DNA from: Candidatus Zixiibacteriota bacterium
GTDB taxonomy: Bacteria; Zixibacteria; MSB-5A5; GN15; FEB-12
Assembly (NCBI GenBank): GCA_019038695.1
Contig: JAHOYZ010000007.1
Coordinates: 62,001-126,000 of the forward strand
DNA length: 64,000 nt
Direction: 5' to 3'
Both the position numbers and the translations under genes were made by a program. Below the pieces are notes generated by a model. It was given only the letters and a program-made list of their open reading frames with translations. It made no database searches and was not told the DNA's origin. Each line of letters opens with the position of its first letter. The first letter of the stretch is position 1. Shown here piece by piece: positions 1 to 64,000 of the stretch.

Positions 1-267
1 CACAGTTATTCGCTGTCCTATTTCTCCGGTGCACGGAGTGGTTCGGTCGGATTGCTCAATACCACGATGTTCTATGAATTTTCTCCCAAACTTTCGCTTT
101 TTTTAAATCTTGGTGTTATGCACAATATTGGCGCAATTCGGGGCGACGCCAAAAATAGTGCGACGTTGTTACCAGGTTTTCAGCTTGATTATCATCCGTC
201 CGATAAATTTAGACTGTCAATAGAAATGCAAACCCGCTACGGAGGGTACCATCCACTAACATATTAA
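1..267 (+). CDS. C-terminal end of an outer-membrane-type protein (partial)
   Basis: The reading frame is open from the first base and stops at 265-267, so only the last 88 residues are present. They show alternating hydrophobic and polar stretches rich in aromatic residues and glycine (for example FYEFSPKLSLFLNLGVMHN), as in the strands of an outer-membrane beta-barrel. The next gene starts 141 bases downstream. No family can be named from this fragment. A barrel or surface protein is inferred only from composition. Confidence 0.55.
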   Translation, partial: HSYSLSYFSGARSGSVGLLNTTMFYEFSPKLSLFLNLGVMHNIGAIRGDAKNSATLLPGFQLDYHPSDKFRLSIEMQTRYGGYHPLTY

Positions 268-408
268 TAACCTTTCCCTCGCGGGCTCAGGATGCCCGTT
301 GCCGCCGGGGAGGCAAGGCACTCACATCGCCGCCGCGCCCCTTCGAGCCATCCTCGCGACCGAGACCCACTCCAACCTTCAAAGGATTCTGCTACAATTG
401 GCCTCAAC

Positions 409-870
409 ATGAGAAAGTTCCACATCAGAAAAATCGCTTTGGCGACTATGGGGCTAGCTTTAGTGGCTGTAGTAGCTTACATATCACTGATGACAACCAA
501 AGTTGTGAGCGGAGTATCCCTTACGGTTGACACTCCTGACTATGTGGTTCGGCTGCGAATCCTTGATGCTGGCGGCGGAGATGCCAAGATGGTCGCCAGT
601 GAGATCCGCCCTTATCTGGGGAGTGATTTCGATTTAATAATTGTGGAAACAGCCGATTTTGAGGGACGCGATTTGCCTCACTCGTTCATAATTGCACATG
701 GCGAGGATATGAAGGTAGCTCAGGCTCTGGCCAAACGGCTGGGACTTGATCCTGATGAAGTGGCACAAAAAACATTAGAATATAACCAGACACAGGCTTC
801 GGCTACCCTGGTCGCCGGACTCGATTTTGACACTCTTCTGTCACTGGCACAGAAACCGGAGGAGGACTGA
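409..870 (+). CDS. LytR C-terminal-domain (LytR_C) membrane-anchored protein
   Basis: A 153-residue protein with one N-terminal membrane segment (about residues 10-28) followed by a LytR_C-like domain. The domain shows the pattern VRLRILDAGGG, a later FIIAHG, an A..LAKRLGL helix and a final VAGLDFD strand. The start at 409 was chosen because translation from 292 would add a low-complexity Arg/His/Pro stretch before the membrane anchor. LytR_C domains occur in envelope proteins beside or fused to LytR-CpsA-Psr phosphotransferases, but no LCP catalytic domain is present here. It sits immediately upstream of rsfS, and its end carries the Shine-Dalgarno of that gene. A role in the cell envelope is inferred. 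Confidence 0.6.
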   Translation: MRKFHIRKIALATMGLALVAVVAYISLMTTKVVSGVSLTVDTPDYVVRLRILDAGGGDAKMVASEIRPYLGSDFDLIIVETADFEGRDLPHSFIIAHGEDMKVAQALAKRLGLDPDEVAQKTLEYNQTQASATLVAGLDFDTLLSLAQKPEED

Positions 871-878
871 GAACAGAT

Positions 879-1235
879 TTGAAACAGCAGCAATCTGCCG
901 AACTTGCCCACCGCATTGCCCAAATCGCATACGACAAGAAGGGATTTGATGTAAAAATCCTCAACTTGCAGAATCTCTCATCGGTTTGCGACTACTTCGT
1001 CATCGTCTCAGGTGCGGTCGACACTCAGGTCAAAGCAATTGCCGAAGCCATTAATGATGGTCTTCGCGAAGAGGGCATCAGACCCTACCACATTGAAGGG
1101 ATGAACGAGGGAAACTGGATTCTGCTGGACTACATAGACGTCGTGGTGCATGTCTTCCGAGAACCAACCAGGCAATTCTATGCCCTGGAGAAACTTTGGG
1201 GAGATGCGCCAATTGAAGCTTTGACGGAAGAATAG
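879..1235 (+). CDS. rsfS: Ribosomal silencing factor RsfS
   Basis: A 118-residue protein of the RsfS/Iojap family. Members bind ribosomal protein L14 on the large subunit and block subunit joining when nutrients are scarce. Family hallmarks are LSSVCDYFVIVSG near residue 36, HIEGMNEGNWILLDYIDVVVHVF near residues 70-92, and the terminal EKLWGDAP. The start is a TTG preceded by GGAGGA (861-866), which lies in the end of the previous gene. Length fits the family norm. It precedes rho. Confidence 0.93.
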   Translation: MKQQQSAELAHRIAQIAYDKKGFDVKILNLQNLSSVCDYFVIVSGAVDTQVKAIAEAINDGLREEGIRPYHIEGMNEGNWILLDYIDVVVHVFREPTRQFYALEKLWGDAPIEALTEE

Positions 1236-1273
1236 AAACTCTACCGATATGAAAACAATGTTAATAGATTTGA

Positions 1274-2533
1274 ATGGAACCGAAAATGGAATTGAAAGAG
1301 CTTAAAGCAAAAACGATCGCCGACCTTCTCAAGATCGCCGAAGAACTCGACATCCCCGGCGTCTCCGGTCTTCGCAAGTCGGAATTGATCTACAAAATCA
1401 TGGAGTCGACTTCCGCCATCGACAGCATAATCCTGGCCGAGGGAGTCCTTGAAACGCTCGACGAAGGCTATGGCTTCCTTCGTTCACCATCTCATAACTA
1501 TCTCCCCGGACCCGACGACATCTATGTGTCGCCGTCGCAGATCAAACGGTTTGATTTACGCACCGGCGACATCGTCTCCGGTCAGGTGAGACCGCCAAAA
1601 GACAACGAACGTTATTTTGCCCTGCTCAAGATCGAAGTAGTCAACTTCGAGAACCCGGAATTGGCTAAACAGAAAACGTTGTTTGACAATCTTACTCCGC
1701 TCTATCCAGAAGAACCTTTTTTACTGGAAATGGGACCGGATGAAGTCACGACTCGAATCATCGACCTCATGTGTCCCATAGGCAAGGGTCAACGTGCACT
1801 CATAACATCTCCACCTAAGGCCGGTAAGACAATCATCCTTCAGAAAATAGCTCAGGCCATTACGACCAACCATCCCGAGGTTAAGCTGATCGTGCTACTG
1901 ATTGATGAGCGCCCTGAAGAAGTGACTGATATGAAACGATCAGTCAGAGGTGAAGTAGTTTCTTCAACCTTCGACGAACCCGCCGAACGCCATGTCCAGG
2001 TAGCGCACATGGTGCTGGAAAAAGCCAAGCGGTTGACCGAATATGGTCATGATGTGGTTATTTTGCTCGATTCCGTTACTCGCCTGGCTCGCGCCCACAA
2101 CGCCGTCGTCCCGCACTCGGGAAAAATCCTTTCTGGTGGTGTTGATTCCAACGCCCTGCACAAACCCAAGAGATTCTTTGGTGCGGCCAGAAATATCGAA
2201 GAGGGAGGCTCCCTCTCTATCGTAGCCACCGCTCTCATTGAGACCGGCTCCCGCATGGACGAGGTTATTTTTGAAGAGTTTAAGGGCACTGGCAACATGG
2301 AGTTGGTTCTTGACCGACGTCTCTCCGACCGAAGGATTTTCCCCGCCATGGACATCAACCGTTCATCGACTCGTAAAGAAGAACTACTACAGGAACAGGA
2401 TATCCTCACCAAGATATGGATTCTGCGTAAGTTCCTGGCCGAGATGAATCCCATCGAGGCCATGGAGTTCCTTCTGGATCGACTCAAAAAGACAAAGAAC
2501 AACAAACGCTTCCTGGCCTCTATGAAGGACTAA
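1274..2533 (+). CDS. rho: Transcription termination factor Rho
   Basis: A 419-residue hexameric RNA-dependent ATPase that ends transcription. Residues 1-50 form the Rho N-terminal helical domain, residues 55-125 the cold-shock-like RNA-binding domain ([13 protein letters not shown]...DIYVSPSQI), and the rest the RecA-type motor. The P-loop [10 protein letters not shown], the Walker B region [13 protein letters not shown] and [15 protein letters not shown] are all intact. A second ATG four codons downstream (1286) is also possible, and no clear ribosome binding site separates the two. The next gene begins six bases after the stop. Confidence 0.97.
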
Positions 2534-2539
2534 GATACT

Positions 2540-3049
2540 ATGAACGACCGTCCTCAACTTTCCGGGGACATGGCCCGGGACATGCTGGTTGATTTTGCCA
2601 AAAACTGGCTGGCCCATGACGGCCTCTGGTTTCAGGCTGTTGAAAAACAGTATGGGATTGAAAAAGCCATAGAGTTGGACACTGAGGCTTGGGCAAAATT
2701 CACTGTCATCGAGGCCAGGCGAATCATGACCCGGCACAGTATTCCCGAGCACAGTGGATTGGATGGTCTGAAGAAGGCGTTGGGATTTCGGCTGTATGCT
2801 TTTCTTAATGTTCAGGACATCCGTAACGAGACGGACAATTCGTTTGAGTTTGTCATGATTGACTGTCGGGTGCAATCGGCCCGAAAGCGCAAACAGATGC
2901 CGCTGTTTCCGTGCAAATCGGTAGGACTAGTCGAATATGCCGGTTTCGCCTCGACTATCGATCCGCGCATCAAGACGGAGTGTATTTGTTGCCCGCCCGA
3001 TGCAGAAGCCGGTGATGAGTTTTATTGCGGATGGCGGTTCTCTATTTGA
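2540..3049 (+). CDS. Uncharacterised cytosolic protein (DUF6125-like)
   Basis: A 169-residue soluble protein with no signal or membrane segment. The N-terminal half is helical, with a FAKNWLAHDGLWFQAVE motif. The C-terminus carries clustered cysteines, ECICCPPD and YCGWRFS, the second close to the end. The layout recalls the family I know as DUF6125, whose function is unknown, but the match is from memory. A terminal Cys-x-aromatic-x-Phe strand also resembles V4R-type ligand or metal modules. It lies 6 bases after rho and 13 before a methyltransferase, so co-transcription is likely. Confidence 0.6.
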   Translation: MNDRPQLSGDMARDMLVDFAKNWLAHDGLWFQAVEKQYGIEKAIELDTEAWAKFTVIEARRIMTRHSIPEHSGLDGLKKALGFRLYAFLNVQDIRNETDNSFEFVMIDCRVQSARKRKQMPLFPCKSVGLVEYAGFASTIDPRIKTECICCPPDAEAGDEFYCGWRFSI

Positions 3050-3062
3050 AGGATTCAGAGGT

Positions 3063-3875
3063 GTGACTAATTCTCCTTATTCCAGACCTCAGATCTACGA
3101 CATAGCCTTCAGGTTCCGTGACTTCTCACTGGCCGTCGATTTTCTGACCGAGGCGTCGGCACAAGCCGGGATGAAAGAAATAACGTCCGTGGTGGAGCTT
3201 GGGTGTGGTCCGGCTCAATATGTCCGTGAGTTTGCCAGTCGGGGGATCAAAACCTATGGTATCGACCTCTCGCCAGAGATGGTTTCTTACGCCACCGATC
3301 TATGCACGAAAGACAACTTACCGTGTCGTATTATCGAAGACGATATGCGTTCCTTTGAGCTTCCCCAACAAGTCGATCTTGCCGTCTGCATGATAGCTAC
3401 CATTCACCTGCTGTTGACCAATGAGGACATAGTCACGCATCTGCGATGCGTCGCCGATAATCTCAAACCGCACGGCCTCTATATCATCGAAATGACTCAT
3501 CCGCGAGACATCTTCCCCAGCGAAAAGGGCGTACAGGATAAATGGGAACTAGAGGGCGATGGAATCAAGGTTGAGACCGACTGGGGTACCGATGCAGTGA
3601 TGGACCTCATAACCGAGATCAAAACCGGCACAGTCAAGTACGCCGTGACTCATGGTCTGAAGACGGAACGCTTTGAGTTCAGAGAGAAGTGGCGCGCTAT
3701 ACCATTCGGTTTGATACGCGCATTGATTGAGCTGTCAGGACGATTCGAGCTGGCAGCTACCTATGGCGACCTCGACGTTAACAAACCGTTTGACAGCGAC
3801 AAGGATTCCTGGCGGATGATGCTTGTACTACGGAAAATCGCCTGCGAGCCGGCAGGCTCAAAAACATCCGGTTAA
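3063..3875 (+). CDS. Class I SAM-dependent methyltransferase
   Basis: A 270-residue methyltransferase of the Rossmann class. Motif I is VVELGCGPAQYVREFA (about residues 45-60), followed by GIDLSPEMVSYA, the acidic EDDMRSF and the post-motif ADNLKPHGLYIIEM. The C-terminal half has the extended beta insert common in small-molecule methyltransferases of this group. The GTG start at 3063 was chosen because AAGGA sits 9 bases upstream and because a longer start (2937) would overlap the preceding gene by more than 100 bases. The substrate cannot be read from the sequence. Confidence 0.8.
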   Translation: MTNSPYSRPQIYDIAFRFRDFSLAVDFLTEASAQAGMKEITSVVELGCGPAQYVREFASRGIKTYGIDLSPEMVSYATDLCTKDNLPCRIIEDDMRSFELPQQVDLAVCMIATIHLLLTNEDIVTHLRCVADNLKPHGLYIIEMTHPRDIFPSEKGVQDKWELEGDGIKVETDWGTDAVMDLITEIKTGTVKYAVTHGLKTERFEFREKWRAIPFGLIRALIELSGRFELAATYGDLDVNKPFDSDKDSWRMMLVLRKIACEPAGSKTSG

Positions 3876-3879
3876 TGAT

Positions 3880-4371
3880 ATGTCGGAAAAACCACTCGCA
3901 GATTCAGAGATTGAGATCGTCGACTTCCATCGGAAGTATGCCAACATGTTCCGTGACATCAACTACGAATGGCTCGAGGAATACTTCTCGATCGAACCGT
4001 ACGACCGAATCGTTCTGGAAGATCCCCAGAAAAACGTACTCGACCTGGGAGGATATATCCTTTTCGCTGTTGTAGCGGGTGAAGTTCTCGGAACCTGCGC
4101 CCTGCTCAAACACAGTCCCACGATGTACGAGTTGGCTAAGATGGGTGTTTCTAAACCCTCTCGCGGACTTGGAGTCGGGCGTCGACTATTGGATGCTGCA
4201 ATTGACAGGGCACGTCATCTTGGAACCGAACGCCTGATTCTCACCACCAGCAAGCAGCTCCTTGCCGCCAATAAACTCTATGAGAGCGCCGGGTTCAAAC
4301 ATACCGACGAACGCCTGGCCGGGCCTCTTCCCTACAAGCGCGAAACAATCGTCATGACAATGAAGCTGTAA
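3880..4371 (+). CDS. GNAT family N-acetyltransferase
   Basis: A 163-residue acetyltransferase. The acetyl-CoA-binding motif is visible as MGVSKPSRGLGVGRRLLDAAIDRAR (the Q/RxxGxG/A signature is RGLGVG), and a later LYESAGFKHTDE matches the conserved C-terminal strand and loop. The ATG at 3880 follows the methyltransferase stop by four bases, which argues against the longer start at 3823. The acceptor substrate is unknown. It is the last gene of the rho-side run, before a repeat-rich gap. Confidence 0.8.
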   Translation: MSEKPLADSEIEIVDFHRKYANMFRDINYEWLEEYFSIEPYDRIVLEDPQKNVLDLGGYILFAVVAGEVLGTCALLKHSPTMYELAKMGVSKPSRGLGVGRRLLDAAIDRARHLGTERLILTTSKQLLAANKLYESAGFKHTDERLAGPLPYKRETIVMTMKL

Positions 4372-4422
4372 CAGACTTCTCATTCGGATGGGGCACCTAT
4401 ATCACCCAACCAACTGATGCCT

Positions 4423-4567
4423 GTGAACGAAGTCGAAAGGCCAGCCGCGCGATAACGCCCCCCGGTGTCATTCCTGCGAAAACTTGTTGTTTCACAGGTG
4501 CACGGTCCCATTCCTTTCAAGTGTAGGTCAGGTCGTTTGCAACCTGACTAGAACAGGCAATGCCTGT
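4423..4567. repeat. Mosaic of degenerate intergenic palindromic repeats
   Basis: The gap between the acetyltransferase and the channel gene holds several repeat-like pieces. CGAAGTCGAAAGGCC (about 4428-4442) resembles the reverse complement of a piece found again near 5871-5886. GTGTCATTCCTGCGAA lies at 4465-4480. GTAGGTCAGGT (4523) forms a hairpin with ACCTGAC (4542-4548). A near-perfect palindrome, ACAGGCA-A-TGCCTGT, spans 4553-4567. The GTAGGTC module recurs after the channel gene at 5921. No coding potential was seen. Confidence 0.5.
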
Positions 4568-4613
4568 CGAGACTGAAGACAGTTTCGACCTATCATTAGG
4601 AAGGGATAGAAAT

Positions 4614-5855
4614 ATGAAGGAGCAACTCGCAAACTGGTTGACCGATACAGGCCTGACTCCACAATGGGCTGGCTACCTGAGCTGGGTCGGAGTAGCCCTG
4701 GGAGTTATCATCCTGGCCTGGGTATCTAATTACATCGCCAAGAAGATCGTCCTGGTCGCGGTTGGTCGCGTTATCAGGAAGACACGCACCAATTGGGACG
4801 ACGTTCTTCTCGAACGTAAAGTCTTTACCCGCCTATCTCATCTAGCCCCGGCGGTTGTCATCTATTTCTCTGCTTATCTTTTCCCGCCCGTACAGGATAT
4901 TTTGCAGCGGGCCGCTAACGTCTACATGATCCTCACCGGACTGCTCGCATTCAACGCCTTTCTCAGTGCTGTAATAGACATCTATCGGACCTTTGAGATG
5001 TCGAAAAACCGCCCCATTAAGGGATACATTCAAATCGTTAAAATCTTCGCTACGGTTGGTGTAAGTATAGTCGTGCTGGCCATGATGATGAATATCCAGG
5101 TGTGGCCCATCCTCAGCGGCATGGGTGCCATGACTGCCATACTGCTGTTGATCTTCAAAGATTCCATCCTCGGTTTGGTGGCCAGCATTCAGCTTTCCGG
5201 CAACGATATGGTCCGCATCGGCGACTGGATCGAGATGCCGAAACATGGCACCGATGGCGATGTGATCGACATTACCCTAAACACCGTGAAGATTCAGAAC
5301 TGGGATAAAACGATCTCGACCATCCCCGCTTATGCGCTGATCTCCGAATCGTTTAAGAACTGGCGCGGGATGAGTGAGTCCGGCGGACGGCGTATAAAAC
5401 GTTCGATCAGTCTGGATATGACCAGCGTGAAGTTCTGTACGCCGGAGATGCTTGACCGACTCGAAAAGTTTGAGCTGATCACCGACTACATTAAGTCGCG
5501 GCGAGACGAAGTTACGAAAGACAACGAACAACAAGGTGTCGATACGTCAGTCCTTGTCAACGGTCGCAACATGACCAACATCGGAACCTTCCGAGCCTAT
5601 GTTGTCGCCTACCTGCGCAATCATCCTAAAATTCATAACGATATGACTTTCCTTGTCCGCCAGCTTCCGCCGGGAGAACATGGTTTGCCGATTGAAATTT
5701 ATGTTTTCAGCAATGATCAGGTCTGGGCCAACTATGAAGCAATCCAGGGGGATATTTTCGATCATATATTGGCAGTAATTCCGGAGTTTGACCTGCGTGT
5801 CTATCAATACCCTGCGGGAAGTGATATACAGAAGATGGGCGTGGTGGCAGAGTAG
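4614..5855 (+). CDS. MscS-family mechanosensitive channel (YbdG-like)
   Basis: A 413-residue inner-membrane protein with about five membrane segments (near residues 18-40, 75-95, 110-135, 150-172 and 178-200). The pore-lining and beta-domain signature of MscS follows: GAMTAILLLIFKDSILGLVASIQLS, then GNDMVRIGDWIEMP and NTVKIQNWDKTISTIPAYALI. The long C-terminal domain after it is typical of the YbdG/MscM branch. Such channels release solutes on hypo-osmotic shock. The ATG at 4614 follows AGGAAGGGA, which favours it over the start at 4560 that would run through the upstream palindrome. Confidence 0.88.
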   Translation: MKEQLANWLTDTGLTPQWAGYLSWVGVALGVIILAWVSNYIAKKIVLVAVGRVIRKTRTNWDDVLLERKVFTRLSHLAPAVVIYFSAYLFPPVQDILQRAANVYMILTGLLAFNAFLSAVIDIYRTFEMSKNRPIKGYIQIVKIFATVGVSIVVLAMMMNIQVWPILSGMGAMTAILLLIFKDSILGLVASIQLSGNDMVRIGDWIEMPKHGTDGDVIDITLNTVKIQNWDKTISTIPAYALISESFKNWRGMSESGGRRIKRSISLDMTSVKFCTPEMLDRLEKFELITDYIKSRRDEVTKDNEQQGVDTSVLVNGRNMTNIGTFRAYVVAYLRNHPKIHNDMTFLVRQLPPGEHGLPIEIYVFSNDQVWANYEAIQGDIFDHILAVIPEFDLRVYQYPAGSDIQKMGVVAE

Positions 5856-5867
5856 GGAGGAACAGCC

Positions 5868-5960
5868 CACCCTTCGACTCCGCTCAGGGTGACGGCCAGT
5901 TCAGGGTGACAGCTCGCAAAGTAGGTCGGGTTCCGGGCCGTCTCCGGTCCGAAACCCGAC
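5868..5960. repeat. Palindromic intergenic repeats downstream of the MscS gene
   Basis: Two hairpin-forming repeats lie in the gap between the convergent channel and TldE genes. CACCCT (5868-5873) pairs with AGGGTG (5886-5891), and CAGGGTGAC recurs at about 5902-5910. A second hairpin pairs GTCGGGTT (5925-5932) with AACCCGAC (5953-5960) and opens with GTAGGTC, the same module seen upstream of the channel. They may also end transcription from either side, though no T-run follows. Confidence 0.5.
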
Positions 5961-6003
5961 AGTCAATCATTGTGATGCCTAAAACACCAACGCAGAGTGT
6001 GGC

Positions 6004-7356
6004 CTAGTGCTCGGTCTTACCGCTGAAACGGAACGATCCCAGATGCACCGTTGGGACTGTCGTGCATCCGACCGCACTCCACCATGATGCAATCCGCTCC
6101 CGTTCGCGAGAAATTGCCTTCGTCGTCTTGAACGCTCTAAGGAATGAATCGGTGAAACGCAGGTTCTTGATTCCGCTCTTAATCTCGCCATCCTCGACCA
6201 AGAATGTCCCGTCGCGGGTCATGCCGGTCAACACTGAATTGCGCGGATCAATCAGACCATTGAGATAATGGAAACGCGTGACAAGAATCCCCTTCTTGAC
6301 CTGGGAGACCATCTTGTTGGCCTTCGCCTTGCCGGGTGCCATAAAGAGATTGAAACCAAACGCGCCTTCGTCGTTTTCATCTGGCGTGATCGCATGACCT
6401 GTAGATTTGGTCTTGGCCTTCAGCGCCGAAGCTCGGTCATGGACCACTCCTTTGGCAACGCCTTTATCGAGGATCATGACCTTTTTCTTCGGCATACCTT
6501 CGAAATCAAACGGGAAAGCAATAGATTTCGTGTCGAGTCCATGATCATAGATAGAGACCATCTCCGAAGTCAGCTTGCGACCGATCTTGCCCGAGAGGAA
6601 CGACATCTTCTGCTCGAATGGTTTAGAACCAAAGCTCACATAGTTGAGCCATTCCAGCATCTCCGCCACAGCCGCCGGCTCGAGAATGACTTCCCAATCC
6701 CCCGGCTCGACCTGGATCGGATTCTGTGACAGGTCACACTTATCGACCGCTCTTTTGGCCAACCCCACAAAATCCAGTTCGGCTACATGACGCGAGGTTG
6801 CCGAAGCATACCCCGATGATGTATCGGACATCGCGATCATATTGACCGACGCCGCGCTCAGCGGCTGGTAAGCACGCACGCCGAGGGAGTTTATAATTGC
6901 AATCTCCCCGCTTTCGCTGGCGCAGGCACCAGCCATAGTAAACCGTTTACGCTTTGCCTCGGCGATGATCTTCTTGACTGCCATAGCTCGATCTCTTGGC
7001 GTGAACCTGGCGGTCAAATCATCGAAAGTATCCACACTCTTGTACTTAGCCGGACCGGGCAGACCGGGGAAATGCGAATTTTCCGGTTGTTGGCGAGCTA
7101 TCTCAATCGAGTCGGCCATTGTCTTTCTCAGATCGGCTGTAACCAGTGAGTTGGTCGAAGCAACCCCCACTCGCTTACCAAGCACTGTCCGGAAAAAGAT
7201 AGTACTATTGTTCTCAAACACATTCTGATGAATGTACGAGTTGGCATATCGTGTCAGGCCAGATTCATGACCAATGTAGACAATTTCAGTCTGGTCGGCT
7301 CCCGAACGAGCCAGGACGTTTTCCAGCCGTTTGAATAGTTTCCCTTTGCCGATCAT
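6004..7356 (-). CDS. TldE/PmbA-like partner of the TldD metalloprotease
   Basis: A 450-residue protein of the PmbA/TldD family. It lacks the HExxxH zinc motif, so it corresponds to the non-catalytic TldE subunit of the heterodimer that cleaves unfolded or small peptides and matures some modified peptides. Family features are GLTRYANSYIHQNVFENN near residue 35, TRFHYLNGLIDPRNSVLTGMTRDGTFLVEDGEI and KNLRFTDSFLRA near the end. Its start overlaps the stop of the tldD gene by four bases, so the two are translationally coupled. Confidence 0.88.
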   Translation of the reverse strand: MIGKGKLFKRLENVLARSGADQTEIVYIGHESGLTRYANSYIHQNVFENNSTIFFRTVLGKRVGVASTNSLVTADLRKTMADSIEIARQQPENSHFPGLPGPAKYKSVDTFDDLTARFTPRDRAMAVKKIIAEAKRKRFTMAGACASESGEIAIINSLGVRAYQPLSAASVNMIAMSDTSSGYASATSRHVAELDFVGLAKRAVDKCDLSQNPIQVEPGDWEVILEPAAVAEMLEWLNYVSFGSKPFEQKMSFLSGKIGRKLTSEMVSIYDHGLDTKSIAFPFDFEGMPKKKVMILDKGVAKGVVHDRASALKAKTKSTGHAITPDENDEGAFGFNLFMAPGKAKANKMVSQVKKGILVTRFHYLNGLIDPRNSVLTGMTRDGTFLVEDGEIKSGIKNLRFTDSFLRAFKTTKAISRERERIASWWSAVGCTTVPTVHLGSFRFSGKTEH

Positions 7357-8795
7357 TTTGTCACCCCGACTTTCACATTACGGAACCGCGCTGGTGCTGT
7401 CCCGTGGGCAACATGGGCCGTTTGCATCGGCTCCCCTTTGCCACAGTTCGGGACACCCCACACATGCCAATGTTTACGGTTGCAAACGGCATCACATGAG
7501 TTCCAGAACTCCGGGGTGATACCGGTGTAGGTGGCGTTCTTGAACATCCGACCCAGCTTGCCGTTCTTGATCTCCCAGGCAGCTTCAACACCAAACTGAA
7601 AATTGAGTCGGCGGTCATCGATAGACCAACTCTTGTTGAGATCGAAGAAGATACCTTTCTTCGTGTCGGCGATGAGGTCTTCAAGCTCCCACTTCCCCGG
7701 CTCAAGATTGATATTGGTCATACGAATAATGGGCAGACGATTCCAGCCATCGGCCCGCATGGTTCCATTTGAGCGTTGATTTACCACAGGAGCAGTTTCA
7801 CGACTGGTGAGATAGCCAACAAAACGACCCTTCTTGATAATCGGTGTCCGTTGCGCCTTCACACCCTCGTCATCATAGCCAAACGTCCCCAACCCTCCAC
7901 GAGTGGTAGCGTCAGCAGTGATGTTGACAATTTTTGAGCCGTATTGCAGCTTGTTGAACTTGTCCACCGTCATGAACGATCCACCAGCCAGCGAAATCTC
8001 GGTTCCAAGCACACGATCAAGCTCGATCGGGTGGCCGCATGATTCATGAACTTGTAGCGCCATCATCGGACCGCTAATGATAATTGTCGTCTCGGTGTCA
8101 GGACATGGAGCCGCTTTGAGCAGCGCGATAGCCTCTTCACGAACACGGTCAGTGTTGTCGAGAAGTTTCATCTTTTCGATTATCTCGTAGCCACCAGTAC
8201 CGAAGTCTCCTCCGAACGAATTCGGGTAAGATCGTTTCTGGGCTTCCTTGCCGTCGAAAGCGACCGCGTTGAAGCCTCCGCCCGATTCGAGCAAGTCCTG
8301 TTCAATCACAGCTCCATCGGTGGACACGTACAACTTAGAAGTCTTGTAGAAAGTCATTGAAGCCTCTGCTGTCTTGATCTTCTTTGACTTCTTGAGTTCT
8401 TCACATGCCCTTACCAGAAGGTTAGCTTTGTCATCAGTCGGCACCTCAAACGGGTCCTTCTTGTACGGTGTTTGGTAGTGATCGACAAACGGCTCCTGCT
8501 CGGCCAGTTTGACCGGCTCGTGAACGGTCATAGCTGAGGCGCGGGCAATCTGAAGAGCCTTGTTAGCGGTCTTCTTCAGATTCGCCGATGTCAACGAAGC
8601 AGTGGCGGCAAATCCCCATGCCCCTTTGGAAAGCACCCGGATACCGACTCCGACATCGAGATTGCGCGACATCGAATCGATATTCCCATCCGAGGCTTTG
8701 AGTGATTCTTTTTCGCATCGCACCAAGCGACAGTCGGCATAATCGACTCCCTTACTTCGCAACAGTGCAATCGTCTCCTTCAGCTTTTCTTTCAT
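7353..8795 (-). CDS. tldD: TldD-type zinc metalloprotease
   Basis: A 480-residue catalytic subunit of the TldD/TldE protease. The zinc motif HESCGH is present near residue 253 and is followed by ELDRVLGTEISLAG. The N-terminal fold shows the family pattern SDGNIDSMSRNLDVGVGIRVL, and the C-terminal half carries the conserved GYLTSRETAP region. The ATG start is preceded by AGGAGC. The gene is upstream of its TldE partner with a four-base overlap. No modified-peptide biosynthesis gene is adjacent, so a general peptide-degrading role is the simplest inference. Confidence 0.9.
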   Translation of the reverse strand: MKEKLKETIALLRSKGVDYADCRLVRCEKESLKASDGNIDSMSRNLDVGVGIRVLSKGAWGFAATASLTSANLKKTANKALQIARASAMTVHEPVKLAEQEPFVDHYQTPYKKDPFEVPTDDKANLLVRACEELKKSKKIKTAEASMTFYKTSKLYVSTDGAVIEQDLLESGGGFNAVAFDGKEAQKRSYPNSFGGDFGTGGYEIIEKMKLLDNTDRVREEAIALLKAAPCPDTETTIIISGPMMALQVHESCGHPIELDRVLGTEISLAGGSFMTVDKFNKLQYGSKIVNITADATTRGGLGTFGYDDEGVKAQRTPIIKKGRFVGYLTSRETAPVVNQRSNGTMRADGWNRLPIIRMTNINLEPGKWELEDLIADTKKGIFFDLNKSWSIDDRRLNFQFGVEAAWEIKNGKLGRMFKNATYTGITPEFWNSCDAVCNRKHWHVWGVPNCGKGEPMQTAHVAHGTAPARFRNVKVGVTK

Positions 8796-8855
8796 GGAAG
8801 CTCCTGCTTCATCATATGTTTGTTGTCTCTAGTATCCTGACACAATATCAACCAC

Positions 8856-9836
8856 TTAGAAATCCACGTTCGTCCCTATGCCGGCCGCGAGCGCCTTATC
8901 ATATACCAGTTTGGCTGTCGCTACATCCTGAATAGCCAAACCGTTGGATTTGAACAGTGTGATCTCGTCGTCATTTGATCGAGCCGGTTTCTTACCGGTT
9001 ACAACTTCACCCAGCTCGGCCTTAATATGACCAGCGGTCAACTCACCGTCGGCAATGGGAATCATAATGTCGCCCGCCTCCTTGAGACAGGCCTCGACCG
9101 AGTCGGCGATGAAAGTTGATTTCTTCACTATGGCCGTGTCAAGTTCGCGAGCACCGGGCGTATGACTTCCGATGCCGTTGATATGCACTCCAGCACGAAC
9201 CTTGCTGCCGTCAAAAATCGGCGTGGGCGATGAAGTAGCGGTACAGATAATATCTGCCTGTTCGAGAATCGCATCGGCCGAATCGGCTTTGACAATTTCC
9301 ACTCCGAGCTTGGAACCCATCTCATCTATGAACCGGCCGACCGCATCATCAGCGAGATCGAAGACCAAAGCTCGCGAGAGCTTTCTTGCTTCTGCCACAG
9401 CCCACAGTTGCATTTTGGCCTGCACGCCGGCGCCAAATATCCCCGCCACCTGACCGTCGGTCTTACGAGCCAGATAACGCGTGGCTACCCCGCTGGCGGC
9501 TCCAGTACGCACAGCAGTGAGATAACCGCCATCCATAATACAAACCACATCACCGGTCACAGGATCCTGCACCAGAACTTTGCCGATAACGGTCGGCAGA
9601 TCGTGTTGCGTCGGGTTGTTTTTGTACACGGTCACAACTTTGCACGCCAGAGCACCCAGCTCTTTGAGGTAGGCCGGCATGTACAGCGCCAGGCCATCGG
9701 GGGGAGTAATCGGAATGCGAAGCGGTAGAACCGCAGTGCCGTTGGCAAGTTCGGCAAATGCCTTCTCGACTACATCCATGCAGTCAGCCATATTGAGCAC
9801 CTTGGCTACATCATCTTTGTTAAGGAGCAAGGGCAT
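8856..9836 (-). CDS. Ornithine cyclodeaminase / mu-crystallin family dehydrogenase
   Basis: A 326-residue NAD(P)-dependent enzyme of the ornithine cyclodeaminase/alanine dehydrogenase family. The substrate domain has the conserved KVVTVYKNNP and MDGGYLTAVRTGAASGVATRYLA. The Rossmann motif GIFGAGVQAKMQL follows, then ICTATSSPTPIFDG and HINGIGSHTPGARELD. Members deaminate ornithine to proline, form alanine from pyruvate, or reduce imines, and the substrate is not decidable from sequence. AGGAGG precedes the ATG. It is separate from the tldD/E pair and divergent from the next gene. Confidence 0.85.
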   Translation of the reverse strand: MPLLLNKDDVAKVLNMADCMDVVEKAFAELANGTAVLPLRIPITPPDGLALYMPAYLKELGALACKVVTVYKNNPTQHDLPTVIGKVLVQDPVTGDVVCIMDGGYLTAVRTGAASGVATRYLARKTDGQVAGIFGAGVQAKMQLWAVAEARKLSRALVFDLADDAVGRFIDEMGSKLGVEIVKADSADAILEQADIICTATSSPTPIFDGSKVRAGVHINGIGSHTPGARELDTAIVKKSTFIADSVEACLKEAGDIMIPIADGELTAGHIKAELGEVVTGKKPARSNDDEITLFKSNGLAIQDVATAKLVYDKALAAGIGTNVDF

Positions 9837-9999
9837 GATTTCCTCCTGGGTTTCGATTTCGATTCACCATTATATTGGTGAAACTGCCCTTCGGCAAGGA
9901 TATTCCCCAGTCACGAACATCACTTATGATGAATGCAGTATTGATCTTTTGCTCGTGTGAGGCTATCATGACACAGACAATAGGAAAGGAAAACTCACT

Positions 10000-10590
10000 A
10001 TGACCCAATCCTTGTGGCCGGACAGACTATCGAAAGCTCTCAAGAAAGTCGTCGGAGAACGTGTTCGTGATGAAATCATAACCGACTGGGATGATAACGC
10101 TAAGTCCGAAGACAAAGCAGACTGGACCAGACAAACGCTCGATAAGCTGGACGCTCTGATACCCGACAAGAAGACCCGGATTGATGTCCTGTCCCGATGC
10201 TCTTGTGCTTGCTTTGAGGAGGACAAGATAGCACCCCTGCGAGAGTTGTATCGCAAATCCGGTGATATCGACAAACTTCTGGACGTGATGTACAAAAACC
10301 CTTTCTATGTTCGACCCCGCCGCGAGGATAACAAGATATTCTTCACCAAGATGCCGTTCGACGCCGAAGCACACGCCAAAGCGTCGTCGCCGGAGGAGCG
10401 CTGTCGGACATACTGTCATTGTGAATGGGCGCGTGCCGCTACCGTGAAGATGTCCTTGACCCACTGCTACTGCGGTGCCGGATGGTACAAGCAAATAATG
10501 GAAGGGATTCTCGAACACCCGGTGGAGATTGATATTTCCAAGTCTGTCTTACAGGGGGATGATGTCTGTGAGATAGTAGTCCGGTTCTAA
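10000..10590 (+). CDS. Cys-rich protein with V4R-like C-terminal module (DUF6144-like)
   Basis: A 196-residue soluble protein with many cysteines grouped as RCSCACFEED (about residue 67), CRTYCHCEW (about 137) and THCYCGAGWYK (about 155). The C-terminal strand pattern GILEHPVEIDISKSVLQGDD, then VCEIVVRF, is like the end of V4R (4-vinyl reductase) domains, which bind small ligands or metals. I recall a similar arrangement in DUF6144 proteins, with moderate certainty. No function is established. An AGGAAAGG-like site precedes the ATG. Confidence 0.6.
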   Translation: MTQSLWPDRLSKALKKVVGERVRDEIITDWDDNAKSEDKADWTRQTLDKLDALIPDKKTRIDVLSRCSCACFEEDKIAPLRELYRKSGDIDKLLDVMYKNPFYVRPRREDNKIFFTKMPFDAEAHAKASSPEERCRTYCHCEWARAATVKMSLTHCYCGAGWYKQIMEGILEHPVEIDISKSVLQGDDVCEIVVRF

Positions 10591-10651
10591 TCGTAGTCCG
10601 ACTGGCTGAACAATTACACTGTAGGCTGACCAGTTCCAAGTTGCCGAGTTC

Positions 10652-10744
10652 ATGTTAGCTTATGGATACTTCGTAAACGCAGAAGTGACAATCACAATCC
10701 ACCGTCCCACGGGGCGCAACCACATGTTTCAAGTACGGTTTTAA
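10652..10744 (+). other. Possible 30-residue leader peptide ORF upstream of tyrosine phenol-lyase
   Basis: A short open frame in the 318-base gap before the lyase gene. It begins MLAYGYFVNAEVT and ends IHRPTGRNHMFQVRF. No good Shine-Dalgarno precedes its ATG, and 30 codons can be open by chance. It is listed because tryptophanase operons use a short leader peptide for induction and this lyase is a close relative. That analogy is speculative. Confidence 0.15.
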
Positions 10745-10830
10745 AGGTGTTAACGGTTGGATCTGAAGGCGATTAATTCATTGGACTTACTACTCAGGAT
10801 GATTTATCTTCTAGAAATCTTTGACGATTG

Positions 10831-10866
10831 GTGTGCATAGCACACTTGAAGTGAAAGTCCTTCAAG
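10831..10866 (+). promoter_or_regulatory. Two adjacent inverted repeats in the tyrosine phenol-lyase leader
   Basis: A perfect inverted repeat GTGTGC-ATA-GCACAC spans 10831-10845. It abuts a second perfect one, CTTGAAG (10845-10851) with CTTCAAG (10860-10866). They lie 43-78 bases before the GTG start, and no T-run follows, so they are more likely an operator or RNA structure than a terminator. Otherwise the 10591-10908 gap shows only the weak leader ORF. Confidence 0.4.
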
Positions 10867-10896
10867 CAGGCACGTCACGAGTTACTTCTGTGTTAA

Positions 10897-12324
<1,428 letters not shown>

Positions 12325-12333
12325 CGAACTTAA

Positions 12334-12370
12334 CGGGCAGAGCCACTCCGGCTCTGCCCGTCTTCTTCAT
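12334..12370 (+). terminator. Intrinsic terminator after tpl
   Basis: An 11-base-pair perfect stem (CGGGCAGAGCC with GGCTCTGCCCG, loop ACTCC) at 12334-12360 is followed by the pyrimidine-rich TCTTCTTC. It starts ten bases after the tpl stop. The remaining sequence to 12623 shows no gene that I can support. Confidence 0.85.
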
Positions 12371-12623
12371 CGCCAATCTGTAGAATAATCAAGACTCGTG
12401 TGCAGTTCGGGTGCAGATTATCGGTTTCCAAACACTGAGTTCACCTCCTATCAACACGATCCTAATGAACCACATACGTATGGCCGATTATACTGTCAAT
12501 AGGGTCTAACGCCAGTTGCCCAAAAAAGCGGTCTTCTTGACATTGAGATCGACACGGATTCGATTCGGATCGCCACGTCTACAGGAAGGCCAGGGCATCT
12601 GTGACGAGATTGGGAAGGGAGAA

Positions 12624-13568
12624 ATGACAACAAGTGCAACTACCGAGAATACTTACGCTAAAGTAATCGATGTCAATGATTTCGGGGTCGATGAAATGAC
12701 CTCTACTGAGGCTGATATTGGAGCGATTATTGACGTTGAGATCGTTCCGACTCTACCGGCGTATGTTCACCTGATTGAAGAAGAGCTTAATCGGGAAGAT
12801 CCCAATCCGGCTCGTATTGCGGAACTTATGGCGCAGGATATTGGCCTTGTGACTCGTGTGCTCAGACTGGCCAATTCGACCATCTACAGTCGTTCAACGA
12901 TCAAAGTTGCAACCATAGGCGAAGCAGTTCAACGCATTGGTATACGGGAGGTTCGGGGTATTTGCCTGATGGTGGCCCTGGCACCCATGTTTGCAGTTTC
13001 GGATCCTCATCTGAACCTGAAAATGCTTTGGAAGCATTCTCTGGCCGTTGCTTTGGCTTCGAAAGTGCTACATCGGCACTGCCCGAAAGATATTCAGAAA
13101 CAACTCTCGACCGAAGTTCTCTATATTGCCGGGATGCTTCACGATATCGGATTGATTGTGTTGGCTCAACAGACCCCGGATGCTTTCAGCGAGGTCAGAC
13201 GTCTCCATTCCGAAAGGAATGATCCTTTTTGCGACTGCGAGCGGGCGGTACTTGGTTTCTCGCATACCGACATCAGTTTTATGGTACTGCAACGCTGGAA
13301 TTTCCCCGATCTTCTGACCGAAGTTGCGCAGTATCATCATGAGTACGATCAGGCTCAAGGCAAAGCTGCTCTGCATGCCCGAGTTATTCACGTCGCCGAT
13401 TGCATCTGCAACCTGCACGGCAATTGCGACAATTTCGAGGGACTTGCTGAACCATATGATTGCGATGCCTGGAACGATCTTGGTATGGATGAAAGTCACA
13501 TTGGTATTATCACCGAAGAGATCGACCGAATGATGGAAAATGCCGAAATTTTCGCTCTGCTAAGCTAA
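12624..13568 (+). CDS. HDOD domain signalling protein
   Basis: A 314-residue protein carrying an HDOD domain, the HD-related output module of bacterial signalling proteins. Signature parts are EIVPTLPAYVHLIEEELNREDPN, then ARIAELMAQDIGLVTRVLRLANS, a central LWKHSLAVALASKVL, and AGMLHDIGLIVL (the HD-like element). The ATG at 12624 follows GGGAAGGGAGA, so the longer frame from 12516 was not used. No receiver or GGDEF domain is attached. The gene stands alone, and its partner cannot be inferred. Confidence 0.82.
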   Translation: MTTSATTENTYAKVIDVNDFGVDEMTSTEADIGAIIDVEIVPTLPAYVHLIEEELNREDPNPARIAELMAQDIGLVTRVLRLANSTIYSRSTIKVATIGEAVQRIGIREVRGICLMVALAPMFAVSDPHLNLKMLWKHSLAVALASKVLHRHCPKDIQKQLSTEVLYIAGMLHDIGLIVLAQQTPDAFSEVRRLHSERNDPFCDCERAVLGFSHTDISFMVLQRWNFPDLLTEVAQYHHEYDQAQGKAALHARVIHVADCICNLHGNCDNFEGLAEPYDCDAWNDLGMDESHIGIITEEIDRMMENAEIFALLS

Positions 13569-13613
13569 CGACAGGTTGTGCGGCTTTGGGCTGTTTTCGC
13601 ATTTGGATGAAGA

Positions 13614-14513
13614 TCATCTTTTCGAAACATTGTACTCATCAACAACCCTGCACATTGCTGCAATATGATCCGGCGTAGTGCCACAGCAACCACCAATAAT
13701 ACTCACACCGCCCGCCAGCAATTGAGAACATCGTTCAGCCATAAATTCCGGTGTGTCAGGATAGATAGCCTGATCCCCTTGTATCTGAGGTAAACCGGCG
13801 TTGGACTGGATAATGATTGGCAACGAAGTATACTCCCGGAACTCACTCGCAATACGAATCATGTTGTCTATACCATCACCACAGTTGGACCCGATCACAT
13901 CAGCCCCTGCCTCAGTCAAACCAACTGCCGCCTGCTCGATACTCACACCCATGATCGTAAGGAACCCATCAGGGGTCGGCTCAAAGGTCATCATGGCAGC
14001 CACCGGAATTGTCGGCGCAACAGTCTTGGCCGCTCTCACCGCCAGAGAAGCCTCGACGAGATCGGTCATGGTTTCAATGCATATCACATCCACTCCCTCC
14101 GCCACACAACAACGGAGCTGCCTCTCGAATCCATTAAGTACAGTATTGGGATTTGCTTCGCCTGACTCAGAAAGCTGGAGCCCGCAAGGACCACAGGAAA
14201 CCGCAAGGTAAGCGTTGTTATCAATAGCCTTACGAGTAGCACTCACAGCGGTAGTATTGATTTCCTCCGTGCAATCATCGAGTCCATAATGAGCCAGTCT
14301 GAGCGGCGAGGCTCCAAAAGTATTTGTCTGAACGATATCGGCCCCAGCGGCAAGGTATGCCCTGGCGATTTCTTCAAGAATACCAGGCGAATGGAGATTC
14401 GTTTGCTCCGGACACTCTCCAAGTACCAATCCGCGCCTAATCAACTCGGTACCGAGGGCACCATCAGCAACGAGGACTTCTCCCCTCTTCAGTCGGTCCA
14501 GTAACGCTTCCAC
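13614..14513 (-). CDS. Homocysteine S-methyltransferase family protein
   Basis: A 299-residue barrel protein like the N-terminal methyl-transfer module of MetH and betaine-homocysteine methyltransferases. The start motif VADGALGTELIRRG and TNTFGASPLRL are conserved. The three zinc ligands are visible as GSNCG (about residue 208) and GGCCGTTPDHIA near the end. The length equals a stand-alone module, with no cobalamin or folate domain attached. In anaerobes such proteins may use corrinoid or S-methylmethionine donors, which is inference. The start is GTG with GGAG upstream. Confidence 0.85.
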   Translation of the reverse strand: MEALLDRLKRGEVLVADGALGTELIRRGLVLGECPEQTNLHSPGILEEIARAYLAAGADIVQTNTFGASPLRLAHYGLDDCTEEINTTAVSATRKAIDNNAYLAVSCGPCGLQLSESGEANPNTVLNGFERQLRCCVAEGVDVICIETMTDLVEASLAVRAAKTVAPTIPVAAMMTFEPTPDGFLTIMGVSIEQAAVGLTEAGADVIGSNCGDGIDNMIRIASEFREYTSLPIIIQSNAGLPQIQGDQAIYPDTPEFMAERCSQLLAGGVSIIGGCCGTTPDHIAAMCRVVDEYNVSKR

Positions 14514-14638
14514 AACTCCGGCCTTCGCTTAGCTTTGACACTTTCTACATTAAAAACACTGACGCAGGACCGATTGTCAAGGAGGTTGCCACGCTGAGAC
14601 TCGACCGTACAGAACAAAGAATGTGTGTGTCTGGAATT

Positions 14639-15922
14639 TCAGGAACGAGTCATCTGATCATCGTTGGCCTGCTCAGGCTCCAAATCGGAAACCTTCCGCC
14701 TTGGCCAGGGCACCAACTTGATCCCCCGCTTAACGAAATTTCCGATCGCCGCCGCCACTTCCGGCCCCCGTCTAAGTTTGATTTTGCGCTTGTCTTTAAT
14801 ATAGCCTTGAATGATTCGTGACTGCTCCAGACGATAGTCAGCCGCCTGCCGGTAACGCTGGAGATCACCGGACAGGGTTCTGGACAATTCAAAATTGTCG
14901 TCGAGTTTCATCTTCATAAAACTCTTAGCAGTATGCATTCGGAGACGTTCGAAAATGTAGTTGTCCCCGTCAGCAAGACGGCTTCCTGCGAAGGCCATTA
15001 GTATGATGATGAGATCAATTACAATCGCCAGAGCTAAAGAAAAAGCTGCCAGTGGGTCCAGATAGAGGAGGTCATTCACAACCTGACGGAACGCCTCCTG
15101 TCCGTTGTTTGGAACTTCCACAAATTCAGCTGGGTCAGGCGGCGTGGGCAGAGTGGGCATCTCCGTCATTACTGCTGTCACATGCGAGAGTGGAAAAGAA
15201 ACATAAGCTCTGTTTACCTGATCAAATTGATCCTTAACGACCGCATTGCTACTTAGAGCAAGAGCAATTGAGTCATTGAGAGCTATATACTGAACTATCC
15301 TTTCTCGCCTCTCGACCGCCTGCGCCATGCGGCTTTCGAGATAGTTGACAATTATCCCCTGGCCCGCTCCCTGTTTGTAAGTCGTCCCTTTATATTTCTC
15401 CCAGGAAGCAATCGTGCGACGGGCGCCGTCAATAACCGACTGCAGAAATCGATCTTCGGTGCCTTCATCAACATCAGTAGCCCACCCCTTCGTATTCTCC
15501 AGTTCGATCAACTTCTCTATACGGTCTGTCTGATACTGACCCTCATGTGCGGCCTTTTTGGCGATCTGAGCGTACTCTGTCAAAACGGGGCGAGCGGTTG
15601 CAGCAAACTCAGCCCTTGCATCAGTCATACGGGTGGCACCGTTGAGACTGTCGTCGAAATTAGCATAGGAGAAGAATACTGAGAAAGTAGCCGCAGCCAC
15701 AAAAGCTGCAATATATGTTCCCCGGCGTTCCCGGGTACGAAGCAAACTCCAGGCAATCCCTAACATGGCAGCCTGCAAACCAAGCGACCCAATCAGAGCA
15801 AGATTCCAACCGAGCAGTATTTGCATCCCATAGAACGTTGTAAAAAACGATAGTATCGACAGCAGAAGTGTACCGCCGTATATCATCAAGCCAGTTAAAC
15901 GAGATAATTTGCTACGAATCAT
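14639..15922 (-). CDS. Unknown membrane protein with large extracytoplasmic domain
   Basis: A 427-residue protein with three N-terminal membrane segments (about residues 11-33, 36-56 and 70-86), a helical domain of some 200 residues containing an ARAEFAATARPVLTEYAQ stretch, a fourth segment near residue 300 (LAAFSLALAIVIDLIIILMAF), and a basic cytosolic tail (YIKDKRKIKLRRG). I do not recognise the family. The ATG at 15922 has GGGAG upstream. It is divergent from the STAS gene, across a 317-base gap. Confidence 0.6.
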   Translation of the reverse strand: MIRSKLSRLTGLMIYGGTLLLSILSFFTTFYGMQILLGWNLALIGSLGLQAAMLGIAWSLLRTRERRGTYIAAFVAAATFSVFFSYANFDDSLNGATRMTDARAEFAATARPVLTEYAQIAKKAAHEGQYQTDRIEKLIELENTKGWATDVDEGTEDRFLQSVIDGARRTIASWEKYKGTTYKQGAGQGIIVNYLESRMAQAVERRERIVQYIALNDSIALALSSNAVVKDQFDQVNRAYVSFPLSHVTAVMTEMPTLPTPPDPAEFVEVPNNGQEAFRQVVNDLLYLDPLAAFSLALAIVIDLIIILMAFAGSRLADGDNYIFERLRMHTAKSFMKMKLDDNFELSRTLSGDLQRYRQAADYRLEQSRIIQGYIKDKRKIKLRRGPEVAAAIGNFVKRGIKLVPWPRRKVSDLEPEQANDDQMTRS

Positions 15923-16085
15923 CGCTGCTCCCTCATAATGCGAACCGGCGTGACTAAACACCCTCGCACGTCCCGTGTTAAAAAAGTACTATATATTCCG
16001 TATTATCGGTCACTACTGTGAAATCATTATGACCACAGGATCAGCTCTACCAGTTTATCGACTATTGTGGAGTGACGCAAAAACA

Positions 16086-16114
16086 CTTGATTTTCGTATC
16101 GTCGGGGAATATGT
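16086..16114 (+). promoter_or_regulatory. Candidate sigma-70-type promoter for the STAS gene
   Basis: TTGATT (16086-16091) and TATGTT (16109-16114) are separated by 17 bases, about 125 bases before the STAS gene. This is the best sigma-70-like match I found in the 15923-16239 divergent gap, which otherwise holds nothing recognisable. Both boxes depart from consensus. Confidence 0.35.
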
Positions 16115-16239
16115 TAACTATGGTTAAGCGGAGGTTCCCGGAGGGTTTGGAACGTATTTAGATCGGGAGCGCTTGGCTGAAGGTTGTTATGACCGAGTTA
16201 CAGAGGAAGTAAGAAGTTATCACATAGAGGATATTCACT

Positions 16240-16578
16240 ATGAAGTTTAATGATTCCCTCGAAGGAAATGTGGTCGTGCTTGAAGTTTCGGGCAAGATCA
16301 TGGGTGGTGATGAAACCACTATGTTCCATGGTAAGATTCACGAGTACATTACCGCCAATAATAAAAATTTCGTGGTTGATCTGGCCAAGGTCGATTGGAT
16401 GAACTCTGTCGGTCTGGGGATGCTGATATCAGCTCTGACGACAGTCAAGAATTCCGGCGGTCGTCTGGTGTTGGCCAACATCACCAAAATTGAGTCAATC
16501 CTGACTATCACGCGGTTGATCACAGTGTTCGAACACTTTGATAGTCGTGAGGACGCTCTCAAGTCGTTCTCTGCATAA
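16240..16578 (+). CDS. STAS-domain anti-sigma factor antagonist
   Basis: A 112-residue single STAS domain protein of the SpoIIAA/RsbV type, which binds an anti-sigma kinase when unphosphorylated. The phosphorylation segment VDWMNSVGLGMLISA has Ser in the conserved position, and the GGRLVLANI strand and final helix are present. GAGG precedes the ATG, and a strong terminator follows the stop, so it is a single-gene unit. No anti-sigma kinase or sigma factor is nearby, so the partner is elsewhere. Confidence 0.88.
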   Translation: MKFNDSLEGNVVVLEVSGKIMGGDETTMFHGKIHEYITANNKNFVVDLAKVDWMNSVGLGMLISALTTVKNSGGRLVLANITKIESILTITRLITVFEHFDSREDALKSFSA

Positions 16579-16604
16579 TTTATTTTCCAGCTATGACTCA
16601 TAAG

Positions 16605-16629
16605 AGCCCCGTCCTGCGGGGCTTTTTTT
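16605..16629 (+). terminator. Intrinsic terminator after the STAS gene
   Basis: A seven-base-pair GC-rich stem (AGCCCCG with CGGGGCT, loop TCCTG) is followed by seven T residues. It lies 27 bases after the stop. The following stretch up to 16850 shows no supported feature. Confidence 0.92.
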
Positions 16630-16850
16630 ATTCCATGTATAGGGTGAGTAGAACATATCCCGGCCCAAACAAATTTGAGCCGGCCACCTAGTCGGCTCTT
16701 CCCGGAAAACCTGATAAGCTCCTTCTTTTACAAGAAAACCCCAGCCCCATCTAATTCCCACTCACTGCGATGAAACTCCGTCTTAATTATCGTCGTATAC
16801 TCCACAACAAGTAGATATTGGAACTCAGTCCGATCGAGAAAGGAACATCA

Positions 16851-19091
16851 ATGCGATCAATTATATCGATTCTTTTGAACACACTGATCCTTACCACCGC
16901 CGTAACCGCCCTGGCCTCAACCCCGCCAATTCTTGAAGTGCCAGCCTTGACGGGCAGGATCGATATTGATGGAGACCTCAGTGATTCCGGCTGGAAGGAA
17001 GCTGCGTTCGTGACCGACTTTACCCAGTTTCTTCCGGATGATAATGTAAAACCTTCGGTGCAAACCAAAGTCATGATTGGGTACGATCAATCAAATCTGT
17101 ACCTTGCCTTTGTTTGCCAGGACGATCCATCAAAGGTCCGTGCCACGCTTTCAGATCGCGATGGAATGTTCGCCGACGATTTCATCGGAATCATCCTCGA
17201 CACCTACGGAAACGCCGCCTGGGCATATGAATTCTATGTCAATGCTCTCGGTGTCCAGGGCGACCTTCGTTGGGTAGCCAATGGCGGCGAGGATTCGCGG
17301 TTTGATCTGGTCTTTGAATCGGATGCTCGAATGACCGAAGACGGCTGGCAGGCAGAGATGGCTATCCCGTTCAGCTCGCTACGATTCCCGGGCAAGGATG
17401 AGCAGTCTTGGCGGGCGACGTTCTGGCGCAGTCATCCACGAGATAATACTTACAAATACTCCTGGGCACCCTTAACTATTGGTGAACCCTGTTTCTTCTG
17501 CCAGTTTGGTTATCTCAACGGCATCAAGAATGTCAAACCGGGCAGCAAGCTTGATGTATTACCCTCCATGGTAGCATCCCAATCAAGCTACATAAGTGAC
17601 CCGGACAACTTCCGATCCGATTTTGTCCATGACAACCCCGACGCCGAAGCGGCCCTGAACATTCGTTATCAACTCGGCACCGGAGTTATGGTCGAGGGTG
17701 CTCTTAATCCTGACTTCTCACAGATCGAATCGGATGCGGCCCAGATTGATGTCAATACGACCTTTGGCCTTTACTACCCCGAACGACGACCGTTTTTCCA
17801 GGAAGGCAGTGACCTGTACGGCACCTATCGCAATGTCCTGTATACGCGATCCATCAACGATCCGGATGTAACTTTCAAACTTACCGGCCGCATGGACCGT
17901 ACGAGCTTCTTCTACATGGCAGCTCGCGATAAAAACACGCCCTATCTGGTTCCGATGGAGGAACGTTCGGCCTTTGCACCTTTAGGCAAGAGCACCTCCA
18001 ACATCGCCAGGATACGCCATTCCATTTTCGACGACTCGTTTGTAGGTGCCTTGATAACCAATCGTCAGATAGACGGTGGAGGACACAATACAGTTATAAG
18101 CGCCGATGCGGGCATTAGATTCTACGAGAAGATCCGCTTTGAGACACAACTGATTGGCAGCCGTACAGAAGAGCCGAACCTACCTACCTTATCTGAAGAC
18201 TATCTGCCGGACACGACCTTTGACGGTACCAACCACACGGTTGCTTTAGACGGTGAGGAGTTTGACGGCCACTCGATATTCACGAGTCTCCAGCGCGTTG
18301 GTCGCACGTTCGGCTTTCACATGGACTACATGGAAACCAGTCCTACCTTCCGGGCCAACAATGGCTTCATGCTGCGAAATGGAACACGCTCACTGGACAT
18401 GTGGTACGGCATTTACCTCAGACCGAATGGAAGCGTGGTGACCAGAATCTCTCCCGCAATTGACCTTGGACGAGTCTGGGATTTCGATGGACAGCGCAAA
18501 GACGAGTGGGTACGGCCCATTCTTAATATCGACTTCACGGGGCAGACTTCGGTTTATATGAATTTTGTTCTTAGTCGGGAACGTCTACATGGAGTTTGGT
18601 TTGACGATATTCGCAAGGGCGCGATCCAACTCAATAACAACGCTTTCGAGGCATTCCGTTTTGGCGGATTTGTCAGCTACGGCAACTCGATAGCTCGCAA
18701 TGTTGATCCGTTGCCGGTCATGGGGCGGGAGACTCTGGCCGAAACGTGGTGTACTATTAAACCGATGCAACAGTTCACAATTCGCCCCAGTTACACCTAC
18801 TACAAGATTCTCGATCGCGACACAAAGGAGAGAATCGAGGAAGGGTATATCCTGCGCAGCACTATGAACTACCAGTTCACTCGGGAGATGTTTGTGCGGC
18901 TAATTGTGGAGTACAACGATTTTTCTGAGGGCTTGAGTTTCGAGCCACTGTTCACGTACAAGATCAATCCGTTCACGGTTTTTTATATTGGATCAAGTCA
19001 CGGGTATGATTGGGAGATGGGATCGATGGAAAATGCCCATGCCCGGGACCGACTATTCTTCATGAAACTGCAGTATCTGTTCCGAACGTAA
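16851..19091 (+). CDS. DUF5916 outer-membrane-type protein with CBM9-like N-terminal domain
   Basis: A 746-residue secreted protein. A signal peptide ends in TALAS near residue 23. Residues 25-220 form a carbohydrate-binding family 9-like/DOMON-type domain (IDIDGDLSDSGWKEAA...TDFTQFLPDD, DDFIGIILDTYGN, then WQAEMAIPFSSLRF). The rest is the DUF5916 region, with LNPDFSQIESDAAQIDVNTT and YPERRPFFQEGSDLY, ending as a beta-rich barrel-like domain with terminal Phe-Arg-Thr. The family is common in Bacteroidetes and relatives, and its substrate is unknown. AAAGGA precedes the chosen ATG. Confidence 0.85.
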   Translation: MRSIISILLNTLILTTAVTALASTPPILEVPALTGRIDIDGDLSDSGWKEAAFVTDFTQFLPDDNVKPSVQTKVMIGYDQSNLYLAFVCQDDPSKVRATLSDRDGMFADDFIGIILDTYGNAAWAYEFYVNALGVQGDLRWVANGGEDSRFDLVFESDARMTEDGWQAEMAIPFSSLRFPGKDEQSWRATFWRSHPRDNTYKYSWAPLTIGEPCFFCQFGYLNGIKNVKPGSKLDVLPSMVASQSSYISDPDNFRSDFVHDNPDAEAALNIRYQLGTGVMVEGALNPDFSQIESDAAQIDVNTTFGLYYPERRPFFQEGSDLYGTYRNVLYTRSINDPDVTFKLTGRMDRTSFFYMAARDKNTPYLVPMEERSAFAPLGKSTSNIARIRHSIFDDSFVGALITNRQIDGGGHNTVISADAGIRFYEKIRFETQLIGSRTEEPNLPTLSEDYLPDTTFDGTNHTVALDGEEFDGHSIFTSLQRVGRTFGFHMDYMETSPTFRANNGFMLRNGTRSLDMWYGIYLRPNGSVVTRISPAIDLGRVWDFDGQRKDEWVRPILNIDFTGQTSVYMNFVLSRERLHGVWFDDIRKGAIQLNNNAFEAFRFGGFVSYGNSIARNVDPLPVMGRETLAETWCTIKPMQQFTIRPSYTYYKILDRDTKERIEEGYILRSTMNYQFTREMFVRLIVEYNDFSEGLSFEPLFTYKINPFTVFYIGSSHGYDWEMGSMENAHARDRLFFMKLQYLFRT

Positions 19092-19221
19092 GACTTAGTT
19101 AAACCCGGGCCGTACATTGATACGACTCGGGTTATTCTCCATTCTTCGCGCTCAAGGATCATGTGACCAGAAAAACATTCGCGTTGACATTCGGGCTACT
19201 TAAGCCGACATTCCTCTGGAT

Positions 19222-19992
19222 ATGGTTGATGAAGAACACAAGTCCGAGCGATCAACTGGTAGCGGCATGGGCTTTCTGCAACACCTGGAGGAACTGCGCC
19301 GTCGATTACTGAAAGCCGTTATTACAGTCGTTGTCATGTCGGCCATTGCTTTCTATTTTTCGGATCAACTTATCAAACTGATCAAGATCCCGTTCGGCGA
19401 TGATATCGAGCTTTACAACATTGCGGTCACGGGCGCCTTCTATGCCTACCTGAAAGTGTCAATCATTACCGGCATTCTGGTATCTCTGCCGGTCATCTTT
19501 TTCCAGATGTGGGCATTTGTGGCACCCGGCCTTTACCGACGAGAGAAAACCGCAATCCTACCGTTGGTGTTTATCTCCACGGTTCTATTTGCCGCCGGGG
19601 CGGTTTTCTGCTACCTGATTGTACTGCCGCTGGCTTTCGATTTCCTCATTGGGTTTTCAGAAGGTCTGGTAGTCAACACGATCACAATCGGCAGCTACAT
19701 CAGTTTTGTCGGATTGCTGTTGGTCGCTTTCGGCTTCGGGTTCCAATTGCCTGTCCTCGCCTATTTCCTGGGGAAAATGGGATTTATCACTTCCGCGCTA
19801 CTCTGCAAGGGACGACGATTTGCAATTGTGGGTATTCTGATTGCAGGAGCGATAATAACTCCCCCGGACGTCTTCACGCAGTTTCTCCTGGCTGTCCCTT
19901 TGTATATTCTGTATGAGGTGTCAATCATAGTCGTACGATTAACCGGACGAAGAGAGAAAACCGAAGAAGTCACTGAAACATCCACCGACTAA
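19222..19992 (+). CDS. tatC: Sec-independent protein translocase TatC
   Basis: A 256-residue six-span inner-membrane protein that recognises twin-arginine signal peptides. The N-terminal motif MGFLQHLEELRRRLLKA is canonical, and the FVAPGLYRREK loop with the conserved Pro and Glu follows, then the GFGFQLPVLAYFL region. The start at 19222 gives a short polar extension, and the ATG at 19267 (directly before GFLQHL) is the alternative. No tatA or tatB is adjacent. The gap before it contains an unconvincing hairpin (19102-19132) that may end the DUF5916 transcript. Confidence 0.93.
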   Translation: MVDEEHKSERSTGSGMGFLQHLEELRRRLLKAVITVVVMSAIAFYFSDQLIKLIKIPFGDDIELYNIAVTGAFYAYLKVSIITGILVSLPVIFFQMWAFVAPGLYRREKTAILPLVFISTVLFAAGAVFCYLIVLPLAFDFLIGFSEGLVVNTITIGSYISFVGLLLVAFGFGFQLPVLAYFLGKMGFITSALLCKGRRFAIVGILIAGAIITPPDVFTQFLLAVPLYILYEVSIIVVRLTGRREKTEEVTETSTD

Positions 19993-20132
19993 CCCGGATC
20001 ATGGTGTCGTTTGTCACACTGCAACACTTGACATCAGGACTCCCAGAGGCAATACTTAGTCCGAAGAGTCTGAAGAGACACGCGGGATAGAACATGGAGT
20101 TGGTTTGAATTGATACTCAAGGGAGAAACACT

Positions 20133-20444
20133 ATGAAAGTGACAAGAGTTCCTCTGGATTTGCTGTTCGCTGACCGGCAACGGATCAGTTTTCGCAATAT
20201 TCCCCCCCATGCCCACGGTGAAAAGTACTATGAACTGGTCAACACATCCAAATCTCGTGTTCCGATCGCACCTATCCAGGTGACGACGCAGGGGACGTAC
20301 TATGTGATCCGGTACGGATATCGCCGGGCACTGGCCGCGCTCGAGACGGGTCGCAGGTACATTGATGCCTATGTTGAGAAAGACAAGAAACCAATTTGCC
20401 AGATGGTTCCCATCAAGGACCTTATGTTCCCGCAAGCCAAATAG
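20133..20444 (+). CDS. Mini ParB-like domain protein
   Basis: A 103-residue protein that I do not know as a named family. Its core, PIAPIQVTTQGTYYVIRYGY followed by RRALAALETGR, then YIDAYVEK, matches the general ParB/sulfiredoxin-like pattern: Pro-Ile-x-Val, then Tyr-x-Val-x-x-Gly-x-Arg-Arg-x-x-Ala, then Ile-x-Ala-x-Val. The DNA-binding helix-turn-helix of true ParB is absent. GGGAGA precedes the ATG and a terminator follows, so it is a stand-alone unit. The function may be nucleotide-dependent or regulatory, which is inference. Confidence 0.6.
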   Translation: MKVTRVPLDLLFADRQRISFRNIPPHAHGEKYYELVNTSKSRVPIAPIQVTTQGTYYVIRYGYRRALAALETGRRYIDAYVEKDKKPICQMVPIKDLMFPQAK

Positions 20445-20479
20445 ACTTCGAACACAGTAGACAATTCTTATATCAATAT

Positions 20480-20508
20480 AGCGGCGGCCATTGGTCGTCG
20501 CTTTTTTT
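20480..20508 (+). terminator. Intrinsic terminator after the ParB-like gene
   Basis: The stem AGCGGCG (20480-20486) pairs with CGTCGCT (20496-20502), with one G-T pair, and is followed by a run of seven T. It lies between convergent genes and may also help to end the rlmH transcript. Confidence 0.8.
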
Positions 20509-20555
20509 ATGGCTGGCTGAGAAGCTACCTGATGTCAAGCGGCAGGCTGTTTGAC

Positions 20556-21023
20556 CTACTTATGGTAGTCAGTGCCGTGGAGGATCGAGAACCCGCGATA
20601 GAGTTGCTCCAGAAGGACCAGCCGGACAAGTTGGTGTGAAAAAGTCATCGGTGAGAGTGACAGGATCATATCCGCTCGACTCAACACCGATTCATCCAAA
20701 CCATAAGCACCACCTATCACCAAATTGACCGAACCACCTGAGCTTATCTGAAGTTTCTCCAACACCTTCGCAAACGACTTGCTATCATGTCGGTCGCCAG
20801 TATCACCCAGAGCAATCACTGATCCCTTGCCCAGACGCGCCAAGAGGCGTTCGCCTTCATCCTTCATGATTTCTTTGGATGACATTGAGGAATGTTTGGC
20901 TGGTTGAACTATCTGCCATTCGAGACGTGCAAATCGGGACAAAAGTTTCTCATAGTGGGCGCAACCGTCACTCACCCAGCGATCTTTGTCCTTGCCGACA
21001 GCGATAATCCTGATTTTAAGCAA
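20556..21023 (-). CDS. rlmH: 23S rRNA (pseudouridine1915-N3)-methyltransferase RlmH
   Basis: A 155-residue SPOUT-class methyltransferase that modifies helix 69 of 23S rRNA. Conserved parts are IRIIAVGKDKDRWVSDG at the start, ALGDTGDRHDSKSFA, NLVIGGAYGLDESV (the knot) and LEQLYRGFSILHGTDYHK at the end. The start appears to be TTG at 21023 with GGGAAGA directly upstream, overlapping the end of yjbQ by eight bases. It is the last gene of the eight-gene minus-strand run. Confidence 0.93.
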   Translation of the reverse strand: MLKIRIIAVGKDKDRWVSDGCAHYEKLLSRFARLEWQIVQPAKHSSMSSKEIMKDEGERLLARLGKGSVIALGDTGDRHDSKSFAKVLEKLQISSGGSVNLVIGGAYGLDESVLSRADMILSLSPMTFSHQLVRLVLLEQLYRGFSILHGTDYHK

Positions 21024-21417
21024 TCTTCCCGACCTTGATTATCAGTCGTCGTTGTCGTGGACCGTCAAACTCACAGAAAAACAAAGACTGCCACCGCCCC
21101 AGCACTGGTTGACCATTCTCGATCAGCACCTGCTGTGAACAGCCGAACAGGGAAGATTTGATATGGGCGTCTGAGTTCCCTTCAGCATGACGGTACCCGT
21201 CGCTCTGTGGTATCTCTCTACCCAGTTTGGAAAGAATGTCACGAGGGACATCCGGGTCGGCATTCTCATTGATGGTAATGGCGGCCGTTGTGTGAGGCAC
21301 ATGGCAAAATGCAATACCGTCGTTTATGCCGCTCTCTTCGATTGTTTGACGCAACAGATTGGTAACGTCGATCATCTGCTCACGAGCCGAAGTGGGGACA
21401 GTAAACTCAGCTTTCAT
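21016..21417 (-). CDS. YjbQ (UPF0047) family protein
   Basis: A 133-residue protein of the YjbQ family, some members of which have secondary thiamine-phosphate synthase activity while the true role is unsettled. Signatures are FCHVPHTTAAITINENADPD, DAHIKSSLFG and GRWQSLFFCEFDGPRQR. The ATG at 21417 lies inside the end of ftsY with GGAGG ten bases upstream, so the longer frame is a read-back into ftsY. It is translationally coupled to both neighbours. Confidence 0.88.
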   Translation of the reverse strand: MKAEFTVPTSAREQMIDVTNLLRQTIEESGINDGIAFCHVPHTTAAITINENADPDVPRDILSKLGREIPQSDGYRHAEGNSDAHIKSSLFGCSQQVLIENGQPVLGRWQSLFFCEFDGPRQRRLIIKVGKIA

Positions 21418-22327
21418 TACACAAAGCCTCCGCAAACTGCGCCGGGTCGAACCGTTGCAAGTCATCGATCCCTTCACCCAGCCCGATAAAGTCCACCGGA
21501 ACTCCGAGTTCTTCCGAAACCGCAATCATGACCCCGCCTTTAGCGGTACCATCGAGTTTTGTAACGACTATTCCATCACACCCAACCGCCTCAGTGAAAA
21601 CCTTGACCTGGCTGATAGCGTTTTGCCCGGTAGAGCCGTCGATAATGAGTTTGCTGTAGACCTTCGCATTGGGAATTGCTTTGAGGATGACTCGCCGGAT
21701 CTTCTTGAGTTCCTCCATGAGATTGGCCTTGGTGTGCAGCCGTCCGGCAGTATCCACCAAAAGCAAATCAGCCGATCGGGCCAGAGCCGCTTTGGAAGCA
21801 TCGAAAGCGACCGAAGCAGGGTCAGCCCCTTCCTGAGACCGGATTATTCCAACTTTGCTTCGTTCTGCCCAGATTGCAATCTGGTCAATCGCAGCAGCTC
21901 GGAAGGTGTCACAGGCGGCGATGAGCACATTCTTGCCATCACGCGAGAATTGAGTGGCTAGTTTCCCAATGGTCGTTGTTTTGCCAACGCCGTTAACGCC
22001 GACGATCAGCCACACCACCGGTTTTGGATCAGCTTCGTTGAACAGATGCTCATTATTGCGGGTCAGGATGGCAGTGATTTCCTCTTTCAGCAGAGTGATT
22101 ACATCCTCGCCATCGGTAAGCTTGCGTTCTTTGGCACGTTCCTTAATACTCTCGATCAGACGCATGGACGCGGCCACGCCGACATCAGCCTCGATAAGAA
22201 TCTCCTCGATCTCGTCGAGCAGATCATCATCAATTTTACGTCGCCGGACCACCTGAGAAATCTGTCCTATCAGACGGTCCTTGGTTTTGCTGAGAGATTT
22301 CTTCAGTTTATCAAAAGCACCAAACAT
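21407..22327 (-). CDS. ftsY: Signal recognition particle receptor FtsY
   Basis: A 306-residue SRP-type GTPase that docks ribosome-SRP complexes at the membrane. The N domain covers residues 1-90. The G domain shows GVNGVGKTTTIGKLA, ACDTFRAAAIDQ, VDTAGRLHTKANLMEEL and VTKLDGTAKGGV, with a GLGEGIDDLQRFDP end. It lacks the long acidic A domain of enterobacterial FtsY, which is normal outside that group. It lies 17 bases after smc and overlaps yjbQ by 11. Confidence 0.96.
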   Translation of the reverse strand: MFGAFDKLKKSLSKTKDRLIGQISQVVRRRKIDDDLLDEIEEILIEADVGVAASMRLIESIKERAKERKLTDGEDVITLLKEEITAILTRNNEHLFNEADPKPVVWLIVGVNGVGKTTTIGKLATQFSRDGKNVLIAACDTFRAAAIDQIAIWAERSKVGIIRSQEGADPASVAFDASKAALARSADLLLVDTAGRLHTKANLMEELKKIRRVILKAIPNAKVYSKLIIDGSTGQNAISQVKVFTEAVGCDGIVVTKLDGTAKGGVMIAVSEELGVPVDFIGLGEGIDDLQRFDPAQFAEALCNES

Positions 22328-22344
22328 ATTCTGTCTCCGTAGAT

Positions 22345-25300
22345 CTACTTGACGTCTTCCGGATCGACCGAGGAGACTGGTGCTTCAAGACGTTCCCTTA
22401 TTGCAGGGGGTAGGTCGTCGTGGTAATCTCTGATTTGGTCGATAGTAATGGTCTTGCCATTGCCGTTTTCCAGACTGTGAACGATTTCTACATTCTCTTC
22501 ACTGCCACCTTCCTCTTCGGAAAACCGCACTGCTACCAATTGCGAAACTCCTGGTTGTTCCATAGTGACACCATAAAGGTTGTTGGCAACTTCCATGGTA
22601 ATCTTGTTGTGAGTAATGGTCACGAACTGAGTCTGCTCCGAGAATTTATCCAGAATCCTCAAGAAACGCCGGCAGTTGGCATCATCAAGAGGGGCATCTA
22701 TTTCATCAAGAACGCAGAACGGGGATGGTTTGACCAGATACAGAGAAAACAGAAGCGAAATAGCTGTTAGGGCTCTCTCGCCACCTGACATCATAGTGAT
22801 CGACAGCAGTTTCTTTCCGCGCGGCCTGGCGATAATGTCGATATCGGACTCCAGAGGATCATCAGGATCAACCAGCTTAATACTGGCTTCGCCTCCACTG
22901 AACAACTCCACAAACAACTTCCTGAAGTTGGTCTGGACTTTCTCGAAGGTCTCATTGAATAACTGACGGGCGGTCTGGTTGATTTTGGAGATAGTCTTCT
23001 TGAGGTCCTCACGCGCACTTTCGAGATCAGCTATCTGTTCCCCTAGAAATCTCTCCCTTTCTGCAGCACTCTTGTATTCCTCCAGCGCAAGAAGATTGAC
23101 CACACCATACTGTCTGAGTTTTTCTTTCTTTGCGACGAGATACTCTCTTGCTTCAGCTTCACCCAGAGAGTCGTCGGGACAAGCAACCTCCACCTCGGCC
23201 AGATCGAGTTCATAGTCCTGGTTAATCCTGTCGATTAGGGCGCCCAATTCTGATTCAAACGTGGTCAGCCGCATTTCAATCTGGTGTTTTTCGTCGTTGA
23301 GTGTTTCGCGATCGAGTCGATGTTTCTTAAGCTCTCCCTCACTAACAGTAAGTTGCTCTGCCATACTGGCTCGAACTCCCTGTAACTCGGTTTGGAGGGA
23401 CTCAATCCGAGAACGCTCCTCGAAAGCTTCCTTGAGTTGCTTCTCGAGGACCGCCATACTGTCGGTTGAGGAATCAATATCTGAGCGAGCCTGACGGATC
23501 TCATCTTTCTTGATGTCAACGGTCCGTCCGATTTCCTCTCGCAGTTGACGGATATGGGTCAGCTTGCTTTCCGTCTGTTCAATCCGACTACGCGCTTCGA
23601 CCATCTTCACCTGCAAGTGTGACACCTGCTCCAGAGCGGTCACAGCCGCCTTCTCAAATTCAGCCAGGCGTTCACCGCCCAGAGACATGTCGGAGACTAG
23701 ATTTTTCTTCTGGTCGGACAGTTTGGTGAAATCCAATTCCAGATCAAGTTGGCGATGGCGAATGTATTCAAGTTTGTCGATAGCGGTCTGGTGCTCACGC
23801 GACAAGCGGTCCATTTCGGCCTGGGCGGTACGGCGCTGATACTCCAGGTCGCCGACCTCATGTTCAACCGATTGAAGCTGGTCTTCGAGTGATTTCCGTG
23901 TCTCCGCCAATTGTCCGGACTCGGCGCGTACCGAAGCTATTTCGGCCGTGATGCGATTCCTCCGCTCCTGGGCAGCCTGCCTTCTGGCGGTTAGTTCGGT
24001 AAGGGTAGCTTCCTGCTCAGCCACCTTCTCCTCACGGCGGAACAACGGGAATTTATCGGCCGAACCGCCACAGATAGCGTTCCTGCTGTACAGCACACCG
24101 TCAGTTGACACTGCCGAGAAACCATAAGGAAGACGTTCCAACAGCTGAGCCGGGTCAGAACCCGCCTGAAATACTGCAGTTCGGGAGAGAACGGCCTGCA
24201 TCAGGGCGCACAAATGCTCATCAGCAGTGATATGGCTGTCAAGCCAACCAACGAATTCAGGCAGATCAATCTCGGGACGACGGGCTACTGGATTGAGCAT
24301 GCCACTGGTCGGCACCAACAGTCCGACCTTCCCTTTTCTTTCAGCCTTAAGATAGGTAATGATTTCTTCGGCCGTTTCCCTATCGTTGCAGATAACGAAC
24401 CCGGCGATCTCACCCAGGGCGGCTTCTGTTGCCACCTCCATACCCTCGACTGGCACAAACTTCTCCGCCACCGTACCGACAACATTCGGCCATCGGTCGC
24501 GGACCTCCATAGTCGCAACGACGCCGGATTCATACCCTTCATACTGCAGAATCATGTCTTCCAGAAGACTTTTGCGAGCCTGACAAGCTTCAATGGAGGC
24601 AGTCAGATTGGACACTTCGACTGCTGTCTCCTCGTTCTGCTCGACCAGATCGTTCAGGCGACCAGTCAGGTCCGACATCCTCTCTTCTGCGGAAATCTTC
24701 TCTGCCCTGACCGTATCGCAGTCGGTTTGTTTCTGCTCCAGACGGGTTTTCAGGGTGTCGTTTTCGCCGCGAAGAATGCCAAGTCGGCTATCCCGGTCCG
24801 CTACCAATTCGGTCAATTCCGATTCCTGTTGACGGAGATTGTCGTCTTCCGCTTTCTCCGAGGAGAGTTTCCCTTCCAGTTCGAGTAGTCGCCCGTTTTC
24901 AGACTCCTTTGCGGTTCGCGCCCGGAGCAATTGCTGATCTGCCTCGGCTTGTACGCGCTGAGATTCCATCAGCCTAGTCTCAAGAGAAGACAAGTCGAGT
25001 CGCTGGGTCTCAAGAAGGTCCTCAGCTTCGAGAGTCTGCTCGCCGAGAATGCGAGCACGCTCCCCCATACCATAAATGTCAGATTCGTTGCGTTCACTAA
25101 GGGTGCGAGCATTGGAGCGTTTTTCAGTCAGAATCGAAATCTTGTTTTCATAGCCATGCGCCTGCTCAGTAATCTCAAATGCGTCGCTCCCGACACCGGC
25201 GAGTTTCTGATCCATCTCGGACCTATCCAGACGCTCAGCTTCGAGTTTTACCGATATCTTCTCAATCGATGTCTCGATCCCGATCACAGCGTCAGTTATA

Positions 25301-26049
25301 GTTTCCAGACGAGCACTGAGTTCACGCTTCTCACTGCGTATGCCAGTCAGACGACTGGATCCAAGATACAGTTCCCACTGCTTGATCTCATCGGCCACAG
25401 TTTGATACCGCTCGGCCTTCCGGTACTGACGTTTGAGCGATCGGACCTGGGTCTGGACTTCTGAATATATGTCCTTGAGCCGCAGGAAATCGATCTGGGT
25501 CGCTTCCATCTTCCGCAGCGCCGCTCGTTTGCGTTGTTTGTACTTGGTAATGCCGGCTGCTTCCTCGAACAGGTAGCGCCTTTCTTCGGCTTTGTCAGAA
25601 ATCACAGCATCAATCATGTCTTGCTGAATTACAGAGTATGATCGTGCACCGACCCCGGTGTCATAGAAGAGTTCTGTTATGTCTTTGAGACGGCACGGAA
25701 CTTTGTTGAGAAGATACTCCGATTCGCCACTCCGAAATAATCTCCGGGTCACCTGGACTTCACTATATTCGGTGGGAAGAATGCCGCGGTTGTTTACTAG
25801 TGTCAGAGTAACTTCAGCCATGCCCAGCGGTTTGATTTCGCCTGTGCCGTTGAATATGATCTCTTCCATCTTGCTTCCGCGCAGCAGTGAAGTCCGTTGT
25901 TCTCCAAGCACCCAGCGCAAAGCGTCAAGAATGTTGGTCTTGCCGCATCCGTTTGGTCCAACAACAGCGGTGATTCCGCGTGAGAACAGGATAGCAGTCT
26001 TATTTGCAAAGGACTTGAAGCCCAGTATGTCCAATCGTTTTAGGTACAA
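22345..26049 (-). CDS. smc: Chromosome segregation protein SMC
   Basis: A 1,234-residue SMC ATPase that compacts and segregates chromosomes with ScpA and ScpB. The N-terminal head has DILGFKSFANKT and VVGPNGCGKTNILDALRWVLGEQ (Walker A). Two long coiled coils flank a hinge at about residues 510-640. The C-terminal head has the signature MMSGGERALTAISLLFSLYL and Walker B PFCVLDEIDAPLDD. The final 60 residues form an acidic extension beyond the usual end. The reading frame is unbroken. scpA and scpB are not in the window. Confidence 0.97.
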   Translation of the reverse strand: MYLKRLDILGFKSFANKTAILFSRGITAVVGPNGCGKTNILDALRWVLGEQRTSLLRGSKMEEIIFNGTGEIKPLGMAEVTLTLVNNRGILPTEYSEVQVTRRLFRSGESEYLLNKVPCRLKDITELFYDTGVGARSYSVIQQDMIDAVISDKAEERRYLFEEAAGITKYKQRKRAALRKMEATQIDFLRLKDIYSEVQTQVRSLKRQYRKAERYQTVADEIKQWELYLGSSRLTGIRSEKRELSARLETITDAVIGIETSIEKISVKLEAERLDRSEMDQKLAGVGSDAFEITEQAHGYENKISILTEKRSNARTLSERNESDIYGMGERARILGEQTLEAEDLLETQRLDLSSLETRLMESQRVQAEADQQLLRARTAKESENGRLLELEGKLSSEKAEDDNLRQQESELTELVADRDSRLGILRGENDTLKTRLEQKQTDCDTVRAEKISAEERMSDLTGRLNDLVEQNEETAVEVSNLTASIEACQARKSLLEDMILQYEGYESGVVATMEVRDRWPNVVGTVAEKFVPVEGMEVATEAALGEIAGFVICNDRETAEEIITYLKAERKGKVGLLVPTSGMLNPVARRPEIDLPEFVGWLDSHITADEHLCALMQAVLSRTAVFQAGSDPAQLLERLPYGFSAVSTDGVLYSRNAICGGSADKFPLFRREEKVAEQEATLTELTARRQAAQERRNRITAEIASVRAESGQLAETRKSLEDQLQSVEHEVGDLEYQRRTAQAEMDRLSREHQTAIDKLEYIRHRQLDLELDFTKLSDQKKNLVSDMSLGGERLAEFEKAAVTALEQVSHLQVKMVEARSRIEQTESKLTHIRQLREEIGRTVDIKKDEIRQARSDIDSSTDSMAVLEKQLKEAFEERSRIESLQTELQGVRASMAEQLTVSEGELKKHRLDRETLNDEKHQIEMRLTTFESELGALIDRINQDYELDLAEVEVACPDDSLGEAEAREYLVAKKEKLRQYGVVNLLALEEYKSAAERERFLGEQIADLESAREDLKKTISKINQTARQLFNETFEKVQTNFRKLFVELFSGGEASIKLVDPDDPLESDIDIIARPRGKKLLSITMMSGGERALTAISLLFSLYLVKPSPFCVLDEIDAPLDDANCRRFLRILDKFSEQTQFVTITHNKITMEVANNLYGVTMEQPGVSQLVAVRFSEEEGGSEENVEIVHSLENGNGKTITIDQIRDYHDDLPPAIRERLEAPVSSVDPEDVK

Positions 26050-26064
26050 TGTTCCTCCAAAGGA

Positions 26065-26634
26065 TTAGCGGTGCTTTTCGGCAACCGAAGGTCCCTCTTT
26101 GAGTAACCGGAGAATATCCAGCAAAGAGCGGTAGATGTTGCGTTCGTCACGAAGGTACTTCGTCTTTATTTCGAGGTTGTAGAATGGCTCACCCAAATGG
26201 TTCCCGCGGCCAATTCTGATCGCCTTGGGAAAACTGAGCAGAACGCTTGAAGTAAACCAGGATCGACTCAAATTCATGTCTAGCAGGAGATCAAATTTCT
26301 CTTTTTCAAGCGTCTGTAAATAGCTTTTCCTGGCGACTCCCGACCACGCCACCTGGTCAACTGTGGGAGTCATAATAGAAAACCCCTTCCGGGGGAAAAT
26401 GTCGGCTATAGTCGGCCCGGGCATAGCCAGTAACGTGATTGATGAAGGATGAAACAGCTCTGCTATTCTCGGCAGGAACTGTTTGACGAGCGTCAGTTCC
26501 CGTAATTCACCGGGTAGACAGACCAGGATGCGTTTGGGTTTCTGTAACGCAGACGGGAAATCAAACTGAACCATCTCCATTCTTTTCTTGAGACGATTCA
26601 TCTTGGCCTTGGCCACCATGTCTCTAACGCCCAT
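26065..26634 (-). CDS. Half-length glycosyltransferase family 9-like protein
   Basis: A 189-residue protein resembling only the N-terminal half of GT9 (ADP-heptose:LPS heptosyltransferase-like) enzymes. The pattern PKRILVCLPGELRELTLV, then ITLLAMPGPTIADIFP and KFDLLLDMNLSRSWFTS, corresponds to the acceptor-side GT-B domain. The nucleotide-sugar-binding C-terminal domain is absent, since GT9 proteins usually have about 340 residues. The ATG at 26634 overlaps the end of the rodZ-like gene by 11 bases. It may be a degenerate, regulatory or single-domain member. Confidence 0.6.
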   Translation of the reverse strand: MGVRDMVAKAKMNRLKKRMEMVQFDFPSALQKPKRILVCLPGELRELTLVKQFLPRIAELFHPSSITLLAMPGPTIADIFPRKGFSIMTPTVDQVAWSGVARKSYLQTLEKEKFDLLLDMNLSRSWFTSSVLLSFPKAIRIGRGNHLGEPFYNLEIKTKYLRDERNIYRSLLDILRLLKEGPSVAEKHR

Positions 26635-27706
26635 CGTTAGCCCCCACCGGTAAACTGGCCGAGTCAACTTCGTTATTGATCTCCGAAGGTAAACTCTCAG
26701 GAGAGCTAGTGGTATTAGCTTCGTTTCCAGTCCCCATCAACAAGTTTAGCAAACCGCGAAGGGTGTCAATCTCATCTCCAGTCTCCGGCAATACGTTGAC
26801 TGGAGTAATTATCTCCGGCTTGGGGTTGGTCGGTGTTTCCTCTGCAGCCGGTTCGAGGGAAGGCGGATTGAGGAAAGAATCGACATTCACCTGAGTAATT
26901 CTGACCATTTTTATGCGCCCGGTGGAAGGCGAGACGGGGTTAATCCGAACCCCGTTCAGATCAATATCCACTATGCGTGGCACCGCTACCGATAACGTAA
27001 GCCGGTACTTGGCCGTCACTTCGTATACTCTCCCCGCTACGAGATTGCGATAGATGGCAGTATCCCCATCAGCAAACACAGCCGCCCAGCAACTACCGCG
27101 GGCGGTCAGTTTCAGCTTAAGTTCGTCCGGTTCCTCGTAGGCAGGCACATTCCAATCATAATTCGCATATGATTCCTCACGGCTCCCGACCGGCGCTGGT
27201 GAGGTTGTCTCACTAACTTCCTGTGTCGCGCTGGCGGATATATCGGTCGTTCGTTGCATGTCACGAAGCAACTGACGCCCGACCAAGAAACCACCGACGA
27301 CCAATACAGTTGCGGCACCAGCCCACATCAGCTTGCGCCACATATCCCGATCTATCCCAAAACGGCTCTCGGCTATCGTTGTAACATTCTCATCGTCCGA
27401 GACCGGCTCGTCCCTGGCCGGACGAACTGGTTTCTTCGTGGATTTGGGAGGTTCGGGAGTATCCTTGAGGTCATCCTCAATCGCCAGTACTGTCGCCGCG
27501 TAGTCCACTCCGACAGCCTCGGCATAACTCTTAGCAAACAGTCCGAAGTATATCTCCGACGGCAATTTGCTAACATCCCCACGTTCGATACACTCGAGAT
27601 TAGCTACCGGGATTCTGAGACTCTCGGCCAATTCGTCAAGCTTGACACCTTTACGTTCGCGCTCCAGCTTCAGCAGCGCTCCAAGTTTTTCTTCCACAAT
27701 GCTCAT
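26624..27706 (-). CDS. rodZ: RodZ-like cell-shape protein
   Basis: A 360-residue bitopic membrane protein. An N-terminal Xre-type helix-turn-helix (LGALLKLERERKGVKLDELA...LRIPVANLECIERGD) that contacts MreB in RodZ is followed by a low-complexity linker, one membrane span near residue 135 (GAATVLVVGGFLVG), and an extracytoplasmic DUF4115-like domain (LKLTARGSCWAAVFADGD...YRLTLSVAVPRIVDIDLNGV). A Pro/Thr/Asn-rich tail of about 80 residues extends past this. It is 22 bases after maf. Confidence 0.82.
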   Translation of the reverse strand: MSIVEEKLGALLKLERERKGVKLDELAESLRIPVANLECIERGDVSKLPSEIYFGLFAKSYAEAVGVDYAATVLAIEDDLKDTPEPPKSTKKPVRPARDEPVSDDENVTTIAESRFGIDRDMWRKLMWAGAATVLVVGGFLVGRQLLRDMQRTTDISASATQEVSETTSPAPVGSREESYANYDWNVPAYEEPDELKLKLTARGSCWAAVFADGDTAIYRNLVAGRVYEVTAKYRLTLSVAVPRIVDIDLNGVRINPVSPSTGRIKMVRITQVNVDSFLNPPSLEPAAEETPTNPKPEIITPVNVLPETGDEIDTLRGLLNLLMGTGNEANTTSSPESLPSEINNEVDSASLPVGANDGR

Positions 27707-27727
27707 AAATAAACGCTCAATGCGCCA

Positions 27728-28333
27728 CTACGATATCCGGTTGACTCTCTCTGCCAGCTTGTTCAACAGATCTCTTGGTAAGCCGATAACATTATCCAAG
27801 TTACCCTCGATTCTGTCAACCAAAAAAGCCCCCATCCCTTGAATACCGTAGGCTCCAGCCTTGTCCATCGGTTCGCCTGAGGCGATGTACTCCTCAATCT
27901 GTTCGCGGCTAACATCGTTGAAATAGACCTTAGTTGTTTCGTAACCGGAAGTCATCAGACCAACACCATCTGCCAGAGCAGCTGCAGTACAGACCACATG
28001 CTGACGTCCGCTCAGAGTGGTCAGGGTCTCATAAGCCTCGCGTTCGTTGGATGGCTTGCCCAGGATGAGGCCGTCGAGAACAACGATAGTGTCACAGCCA
28101 AGCACAATTTGTTGAGGATCCGCCCGTTGGATAACCCAACGTGCCTTGGTCTTGGCAAGTCGCTGCGCATAGCTAAACGGTTCTTCCCGAGGTCGTAGCT
28201 TCTCCTCAACGTTAGGGATAATCTGAGTGAAGCTAATCCCCATATCGGTTAGTAAAGCCACTCGACGCGGCGAACCGGAGCCAAGCACAAGGGACCGTCT
28301 TCCAAAAAGAAGTTTGAATTCGCTATCAGCCAT
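27728..28333 (-). CDS. maf: Maf family nucleotide pyrophosphatase
   Basis: A 201-residue Maf/HAM1-fold enzyme that hydrolyses non-canonical or canonical nucleoside triphosphates such as dTTP/UTP. The motif SLVLGSGSPRRVALL is at the start, with DTIVVLDGLILGKPSNE in the middle and DKAGAYGIQGMGAFLVDRIEG near the end. The ATG at 28333 overlaps the stop of dtd by eight bases. A four-codon longer GTG start is possible but has no better ribosome binding site. Confidence 0.92.
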   Translation of the reverse strand: MADSEFKLLFGRRSLVLGSGSPRRVALLTDMGISFTQIIPNVEEKLRPREEPFSYAQRLAKTKARWVIQRADPQQIVLGCDTIVVLDGLILGKPSNEREAYETLTTLSGRQHVVCTAAALADGVGLMTSGYETTKVYFNDVSREQIEEYIASGEPMDKAGAYGIQGMGAFLVDRIEGNLDNVIGLPRDLLNKLAERVNRIS

Positions 28334-28766
28334 TTTCAAGCACAAAAGTCACAGGACCATTGTTAGTCAACTTAATATCCATTTGAGCACCAAAGGAACC
28401 GGTCTTCACCGTCAAGCCCGATTTCTTCACCATGTCCACAAATTGAAGGTAGAGCGATTCTGCCACCCGAGGTGCCATAGCAGAGTTGAAAGAGGGACGT
28501 CGCCCCTTGCTGGTGTCGGCACAAAGTGTGAACTGGGATACAATCATGATTTCTCCGTCAACATCAAGTACCGATCGGTTCATCTTGCCGTTGTCATCCT
28601 CGAAAATCCGCATCTTGACGATCTTGTCAGCCAGGAATTGGCAGGCATCCTCGGTATCTCCTGTGGCGGTTCCATACAGCAACAATAATCCCTTTCCGGT
28701 GGACGAAAACACAGCCCCATCGATCCACACTTCCACATCACTGGCACGCTGAAGAACGACTCTCAC
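28326..28766 (-). CDS. dtd: D-aminoacyl-tRNA deacylase Dtd
   Basis: A 146-residue enzyme that hydrolyses D-amino acids wrongly attached to tRNA. Hallmarks are the N-terminal VRVVLQRAS, IVSQFTLCADTSKGRRPSF with the conserved Ser-Gln-x-Thr, and the cis-Gly-Pro element TNNGPVTFVLE. The GTG at 28766 follows GGAGGAAAT and gives the usual length, while the longer frame from 28844 adds an unrelated leader. It is the first gene of the minus-strand run to rlmH and is divergent from the activase gene. Confidence 0.93.
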   Translation of the reverse strand: MRVVLQRASDVEVWIDGAVFSSTGKGLLLLYGTATGDTEDACQFLADKIVKMRIFEDDNGKMNRSVLDVDGEIMIVSQFTLCADTSKGRRPSFNSAMAPRVAESLYLQFVDMVKKSGLTVKTGSFGAQMDIKLTNNGPVTFVLENG

Positions 28767-28884
28767 ATTTCCTCCTTCCAAGCCCTTGAATATACCGTCT
28801 GGCCGCACCAAAACAACATCAAACATTCCTCTGGCGTACAACAATTAGCTTGCGGACCTTTGGTTGTCGATAGTTATTGTCGCC

Positions 28885-31800
28885 GTGGGTAAAACACACT
28901 TATCACTCGGCATTGACATCGGTTCGGTTTCTGTTAAGCTCGTCCTGACAGACCACAATCAGATTGTCCATGAAGTCTACCGTCGTTTTCACGGAAGGCC
29001 ATTTGAAGTGCTGTGTCGACTTCTGCGCGACGATTTTGGTGACCTGGCGGGATCTTCTATAAATCTGGGACTGACTGGCATTGGTGGCAAGACCGCTCAG
29101 TCCTTGTTGGGCGGCACTTTCTATGGTGAGATAGCCAGTTTAGCCCGAGGGAACCAGTCACTCGCTCCACAGGTGAGAACCGTGATTGAGATGGGTGGTG
29201 AGGATTCCAAACTACTTCTTCTCGATGGACGTACAGGGACGGTTGAAGACTTCGCTATGAACGCCCAGTGTGCTGCCGGGACAGGCTCATTTCTGGACCA
29301 GCAGGCAGGACGGCTTTGCATCTCCATTGAAGATGAGTTTGGACAGCTGGCGCTGAAATCCAAAAACCCACCCCGTATCGCCGGTCGCTGTTCAGTGTTC
29401 GCCAAGTCAGACATGATCCATCTACAACAGGTTGCCACCCCGGACTTCGACATTGTTGCGGGGCTTTGCTTTGCGGTCGCCAGAAATTTCAAAAGCTCGA
29501 TTGCACGGGGCAAAACTCTTAGCGAACCGATTGCCTTCGAGGGCGGCGTGGCAGCCAACCCCGGGATGATACGAGCTTTCACCGAAGTTCTGGGCCTGCC
29601 ACCGGGTGAACTTATCATTCCTGAACATTTCAACGTTATTGGTGCAGCTGGAGCGGCCCTCCTGGCTGCTGACGACGAAAGAGCTAAGTGCAGCCTCGAT
29701 ACTGACGATCTGGAGCGTTATCTCAATCATCGTACGGTAACACCGTCAGGACGAGCGAGACTTTCTTTCGACTTCCCCGACAACAAGCACTATGGTATAA
29801 CCCAGGCCCAACGCCCCTTAGTAGCTGATGGCCTTGATGTTTTTCTCGGTCTGGACGTCGGCTCACTTTCAACCAATCTGGTTTTGATCGACCGTGATCA
29901 TCGCGTGATCGCTCGGCGCTACCTAATGACCGAGGGAAGACCTATCGACGCTGTGCGACGCGGCCTGAAGGAAATCGGCGGTGAAATCGGAGCGCGCGTA
30001 AATGTCCGTGCGGTAGGAACTACTGGTTCCGGTCGCTATTTAACAGGAGACTTCGTCGGCGCTGATATCGTCCGCAATGAAATCACTGCTCAGGCAACTG
30101 CAGCAGTCAGCATTGATCCAACCGTGGATACCATCTTCGAGATAGGCGGTCAGGATTCCAAGTACGTTGCCATCGAAGATCGTGCCGTTGTCGATTTTGA
30201 GATGAATAAAGCATGTGCGGCAGGTACCGGCTCGTTTCTTCAGGAACAGGCAGAGAAGCTCAGTATCAACATCGAAAAGGAGTTTGGCGAACGTGCCCTG
30301 AAGGCTGGTTGCCCGGTAGGATGCGGTGAACGCTGCACCGTTTTCATGGAGTCAGACCTGGTTGCCCACCAGCGCAGTGGCGCCAGTAAAGATGACATAC
30401 TGGCCGGACTGGCATACTCAATCGCTTCCAACTACCTGACCAAGGTTGTCGGAGATCGTCGCATCGGCGATCATATCTTCTTTCAGGGGGGTGTGGCATG
30501 GAATAAAGCAGTCGTGGCCGCCTTCGAAAAACTGACCCGAAAGAAAATCACCGTTCCGCCTCATCACGACGTAACCGGTGCCATCGGGGCCGCGATTCTG
30601 GCCATGGAGAAAGATACCGAACCGAACTTCGCCACCAACTTCAAGGGCTTCGATCTATACCGACACAAGTATGAAGTTGATTCCTTTACCTGTGAAGATT
30701 GCTCTAACCAGTGCGAGATTCATACTGTGACGGTCGGCGGAGAGAAACCTCTTTACTACGGCTCCCGGTGTGAAAAATACGACGTACAAAAGAAAAATGA
30801 CCGGGAGCTACCGCCCAACTATGCCGGCTTGCGCCAAAAACTACTGTTTGCGAAATACGAACGCGGCACAAAGCCCCGGAAAAAGCGTGGTCGGGTGGGA
30901 CTGCCGATTGTCTTGCAGTTTTATGACTATTATCCCTTCTGGCGTGCCTTCTTTGAGTCTCTCGGATTTCAGGTCGTCAACTCTGGAAGGTCCAGTTCGC
31001 GCGTTGTAGAGGATGCCCTGGAACTTTTCTCAGCCGAGACTTGCTTTCCTATCAAGCTCGTCTATGGCCATGTTGCCCGATTGATCAGAAAAAAGGTCGA
31101 TTTCATCTTCCTGCCGTCCTTGATAAGGGTGGCCAATGAAACTGAAACAGATGAGCGAGGTTCTTTCATTTGCCCCTACGTTCAGAGCATCGGTTCTGCA
31201 GTACGAACACAGTTTGATTTCGACGCAACCGGTATCAAGCTAATTAATTCAGCAATTTCACTCAGTGCCAACCCTGACGGTCTTTATCGCAAACTGAAGA
31301 ATCTGGCGACAGACTTCAGGCTTTCCGATCGTGAGTTCAGACAAGCCGTGGATGCCGGTTCCCGAGCGTACGGTTCGTTCCGCAAGAGAATGCGCGATGT
31401 GGGACAGCAAATTCTTGGCGATCTGAAGCCTGACGAAAAGGCGCTGGTCGTAACAAGCCGACCGTACAACGGTTCGGACAAGCGATTGTCGCTGGAGATT
31501 CCTGAGAAGATACGGAACCTCGGTTTCAAAGCAATCCCTCTCGACTTTCTTCCCCTGGAAGAGGCCGAGATCGACTATCCGTTCATGTACTGGCGCTATG
31601 GACGTCGACTGTTGAGCGCCGCTGATTATATCAGGAAACACCCCCAACTGTTTGCCGTTCTGATTACATCCTTTGGATGTGGACCTGACTCGTTTATTAC
31701 CCATTTCTTCCGCAAGCAGATGGCTGGCAAACCTTATGTGCAACTGGAACTCGACGAGCACTCCGCCGATGCCGGGCTGGTGACCCGCTGTGAAGCCTTC

Positions 31801-33090
31801 ATTGACTCACTGCGTTTCTATAAGTTCCGTCTGCCGGTAACGAGTTTCAGTATCCGTCATGACGATTTCAAACCGTTTGAGAAGACAATCTATATCCCCA
31901 ATATGTGTGACCATGCCTACGTCCTGGCGGCAGGTTTCCAACGCTTCGGGCTGACCGCAGAAGTACTGGATGAGCCGGATGATCTGACTCTGGATTACGG
32001 TAAGAAATTTACGACCGGCAAGGAGTGCTTCCCGTGCGTAATCACTACCGGGGATATGATCAAGAAAATCCGATCCGATAATTTTGATCATAAGCGTTCG
32101 GTCTTTTTTATGCCGGGGGCAGATGGCCCCTGTCGGTTCGGGTTGTATCGTCAGTTCCACAGAATTGTGCTTGATGATCTCGGCTATTCGGATATTCCAA
32201 TCTTCTCCCCCAACTCAAATGACGGTTATGCCGGTTTCGGTCTGGATGGAACTGAGTTCCGCAAGATAACCTGGCGTGGGTTCGTATTCCTGGATTGTCT
32301 GACCAAAATGCTTCATCAGGTTCGTCCGAGGGAGATACAGACCGGCACTGCCGAACAGTTATATTACAGCTCCATTCAAAGGCTGGGACTCGCCATAAAG
32401 AACGACGAATCGCTGGCTGATCTGGCTTCAGAGGTCGCTGGTGAATTCGCCATGATAGAGCTGTCAGACGAGTGTCACCCTCTGGTTGGTGTCGTTGGAG
32501 AGATTTTCCTACGCAATAATCGATTCTCTAACAACCACCTAATTGAGAAACTTGAGAAGCTGGGGCTAATGATCCGGCTCGCAACTTTCACCGAATGGCC
32601 TCTGTATACCTCGTACACTTTTCGTCGCGACTCAGTAATCAACCGGGACCTGAAAGGGGTACTCAAAAGCAACATTCAGATCCTGTCGCAACAGTACATG
32701 GAACACCGGATGATGGCCGCCTTCGGGCGACATTTTGATCTGACCGAAGATGCCCCGGTCGGGAGCGTCTTGCGTCTGGCCTCCAGGTATCTCCCTCTGG
32801 ATGTCAAGGGGGAGGCAATCCTGTCGGTCGGGAAAGCTATCGAAATGGTTCAGTCGGGAGCCTCGGGGATCGTCAACGCTATGCCGTTTAACTGTATGCC
32901 GGGGACGGTCGTCAGTTCGTTGTCGCGTCAGGTATCCGAAGACATGGGCCGGGTACCCTGGCTGAACATCAGCTATGAAGGGCTACGGGATTCAGGAGAA
33001 GAAACCAGACTTGAGGCTTTTGCCGACCAGGTCCGGGCATTTTCCAGAACACGTTCTGATCAACCAGCCAGCAAGTACGCGATCAAATAG
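28885..33090 (+). CDS. Giant 2-hydroxyacyl-CoA dehydratase activase-like protein
   Basis: A protein of about 1,400 residues. Two BadF/BcrA-type ATPase domains lie in tandem. The first (about residues 1-270) has SLGIDIGSVSVKLVL, CAAGTGSFLDQQ and IAGRCSVFAKSDM. The second (about 315-585) has VFLGLDVGSLSTNLVLID, CAAGTGSFLQEQ and GCGERCTVFMESDL. A Cys cluster (FTCEDCSNQCEI) opens a DUF2229-like region, and the rest resembles dehydratase component B/CoA-activase tails. The Cys after each ATPase loop fits an iron-sulfur centre. In known systems such proteins drive ATP-dependent electron transfer to radical dehydratases. No dehydratase subunits are adjacent. The start is uncertain (TTG 28864 or GTG 28885). 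Confidence 0.88.
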   Translation: MGKTHLSLGIDIGSVSVKLVLTDHNQIVHEVYRRFHGRPFEVLCRLLRDDFGDLAGSSINLGLTGIGGKTAQSLLGGTFYGEIASLARGNQSLAPQVRTVIEMGGEDSKLLLLDGRTGTVEDFAMNAQCAAGTGSFLDQQAGRLCISIEDEFGQLALKSKNPPRIAGRCSVFAKSDMIHLQQVATPDFDIVAGLCFAVARNFKSSIARGKTLSEPIAFEGGVAANPGMIRAFTEVLGLPPGELIIPEHFNVIGAAGAALLAADDERAKCSLDTDDLERYLNHRTVTPSGRARLSFDFPDNKHYGITQAQRPLVADGLDVFLGLDVGSLSTNLVLIDRDHRVIARRYLMTEGRPIDAVRRGLKEIGGEIGARVNVRAVGTTGSGRYLTGDFVGADIVRNEITAQATAAVSIDPTVDTIFEIGGQDSKYVAIEDRAVVDFEMNKACAAGTGSFLQEQAEKLSINIEKEFGERALKAGCPVGCGERCTVFMESDLVAHQRSGASKDDILAGLAYSIASNYLTKVVGDRRIGDHIFFQGGVAWNKAVVAAFEKLTRKKITVPPHHDVTGAIGAAILAMEKDTEPNFATNFKGFDLYRHKYEVDSFTCEDCSNQCEIHTVTVGGEKPLYYGSRCEKYDVQKKNDRELPPNYAGLRQKLLFAKYERGTKPRKKRGRVGLPIVLQFYDYYPFWRAFFESLGFQVVNSGRSSSRVVEDALELFSAETCFPIKLVYGHVARLIRKKVDFIFLPSLIRVANETETDERGSFICPYVQSIGSAVRTQFDFDATGIKLINSAISLSANPDGLYRKLKNLATDFRLSDREFRQAVDAGSRAYGSFRKRMRDVGQQILGDLKPDEKALVVTSRPYNGSDKRLSLEIPEKIRNLGFKAIPLDFLPLEEAEIDYPFMYWRYGRRLLSAADYIRKHPQLFAVLITSFGCGPDSFITHFFRKQMAGKPYVQLELDEHSADAGLVTRCEAFIDSLRFYKFRLPVTSFSIRHDDFKPFEKTIYIPNMCDHAYVLAAGFQRFGLTAEVLDEPDDLTLDYGKKFTTGKECFPCVITTGDMIKKIRSDNFDHKRSVFFMPGADGPCRFGLYRQFHRIVLDDLGYSDIPIFSPNSNDGYAGFGLDGTEFRKITWRGFVFLDCLTKMLHQVRPREIQTGTAEQLYYSSIQRLGLAIKNDESLADLASEVAGEFAMIELSDECHPLVGVVGEIFLRNNRFSNNHLIEKLEKLGLMIRLATFTEWPLYTSYTFRRDSVINRDLKGVLKSNIQILSQQYMEHRMMAAFGRHFDLTEDAPVGSVLRLASRYLPLDVKGEAILSVGKAIEMVQSGASGIVNAMPFNCMPGTVVSSLSRQVSEDMGRVPWLNISYEGLRDSGEETRLEAFADQVRAFSRTRSDQPASKYAIK

Positions 33091-33138
33091 GATTCCTCCT
33101 GGAGTTTTGTTCCTCTCCACCGTCGGTAATTTCATGCT

Positions 33139-33166
33139 TTGATACCATCAGCAAAGGCGGTATAAT
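33139..33166 (+). promoter_or_regulatory. Sigma-70-type promoter of trxA
   Basis: TTGATA (33139-33144, five of six consensus bases) and a perfect TATAAT (33161-33166) are separated by 16 bases. It predicts a start near 33173 and a leader of about 130 bases before trxA. Confidence 0.7.
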
Positions 33167-33216
33167 GCATCCATCCTGACGGATCGATAGGTCCGGCTGA
33201 GGATGCCCCACATTGT

Positions 33217-33232
33217 CACCTTGACCAAGGTG
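33217..33232 (+). promoter_or_regulatory. Inverted repeat in the trxA leader
   Basis: A perfect dyad, CACCTT-GACC-AAGGTG, lies about 45 bases inside the predicted transcript and is flanked by a repeated ACATTGT. It could be an operator or a small RNA hairpin. No T-run follows. Confidence 0.35.
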
Positions 33233-33302
33233 GAACATTGTGCTTTGTCGGGTGTTAGAACTGGCAGAAAAGAAGTGTTATTGTATTTGGAGGATAGCAA
33301 GA

Positions 33303-33629
33303 ATGAGTAAGGCTATGACGGTTACTGACGATTTGTTTGAGCAGGAAGTTCTAAAAGCTGATAAGCTGGTCGTTGTCGATTTTTGGGCTACGTGGTGTGG
33401 ACCTTGTAAGATGATCGCTCCGCTCCTGGACGAGGTGGCCGATGAATACACGGATACCCTAAAAGTCGTCAAGGTTGATGTTGATTCCAATAATGCTACT
33501 GCGGCCAAATATGGAATCATGTCGATTCCGGCCCTGCTTTTCTTCAAGAACGGTGAGGAAATCGACCGTGTCATCGGCGCCATTCCGAAAGCACAGTTGG
33601 TCTCCAAACTGGAGAAAGCCATCGGCTAG
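33303..33629 (+). CDS. trxA: Thioredoxin
   Basis: A 108-residue cytosolic thioredoxin. The redox site WCGPC is in FWATWCGPCKMIAPLLDEVA (about residues 28-47), and the cis-Pro segment GIMSIPALLFF and C-terminal GAIPKAQLVSKLEKAI are normal. The ATG at 33303 follows GGAGGATAGC, so the upstream frame from 33240 is not used. It reduces protein disulfides with electrons from thioredoxin reductase, which is not in the window. A small Cys-containing membrane ORF follows by 47 bases. Confidence 0.95.
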   Translation: MSKAMTVTDDLFEQEVLKADKLVVVDFWATWCGPCKMIAPLLDEVADEYTDTLKVVKVDVDSNNATAAKYGIMSIPALLFFKNGEEIDRVIGAIPKAQLVSKLEKAIG

Positions 33630-33676
33630 ATGGCTGGTGGCTCAATTTTGTAGGTACCGGTAGGAAGAAGTATGAA

Positions 33677-33844
33677 ATGACCTGGATAGACCTGATAATG
33701 GCGGTAATCCTTGGTGGAGCCGCACTGATGCTGGTTACCAAAGTGCTGGGCAAAGCAGGCTTCGGGTGAAATCACGGCAACCCTGATCTTCCGGTGGAGG
33801 ATGATAAATGCGGGTCTTGCTCGGAGAACGGATCGGACAAATAG
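33677..33844 (+). CDS. Tiny membrane protein with in-frame TGA and CGSC tail (candidate selenoprotein or two-part ORF)
   Basis: From ATG 33677 the frame gives 30 residues, mostly one membrane helix (MTWIDLIMAVILGGAALML...), then TGA at 33767-33769. The same frame stays open for 24 more codons to TAG at 33842, encoding a Pro/acidic linker and CGSCSENG. A single-span helix plus a short CxxC tail is the layout of small Cys-rich membrane proteins. The TGA could be selenocysteine, the real stop, or a nonsense change. TGA ends other genes here, so the code is standard. It lies between trxA and a rhomboid gene. I recognise no named family. Confidence 0.4.
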
Positions 33845-33914
33845 GCCGTCCTTCGGGGTTAGCTATCCGTATGCCAGCTAATCGTTTTTACATTGTTGTC
33901 GATATAGTATTACA

Positions 33915-34742
33915 ATGAATCCTTTCGAAGGCAAAAAGTCAGGTTTGGGCGGTTTTCGCATCGGTCCGGGGATGATCTCCCCATTTATCAAGGCGATGCT
34001 GGTCGCCAATGTGGCGATGTTTCTGCTTCAGGCAGTGTATCCCCAAGTGACCAGAGTGCTGGGTCTAATCCCGGCTGAGTTCTTTGGTGATTTTCCCAAT
34101 AAGATTTATCAGCCCTTCACCTACATGTTTTTGCATGGTGGCTTCTGGCACCTCTTCTTCAACATGTTTGTGCTCTGGATGTTTGGAACTGAGATAGAGT
34201 TGACCTGGAGAAGCCGTACGTTTGGCCGATTCTACTTGCTGGCCGGACTGGCCGGTGCGGTATTAACATTGATCGTTAGTTCATCCCAGATGGTTCCCGT
34301 AGTCGGGGCTTCGGCAGCTATCTATGGCGTGCTCATAGCATACTGGCTGATGTTTCCTGAACGAAAACTCTACATCTACTTCCTTTTTCCAGTCAAGGTA
34401 AAATGGGCTATTCCGGCCATCATGTTATTGGGTTTTCTTGCCGGGGGAGGCAATATCGCACATATGGCCCACCTCGGGGGAGCAGTTTTCGCATTCGTCT
34501 ACCTTAAAACTGACTGGCGTCCGAGATTGATCTCTGGCTTTTTTCGCAATTTTCGGCGTCGGCGGCAGGAATCGAAACAGCAGAAAAACCGCCAGAAGGC
34601 TGAGAATATCATGAAACGTGTTGATGATGTGCTGGATAAGATCAATGAGGTGGGAATCGAAAATATCAGTGCTGCTGAGAGAAAACTGTTGGAAGAAGCA
34701 TCGTTGCATCTTTCCGAAGAAAATTCGGCAGAGGACAGGTAA
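33915..34742 (+). CDS. Rhomboid family intramembrane serine protease
   Basis: A 275-residue protein with six or so membrane spans that cleaves proteins within the membrane. The family pattern YMFLHGGFWHLFFNMFVLW, the catalytic serine in VVGASAAIYGVL (Gly-x-Ser with Ala in place of the usual following Gly), and the catalytic His in IAHMAHLGGAVFAF are all present. A basic and then helical cytosolic tail of about 75 residues follows (RRRRQESKQQ, DVLDKINEVG). It is five bases from the next gene. Confidence 0.9.
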   Translation: MNPFEGKKSGLGGFRIGPGMISPFIKAMLVANVAMFLLQAVYPQVTRVLGLIPAEFFGDFPNKIYQPFTYMFLHGGFWHLFFNMFVLWMFGTEIELTWRSRTFGRFYLLAGLAGAVLTLIVSSSQMVPVVGASAAIYGVLIAYWLMFPERKLYIYFLFPVKVKWAIPAIMLLGFLAGGGNIAHMAHLGGAVFAFVYLKTDWRPRLISGFFRNFRRRRQESKQQKNRQKAENIMKRVDDVLDKINEVGIENISAAERKLLEEASLHLSEENSAEDR

Positions 34743-34747
34743 CACTT

Positions 34748-35956
34748 ATGCATAAAAAAATACTGTTGGCGGAACAATCGGATGCCACCCGTGGTGTTGC
34801 TGAAATGGTATTAAGGCAAAACGGGTTTGAAGTCATATCAGTCAGTACGGGAGAGAAAGCGCTTGAAGTTCTGGAGGTAAGTCGCCCTGACTTGATTATT
34901 GCCGGAGCAGAGATGCCAGGCCATGGAAATCGGAGTCTTCACCAGTGTTTACAGTCCAGCAACAAAACCCGCACTATTCCTCTCATGCTGTTCGCCGACA
35001 GTACCAATTCTGACCTGCCGTATCCAGATGAAATCATAATCCGTCGCCCAGTCGATTCCAAAGACCTCGCCGAGAAAGCGAGAGTTTTCTCCGGTCAGAC
35101 TTCCCCTGAAACGGATTCACCAGCTGGAAATGTTGACCCCCTGGCTCAGTCTGAATTGGATGACGAATTGCTTGACGCAGCTTTGGGACTGGACCAGATT
35201 GATGTTATGGAATCGGAAATTTTAAGCCAGACCAAGGGCGTGCCTATCGGGGAGCACTCTGAGGAAACGGGTGATCCGGACAAGTCCGATCAGAGCGGGC
35301 GCATTGAGTCAATCATAATCACCGAGGATCAGACAGATATCCACCGTCCGAAGACCAAAACATCTCGTGCTCCCAAGTCTTCCTCTACAGGAAAGTTAGA
35401 CATCCTCGAGAATCAGGATCAGTATAGCGTGGGGGACATGAAATCAACTCCGAATAGTCCGCACGCCGATCACGACTACGAGTGGTTCATCAGTGAAATG
35501 CAAAACGATACCCCTGAGCCATCTTCTTCACTTTCGGTGACAAGCATTCCATCGGGGGATGACCACAAGTTGACCTTCGAAGATCCTTCGGAAACGATGG
35601 ACCCAATTACGCCAGTAGAAAGCGGTGTACCCAACAATGCAGCGCAACCCGATGGCGTAAACAAATTTATTAGTGAATTCAGACGTGAAGTTGAGAAATT
35701 CCATTCAGACGAATCAGAATCCCCATCATCGAGTACGACTTCAGTCGAGCAAGAAGATTCTTCAGTCGAAACTGCCTGGGAAGAGACGTTTGAGCAACTG
35801 ACACCATCACAGGTAGAGCTATTCACCCGAAGAATGGCGAAAGACATCGGGGAAAGAATAGCACAGATCATCATTGACAAAATTGATAGTGAAAAATTGA
35901 CCAATCTGATAAAGGACGAAATCCTGAACCGGATCAAATCAACTTCAATGAAATAA
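34748..35956 (+). CDS. Pseudo-receiver protein with long acidic linker
   Basis: A 402-residue soluble protein. Residues 1-115 fold-match a response-regulator receiver (KKILLAEQSDATRGVAEMVL, then NGFEVISVSTGEKALEVL and PDLIIAGAEMPG), but Gly53 stands where the phosphorylated Asp should be, and the acidic pocket and conserved Lys are also altered. It is therefore unlikely to accept phosphate. Residues 120-340 are Ser/Asp/Glu/Pro-rich and probably disordered. The last 50 residues form an amphipathic helix pair (FTRRMAKDIGERIAQIIIDK). It is co-directional with rhomboid (five bases apart). The function is unknown. Confidence 0.65.
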   Translation: MHKKILLAEQSDATRGVAEMVLRQNGFEVISVSTGEKALEVLEVSRPDLIIAGAEMPGHGNRSLHQCLQSSNKTRTIPLMLFADSTNSDLPYPDEIIIRRPVDSKDLAEKARVFSGQTSPETDSPAGNVDPLAQSELDDELLDAALGLDQIDVMESEILSQTKGVPIGEHSEETGDPDKSDQSGRIESIIITEDQTDIHRPKTKTSRAPKSSSTGKLDILENQDQYSVGDMKSTPNSPHADHDYEWFISEMQNDTPEPSSSLSVTSIPSGDDHKLTFEDPSETMDPITPVESGVPNNAAQPDGVNKFISEFRREVEKFHSDESESPSSSTTSVEQEDSSVETAWEETFEQLTPSQVELFTRRMAKDIGERIAQIIIDKIDSEKLTNLIKDEILNRIKSTSMK

Positions 35957-36215
35957 TCGGATTACGCCGAACCATTCGACACATAGGATAAGGTCATAGT
36001 GTTTGAGCCGCCAACCAGAGAAACTCCCAAAGCCTTTCGGGCCGCGCTTCCATTGCCAGTTTCGCTTCACGCATTGCCCCCGCACACTGTGATTACTAAA
36101 TAGATAGACACTTTTCTCTTGCCAGGAAGTAATCATCATTGTTCCCTCATTGAATGGAATCTCTCTTGATTGATTTGCTCGTAACATCAACTTTCGATTT
36201 AGGACACTGATTTTC

Positions 36216-38132
36216 ATGAGTATACTCGGGTTTATGCGTAAATTGCGACCTGTCGCAATAGCATTACTTCTTATCGTTTGCTTTACCATAACACAGTCTA
36301 CCGCGCAGATGGATTTTTCTGCCGGTGGTTCTGTTGGGAACGATTTTGACGAGGAGTTTGTCGTCCTCGAGGCAGTTTTCTCTATCTCCTCCGCTTTGCC
36401 CGGAAAGACTTATTCAGCCGCCGCAACGGCTATCATTCTGCCCAAGTGGCATATCAATTCGGCCACACCGCATGAAGACTGGCTGATTCCCGCCAAGCTG
36501 GAGATCGACAGCCTCCCGAACCTGACCCCTCACAGCATAGTCTATCCTGCCGGTCATGAGTTTGATTTGGCCGGGTCAATAATGTCAACGTATAGCAACA
36601 AGGTCATCATTCCGTTTTCTGTTACACTGGCACCAGATCTTGCTGACGGAGAGTACGACCTGCCGATCCGTTTTGCTTACCAACCATGCAACGACAAGCA
36701 GTGTCTCGCCCCACAGACGGTAGAGGCCACACTGCATATCGTTATCGGTGAGGAAGGTAGACCGACTCATGAAGATATCTTTGCAACTGCGGTAGATGTT
36801 CCCGAGACTGATGGTGCAACTACTTCTGGCCCGGTAGAGGAAAACCAGATACAGCGTCTTATTGATGATTATGGAGCCTGGGGATACGTCATCGCCCTCG
36901 GTCTGGCATTTCTCACTGGACTGCTACTTTCGTTCTCGCCGTGTACATACCCGATGATCCCAATTACCGTCAGCGTATTCGCAGGGCAGAGTAGAAGTGT
37001 CTGGCGCGGGTTTATGTTGTCTCTGGTCTATGTGGGATCAATGGCATTCGTATACGGGATCATGGGACTGGTTGTATCTCTGGTCGGCGGCGTATTTGGA
37101 GCCTGGCTGGCCAGTACACCAGTGGTGATCGGCATCGCAATCATCTTTATTGTTTTCGCTCTCTCAATGTTTGGACTGTTTGAACTGCAAGTGCCATCAG
37201 CACTTCGCCAGATGATGGGGACAAAGACAAAGGAAACCGGGATCGGCAGTTCAATCTTGCTGGGTATTGTAGCGGCACTGGTTGTATCACCGTGCGTCGG
37301 TCCGTTTGTGGCTGGGATTCTTCTCTATGTCGCCTTAAGCGGATCGCCAGTTATTGGATTCCTTGTTCTATTTGTTTTTGCCCTCGGCTTAGGAACGCTG
37401 TATGTCCTTGTTGCGACTTTCTCGTCCGCTATCAATAACCTGCCGGGATCGGGCGCATGGATGGAATCGGTCAAGAAGTTTTTCGGATTCATCCTCCTTC
37501 TGATGGCATTGTACTTCCTTCGTACCATAATCTCCCCCACAGTTGCAGCCCTCCTGACCGGTTTGTTACTGGTTAGTTATGGTGTCTTCGGCGGTGGTCT
37601 TGACCGACTGACTTCCGAGGCATCGTTCTTCGTGCGACTCAAGAAATTGCTTGGCCTTCTCGCTCTGCTGGTAGGTTTCTATTTACTGGGGGGAACGATT
37701 ATATCTCAGGGGTTGATTTGGCCTCCGGCTGATGAATGGTTGCCGTCAACCAGCCAATCGGAGAGGGGAGCCAATACAGAGCTTATTCACTGGGAAACTG
37801 ATCTCGACCGGGGACTTGCGAAGGCGGCTACCGAGGGACGACCGGTGCTGGTTGACACGTGGGCAACATGGTGTGCGAACTGTCGTGTTCTTGATAAGAA
37901 GACATTCGGTAATCCTGACGTGGCAACCGCGCTACAACGGTTTGTGGCAATTAAAGTTCAATTGGAAAAAGCCGGGACACCCACGACTTTGAATTTCATG
38001 GAACGATTTAATATGAAGCATTATTCGCTGCCTACGACGCTGCTAATCGGTTCCGATGGTAACGTCAAACGGGTTTTGCAGGGTGTTGTTGATCCCGATG
38101 ACATGATTGCTGAGTTGCGCCAAATCAAGTAA
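36216..38132 (+). CDS. dsbD: Thiol:disulfide interchange protein DsbD
   Basis: A 638-residue inner-membrane reductant conveyor that passes electrons from thioredoxin to periplasmic thiol proteins. It has a signal peptide (to about residue 31), then an N-terminal DsbD-alpha-like domain with the Cys pair in YQPCNDKQCLAP (about residues 152-163). Eight membrane spans follow, with the transmembrane cysteines in LLSFSPCTYPMIP and VVSPCVGPFVAG. The C-terminal thioredoxin-like domain has VDTWATWCANCRVLDKKTF. All three redox pairs are intact. The start could also be the ATG at 36234. trxA lies 3 kb upstream. Confidence 0.93.
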   Translation: MSILGFMRKLRPVAIALLLIVCFTITQSTAQMDFSAGGSVGNDFDEEFVVLEAVFSISSALPGKTYSAAATAIILPKWHINSATPHEDWLIPAKLEIDSLPNLTPHSIVYPAGHEFDLAGSIMSTYSNKVIIPFSVTLAPDLADGEYDLPIRFAYQPCNDKQCLAPQTVEATLHIVIGEEGRPTHEDIFATAVDVPETDGATTSGPVEENQIQRLIDDYGAWGYVIALGLAFLTGLLLSFSPCTYPMIPITVSVFAGQSRSVWRGFMLSLVYVGSMAFVYGIMGLVVSLVGGVFGAWLASTPVVIGIAIIFIVFALSMFGLFELQVPSALRQMMGTKTKETGIGSSILLGIVAALVVSPCVGPFVAGILLYVALSGSPVIGFLVLFVFALGLGTLYVLVATFSSAINNLPGSGAWMESVKKFFGFILLLMALYFLRTIISPTVAALLTGLLLVSYGVFGGGLDRLTSEASFFVRLKKLLGLLALLVGFYLLGGTIISQGLIWPPADEWLPSTSQSERGANTELIHWETDLDRGLAKAATEGRPVLVDTWATWCANCRVLDKKTFGNPDVATALQRFVAIKVQLEKAGTPTTLNFMERFNMKHYSLPTTLLIGSDGNVKRVLQGVVDPDDMIAELRQIK

Positions 38133-38244
38133 GCATCAAATTATCGTGTTTCTTTCGTATTTGCCGATTCGGTCTCTTGACTGACCCCACAGGTGATCGT
38201 ATATTCCCATCAGTTTGATGAGGAAAACAAAGAAGAATACTACT

Positions 38245-38991
38245 ATGACGACAGCAAAAAAGAACAAGACCGTTATTGCCATTTGTATCCAGGAACCAAG
38301 TGAAGACGGATCCTCGATGGATCTCGGAGCCATCCAGGGAGATGAGCTTCGCTTTTTGCACCAGGCTTTCATTACTGACACAATTGGGCATGCCCTGGAG
38401 ACCCCCGGATGCGATGTCCAACTGTACTACATTGATCAGCCGGATCGACGGCGTCTGGTCGAAATAGTCACCGCCTATATTTCAAAGAAACTGTCAGGGA
38501 AAGAAGCCACAGCGTTCAAGAAGAGGTTCCAGTCATTTAAGCTGAAAAAAGATAGTTGGGGCGTTCGTCTTAAAAGCGTCTTTTCGAACTGCTTCAAGGC
38601 TGGCTACGAACAAGTACTGGTGATTGGAAGCCGTACGCCCACCGTTCACGCCCCAAAGCTGAAAATGGCCATTAAGATGCTATCCAAGGGAGACGCCGTT
38701 TTCGGCCCTACTCCCGAAGGACGTTATTATGTAATCGGCATGTCCAAGGGAACCAAGATCGACCTGGCTGAGTTTGACTGGAAATCACCAACTATCTATT
38801 CGAGTGTGTCCGAAACCTTCAGCACTAAAGGTCTGGCCTGGTCTGAACTTGAAATCTGGTACTGTGTCGAAAGCCCGGATGAGCTGGAACTGATGGTCCG
38901 TGACATCAACCAGTATCGATTCGAAGGTGATGATACTTCCGCCCGAGAAACAGAAGTTGTTATGGAACGCATTCTGGCCAAGCTGGGCTGA
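38245..38991 (+). CDS. DUF2064 glycosyltransferase-A-like protein
   Basis: A 248-residue protein like DUF2064/CofC-type nucleotidyl or glycosyl transferase folds. The sequence KTVIAICIQEP at the start, RLKSVFSNCFKAGYEQVLVIGSRTPTV (the typical 'D/S-x-P' region after a helix) and AVFGPTPEGRYYVIGMSK match the family. The usual Asp of 'GSDxP' is replaced by Arg-Thr-Pro here, so activity is uncertain. The ATG at 38245 was preferred over 38215/38218 because the preceding codons are Lys/Thr-rich noise. It is nine bases from the next gene. Confidence 0.7.
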   Translation: MTTAKKNKTVIAICIQEPSEDGSSMDLGAIQGDELRFLHQAFITDTIGHALETPGCDVQLYYIDQPDRRRLVEIVTAYISKKLSGKEATAFKKRFQSFKLKKDSWGVRLKSVFSNCFKAGYEQVLVIGSRTPTVHAPKLKMAIKMLSKGDAVFGPTPEGRYYVIGMSKGTKIDLAEFDWKSPTIYSSVSETFSTKGLAWSELEIWYCVESPDELELMVRDINQYRFEGDDTSARETEVVMERILAKLG

Positions 38992-39000
38992 TCGATCATT

Positions 39001-39735
39001 ATGGAACGACAATTACAACGCCTGAACTGGCCGGAGATCAAGGAGCTCGTTCCAGACAAGATTGATACCGCGATTCTCCCGGTGGGTACGGTTGAAGCAC
39101 ATGGGTCATCGTGTGTGGGAACCGACAATTTCATTCCTGAGAATATCGCCGACGGTATTGCCGAACGTGTCGAAGCGCTGATTGCTCCCACCATTAACTA
39201 TGGCATCACCAAGTCGCTCTATCGTTACAGCGGCGGGTTGACCATTAAGCCCGAGAATTTCGAAGCCTACCTGTTTGATGTCCTCACTTCTCTGACCGAG
39301 ACCGGGTTTAAGAATATCATTATCATGAACGGTCATGGAGGGAACAACTCTTCCCTGAAAACTGTGGCCCATGATTTTCACAAAAAGCACCGCGCCAATA
39401 TCGGCGTGATTCATTGGTGGGCATTGTGCGGCAAAATGACTGAAGAATTTTTCGGTCATGTCGGTGGCCACGGCGGAACCGATGAGACCGCGATGGTGAT
39501 GGCGGTCGATCCGGACCTCGTTGATGAACAGGCTTACGATCCCGAGATGGCGTATACCTTTGTACCCGGTGCCGATGTCTATCCGGTACCAGGGACAATT
39601 TTGCTCTACAAGGAAAATGAAGGATACCCCGAGTTCGATGTTGACCGAGCCCGACAGTATCGAGAGCAAGTAGTAGCCCAGGTCGGTGAGTTTGTAGAAT
39701 CAGTCATAGCTCGGTGGCGCAAGTTCGGATTGTAG
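39001..39735 (+). CDS. Creatininase family amidohydrolase
   Basis: A 244-residue metal-dependent amidohydrolase of the creatininase/MftE type. Metal ligands are visible in ILPVGTVEAHGSSCVGTDNF, NGHGGNNSSL and GHGGTDETAMVMA. Members hydrolyse creatinine, act in riboflavin and deazaflavin biosynthesis, or trim the mycofactocin precursor. No mycofactocin or F420 gene is nearby, so the substrate is open. It follows the DUF2064 gene by nine bases and is probably co-transcribed. Confidence 0.86.
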   Translation: MERQLQRLNWPEIKELVPDKIDTAILPVGTVEAHGSSCVGTDNFIPENIADGIAERVEALIAPTINYGITKSLYRYSGGLTIKPENFEAYLFDVLTSLTETGFKNIIIMNGHGGNNSSLKTVAHDFHKKHRANIGVIHWWALCGKMTEEFFGHVGGHGGTDETAMVMAVDPDLVDEQAYDPEMAYTFVPGADVYPVPGTILLYKENEGYPEFDVDRARQYREQVVAQVGEFVESVIARWRKFGL

Positions 39736-39824
39736 TTTCCTCCGCAATCGGCAGGCAATAGCCACCTCTCCCCTACCGACAGTATTGACTTGACATAACT
39801 GGTCGCGGCTTACGACCTTGAGGC

Positions 39825-40970
39825 ATGGAATCATCCCTCCACCATGACTACCGTGATATCCTCGCCATCCCGGCGCGAGCACTGTCGGCCAAACGTATTC
39901 TGGTGATGACATTCTTCCTGTGTGTCGGATTGTTGGTATACGATTTGTTTGTGTATGCGGCGTTGGCTGTTGACGGCGAGTCGCTGAGTTCGTATTGGGG
40001 ATTGTATGGCTTTCTTCCACTCGCCTGGTTCAAGTTTGGCTCTTTCGCAGCCGGTCTGCTATATGGCGTTGGCATTGTCCTGGGGCTAATGTCGACCATG
40101 CTGGGATTGTTCGGCGTGGCAGCTATCGAAATCGAGCAGATTCGTGGCAATCGCTTTTTCTCCGCCACCGGTGCGATCCGTTTCAGTTTTCAGCGGCTCG
40201 GTCAGTTGTTCGTATCGGAAATATCAATTGCGGTCTTTCTCACAATCATCGTCGGGTTGGTTTTGCTCTTGGGGTTGGCTACGAGAATCCCGTATGTCGG
40301 TGAGTGGATATTTGCCCTGACATTCCTGGTGCCGGGCTTCATCGTCGCATTGTTTACCGTTTTCATCATGTTCGTCTGGGTGAGCTCGGTTGTATTGCTG
40401 CCGGCAGTAGCAGCTTCAGAACGAACGAAAGAGGCCTTCAGCGCCATCCTGATGACGTTCTCTACAATAATTCGTCAGCCGGTGCGCTGGCTTTTGTACA
40501 CAGCCTACGGTCTTGTTGTCGCCAAGCTGGCCAGTTTCGTCTATGCCTATTTCTGTTATCGAGCGGTCCAACTCTTCACATGGTGTGCCTCGCTTACAGC
40601 TGGAGACAGAGCCACCGATCTGGTTCGTGCCGGGCTTTCGCATTTACCAGTCAACTCTGATTTTGTCAGAGAGACCCTTGGGGTCTTCCCTGGGGTGGAT
40701 TGGTCGTTTTCGGTTGCGCAGTGGACCCGGGGTAGCGGTGACTCCGGCGCAGGTTATCTTATGACTCTGATCCTGTTTATGATCTTCACCTCAGTCGTGG
40801 GCTACTTCCTGGCCATCATAGCCACCGGACAAGCCCGGGCTTTCGCCGTTATTCGCTTTGTGAAGGATGAATACCGGATCGTTGATGAAAAACCGTTGTT
40901 CTTCGTCGAGGAACATATCAACGAACCGGAAACTGACCAGTCCGACTCCGGCGACGGATCGAAATCCTGA
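39825..40970 (+). CDS. Unknown multi-span membrane protein
   Basis: A 381-residue integral membrane protein with about six hydrophobic segments (near residues 24-48, 66-98, 130-152, 160-192, 215-240 and 318-342) separated by short polar loops, and an acidic Asp/Ser-rich tail (NEPETDQSDSGDGSKS). I recognise no family motif, catalytic residue or Cys pair. The start at 39825 has no strong ribosome binding site. It is the last plus-strand gene before the 41-51 kb minus-strand block. Confidence 0.65.
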   Translation: MESSLHHDYRDILAIPARALSAKRILVMTFFLCVGLLVYDLFVYAALAVDGESLSSYWGLYGFLPLAWFKFGSFAAGLLYGVGIVLGLMSTMLGLFGVAAIEIEQIRGNRFFSATGAIRFSFQRLGQLFVSEISIAVFLTIIVGLVLLLGLATRIPYVGEWIFALTFLVPGFIVALFTVFIMFVWVSSVVLLPAVAASERTKEAFSAILMTFSTIIRQPVRWLLYTAYGLVVAKLASFVYAYFCYRAVQLFTWCASLTAGDRATDLVRAGLSHLPVNSDFVRETLGVFPGVDWSFSVAQWTRGSGDSGAGYLMTLILFMIFTSVVGYFLAIIATGQARAFAVIRFVKDEYRIVDEKPLFFVEEHINEPETDQSDSGDGSKS

Positions 40971-41018
40971 ACCTAACTCTCCCGATTCATCATACGCGAG
41001 TCGTCAACAAGACCTTGC

Positions 41019-41402
41019 CTAACAGATCTTCTTAACCACCCAATCCGAATCATCAAGCCACAATCCAAGGACGGTCACGCCCTCTACCCACCCGGCCACC
41101 GTTGCCACCGCCTTTTTGACCATCTCCAGGTGTTCTTCTTTTGTGACCGGATTCCCGGCGCAACCACCATGAGCCACAATTGCAATCACTTTCGATCCGT
41201 GTTTCTCAACTGAGATCAGCACGCGATTCTTGATCGAATCCGCCAGTGGATTTGCCGGCTCGCTCAGAATTTTGTCCGGTCCCGGCTCGGTGATAGTGTC
41301 AACGTAATCAGCCTTGAATTGGGTCCTTAGCCACTCATTCACCGGCAATTGAGTGCGGCCGTCCATACAATTGATAGCAGTTACAAAGATCCCGTTAGCC
41401 AT
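41019..41402 (-). CDS. Small beta-carbonic-anhydrase-like protein
   Basis: A 127-residue protein with the beta-carbonic anhydrase zinc pattern. Cys12-x-Asp-x-Arg16 lies in AINCMDGRTQLP, and His-Gly-Gly-Cys in IVAHGGCAGNP supplies the second and third ligands. Family enzymes usually have about 200 residues, and the reduced length matches a small subgroup with unproven activity. It could also bind zinc without hydrating CO2. It sits 29 bases downstream of rluD on the same strand, so it may be the tail of that run. Confidence 0.72.
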   Translation of the reverse strand: MANGIFVTAINCMDGRTQLPVNEWLRTQFKADYVDTITEPGPDKILSEPANPLADSIKNRVLISVEKHGSKVIAIVAHGGCAGNPVTKEEHLEMVKKAVATVAGWVEGVTVLGLWLDDSDWVVKKIC

Positions 41403-41431
41403 GATGTATCTCTCCTTCGTAAGTCATTTGT

Positions 41432-42433
41432 TCAATCCGGTTCCTGTTGCTCTGTGCGCAAAATATCAAGAACATTCTGAAAATCATCCGGCAAATCGGA
41501 CCTGAGCGCCACCTTCACACCGGTCATGGGGTGCTCAAAAGAAAGCTGGTAGGCATGCAACGCCTGCCGGGGGAGGGTATCCAATATATTTCGCGCGAGA
41601 GGACGTTCGGGGGCAAACATCCCCCGCACCCATTTCTCCCGGCCACCATAATCCGGATCACCAAGCACCGGGTGGCCAAGATACGCGAAATGCACTCGTA
41701 TCTGGTGCGTCCGACCAGTCTGCAGAGAGGCCTCGATCAGGTCATAGGAAGTGAACCGATTTATTAGCCGATACTCGGTAACAGCCTCTCGACTGTTGAT
41801 ATCGGTAACGGCCATCTTCTTTCGATCTCTCAATGATCGACCAATAGGCGCATCAATCGTGCCGCTGTCATCCTTCACATGACCACATACCAATGCCAGG
41901 TATTGACGTTTGATTTCGCGCTCCTGAAGTTGCCGTTGAAGCTTTAGTAAGACCTCATCCGTCCGGGCTACAATCAGCAAGCCTGATGTGTTCTTGTCGA
42001 GACGATGAACAACGCCGGGGCGATCCGCCGTCGAACCGGTGGCTAAAGAACCATAACGAAACATCAAGGCGTTGACCAGGGTGCCGGTGCGGTTGCCAAC
42101 ACCCGGATGGGTTACCAACCCGGACGGTTTGTTAACGACAATGAGATGGTCGTCCTCGAAGATAACGTCGAGTGGGATTTCTTCCGCCACTGCCTCACGA
42201 GGAGGCAAGGGAGGAATTGTCAGCGATAACTCATCCCCCGGTCGGACCGAATATTTTTTTAAAGCCGGCTGTCCATTGACTTCTACCAACCCCTCGGCAA
42301 TAAGTCTCTGCACCCGACTGCGAGTAAGGTCAAGATCAGGATGCGAGGCCAGAAAACGGTCGAGTCTCTGGGGTAGCTCTTCCTCCGCCACCTCAATAGT
42401 CACGGCCACACTGTTGTCAGGCTTGTCGGGCAT
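41432..42433 (-). CDS. rluD: RluD-type 23S rRNA pseudouridine synthase
   Basis: A 333-residue enzyme converting uridines of 23S rRNA helix 69 (or a nearby site) to pseudouridine. Residues 15-65 form an S4 RNA-binding domain (LPQRLDRFLASHPDLDLTRS). The catalytic Asp is in VHRLDKNTSGLLIVA, with QTGRTHQIRVHFAYLGHPVLGD near the end. An acidic, valine-rich N-terminal leader precedes the S4 domain. RluA, C and D paralogues cannot be separated securely by sequence alone. It is eight bases after the pdxJ-like gene. Confidence 0.9.
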   Translation of the reverse strand: MPDKPDNSVAVTIEVAEEELPQRLDRFLASHPDLDLTRSRVQRLIAEGLVEVNGQPALKKYSVRPGDELSLTIPPLPPREAVAEEIPLDVIFEDDHLIVVNKPSGLVTHPGVGNRTGTLVNALMFRYGSLATGSTADRPGVVHRLDKNTSGLLIVARTDEVLLKLQRQLQEREIKRQYLALVCGHVKDDSGTIDAPIGRSLRDRKKMAVTDINSREAVTEYRLINRFTSYDLIEASLQTGRTHQIRVHFAYLGHPVLGDPDYGGREKWVRGMFAPERPLARNILDTLPRQALHAYQLSFEHPMTGVKVALRSDLPDDFQNVLDILRTEQQEPD

Positions 42434-42441
42434 AGTCGCTA

Positions 42442-43173
42442 TTAGTGGGTCCCCGACGGCAGCCGGAGCAGTTCGATCATCTCGCGTACTGCCCGTTCGA
42501 AGCCAACCAGCAGCGCCCGGCAGCAGATCGCGTGGCCGACTACAAATTCATCGACATAGCCCAGTTCCACGAGCGGAGTAACATTCTTGTAAGTGACGCC
42601 CCGACCACAGTGTACTTCCAAACCCGCCTTGGCCGCACATTGAACAGCCTTGTCCAGACGGTCAAGCTCTGCCTGGGCTTCAACAAGTGTCCTCGCTCCG
42701 GTATACCCGGCACAACTTATTAGAACCGCCGTTGCATCCGCCTTGGAAGCCGCCTTGATCTGATCGGTGTCCGGCTCGACGAAGAAGCCAACATTCACTC
42801 CTACGGCGTTGAAGCGGGCAGTGATATCGCCAAAGTCCACCGGCGCTACCGTAAAACCAATGGTCGAGACAGGATTGGTACTGTCGGCATGATCAGCCAC
42901 CAGAGTGACCATCCATGGCTTGACCTCAAGTGCCATAGTAATAATGTCATCAACCGGGGGCATTTCGATTGTCAACCTGGTTTTGGTCACGCCTTTGAGC
43001 AAATACAGATCGCGGTCCCGCACATACTTTCGGTCACGACGAAGTTGAAGGGCCAATCCATCGGCCCCTCCCAACTCGGCCAGCACAGCGGCCTGGGCTG
43101 GATCAGGTTCCGATAGACGCCGGATTTCACGGGTGGCAGCAACCATATCAACATTTACAGATAAGAGCGGCAC
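42442..43173 (-). CDS. PdxJ-like protein with altered active site
   Basis: A 243-residue barrel protein aligning along its whole length with pyridoxine 5'-phosphate synthase: SVNVDMVAATRE, GADGLALQLRRDRKYVRDRD, TIEMPPVDD and VTYKNVTPLVELGYVDEFVVG, then HAICCRALLVGFERAV. Of the three enzyme residues recalled from E. coli PdxJ (His45, Glu72 and His193), only the Glu is kept (Glu70). The His positions are Gln43 and Arg191, and His10 is Met10. The protein may not make pyridoxine phosphate, or may use another mechanism. The GTG start has GGGAGG upstream. Confidence 0.75.
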   Translation of the reverse strand: MPLLSVNVDMVAATREIRRLSEPDPAQAAVLAELGGADGLALQLRRDRKYVRDRDLYLLKGVTKTRLTIEMPPVDDIITMALEVKPWMVTLVADHADSTNPVSTIGFTVAPVDFGDITARFNAVGVNVGFFVEPDTDQIKAASKADATAVLISCAGYTGARTLVEAQAELDRLDKAVQCAAKAGLEVHCGRGVTYKNVTPLVELGYVDEFVVGHAICCRALLVGFERAVREMIELLRLPSGTH

Positions 43174-43229
43174 GTATTCCTCCCATTTGCTTTATTGGTC
43201 TGACTTATTATTATACGCCAGACTGTAGC

Positions 43230-44033
43230 TTACGGCATACTAATAACCGCTAAACACTCGGTCAATTTCAAAAAACCCGCTATTGAGACTTCTTCCGCAC
43301 GGACATCCTCAGCCAAACCAGCTTGTGCAAGTAACTTCCGAACTGACCCCGTATCGGGTAGAAGGTCCGGAGCCAGGTTGTTACTAAGTAGCTTACGACG
43401 TTGACGAAACCCTGTCCGCACAACACGCTCGAAGAGTTGCTCATGAACAACCGCAACAGGTTTCTTGATGGGTGTCAACTCTATCACGCAGGAAGTCACT
43501 TTAGGTGGCGGCTGAAAATGCTCCGGTGCAACATCAAAACAGAGATGTACATCAAAAGATAGCTGAGTGAAAATCGACAATGGCGACCAGTTCTTGTTGC
43601 CAGGGGAAGCGGCCACACGTTGACCGACCTCTTTTTGCACCATAAAGACAGCCCGATGGACTGATTTTCGATTCTCAGTTACCCAGGCAAGCGCCGGAGA
43701 AGTGATATTGTACGGAAGATTTCCAATCAGCTTGTGGGGTCCTTCACCCGCCTCACCGGGATCAAAGGACAGGAAATCCTGGTTTACAATTTTCGCATTC
43801 GGCCACTTCCGCAGTAACTTCTCAAGATAGCCGATTACGTCCCGGTCAAATTCTACAGCTGTAATACTTGCCCCTGATTCCGCCAAGGGAAGCGTCAGTG
43901 ATCCCCGCCCCGGCCCGATTTCGATAATGCTGTCACCCTGTGTCGGGGCTACCAATTCGACAATGCGCTCGATTATCTCCCGCGATTTCAGGAAGTTCTG
44001 CCCCAGACGTTTTTTCGCATGGTATCCGGGCAT
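43230..44033 (-). CDS. rsmA: 16S rRNA dimethyladenosine transferase RsmA (KsgA)
   Basis: A 267-residue methyltransferase that dimethylates A1518 and A1519 of 16S rRNA during small-subunit assembly. The opening HAKKRLGQNFL, motif I IIEIGPGRGSLTLPLA, the catalytic LIGNLPYNITSPAL and MVQKEVGQRVAASPGNKN are canonical, and the C-terminal FRQRRKLLSNNL is present. It starts three bases after the tatD stop, in the same run as metG, an arrangement common in bacteria. Confidence 0.95.
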   Translation of the reverse strand: MPGYHAKKRLGQNFLKSREIIERIVELVAPTQGDSIIEIGPGRGSLTLPLAESGASITAVEFDRDVIGYLEKLLRKWPNAKIVNQDFLSFDPGEAGEGPHKLIGNLPYNITSPALAWVTENRKSVHRAVFMVQKEVGQRVAASPGNKNWSPLSIFTQLSFDVHLCFDVAPEHFQPPPKVTSCVIELTPIKKPVAVVHEQLFERVVRTGFRQRRKLLSNNLAPDLLPDTGSVRKLLAQAGLAEDVRAEEVSIAGFLKLTECLAVISMP

Positions 44034-44036
44034 GCC

Positions 44037-44813
44037 CTACGTCCCGAAAACATCGACCAGTCGGAATAGCTTCTGACAGGTTCGGTCGGTGATCTTCTCA
44101 ACTTCGGTCATATCGGTTCCATGCAACTCGGCCAGTTTTTCGCACACGGTTCTGATCGTAGCCGGACAGTTATGGCGTTCTTTATAGCGAGCGGGTTTCT
44201 GATAAGGGGCGTCGGTCTCCAGGATAATCTTATCAAGTGGAATCCCGGCCGCAGTCTCCCCCATGGGCGAGTTCTGGCGTGTAACGGCGCCGCCAATACC
44301 AATCACAAAGCCAATAGAGAAAACCTCCAAAGCCTCGTCTACACTGCCAGGGAAGCAATGAAACACCCCACCGGGGATATCACGGGCAATGTCGCGAACG
44401 ATTTCCATTGTCTCTGTAAAAGCATCACGGGTGTGAATAACAACCGGCATCTTCAATTCCGCCGCCAGTTCCAACTGGCTGTGGAAAGCTTTCTTCTGAA
44501 TCGGTCGCGGTGAGTGATCGTGGTAGAAATCAAGGCCAATCTCGCCGATAGCAACCACCTTCTTGTGGTTGGTCCACTCATGCAAACGGGCGATGTTGTC
44601 AGCATCAAGTTTGGTCGCATCGTGCGGATGAAATCCGACCGTTGCATAGATCCCCTCATGCTCTTCGGCAAGCTCAATGGATCGTTCCGACGAAGGTCCG
44701 TCAACGCCGATGTTAATAATCGTATGAACGCCAGCCCGGTGCGCATCAGTGATGACCTGCTCGCGCCGACCGTCAAAAGCATCAAAGTCGAGATGGCAGT
44801 GCGAGTCGATCAT
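44037..44813 (-). CDS. tatD: TatD family metal-dependent hydrolase
   Basis: A 258-residue TIM-barrel deoxyribonuclease/D-amino-acid-peptide hydrolase. Metal ligands are in MIDSHCHLDFDAF, VAIGEIGLDFYHDHSP, VIHTRDAF, GVFHCFPGS and ILETDAPY. The A of its ATG is the last base of the metG stop, so translation is coupled. It lies between metG and rsmA. Confidence 0.94.
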   Translation of the reverse strand: MIDSHCHLDFDAFDGRREQVITDAHRAGVHTIINIGVDGPSSERSIELAEEHEGIYATVGFHPHDATKLDADNIARLHEWTNHKKVVAIGEIGLDFYHDHSPRPIQKKAFHSQLELAAELKMPVVIHTRDAFTETMEIVRDIARDIPGGVFHCFPGSVDEALEVFSIGFVIGIGGAVTRQNSPMGETAAGIPLDKIILETDAPYQKPARYKERHNCPATIRTVCEKLAELHGTDMTEVEKITDRTCQKLFRLVDVFGT

Positions 44814-46729
44814 CAGCTAATCTTAGCCCCAGGTGGAAGATCACCGTCCGATATCACCAGGCACAGCTTCTTGCCCTTCTTGGCCGCCAACAGCATGCCG
44901 TTGGACTCGACCCCCCGGATGGTTGCCGGTTTTAGATTAACAATGACAATAATACTCATACCGGTAATCTTCTCAGGCGTGTAATGCTGAGCCACCCCGG
45001 CGACGATCTGACGTTTTTCGTTTCCCAGATCAATCTGCAGCTTGAGTAGTTTGTCTGCGTCGGGAACTACCTCCGCTTTGATGACTTTTGCCACTCTCAT
45101 CTGCACCCGCGTAACATCCGCAATGTCCAGCAAGCCCTCGGTCGCTGGAGTGTTATCGGTCGGGGTAGATTCATCAGCTTTCTTGGGCTTGAGCCGCGGG
45201 AAAACAGGATCGCCGAGTTTGATCGCCGTACCTGGCTCCAACTCAAAGAACTTGCGCGCACTTTCGAGAGTCAGGGTAGAATCATCCAGCCCGAAGACCG
45301 ATCGAATCTCCCGCATCTTACCCGGCATTACCGGGAACAAGATAATCGATACAATACGAATGACCTCACAACAGGCATAGAGAACTCCGCCGAGTTCTTC
45401 TTTCTTTCCTTCTTTGGCTAGGATCCAGGGAGCGCGATCATTGAAGAACTTGTTGGTGGCTCGTACCAGATCCATTGCCGCGGTAATTGCCTGACCAAGT
45501 TCATAATGAAGTATATGTTGGTACGCTTTGCCCGGCAGCGTGTCCGCCTTGTTCATCAATTCCTGCAAGCCCTCGATTTCCCTGTAAGGCCCCGGAAGCG
45601 CCGAATCGAAATTGACTGCTACCATCTTGACCACGCGCGAAACAAGATTACCCAGATCGTTGGCCAGGTCAGCGTTATGCTGAGTGATAAAATGACTGGC
45701 CTGGATATCACCATCGGCGCCAAATGGATATTGCGTCAACAGAAGATAGCGGGTAGCATCGGGACCGAACTCGGCCACCATATCGTTGGGGTCAATCATG
45801 TTGCCCAGAGTCTTGGACATCTTCTTGCCATCGACGGTGAAGAAACCATGCAGAAACAGAGTATCCGGCAACTTGATCCCGGCCGCCATCAGCATCGCCG
45901 GCCAGTACAGACAATGGAACTTGAGAATGTCCTTGGCCATGAGGTGAACGACCTCACTGCTGTTCCACCACCTGTCAAACATAGCCGGATCGTCACCGTA
46001 GCCAATCGCCGAAATGTAGTTGCTGAGGGCATCGACCCAGACATAAGCGACCTGCGATTCATCAAACGAGAGCGGAATGCCCCACTTGACCGATTCCCTC
46101 GAAAGTGAAAAATCGGGTAGATTCTGATTGATCAATCCAAGCACTTCACGTCGACGGGACTCCGGCTTAATCTTCAGTTCGCCTGATTCGATCTTCTCCT
46201 TGATTTTGGGCAGGTAGGCGGTCAGACGGAAGAAATAGTTCTTCTCCCGAACCTTCTCCGGCGGCTGGTTGTGATGGGGACAAACTCCATCGACCAGTTC
46301 CTTTTCGGTAACAAACGCCTCGCACCCATTGCAGTACAGACCTTCATAGAATCCTTCATAGATAGCCTCCTGCCCGTCGTCAGTCCTGGCCTCTTTCATC
46401 ACCTTGAGAATCTTGTTGACAGCCTGCTCGTGTCGCGGGGAGGTGGTTCGAATAAAATCGTCTGTCTCAATAAGGAGGTTCTTCCACGTTTCCTTGAACA
46501 TCTCGACAATGCGATCGCAAAACTCTATCTCGGGAATACCTTCTTTTGCGGCCGCTTCCGCGATCTTTGTCCCGTGTTCGTCAGTACCGGTAAGAAAGAA
46601 TGTTTCCCGTCCACTCAACCGATGGAAACGGGTTATGACATCGGCCGCCACGGTGGTATAGGCTTGTCCAATGTGGGGGCGGCCATTGATATAATATATT
46701 GGCGTGGTAATATAGAAAGGCTTGCTCAA
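44813..46729 (-). CDS. metG: Methionyl-tRNA synthetase with C-terminal tRNA-binding domain
   Basis: A 638-residue class I synthetase charging tRNA-Met. The HIGH-like PHIGQAYTTVAADV and KMSKT (DGKKMSKTLGN) signatures are intact. One zinc knuckle (YCNGCEAFV with CPHH) marks the shorter-knuckle form. Residues 530-638 form the separate tRNA-binding domain (MRVAKVIKAEVVPDADKLLKLQIDLGN). It is 17 bases after ricT and one base overlaps tatD. Confidence 0.96.
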   Translation of the reverse strand: MSKPFYITTPIYYINGRPHIGQAYTTVAADVITRFHRLSGRETFFLTGTDEHGTKIAEAAAKEGIPEIEFCDRIVEMFKETWKNLLIETDDFIRTTSPRHEQAVNKILKVMKEARTDDGQEAIYEGFYEGLYCNGCEAFVTEKELVDGVCPHHNQPPEKVREKNYFFRLTAYLPKIKEKIESGELKIKPESRRREVLGLINQNLPDFSLSRESVKWGIPLSFDESQVAYVWVDALSNYISAIGYGDDPAMFDRWWNSSEVVHLMAKDILKFHCLYWPAMLMAAGIKLPDTLFLHGFFTVDGKKMSKTLGNMIDPNDMVAEFGPDATRYLLLTQYPFGADGDIQASHFITQHNADLANDLGNLVSRVVKMVAVNFDSALPGPYREIEGLQELMNKADTLPGKAYQHILHYELGQAITAAMDLVRATNKFFNDRAPWILAKEGKKEELGGVLYACCEVIRIVSIILFPVMPGKMREIRSVFGLDDSTLTLESARKFFELEPGTAIKLGDPVFPRLKPKKADESTPTDNTPATEGLLDIADVTRVQMRVAKVIKAEVVPDADKLLKLQIDLGNEKRQIVAGVAQHYTPEKITGMSIIVIVNLKPATIRGVESNGMLLAAKKGKKLCLVISDGDLPPGAKIS

Positions 46730-46746
46730 AGCGTGCCTCCGTTGGA

Positions 46747-47670
46747 TTACTGGTTATTCTTGTCGCTTGCCTTGTCGTTCGGCGCATTCGATTTCTTGTT
46801 ACCAGCAGGAGCGTCAACCTGTGACCTGGATTTTGGCGGATGCTGGCCTGGTTTCTTCTCGCGTCCTTCACTGGACTGCGGAAGTATGTCAGCGCAACCG
46901 CAGCGGAAGAGCATTCTGTCTTGATCGCGAATTACAGCCTCTTCCTTGAATACATCAATGCGTTCGATAATACCGCTCCCCCCCTTGGTTCGAACACAAG
47001 TGCCGGGAGAAGGGAATTTGCGCTTCACATCCGTATAGAACTCAGCTTCATAGCGAAGACAGCACAACAGTCGCCCGCAGTTGCCCGAAATCTTGGCCGG
47101 GTTGAGAGGCAGGTCTTGCTCGCGTGCGTGCTGAGTTGAAATAGGCTCGAAGTTGCGAATGAAAGAACTGCAGCACTGGAGCCGTCCACACATTCCGTAG
47201 CCGCCAACACGACGCGCCTCATCCCTTACACCGATCTGGCGCAATTCAATCCGGGTGCGATAACGGGAGGCCAGATCCTTGACAAGACCTCGGAAATCAA
47301 CGCGATGATCGGCTGTAAAATTAATGGTCATTTTGTTGCCGTCGAATTGACACTCCACGTCTATTACTTTCATAGGCAAACCGTGACGTGTTATGATTTC
47401 GATCACCTCGGCCTTATATGCCTGCTCCTGTTTAGCCAAAGTGTTCCCTCTGGCGGTATCCTCATCCGAAGCGCGACGGAGAATAGATCGGGGTCGGTTT
47501 GCCTTGGAAAGATCAATGTCGGTACTGATTTTCCGCTTTACACGTCCCAGATCCTCACCACGTTCAACTTCAACGATAACAAAATCGGCGGTACTGAGAT
47601 CATGGTAGTAGGAATTGAAGAAAAACTCAGTGCGGTGGCCCTTGAACTCTACCAGATATAACTCAGCCAT
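46747..47670 (-). CDS. ricT: PSP1-domain protein RicT/YaaT
   Basis: A 307-residue protein of the YaaT/RicT family. In Bacillus it joins RicA and RicF in an iron-sulfur complex that guides RNase Y, and in other phyla its role is unclear. Iron-sulfur ligands appear in GMCGRLQCCSSF and GNCGRLLCCLRYE. The region RHGLPMKVIDVECQFDGNKM precedes them. A 60-residue basic, low-complexity tail follows. Its place between holB and metG is the usual conserved neighbourhood. Confidence 0.9.
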   Translation of the reverse strand: MAELYLVEFKGHRTEFFFNSYYHDLSTADFVIVEVERGEDLGRVKRKISTDIDLSKANRPRSILRRASDEDTARGNTLAKQEQAYKAEVIEIITRHGLPMKVIDVECQFDGNKMTINFTADHRVDFRGLVKDLASRYRTRIELRQIGVRDEARRVGGYGMCGRLQCCSSFIRNFEPISTQHAREQDLPLNPAKISGNCGRLLCCLRYEAEFYTDVKRKFPSPGTCVRTKGGSGIIERIDVFKEEAVIRDQDRMLFRCGCADILPQSSEGREKKPGQHPPKSRSQVDAPAGNKKSNAPNDKASDKNNQ

Positions 47671-47705
47671 AACGAACTCCGGACGGCAAACATAGTGTAC
47701 TGCAC

Positions 47706-48833
47706 CTAAGGCATAAGGGTCATTTCGGCCTTTAATCGCAAGACCAAAGCGGCCAATGAGCCGTGAATATGCACATTACGCCGCAGGTCGGCAAGGGTTA
47801 TCTTGATCTGAGCAGCGAGTCGAGCTCCCAGATCGGGAGTGGTAAACATGTGAGCCAGACGTCTAAGTTCACTGTCGAAATCGATGTTTGTCAGTTCCGC
47901 CTGATCCGGAGCAACAGCTAATCCGGCACAGTCACAGATAAAGGATTGCCACAGACGAAGTAACTCCAGCGCCTCAGACCTATTGCGTGGTCCGATTGCA
48001 TTCGTCACCCGGGCGATGATTTCGGAAGAGGAGTCCTCTACCAGCGAACGAAAAAGCTGCATTCCAACTCCTCGTTGGAGATGCCCATCCTCAGCATCAG
48101 ATTCCACCATCGCCATCGCCTGCCCCACATTGCCCTGTGATACTCGAGCCAACAGATCTGCCTTACTTCTCTGGATCGAACAATTTTCCTGCAAATACTT
48201 CGCAAGAACATCGGTTGGGGTTCGACGCAGCCTGATATTCTGCGAACGCGACTGAATGGTCGGCAGCAGTCGTTCGGGATTCTCAGTAGTAAGAATAATC
48301 ACCGTGTCCGCTGGTGGTTCCTCGATCAACTTCAAAAGGGCGTCAGCCGATGATGCGAGCATTCGTTCCATCTGGTGGAAAACTATGAAACGATGAATAC
48401 CTTCCGGCGCTCGCATAGCCAGAGAACGCTTGATACGTCGGGCAACATCAATGGGTATGGTAATATTTGCCGACGATGATGGCATTGCGAACGGATCAGC
48501 CTGTTTGACCACCAGAAATTGATTGGTCAGATCAATAGCTTCATCTGCTTTCTTGTGCGGTGGAAGAGGTACAGCAAAATGCTGACCTTCAAAATTATAT
48601 CCCCGGATGGCGCGACAGTTGCGGCATTCTCCACAACTTCGAGGCAAGCTGGAGGCCTTATCATCAATGATATTCTCGCAATTTATCAGCGAAGCCAGCG
48701 ACATAGCCAACGCCCAGCGACCACAACCGTCCGGACCCGACAACAGGTATGTACCAGCCAGACGTTCGGATTGAAATGATCTGGCGAGAATAGTCCATGC
48801 CTGCGGCTGGAGTTGCGTAATATCAATAGGCAT
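47706..48833 (-). CDS. holB: DNA polymerase III delta-prime subunit
   Basis: A 375-residue clamp-loader ATPase-like subunit. The Walker A region is degenerate (LSGPDGCGRWALAMSL, with Arg in place of Lys), as expected for delta-prime, which does not hydrolyse ATP. The Cys4 zinc module is NCENIIDDK...RSCGECRNC. LLKLIEEPPADTVIILTT and IQSRSQNIRLR correspond to Walker B and sensor 1. The ATG at 48833 follows AGGA and overlaps the upstream gene by 11 bases. Confidence 0.9.
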   Translation of the reverse strand: MPIDITQLQPQAWTILARSFQSERLAGTYLLSGPDGCGRWALAMSLASLINCENIIDDKASSLPRSCGECRNCRAIRGYNFEGQHFAVPLPPHKKADEAIDLTNQFLVVKQADPFAMPSSSANITIPIDVARRIKRSLAMRAPEGIHRFIVFHQMERMLASSADALLKLIEEPPADTVIILTTENPERLLPTIQSRSQNIRLRRTPTDVLAKYLQENCSIQRSKADLLARVSQGNVGQAMAMVESDAEDGHLQRGVGMQLFRSLVEDSSSEIIARVTNAIGPRNRSEALELLRLWQSFICDCAGLAVAPDQAELTNIDFDSELRRLAHMFTTPDLGARLAAQIKITLADLRRNVHIHGSLAALVLRLKAEMTLMP

Positions 48834-49995
48834 CAATCCTGATCCATTTCACCGGGTCGAGTGGCTCACGTCCGAATCTTATCTCAAACTTGACCTGTCC
48901 ATCATCACCAGAAACCGCCAAAACGGCTTCGGTGGGAACGTATTCTCCCTGCTTCACAGCCGTTTTCCCGAGACCGCCATAAGTGGTGTAATACTGGTCA
49001 TCATGATTAATGATAATGAAATTACCATAACCTCGCAAACTGCCGACATAGGCTACGTTCCCACCTGTCACAGCCACCACCGGCCCCGATGGGCGGCCCT
49101 TAATGGTAATGCCGGGAGAAAACGATTCAAGGTTGGTAATGGGATCCCGGGCCGAACCAAACGGAACTACTATCTTGCCTCGAAATGGACGTCCCAACTG
49201 CCCCTTGAGGGTGGCAAAAACAGACGGCCCCGGATGAGGTTGATTGCTCACCCGTTGCTTTCGCCGTCGTTCGTCTTCCAATCTGGCAATTACTCGCTCT
49301 ATCTCTTCCGCTGCCTGTTGTAATGTCAGCATCCTGTCCCCTTCTGCCATCTTCTGCCGACGTAATGCATCGAGCGATTTTTCTTCTTTGGACTTTCTGC
49401 TTTTTTCCAAAGCTGTGGCTACTTCTTTGTCCTTTTTCAACGAGGAAACGCGACGTTGTTCACCAGTCAATTGGTCAAGACGGTCAGCAGTATGTGAAAC
49501 CGAAGATGCCGCCTGATCAATGATGTTAGTCTTAAAGCCAGCCAATGCGGCAAGGTATACACTCTCGCGCATATCCTTGACCTCTGCCATAGGCTTCTTC
49601 CAGAGGCCACTGCGGGTCTCCTGTACACACCGGAGATAGAAATGACGAACGTCTCCAAGATAACGACGGCGTGTCTGGTCAAGCCGGTCCTGGTTCTGGG
49701 CTAGTTCATCCTCCGCTCCACCGACGTTCTTGCGTACGGTCGCTATCTGATTGTTCAAACGCCGGATAACCTTCTGGTTGGTAGTAATGCGTTGATCAAG
49801 GTCCGATACTTGCCGCTGAGCCGCGACCTCTTCACCCTTGAGCGAATCCAATCGCTTCTGACTCCTGTTGACTTCAGCCTGAATCGTCTCCAACTCAGAC
49901 TTCTGATCAATCATCTTGTCACGATCATCGGCCCTCGTTGCGACTGTCACAAGTCCCAGCCCAATTAGCAAGAATGGCAGGAAACTGCGCGGCAT
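48823..49995 (-). CDS. envC: EnvC-like murein hydrolase activator (degenerate M23 domain)
   Basis: A 390-residue exported protein. A signal peptide runs to about residue 22, long coiled coils cover residues 30-245, and a LytM/M23 domain covers about 265-385 (GKIVVPFGSARDPITNLES, then GITIKGRPSGPVVAVTGG and IIINHDDQYYTTYGGL). The metal motif HxH is QVK in GDDGQVKFEIRFG, so it is not a peptidase. In this layout it probably activates a separate amidase, with FtsEX controlling it from the membrane, as in E. coli EnvC. It lies directly downstream of ftsX. Confidence 0.85.
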   Translation of the reverse strand: MPRSFLPFLLIGLGLVTVATRADDRDKMIDQKSELETIQAEVNRSQKRLDSLKGEEVAAQRQVSDLDQRITTNQKVIRRLNNQIATVRKNVGGAEDELAQNQDRLDQTRRRYLGDVRHFYLRCVQETRSGLWKKPMAEVKDMRESVYLAALAGFKTNIIDQAASSVSHTADRLDQLTGEQRRVSSLKKDKEVATALEKSRKSKEEKSLDALRRQKMAEGDRMLTLQQAAEEIERVIARLEDERRRKQRVSNQPHPGPSVFATLKGQLGRPFRGKIVVPFGSARDPITNLESFSPGITIKGRPSGPVVAVTGGNVAYVGSLRGYGNFIIINHDDQYYTTYGGLGKTAVKQGEYVPTEAVLAVSGDDGQVKFEIRFGREPLDPVKWIRIDAY

Positions 49996-49997
49996 AA

Positions 49998-50855
49998 CTA
50001 TTTAAGCAACCTCCGAATCCCCATGTACCCACTGATCATTCCAAGCACGGCTGCAGACGCACAAAATATCACTATCTCTTCGAAGGTTGGATAGACAATT
50101 TCAATTTGAGTCAGACTTATCTGCCGACTGCCATAACTGATAGCCAGCCAACCAGCCACAGCAGAAAAACCGCTTATCAGCATTCCCTTGATAAGAAACG
50201 GAAAAGCCAGGAACATCTTGCCGGCTCCCAGAAGACGCATTTGTTGAAAACCAACCGCCCGGGCACGTGTCATCAGACGAATATTGTTGACCGAACTAAT
50301 AATAGCGGTCAGCAGAATCAGTACACCAAGGGCCAGCCCAACCTGCCGGATAATCATTCTCGTCTGTTCTGTGTTTTCGAGCCACTGATTACTATACGAA
50401 ACATCGGTTATTTCGGGTCGAGCAGATAGCGATGCACATACCAAGGCCATGTCTGCCGAGTTGAGGGCATTGGATTCGAATTCCAAAACGAAAGATCGGG
50501 GCAATGGATTAGCAGAATCATAACCAATCAGCAGATCAGTACCGAGCATCTCCTGCAAAATCTCTCGTGCCCTATCCTTGGAGACATATTCGATCCCGAT
50601 CACGCCATCAGTATTCGCGATGCCATCCTGTAGTTGCGGGATATCAGGTTCAAGCACATTCTCGACCACAAATGCCTCCATTCGTAACTCGGCAAGAAGC
50701 TGGGTGTACAAACGTTCGGTGGTCCCTGCTGCGATCCAGTACATATCAAACAGCAAATACAGGAGAGAAAGCGAAAGCAAAGCACCAAGAGCAGTGAAAG
50801 GAAAACGATAAAGACTGCGACCGAGTTCACGCAAAATGTAGTTTATTCGGCTCAT
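49998..50855 (-). CDS. ftsX: Cell division protein FtsX
   Basis: A 285-residue four-span membrane subunit that couples FtsE ATP use to cell-wall hydrolase activation at the division site. The first span follows YRFPFTALGALLSLSLLYLLFD, and a periplasmic loop covers about residues 45-165. The remaining spans include RQVGLALGVLILLTAIISSV, which carries the conserved SVNNIRLM turn, then FLAFPFLIKGMLISGF and IVIFCASAAVLGMISGYMG. It overlaps ftsE by four bases. Confidence 0.9.
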   Translation of the reverse strand: MSRINYILRELGRSLYRFPFTALGALLSLSLLYLLFDMYWIAAGTTERLYTQLLAELRMEAFVVENVLEPDIPQLQDGIANTDGVIGIEYVSKDRAREILQEMLGTDLLIGYDSANPLPRSFVLEFESNALNSADMALVCASLSARPEITDVSYSNQWLENTEQTRMIIRQVGLALGVLILLTAIISSVNNIRLMTRARAVGFQQMRLLGAGKMFLAFPFLIKGMLISGFSAVAGWLAISYGSRQISLTQIEIVYPTFEEIVIFCASAAVLGMISGYMGIRRLLK

Positions 50856-51517
50856 GTCAGGGCTCCATTGCCGATATGGTACAGATCGCTCTGGGGCAGG
50901 TCATGAACTGGAGCTTCCGAACAAAGGATCAACAGCGACCGACCCGCCAGAGAGGCCCGTGATAGAAACTCGAAGACACGCTCGGCTGTGGATTGGTCGA
51001 GGCCAGCCGCAGGCTCATCGACTATCAGGAGCGGCTGATTGGCAATTGAGGCGCGGGCAAACTGTACAAGAGTGCGTTCTACTCGAGTTAGAGTATTGGG
51101 ATAGTCAGCCGCTTTTTTCAGCAAAGAAAACTCGGTCAGCATTTTTAGGAGCTTTGATTGCCTCTCCTTCCTACCAATGCCCGTAATTACCAGTGGGAAA
51201 ACAATGTTCTCAGCCACCGTCATGGATGGAACCAGCTCGAATATACCTCCTACCCCGCCAATAAGACGCCGTATCCGATTGACTGCCAGGTTGCGTCGAG
51301 GACGCAGAACCTCACCGAACACTTCGACCAAACCTTCGTCAGCAAACTCAGTCCCCACCAGGAGAGCCGCCAAACAGGTCTTTCCTGACCCGGCACCACC
51401 AGTCACCACCGCCGTTTGTCCAGCGCGGAGAGTCAGGTCCAGATTTTGAAAAACAGGCTCACCCCGTTTGGAGCCATGATAGACATTCTGTAACTCAACT
51501 ATTATCTCATCAACCAT
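50852..51517 (-). CDS. ftsE: FtsE-like ABC ATPase lacking the signature motif
   Basis: A 221-residue ATPase partner of FtsX. Walker A is intact (VVTGGAGSGKTCLAALLVG), and Walker B keeps the catalytic Glu (PLLIVDEPAAGLDQ). The ABC signature is LTRVE instead of LSGGE, the Q-loop Gln appears to be Glu in GIFELVPSMT, and the H-loop His is absent (LLILCSEAP). Several steps of normal ABC ATP hydrolysis should therefore fail. The family call rests on overlap with ftsX and the envC-like gene downstream. It starts the minus-strand run. Confidence 0.75.
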   Translation of the reverse strand: MVDEIIVELQNVYHGSKRGEPVFQNLDLTLRAGQTAVVTGGAGSGKTCLAALLVGTEFADEGLVEVFGEVLRPRRNLAVNRIRRLIGGVGGIFELVPSMTVAENIVFPLVITGIGRKERQSKLLKMLTEFSLLKKAADYPNTLTRVERTLVQFARASIANQPLLIVDEPAAGLDQSTAERVFEFLSRASLAGRSLLILCSEAPVHDLPQSDLYHIGNGALT

Positions 51518-51547
51518 TGGTCACAACTCACTTAGTAACGTTCGCAG

Positions 51548-51576
51548 TTGATCTTTCGTCACTGCTGACGTATAAT
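51548..51576 (+). promoter_or_regulatory. Sigma-70-type promoter for the Ycf48-like gene
   Basis: TTGATC (51548-51553) and a perfect TATAAT (51571-51576) are separated by 17 bases. It lies about 75 bases before the Ycf48-like ATG and opposite the ftsE promoter region, so the gap is a divergent promoter region. Confidence 0.7.
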
Positions 51577-51651
51577 TCACTCAGTGTAGCAATAACTTAT
51601 ACTAAGAGAGATGTTACAAAGCCCCAACCGGCTTGACAATCTAAAACAAAT

Positions 51652-52590
51652 ATGAAGAGACTAAGTTTACTCGCATTAGCGATCGTCTTGTTGTTCGCCA
51701 CCACAGCAACAGCTCAGGACTGGCAGATAATTCCTTTTCAGTTGGATGCGACCCTGACCGGCGTGACCTTTGTACACCGTGACACCGGCTTTGTGGTTAG
51801 TGCCGATGGTAGCTGGGCAAGAACAGCGGATGCCGGGCAAACCTGGCACAAGGGAAGTATTGATCCGACAGTGAAACTGGAAGATATTTCATTTTTGAAC
51901 GGCACCACTGGTCTGGTGTGTGGCAGCCGCGGCAGTCTTTATCTGACTACTGATGGCGGGTCGAACTGGCAGGACGTATCAAGCGGAGATACCGCCCATA
52001 TTTTTTTCGATATCGAGTGGCTTGCACCCCAAATTGCCCTGGCTATTGGTGCTGATCGATCAGCAAAAATGCCAATAACCGGAGTTGCTTTCCGCAGTAC
52101 CGATGGCGGTCTTACCTGGAAGAAGCTGGAGCCAATGGGAATTGGATACAGTGAGATATGCGTACGAGCTGATGGAGCCGTATATTTCCCGAGTTTCAAT
52201 CAGTTGCTACGGTCCAATAATCAGGGGCGAACCTGGACCAGAACCAGTACCTTCGACAAAAAGCAGGCACGGGCTCTGTCCCTGTACGGTAAAACCGGGC
52301 TGATGGCTGGTCCCGGGGGAATGTGCGCGATCTCAAATGACAGCGGCAAGACCTGGACTATGGTAACTCAGACCGAAAGCTCGACCTTTGTGACTGCCGA
52401 GTTGATCGATGAACAGTCCGGCTATATCGGGGGACCGAATTCAATGATGATGTATACCACCGATTCTGGGCAAACCTGGAAACAAGAGCTTCTTCCCATA
52501 TCATTCCACATATTGGACATGTGTCGTATTGACAACCGGGTATACGCTGTAGGTTCCGACGGAACCATTACATATAAGAAGCTCAAATAG
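51652..52590 (+). CDS. Secreted Ycf48-like/BNR beta-propeller protein
   Basis: A 312-residue exported protein. The signal peptide ends at ATATAQ (about residue 21). The rest is a seven-bladed propeller of the Ycf48/BNR type. The repeated Asp-x-Gly-x-Thr-Trp motifs are visible as TADAGQTWHK, TTDGGSNWQD, STDGGLTWKK, NNQGRTWTR, NDSGKTWTM and TTDSGQTWKQ. Ycf48 itself assists photosystem assembly in phototrophs, but the wide bacterial family has unknown ligands. It has its own promoter and no operon partner. Confidence 0.85.
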   Translation: MKRLSLLALAIVLLFATTATAQDWQIIPFQLDATLTGVTFVHRDTGFVVSADGSWARTADAGQTWHKGSIDPTVKLEDISFLNGTTGLVCGSRGSLYLTTDGGSNWQDVSSGDTAHIFFDIEWLAPQIALAIGADRSAKMPITGVAFRSTDGGLTWKKLEPMGIGYSEICVRADGAVYFPSFNQLLRSNNQGRTWTRTSTFDKKQARALSLYGKTGLMAGPGGMCAISNDSGKTWTMVTQTESSTFVTAELIDEQSGYIGGPNSMMMYTTDSGQTWKQELLPISFHILDMCRIDNRVYAVGSDGTITYKKLK

Positions 52591-52725
52591 CACCGGCAGT
52601 TTGTTTTTCCCACTCCCTCCCGAGCCAACGACTGCGTAATAAAACAATCTTGCCTGCGCCGAGCCTGAAACCTTACGTTGGATAAGCAAATCAGATCAGC
52701 CCGAAACTGGTCGCGGCCGCATTGA

Positions 52726-53712
52726 GTGAGAGATAGCACGATAGTGGACACAAACGAACAAAGCAGGCTGGCCCAACGCATCACGGAACTTACCGGATGG
52801 GAAACCGGGAAGATCTCGCTTGTTACCGACACCTCCGACTGCATGCGCATCCAGCGCGGCGACATCGTACGCATTGAGGGAATTGATCTTCTAATCAAGG
52901 GCAACCGATACGAAACTCGTTTTGGTATTGAACATCAGCCCAAATATTGGGTCTTTGGAGCAATTGATATGAAAACCAACGAGCACAAGATCCTCAAGAC
53001 TGTATTCTACGAAGAATTCAATGTCCATATTGGCGTTTTCAAAATTCATTGCTATCGAAGTCCCCAGAAAGAGGCTGATGTCCTACAACTGGTAAACGGC
53101 GACATGCGCTTCATGCAAGGCTATACGCTCTTTGACAGCAGCGGCAACAATGTGCGTGTCATCGATTTCATTCGTGGAAAAAGCCTTTTCAACCATGTCT
53201 ATGAGCTTGATAATTCCCACGAACAATATTTCCACGAAGACCTTCCTTCCATCCTGCACAAACTCACGGATTGCCTTGAGGCTATCGCTCTTCTACACCA
53301 GCACGACACCTGCCATGGCGACATCCGTAATGATCACATCCTCATTGATTCCAGCACCGGTCAATATCGATGGATTGACTTCGACCTGAACCAGAACGTG
53401 GCTGATTTCGATGTCTGGTCAATCGGCAATATTATCAGCTACGCCGTTGGGAAAGGAATCAATTCCTTCGCCAATGTGCTTCGAAATAAAAAGTTCTCTG
53501 ACGAAGTCAAAAGCAGCCTGACCGGCGACGACGCTTCGGCTTTCTACGAGTACCGCATTATGAACCTTAAGAAACTCTTCCCATATATTCCACCCAAGCT
53601 GGACAGAGTACTAAATCACTTTGTGGCTCATCCAACTGAGACCTACTCCAGCATGGAAAAGCTGATAGAAGACTATGTGGACATGCTTGAAACAGAATTC
53701 ACCGGGAGCTAA
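52726..53712 (+). CDS. Protein-kinase-like protein with variant catalytic loop
   Basis: A 328-residue soluble protein. The N-lobe shows HKILKTVF (Lys candidate) and EADVLQLV (helix C Glu). The catalytic loop is CHGDIRNDHILID, so the Asp is kept but the Asn of HRDxKxxN is His, and the metal motif is DFD rather than DFG. The C-lobe ends normally. About 70 residues precede the kinase domain. Starts at 52726 and 52744 are both GTG. It might be a small-molecule kinase or a pseudokinase. It lies 41 bases before the histidine kinase gene. Confidence 0.65.
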   Translation: MRDSTIVDTNEQSRLAQRITELTGWETGKISLVTDTSDCMRIQRGDIVRIEGIDLLIKGNRYETRFGIEHQPKYWVFGAIDMKTNEHKILKTVFYEEFNVHIGVFKIHCYRSPQKEADVLQLVNGDMRFMQGYTLFDSSGNNVRVIDFIRGKSLFNHVYELDNSHEQYFHEDLPSILHKLTDCLEAIALLHQHDTCHGDIRNDHILIDSSTGQYRWIDFDLNQNVADFDVWSIGNIISYAVGKGINSFANVLRNKKFSDEVKSSLTGDDASAFYEYRIMNLKKLFPYIPPKLDRVLNHFVAHPTETYSSMEKLIEDYVDMLETEFTGS

Positions 53713-53753
53713 GCGGGTGAAGCCGATGCATATGAGTCAGGAGAAGTGACGTT

Positions 53754-55571
53754 ATGAGGACCGTAATTATCGGCGGCGGTCGGGGAGCACGCGCAATTAT
53801 CAGACTGGCTACCAGCGACTACCTCAAAGAACTGGCTCTCGATATTGTATGTGTCATCGATCCCGACCCATCAGCGCCGGGAATGGTATATGCCCGCGAG
53901 AAGGAGATTAAAACTTCCGGACGCATGGATGACGGTATAGCGTTTCCCGGGTTGGAAATGATAATCGAGCTAACCGGACAGGATCAGGTGGTAAATGACA
54001 TTCACAAGAAGATCCCCATCGGTGTTACTTTCATGGATCATACTTCCGCACGGCTGTTCTGGGATGTAGCCAATGCCCGGGAGGAGACGATCAGCCGCTT
54101 GGAGGAAATCACCGCCCTGGAAGAACGCATCGAATCGGAACGGTTGTTCCTTCAGAACCTGGTTGATAATATCCCCGACCTATTGGTCGTGTTCAACCGA
54201 GACCGTAAAGCCATCAAAGTCAACGCCAGTTTCTGTCGTTTTGTCGGCATATCGCCGATGGACGCAGTGGGATTGACCTGCGAGGAACTCTTAGTCAATA
54301 CCGGCCTAGCCGAAAAATGTAGGGAGACAAACAACCTACTTGATGATGCCTACCACACCGGCCGCCCGCACACAATGATATGGAAAACCCAGGAACCAAA
54401 TATGTCCTACTGGGAAGTATCGCGGGTTCCTATCCTCAATCGCAGTGGCAATATCGAAGCCGTCCTGGGAACCTGGCATCGCATTACCGAACGGGTGAAA
54501 CTTCAGCATGAAATCGAAACAGCCGAACAGCGCTTCAGGGGCTTCATCGACTCCGCCCATGACTGGATTTCGATCAAGGACCATCAGGGTCGTTACGTAA
54601 TCGTCAACCCGGTGTGCGCCAAAGCGCTAAATCACTCGCCTGAAGAATTTGTCGGTAAGACCCCCGAAGACCTATTGACGCCGGAACTGGCTGACGATAT
54701 CCGCCGTCGTGACGCCAGAGTACTTCGCACCAACAAACACCAGACCTATGATGAAGTTTTCCAGGTCGATGGCAAGGAACACTATTTCCAGACCCTGCGG
54801 TTTCCTCTTCAGGACTACAAAGGAACTACAATTGGCGTTTGTACTATTTCGCGGGATGTGTCTTCGGAGAAAGACTTGCAGACCCAATTGGCTCAATCGG
54901 CAAAACTGGCCGCAGTGGGTCAACTGGCCGCCGGAGTCGCCCACGAAATCAACAATCCCCTGACCGGTGTGCTGGCCTTTGCGGAAGATCTGGTGGACGA
55001 ACTGGACAAGTCCAGTCCCCATCAGGAGTCCCTGAAAGTCATTGTCAGAGAAACTCTGCGCTGTCGTGACATCGTGAGGAACCTGCTTGACTTTGCCCGC
55101 CAGGAAACGCCTAAACTGGAATTGATCGAACTGAACCGGATTGTGGACCAGTCCCTGACATTGGTGGAACGGCTTCCGCAATTTCGGGACATCGCGATCG
55201 ACCGCCAACTGGATCCTTCTGTACCGAGGGTAAACTGTGATCTCTACCAACTTCAGCAAGTGGTGCTGAACCTGATGCTCAACGCTCAGGATGCCATGAA
55301 GGGTAAAGGAAACATCAAACTGTCCACAACCTATGATCGACTGCGCGACAAGTGCTTGATTTCCGTTGAGGACGACGGACCCGGGATTCCGGAAAACCTG
55401 ATTGACAAACTATTCGAACCTTTCTTTTCTACCAAGGGAACCTCCGGTCTGGGATTGGCCGTTAGTTGGGGAATTGTGGAACGCCACCACGGAGTGATTG
55501 AAGTGGATATGGCTGACAGCGGTGGAGCGATTTTTAGAATCGTTCTACCGGCAGCATCAGACTTGGAATGA
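53754..55571 (+). CDS. PAS histidine kinase with N-terminal Rossmann-like domain
   Basis: A 605-residue soluble sensor kinase with no membrane span. Residues 1-105 look like an NAD/CoA-type Rossmann fold (VIIGGGRGARAIIRLA, LDIVCVIDPD, EMIIELTGQDQVV). A short coil leads to PAS domains at about 135-245 and 265-375. The HisKA box is GVAHEINNPLTGVLAF, and the HATPase motifs are NLMLNAQDAMKG, EDDGPGIPENLI and TSGLGLAVSWG. The Rossmann module could sense NAD(H) or a related dinucleotide, which is inference. The partner regulator follows by 39 bases. Confidence 0.87.
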   Translation: MRTVIIGGGRGARAIIRLATSDYLKELALDIVCVIDPDPSAPGMVYAREKEIKTSGRMDDGIAFPGLEMIIELTGQDQVVNDIHKKIPIGVTFMDHTSARLFWDVANAREETISRLEEITALEERIESERLFLQNLVDNIPDLLVVFNRDRKAIKVNASFCRFVGISPMDAVGLTCEELLVNTGLAEKCRETNNLLDDAYHTGRPHTMIWKTQEPNMSYWEVSRVPILNRSGNIEAVLGTWHRITERVKLQHEIETAEQRFRGFIDSAHDWISIKDHQGRYVIVNPVCAKALNHSPEEFVGKTPEDLLTPELADDIRRRDARVLRTNKHQTYDEVFQVDGKEHYFQTLRFPLQDYKGTTIGVCTISRDVSSEKDLQTQLAQSAKLAAVGQLAAGVAHEINNPLTGVLAFAEDLVDELDKSSPHQESLKVIVRETLRCRDIVRNLLDFARQETPKLELIELNRIVDQSLTLVERLPQFRDIAIDRQLDPSVPRVNCDLYQLQQVVLNLMLNAQDAMKGKGNIKLSTTYDRLRDKCLISVEDDGPGIPENLIDKLFEPFFSTKGTSGLGLAVSWGIVERHHGVIEVDMADSGGAIFRIVLPAASDLE

Positions 55572-55610
55572 TGTCTCTACGATGGCGGTAGAACCGCCGG
55601 GAGTTGAGTG

Positions 55611-56399
55611 ATGGATAGAAAACTGAATGTTCTGGTCGTGGATGATGAGCAAATCGTGCTGGACAGCGTTCGCAAACACCTCGGCAAGGAGGATTATGTC
55701 ATTCACACGGCGCTGGCCGCAGACAAGGCACTGGAGTTGGTCAGACAGGGCGAGATCGACATTGTTCTGACTGACCTCATGATGCCGGAGATCGACGGTC
55801 TGGAGTTCATGCGCCTGGTCAAAGTCGACTTCCCGCACCTGCCGGTGATCATGATCACCGGCTACGCCACTATCAACACTGCCCTCCAGGCAACGCAACT
55901 GGGAGCTTTTGACTATGTGGCCAAACCATTTACCCGTAAGGAACTTCAGGGCGTTGTCCGACGGGCTGCCGAAATGGCCAGCCCCCCCGACTCAGCCCAG
56001 CGTGGACAAATCACAGGCGAAAGGTCAGATACCGATTCCCACGAGCGAATTCAGGAATTCAAATCCGTGGGCGACAATGCCTGGCTGATGCTACGAGATG
56101 ACGGCATAGTCGTGTTTGGTGTCGAGCACTCTTTCCTCCAGACTATCGGAACTGTCCAGAATATCTATCTCCCATCGATCGGAGACAAGTTACGCCAGGG
56201 TGGCACTTATTTGCAGATCATGTCGACGGACATGCGTTCACATTCACTGGTCTCACCGTTGTCGGGAACCGTCGTGGAGGTCAACCAGAAAGTAATTGAT
56301 GATCCCCAATCAGCTCTACAGGACCCTTTTGGTGAGGGCTGGCTGATTCGTCTACAACCCTCACGATTCGATCTTGAGATTAAGGAATTGGGACTGTAG
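55611..56399 (+). CDS. Response regulator with GcvH-like output domain
   Basis: A 262-residue regulator. The receiver (about residues 1-120) is complete: LVVDDEQIVLDS, phospho-acceptor Asp55 in IVLTDLMMPEIDG, the Thr in VIMITGYAT and the Lys in YVAKPFT. After a linker, residues 145-258 follow glycine-cleavage H protein (AWLMLRDDGIVVFGV, LPSIGDKL, SPLSGTVVEVNQ, DPFGEGWLIRLQPS). The lipoyl Lys position is Met, so it should not carry lipoate. Its output is not DNA binding of a known type. The ATG at 55611 has GGGAG upstream. Confidence 0.85.
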   Translation: MDRKLNVLVVDDEQIVLDSVRKHLGKEDYVIHTALAADKALELVRQGEIDIVLTDLMMPEIDGLEFMRLVKVDFPHLPVIMITGYATINTALQATQLGAFDYVAKPFTRKELQGVVRRAAEMASPPDSAQRGQITGERSDTDSHERIQEFKSVGDNAWLMLRDDGIVVFGVEHSFLQTIGTVQNIYLPSIGDKLRQGGTYLQIMSTDMRSHSLVSPLSGTVVEVNQKVIDDPQSALQDPFGEGWLIRLQPSRFDLEIKELGL

Positions 56400-56439
56400 T
56401 AGAGGTAGGCCAGAATCCTCGATAACGCGACATATGGTC

Positions 56440-56467
56440 GGCACCCGAGGTTTGCTCCTCGGATGCC
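56440..56467 (+). terminator. Hairpin after the two-component pair (possible terminator)
   Basis: GGCACCCGAGG (56440-56450) pairs with CCTCGGATGCC (56457-56467), with one small mismatch. A weak T-rich tail (TTCATTTC) follows, about 40 bases past the stop. Further on, to 56635, the sequence shows no supported feature. Confidence 0.5.
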
Positions 56468-56635
56468 ATTCATTTCGCATCATGTCCAAATGGGCAGTTT
56501 AGGGTCGTGTCCAGGACAGGCCTTTACAGCCGGAGCCACAGTGGGCCACGCGGGGAATCGAAAAACGTGTCACATCATCCTCCTTGATTAGAGTTACTAG
56601 CTCAACCAGCGATTAGCATAAAGGAAACTGGTCAC

Positions 56636-56806
56636 TTACTTCTTCTCCTTGGTAGGTTCACAGCACGAGGTGGCCGAGGACTGGTCTTTAGACTCCTGAG
56701 GGGAGCATCCACAAAGGCAGAGTCCCTTGAGATCCTTACCATTCACGTCAATCCGGTAACCGTCGTCGGTCTCTGTCACTTTGATACGTCCGAGTTCTTT
56801 TTCCAT
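56636..56806 (-). CDS. 56-residue Cys-rich protein downstream of arsR
   Basis: A small soluble protein beginning MEKELGRIKVTETDDGYRID and ending with a Lys-rich tail. The Cys cluster LCLCGCSPQ plus CCEP gives five cysteines in about 20 residues, a layout typical of metal-binding peptides. A perfect GGAGGTGA site precedes the ATG by five bases. It lies on the same strand, 79 bases after the ArsR gene, with palindromic AT-rich sites between. I recognise no family. A metal or metalloid sink or partner is inferred from context. Confidence 0.65.
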   Translation of the reverse strand: MEKELGRIKVTETDDGYRIDVNGKDLKGLCLCGCSPQESKDQSSATSCCEPTKEKK

Positions 56807-56839
56807 AAATCACCTCCAGGTTAAAGTTGTTATATCCTT

Positions 56840-56863
56840 ATATGTACATATCTACATATATGT
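56840..56863 (-). promoter_or_regulatory. Candidate ArsR operator between arsR and the Cys-rich gene
   Basis: Two perfect palindromes lie next to each other: ATATGTACATAT (56840-56851) and ACATATATGT (56854-56863). AT-rich dyads of this kind are typical ArsR/SmtB targets. A TATAAC-like box follows on the minus strand toward the small gene. Confidence 0.45.
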
Positions 56864-56885
56864 TTCCAAAAAAACACATCGAAGG

Positions 56886-57191
56886 CTATTTTTTTTTGCT
56901 TTTCTTTGCTTTCGGGACCACAATCTCAAGACAATTGCAGAAACCAGAGCAACAAGACCGTATTGCATCCTTGTTTAGGCTGTAGAAGACCTTCTGCCCC
57001 TCGCGTCGATCGACTACTATCCCGGAGTCTCTCATCAGAGCCAGGTGCCGGCTGATCGTAGGCTGGGCTAGGCCGATCTGGATGGTAATTTCCCCTACGG
57101 TCATCTCGCGAGAGGTCAACGCCTGCAGTATACGCAGACGCGAGGGATCACCAAAAGCCTTGAAATACCTACTGAACTGCTTCTCATCCAT
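56886..57191 (-). CDS. ArsR-family metal-responsive repressor
   Basis: A 101-residue winged-helix repressor. The core is FKAFGDPSRLRILQALTS, TVGEITIQIGLAQPTISRHLALM, then DSGIVVDRREGQKVFYSL. The C-terminal part has CCSGFCNCLEI, four cysteines well placed to bind a thiophilic metal or metalloid, followed by a basic tail. The ATG at 57191 follows GGAAGA, so the longer frame is not used. AT-rich palindromes lie on both sides of the gene, consistent with autoregulation. The inducer cannot be told from sequence. Confidence 0.87.
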   Translation of the reverse strand: MDEKQFSRYFKAFGDPSRLRILQALTSREMTVGEITIQIGLAQPTISRHLALMRDSGIVVDRREGQKVFYSLNKDAIRSCCSGFCNCLEIVVPKAKKSKKK

Positions 57192-57232
57192 CGTTTTATC
57201 TTCCAACTTTGCGCAACTAGCCAACATCGCTG

Positions 57233-57271
57233 GTATACAATATATATAAGCAACTTCATTGATCCGGGCAA
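57233..57271 (-). promoter_or_regulatory. Promoter and candidate operator of the ArsR gene
   Basis: On the minus strand TTGCCC (57266-57271) and TATATA (57243-57248) are separated by 17 bases. The -10 box is embedded in TATATATA and lies next to GTATAC (57233-57238), so a bound repressor would block it. A leader of about 45 bases reaches the ATG. Confidence 0.45.
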
Positions 57272-57488
57272 GCACTCCCTACCCCAACAGCCCCTTCATT
57301 ACGAATCACTTGTTCAAAACCAACTTCGGCATTATCATGAGAAAGGATACTGCGGGTCATGCACTTGGTGTCGGGCGTCCTCAATTCAGGTACTGCCAAA
57401 CAAACAATTGCTGACCGTAGTTCGTTCCTCTAAGAAAGACGACAACTGTCGCTGACAAGAGATACGCTATCAATGCTGGAGAGATGAA

Positions 57489-60400
57489 ATGAATCTGACC
57501 CGTTCGACCGTTCTTGTTATTGCTTCCATGCTGCTCCTAACTATGTCGGCTTGGCCGGGAGAACTATCGCCCCAACTGCGACAACAGATCGCTGCCAAGG
57601 CCAATATCGAATTGATTCCGGTGTGGATAGGCCTTCCTCGGACCAAGCGAATCGCTGGCTTGAAAACTGAAGTTCTGGAACTGGCTAGTTCTCACCGTGG
57701 TCGTTATCAAGCAGCCATGAACCTCCTGAAGGAAGAACACGTAACGCGACAGGCCAGCCTTCTCGCCCACCTTGAACAACTCAAATCGCAGGGCAGGGCC
57801 ACAAATATCAAATCGCACTGGATAACGAACATCATCGAGGTCAAACTGGCCGTGGGCGATTTGGAGGTCCTTGCCGCCCGAGGCGATATTGAAATGATCT
57901 ACGCTGTACCTTCGGTGAACCTGATACCGCCCGAGAAAACAGACCCGGCTCAGTCTATGTCGACAGCAGGAGTTGAAACCAATCTATCGTTTATTAATGC
58001 CGACGCTGCCTGGGCGGCTGGCTACACCGGTGCGGGGCGTGTAATCTGCTCGTTTGACACGGGCGTCGACGGCCACCATCCAGCCCTCGTGAACAACTGG
58101 AAAGGCCACGACGGTGACTCAGCGGCGGCCTGGTTCGACCCTCAAGACCAACAGCCGTTTCCTCATATTCTCACGGGAAAGTATCCAAGTCACGGCACAC
58201 ACGTTATGGGCATCCTTGTTGGTCATGATGATGCAACCGGTGATACTATTGGAGTTGCTCCGGACGCCGAATGGATTTCGGCCGCAGTTATCAATATCTC
58301 AGGAGCCTCTATCATCGACGCCTTTGAATGGGCGGCTGATCCCGACGGCGACCCAAACTCGATAGACGACCTCCCCGACGTCATAAATCATAGTTGGGGA
58401 GTTAAGGATATTGACTGTCAGAGTATCTTCTTTGACATGATCGACAATCTTGAAGCTTTGGGAATTGTTAACATATTTGGAGCCGGTAACGAAAGTGCCG
58501 TTTCATCTATTCGTAACCCGGCCAACCGCGCCCTTGATTCGCTTGATTGTTTCGCGGTCGGAAACGTACGGCCCGAATTGCCGCTGACTATCGATCCCAG
58601 TTCATCGCGTGGTCCCTCAGACTGCAACGGTGCCATCAAACCCAACGTTGTGGCCCCCGGTTACACCATACGGTCATCAATACCATACGGTAACTACTCT
58701 CCCATGACCGGGACTTCAATGTCCACCCCCCATGTGTCTGGACTGGTGGCACTGCTTCGACAGAAGAACCCCAATGCTACGGTGGATGAGATCAAAAAGG
58801 CAATCCTGACTACCGCCGCTGATCACGGGCACAACCTCCCCGACAATAACTATGGCTGGGGGTTGATCGACTGCATGGCAGCGCTGAATGCTCTGTCGGC
58901 GGTCAACGCGGCTCCCAATGTTCGAATCTATACTTTCGATCATGACCCCATTGAACCGGGAGATACGGTCGAGGGAACGGTGGTGATGCAAAACCTGGGA
59001 GCTTCCGTGTCCAATGTCTCGGCGACAATAACCGGCTCCTACCCGTCGCTGACACCAATCAACGGCAGTGCCTATTTTGGCAGTATAAATGAAGGCGACA
59101 CACTACGCTCGAACGATACAATCCGTGTAGTCGTTTCCGACACAGTTACTCCCGGCAGCGTCCTGTCCCTCGACTTCTTGATTACTGGTGATGGCTACTC
59201 GCAACCAGCCAAGCTGTTTTTTTTGGTCGAATCGAAGCTCCAACGTTCAATCGCCACTCACGATATTGGCCGCATTACATATAGCGTTACCAACTTTGGC
59301 ACCTATGGACTCGGGGATCATTCCTTCTTCCCCGGAGGCGGGCTTGGATTTCAACTGGACAACACCGGAAATGACCTATGGGAGAGTGGCCTGATCATTG
59401 GAAGCAGTGCCGCCAACATCTCGGATGGTGTTCGAAATCCTGCTGGTGAACCGGACGGCGATTTCAAAGTTCTCCCAGGGGGGAACATACAGCTACTTCA
59501 GCCGGGCAATGATGCTTCCCAGGAGACATACTCGATTTTCGATGATTCCCGCGCGGAAGCCCCGCTGGGTCTAAAAGTGATCCAGCAGTCTTATGCTTAT
59601 GATACTCCTCCTAACGACGTTTTCATAATCATGCGTTACATCATTAGTAACGAGAACTCCTATCCGCTTAGCGGTATTCGACTTGGCCTGTATTCTGACT
59701 GGGATGTCCTCGTCTTTACTAACAACGCTGGGGGCTGGGACAGCGACAACAGCATTCTCTGGACTGCTTACAATAATGGGTCTACGATTAACAACTACCG
59801 GGGTATGACCGTAATCGATGGTCAGGTGACAACCGGTCTCACAGCGTCAGGGTCTCTGATTACTTGGGATAATTTTGGTGACGGATTCACTGAAGACGAA
59901 AAATACGTCGCCTTGTCGGACGGGTTCGCATCCGCATCAACATATGTCGATTCATCCATTGATCTATTGCAGTTGATTGCAGTGGGACCAAAACTATTCA
60001 CAGCCGGTTCCGTTGACACAGTGGCTTTTGCCATTGTGGCCGGAGCCTCCCAAAGCGATCTTGTTGTAGCGGCAGCCGACGCGACCTGGTGCTACGATTC
60101 ACTAATTAACAACCCAACACCTGATGCTCCCGTAATATCTAACATTCCTGATCAGACCATCACCGAAGGCGGCAGCTTCGCTACTATTTCTCTTGATGAC
60201 TATGTATTTGACATAAACAATACCGACGCCGAGATGACTTGGAGTTACAGCGGTAACGTTGAGTTATTGGTCGATATAACTGCCCGCGTCGCGACTATCA
60301 CGGCTCCGGCTGACTGGAACGGGACCGAAATGATTACGTTCAGGGCTACCGATCCGGTTAACCTGTATGACGAGGATGTAGCGTCCTTTACGGTCTTGGC

Positions 60401-60986
60401 TGATGGCCCGAATCTGATCTGTTCCCCAGGTTCTCTGGAATTTAGCGCAGATAGAGGTAAAGACGGTCCGTCGGCGAAGATTCTCAACCTGACAACATCC
60501 GACAATTCTTCCGTATCATGGTCGGCCAGTAAGGACTCAAGTTGGCTGAGCATCTCGCCCACGTCTGGTGGTACACCTCAGGAAATAAGTGTGAGCATCA
60601 CGGATACTGATCTTCCACTAACAGTTTATCACGATACTATTACAATTACATCCACCGAAATAGCGAACAGCCCTCTTAGTATTCCCATCATTCTCACCAT
60701 AAATGCGCCGGCGTGGGCTCTTGACCAGAACTACCCCAACCCATTTAACCCATCGACTTCTATCCGGTACAGTCTATATAAGCGCTGTCAAGTGACGATT
60801 GACGTCTATAATATCCTCGGCCAACGCGTTACCACTCTGGTGGACAAAGTACAATCTGCGAGCACGTATGAGATACAATGGGACGGAACTGATTTCGCAG
60901 GCAAAAAAGTGGCAACCGGTCTCTACTTCTATCGATTGAAGGCCGGCGGTCACGTTGAGGCGAAGAAGATGCTGTTGATCAAGTAG
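57489..60986 (+). CDS. Secreted subtilisin-like S8 protease with FlgD-like sorting tail
   Basis: An 1,165-residue exported serine protease. A signal peptide (to about residue 24) and an inhibitor-like propeptide precede the catalytic domain at about 175-475, with Asp in SFDTGVDGHH, His in SHGTHVMGIL and Ser in GTSMSTPHVSGLVALL. Several Ig/Fn-like and cadherin-like beta modules follow. The C-terminus is NYPNPFNPSTSIRYSL followed by the FlgD-like GQRVTTLVDK and LYFYRLKAGG, the sorting signal typical of FCB bacteria. An extracellular or surface-attached protease is inferred. Confidence 0.93.
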   Translation: MNLTRSTVLVIASMLLLTMSAWPGELSPQLRQQIAAKANIELIPVWIGLPRTKRIAGLKTEVLELASSHRGRYQAAMNLLKEEHVTRQASLLAHLEQLKSQGRATNIKSHWITNIIEVKLAVGDLEVLAARGDIEMIYAVPSVNLIPPEKTDPAQSMSTAGVETNLSFINADAAWAAGYTGAGRVICSFDTGVDGHHPALVNNWKGHDGDSAAAWFDPQDQQPFPHILTGKYPSHGTHVMGILVGHDDATGDTIGVAPDAEWISAAVINISGASIIDAFEWAADPDGDPNSIDDLPDVINHSWGVKDIDCQSIFFDMIDNLEALGIVNIFGAGNESAVSSIRNPANRALDSLDCFAVGNVRPELPLTIDPSSSRGPSDCNGAIKPNVVAPGYTIRSSIPYGNYSPMTGTSMSTPHVSGLVALLRQKNPNATVDEIKKAILTTAADHGHNLPDNNYGWGLIDCMAALNALSAVNAAPNVRIYTFDHDPIEPGDTVEGTVVMQNLGASVSNVSATITGSYPSLTPINGSAYFGSINEGDTLRSNDTIRVVVSDTVTPGSVLSLDFLITGDGYSQPAKLFFLVESKLQRSIATHDIGRITYSVTNFGTYGLGDHSFFPGGGLGFQLDNTGNDLWESGLIIGSSAANISDGVRNPAGEPDGDFKVLPGGNIQLLQPGNDASQETYSIFDDSRAEAPLGLKVIQQSYAYDTPPNDVFIIMRYIISNENSYPLSGIRLGLYSDWDVLVFTNNAGGWDSDNSILWTAYNNGSTINNYRGMTVIDGQVTTGLTASGSLITWDNFGDGFTEDEKYVALSDGFASASTYVDSSIDLLQLIAVGPKLFTAGSVDTVAFAIVAGASQSDLVVAAADATWCYDSLINNPTPDAPVISNIPDQTITEGGSFATISLDDYVFDINNTDAEMTWSYSGNVELLVDITARVATITAPADWNGTEMITFRATDPVNLYDEDVASFTVLADGPNLICSPGSLEFSADRGKDGPSAKILNLTTSDNSSVSWSASKDSSWLSISPTSGGTPQEISVSITDTDLPLTVYHDTITITSTEIANSPLSIPIILTINAPAWALDQNYPNPFNPSTSIRYSLYKRCQVTIDVYNILGQRVTTLVDKVQSASTYEIQWDGTDFAGKKVATGLYFYRLKAGGHVEAKKMLLIK

Positions 60987-61101
60987 TGGAAATTGGTAGA
61001 TGATCCTGCTCAGACGGGATAGTGTAAATCGTCAGAAACATAGCCGTCATGACGCTCCTGGTGATGTAGTATGAACCTTGGAACCGTAGTGCGCTATCGC
61101 A

Positions 61102-61647
61102 TCATGTCGTAGCGTAACGTCCACATGAAGGATCAAGGAAGAGATAAGGTTTCCATCGATCCTGAACACCGTAGTGGCGGTGAATAAAAGTAATATAGCT
61201 GGGGCGAAACGGCTTGCGCCGTAATTTCATGCCAGCCTGTTCCGGAGTCCGGTCCCCTTTCTTGTTGTTGCATCGAGTGCACGCACAAACCAGATTCGTC
61301 CATGTCGCCAGACCGTTCTTCATTTTCGGAATAACGTGATCAACAGTCATTGGTCCTCGTCGGGAGCCACAATACTGACAGAGATTATCATCACGCATGA
61401 TGATATTGCGACGCGTCAGCATGATTTGCTTATATGGAACCTTACGATATTGCCATAACCGTACAACCGAGGGTAGCGCGTATGACCTGCTGACCGTTCG
61501 CACCTTCAAACCGTCAGCCGTTTCCAACATCTCGGCCTTACCCGCAAACATAAGTACAAAGGCACGCCGAGCGGAGCAGACCGTCAGCGGCTCGTAGTTC
61601 TGATTCAAAAGCAGAACCCGTCGATTGACCAGCGGTGTCGTATACAT
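61102..61647 (-). CDS. HNH endonuclease
   Basis: A 181-residue HNH nuclease. The zinc and catalytic region is CQYCGSRRGPMTVDHVIPKMKNG, followed by TNLVCACTRCNNKKGDRTPEQA, so both zinc Cys pairs and the HNH residues are intact. The N-terminal VLLLNQNYEPLTVCSARRA is the usual start of the widespread chromosomal HNH family whose role is not settled. No intron, phage or restriction gene lies beside it. GAGG precedes the ATG. Confidence 0.9.
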   Translation of the reverse strand: MYTTPLVNRRVLLLNQNYEPLTVCSARRAFVLMFAGKAEMLETADGLKVRTVSRSYALPSVVRLWQYRKVPYKQIMLTRRNIIMRDDNLCQYCGSRRGPMTVDHVIPKMKNGLATWTNLVCACTRCNNKKGDRTPEQAGMKLRRKPFRPSYITFIHRHYGVQDRWKPYLFLDPSCGRYATT

Positions 61648-61847
61648 GCCATAACCTCAACAATGACACTCGTCGATCGGAATCCACATGCCTTGTGGTC
61701 CTCGTCAGCAGGTGGGAACTGCAAGCGACGAGTGGTACCATTAGAGTGGAAAATAGCTGCTTCGACGGCTGTGTCAATTGATTTTTCGAGAACGTCTTAA
61801 TCGATACGGCCTGTCAATGACATTCCACAACAATAAAATTACCTGAC

Positions 61848-61878
61848 AAAAAACAGGCCGGGGGTTAATCCGGCCTGC
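61848..61878 (-). terminator. Intrinsic terminator of the malic enzyme gene
   Basis: Read on the minus strand, CAGGCCGG pairs perfectly with CCGGCCTG (61854-61861 with 61870-61877) and is followed by a run of six T. It lies just downstream of the fusion gene stop. The rest of the 61648-61900 gap shows nothing I can support. Confidence 0.9.
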
Positions 61879-61900
61879 TAAAAGACTATTGTGAGTCGGA

Positions 61901-64000
61901 TCAGCTATTGGCATCGACAACGGCAATGGCCGTCATATCGACGATCTCACTCACACTCAAGGTACGGTGCAACACGTGCACCGGCTTGGACAAGCCGTTG
62001 AGGATCGGCCCAATGGCTTCCAGACCGCCCATACGCTGCGCCAGTTTGTAGGCGATATTTCCGGAGTTGAGATCGGGAAACACAAACACATTAGCCTTTT
62101 CTTTCAACAGTGAGAAAGGAAAATGTTTCTCCATGAACTCGGGCATCAAGGCCGTATCAGCCTGCATCTCACCCTCAACAATCAGGTCCGGGTACTTTTC
62201 TTTGAGCATTGCAGTCGCCCTGGCCACCTTCTTCGATTCGGGATAGGGGGCCGAACCAAAATTGGAGAACGAGAGCATTGCAATTCGCGGCTTAATATTG
62301 AGGCCCTTACATACACGAACGGCGCCTTCGGCGATCTCTACCAGTTGCTCTGCCGTCGGGTTGATATTAACCGTCGTATCGGCAAACAGGTACACCTGAT
62401 CCTTATCAAGCATGACAAACAGACCCGATACACGGGTGACGCCTGGTTTGAGATCGATTATTTCCAGTGCCGCTCGGATAGTCGTGGGGTAGTCGGTGAT
62501 TACACCCGCAAGGACAGCATCGCAGTCACCGTTTTCAAGCATCATAACGCCGAACTTGGTCGGGCTATTCATGGCATTCTCAGCCTTGCTCCGGGTGACA
62601 CCACGTCGTTTACGCTTCTCGTAGTACATTTCAGCGTACTCGTCTCGCTTGGACGATGCGGAGGGATCTATGATCTCAATGCCGTTCAATTTGATGTCAT
62701 GCTCCGCCGCCAAAACCTTGATAGCCTTGGGATTCCCCAGCACAACCGGCTGAGCCAGTCCCCCCTCGACAACTTGGTGAGCAGCGCGGAGAATACGGCT
62801 GGAATGACCTTCAGGATATACGACCTTGCGTGGAGTACGACGTGCTTTTTCGCTGACAACCCGCATGATTGTCCGGCCGTGTCCAATACGCTGGGCCAGC
62901 TCTTCTTTGTACTGATCGATATCAACTGGATGTTTTGCAACGCCAGTATCCATTGCCGCCTGAGCGATAGCCGAAGCTTCCCACACAAGAATGCGAGGAT
63001 CAAACGGTTTAGGAATCAGATACTCTCTTCCAAATTTAAAATGGCTTCCACCATAAGCTTCTGCCACGACATCAGGGACCTCTTCCTTGGCCAATCCTGC
63101 CAGAGCTTTGACGGCTGCAATCTTCATCTCTTCGTTAATGGCGGTGGCAGCAACATCAAGTGCCCCACGGAAGATGAACGGGAACCCCAACACATTATTG
63201 ACCTGGTTGGGATAGTCGCTCCGACCGGTAGCCATAATTACATCTTTACGAGCCGCAAGGGCTTCGGGATAAGTAATCTCCGGATCAGGATTAGCCATTG
63301 CAAATACAATCGGATCCTTGGCCATGGATCGAACCATATCCTTAGTCACCAGATCCTTGATCGACACGCCGACAAACACATCAGAATCCTTCATGGCATC
63401 AGCCAGAGTACGGCAATCTGTCTTGCGAACGAACTCTTGTTTGTACTTGTTGAATGTGTCTCCACGCCCTTCGTACATGACACCCTTGGAATCGACCATC
63501 AGCAGGTTTTCTTTTTTCACTCCCAGGGACACATACAACTTGGCACACGCAATACCGGCCGCGCCGGCTCCAGAGTATACAACTCTGATTTTACTGATGT
63601 CCTTACCAACAATCTCGAGCGCATTCAGTAAAGCGGCCGCCGAAATAATCGCCGTTCCATGCTGGTCATCGTGGAAAACCGGGATGTTCATAGTCTTCTT
63701 GAGGGTCTCTTCAATGTAGAAGCACTCCGGACCTTTGATATCTTCGAGATTGATACCACCGAAGGTAGGCTCCAGCAATTGACAACACTTGATTATCTCG
63801 TCCGGATCCTGGGTATCCACCTCGATATCGAATACATCAATATCAGCGAATCTCTTGAACAGAATCCCTTTGCCCTCCATAACCGGCTTGCCTGCGGCAG
63901 GACCAATATTGCCCAGTCCCAGTACAGCGGAGCCGTTGGAAACAACTGCGACTAAGTTCCCCTTGGCTGTGTACTTGTACACATCTTCTGGATTTCGGTG
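61901..64000 (-). CDS. maeB: Malic enzyme/phosphotransacetylase fusion (5' end beyond window)
   Basis: At least 699 residues, open to the right edge, so the N-terminus is missing. The first part is NAD(P)-dependent malic enzyme, oxidatively decarboxylating malate to pyruvate: [54 protein letters not shown] and [10 protein letters not shown]. From about residue 425 the PTA-like domain ([14 protein letters not shown]...[29 protein letters not shown]) is attached. In E. coli MaeB the PTA part is regulatory. An intrinsic terminator follows. Confidence 0.94.

Follow-up and report, generated by a model that had tools for sequence, protein, structure and literature searches.

A very probable small membrane selenoprotein encoded between thioredoxin and rhomboid protease genes in a Candidatus Zixiibacteriota bacterium

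We have identified a small membrane protein gene in a Candidatus Zixiibacteriota bacterium whose internal TGA is very probably a selenocysteine (Sec) codon, and we put the probability that its product is a selenoprotein at roughly 95%. The gene, named selX here, lies in the window, by which we mean the whole 64,000-nucleotide stretch of DNA that was analysed. An initial annotation had noticed an in-frame TGA in a tiny membrane ORF beside trxA, with 24 further codons before a TAG, and had proposed a new small membrane selenoprotein. The ORF is as described (33677-33844), and the proposal is borne out by TGA aligning with TGA in relatives, a frame conserved after it, a covarying hairpin at SECIS distance and the presence of selenocysteine machinery. 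The features of the window on which the argument draws are as follows.

28864-33090, + strand: BadF/BcrAD-type 2-hydroxyacyl-CoA dehydratase activase, often upstream of trxA (Pfam BcrAD_BadFG, 4.5e-76)
33303-33629, + strand: trxA, thioredoxin with WCGPC (Pfam Thioredoxin, 1.4e-35; synteny)
33677-33844, + strand: selX, small membrane selenoprotein gene (predicted), with 30 codons including one transmembrane helix, the Sec codon, a 24-codon acidic tail and a TAG stop
33767-33769, + strand: TGA probably read as selenocysteine (aligned TGA in 63/63 distinct loci and 66/66 genome matches; selABCD present)
33786-33802, + strand: SECIS hairpin ATCTTCC-GGT-GGAGGAT (enrichment, covariation, folding, covariance model)
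33915-34742, + strand: rhomboid intramembrane protease with GxS and HxxxxHxxxN motifs (Pfam Rhomboid, 1.6e-31; synteny)
34748-35956, + strand: response-regulator-like protein, next in the conserved order (weak Response_reg match below the Pfam cut-off; synteny)
36216-38132, + strand: DsbD-like thiol-disulfide transporter, often nearby, in varying orientation (DsbD_TM, 2e-52)

The selX reading frame is MTWIDLIMAVILGGAALMLVTKVLGKAGFG-TGA-NHGNPDLPVEDDKCGSCSENGSDK-TAG, one frame throughout, and with the TGA read through its product is MTWIDLIMAVILGGAALMLVTKVLGKAGFG-U-NHGNPDLPVEDDKCGSCSENGSDK, a protein of 55 residues. A first search of 61 related genomes gave about 20 good matches with one internal TGA each, and a profile built from 19 of these located selX across the phylum. 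A broader profile, built from 56 sequences, was run on 132 sampled genomes of the Candidatus Zixiibacteriota phylum and matched 68, of which 66 (about half of the genomes sampled) carry selX with TGA at the aligned position; the two matches that do not are weak (E about 0.001) and look unrelated. The TGA-bearing matches come from many genera and six families of the phylum. Among 63 distinct selX loci, which belong to related genomes and are not independent but span these genera and families, the aligned codon is always TGA and never TAA or TAG, whereas the terminal stops of the same genes are mixed (TAA 27, TGA 21, TAG 15). Past the TGA, none of the 63 loci has a stop in this frame within the first 17 codons, whereas in the +2 frame only 19% reach 15 open codons. 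Coding conservation is found on both sides of the TGA, although its 3' part overlaps the SECIS hairpin and is partly RNA-driven. The stem encodes an LPxED stretch, whose conservation after the TGA therefore follows at least in part from RNA structure.

The apical loop of the window hairpin, GGT at 33793-33795, starts 23 nt after the TGA. Published bSECIS limits are a loop of 3-9 nt with G in its first two positions, 16-37 nt from the UGA (PMC13188914); under the criteria applied here (16-37 nt after UGA, a loop of 3-9 nt with an early G, and MFE at or below -7.5) the window hairpin qualifies, with spacing 23, loop GGT and -7.5 for a 26-nt segment. Of the 63 selX loci, 79% have a hairpin of at least 5 bp with a loop starting 20-24 nt after the TGA; for 8000 control TGA triplets from the same DNA the figure is 4.3%. 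In most selX loci the loop starts at 22-23 nt. Additionally, in an ungapped alignment of 41 selX loci picked for having the hairpin, covariation reached 0.460, compared with 0.199 in shuffles (0/500 as high) and at most 0.19 with the partner slid, and both-sided changes occurred at seven of eight pairs. Because picking loci with the hairpin favours pairing, the unselected comparison of 79% with 4.3% is the cleaner test. A covariance model, in which the window sequence was included, matched 33767-33814 at 30.4 bits, the next best match in the window scoring 9.4; an Rfam search of the window at the gathering threshold returned nothing. Hairpin geometry varies somewhat among families: in family f4 the loop has four nucleotides (AGTT), and in three loci of family f2 (L101, L103, L094) the best hairpin is 37 nt from the TGA rather than at the usual 22-23, on the edge of the published range. 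The hairpin originally drawn, CACGG with CCGGTG, was rejected, as 33767-33796 folds at -3.5 kcal/mol (z 0.14), no better than shuffled sequence; the conserved hairpin is the one at 33786-33802.

The initial annotation had named as checks the presence of selA, selB, selC and selD, the codon aligned with TGA in relatives (TGA or TGC/TGT) and conservation past it, and all came out in favour of Sec: besides the constant TGA (66/66 genome matches) and the open frame, the full set of genes was found in the window genome. There, selA (496 bits) is directly followed by selB on contig 29, and tRNA-Sec is on contig 39 (68 bits; called by ARAGORN as tRNA-SeC, anticodon TCA). The selD gene, on contig 10, itself contains an in-frame TGA, and its mRNA (L121) carries a hairpin, CGCCAAA-GGT-TTTGGCG, 20 nt after that TGA with the same GGT loop as selX. 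Given this TGA (in an SCAGU motif) and the GGT-loop hairpin, SelD is itself a predicted selenoprotein. Across the phylum, selA scored above cut-off in 116 of the 132 genomes. A few selX carriers, for example G028, G048 and G043, gave no strong tRNA-Sec match, and G043 gave no selA match either; the assemblies may be incomplete, the tRNA-Sec divergent or the search too limited. ARAGORN found no tRNA-Sec near the selA of G028, G048, G051 and G053.

Two alternatives to translation of the TGA had been raised at the outset, a true stop and a nonsense change. On the first, translation ends at the TGA as at any stop codon, yielding a membrane peptide of 30 residues, and the frame beyond it is open only by chance. 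A short transmembrane peptide ending in G-stop is plausible by itself, and the conserved tail overlaps a hairpin that might serve another role. However, this reading must accommodate an internal codon that is TGA in 63/63 loci while the final stops mix all three, a downstream frame that is never closed within 17 codons, and a covarying SECIS-type hairpin at a fixed distance in a genome with selABCD, and we consider it very unlikely. A nonsense mutation or sequencing error in the window genome alone has nothing that we found in its favour and is negligible, since 66 genome assemblies from many genera share this TGA.

Cysteine forms of SelX (TGC or TGT at the aligned site) were absent from the 132 phylum genomes. 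Four genomes of the window's own family, f1, gave no profile match but had a readable trxA-rhomboid junction (G017, G018, G021, G023); the two genes still adjoin there, and no Cys form was found between them. As no Cys homologue was found, the classical Sec/Cys pairing test yields no pair for SelX. It appears that selX either carries Sec or is not found, which would make this a Sec-only family. The authors of deep-Sep have pointed out that selenoproteins without Cys homologues may escape homology filters (PMC12013277). A single-protein scan matched Zixiibacteriota records only, apart from one labelled Calditrichaeota (L117); the selX there is identical to that of a genome (G084) placed in the window's own family.

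SelX proteins are 47-75 residues long and share a single predicted transmembrane helix, after which basic residues, Pro and Gly precede Sec. An AlphaFold2 model of the 55-residue window protein has one helix (residues 3-28) and a disordered tail, and no Trx-like domain. K/R residues average 0.06 in the first six positions and 2.0 in the 13 residues before Sec. With K/R confined to the C-terminal side of the helix, the positive-inside rule would place the N-terminus outside; thus, the topology should be N-out/C-in, with the Sec tail in the cytoplasm. Among 62 proteins, Sec is preceded by T in 31, G in 17, S in 13 and I in 1, and 39 have Cys at position +5. The motif met more often is (T/S/G)-Sec-x4-Cys, and in 13 of the 63 members Sec is not accompanied by any Cys. 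The window protein is without the +5 Cys and carries instead the CGSC highlighted in the initial annotation, beginning 14 residues after Sec. This tail is indeed present but is peculiar to this genome, and we rejected CGSC as an active motif of the family.

The gene neighbourhood is strongly conserved in part of the phylum. In the window, selX starts 47 nt past the trxA stop, and trxA, selX and the rhomboid gene are all on the + strand. In every locus of f1, f2 and f4, three families of the order, trxA lies upstream of selX and the rhomboid gene downstream, and the response-regulator-like gene comes next in nearly all loci whose contig reaches it. Of the two partners suggested, thioredoxin or DsbD, the strictly kept gene order makes TrxA plausible, whereas dsbD is less constant than trxA or the rhomboid gene and in some relatives has the reverse orientation. 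The other fixed neighbour, the rhomboid protease, had gone unmentioned. In the window its usual GxSG around the catalytic Ser is replaced by GASA, and its C-terminal tail has a weak DUF6576 match. The f2 and f4 loci inspected have a gene for a CoA-binding protein (PF13380) between trxA and selX, and one f13 locus has it close to selX; the f1 gene order, window included, is without it. Positions of such genes relative to the TGA are -549..-108 in L078 (PF13380), -532..-97 in L095 and -881..-458 in L106. In L106, from the f13 genome, a 78-residue protein with two CxxC-type motifs and no Pfam match is encoded at -463..-229, between the CoA-binding gene and selX. In family f16 (L107, L109), selX follows two acyl-CoA dehydrogenase genes, and neither trxA nor a rhomboid gene is nearby.

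We propose that SelB binds the hairpin and inserts Sec at the selX TGA, a step that is strongly supported by the comparative data. The Sec selenol, paired in most members with a Cys five residues later, would form a membrane-tethered reductase or peroxidase-type redox centre, and TrxA, encoded next to selX, would regenerate it. A cytosol-facing selenol recharged by TrxA is the biochemistry that we favour most, and we give it about an even chance. Bacterial rhomboids act in membrane-protein quality control (PMC7232013, PMC7231995), and SelX may share a pathway with the rhomboid encoded beside it, probably one for redox-dependent membrane-protein quality control or repair; we hold this shared pathway tentatively, as a possibility more open to doubt than the redox chemistry. 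SelX function is inferred here from charge pattern and gene order only.

Two other roles for a selenoprotein deserve weight. SelX could be mainly a substrate or adaptor of the rhomboid, as an N-out/C-in single helix; Sec would then switch cleavage according to redox state and would not be a Trx-recycled enzyme centre. This would fit the constant position of the rhomboid gene downstream of selX in all f1, f2 and f4 loci, and the precedent of eukaryotic SELENOS (VIMP), a single-pass membrane selenoprotein whose partners, the Derlins, are rhomboid pseudoproteases (PMC10607139, PMC12615303). However, trxA is equally constant, in f16 selX sits beside acyl-CoA dehydrogenase genes and away from any trxA or rhomboid gene, and trxA and the rhomboid gene stay side by side in the four f1 genomes without recognisable selX, which leaves this role somewhat unlikely. 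Alternatively, SelX may act at the membrane in the redox metabolism of CoA or acyl-CoA, reducing for instance CoA disulfides or protein-CoA disulfides. The PF13380 gene near selX in f2, f4 and one f13 locus, the acyl-CoA dehydrogenase genes preceding the f16 selX and the BadF-type activase often found upstream all speak for such a role; but the CoA-binding gene is missing from the f1 order, including the window, and SelX is without a catalytic domain, so we judge it improbable.

In the eukaryotic membrane selenoproteins SELENOS and SELENOK, a GGU motif places Gly before Sec. SelX resembles both in its predicted single transmembrane helix near the N-terminus, its predicted cytosolic tail and, in many members, Sec after Gly. 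Like SELENOS, it has a possible Sec-Cys pair, as proposed for Sec188 and Cys174 (PMC3628699), and where SELENOS associates with a rhomboid-family protein, selX adjoins a rhomboid gene. In contrast, SelX is much shorter, its Sec lies just past the membrane rather than at the C-terminus, its bacterial SECIS is next to the UGA, and the neighbouring rhomboid has retained its catalytic motifs. Profile searches against Pfam, NCBIfam and PDB yielded nothing significant for the SelX family, SELENOS and SELENOK included, and the likeness is one of analogy, not membership. By that analogy, SelX might be a bacterial membrane selenoprotein with a rhomboid-family partner in membrane-protein quality control, parallel to SELENOS-Derlin, with thioredoxin as reductant, in a Sec-only family unseen by the usual Cys/Sec homology searches; taken as a whole, we think this picture unlikely.

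Among prokaryotic selenoproteins, a 2026 catalogue of 119 families holds no recognisable SelX entry (PMC13188914). SelX would share with those families Sec insertion by SelA/B/C/D and a bSECIS within published limits, but it is a tiny single-pass membrane protein with Sec-x4-Cys, no Trx-like fold and no Cys form found. The FeoB-associated Cys-rich membrane protein (PF12669) likewise has one transmembrane helix and then a short Cys-containing tail; unlike SelX it has no Sec, there is no feoB neighbour in the selX loci examined, and matches to PF12669 were insignificant and limited to a few members (best E about 0.1). As our profile search covered genomes of this phylum, the family could be wider than the phylum or named elsewhere.

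These findings would add a phylum-wide bacterial selenoprotein family whose gene is truncated by gene callers and to which Cys-homology methods are blind. Sec is apparently the sole never-changing reactive residue in SelX, making the family a good case of a role that cysteine does not fill. Additionally, because selX is fixed between thioredoxin and rhomboid genes, a redox link to intramembrane proteolysis is directly testable.
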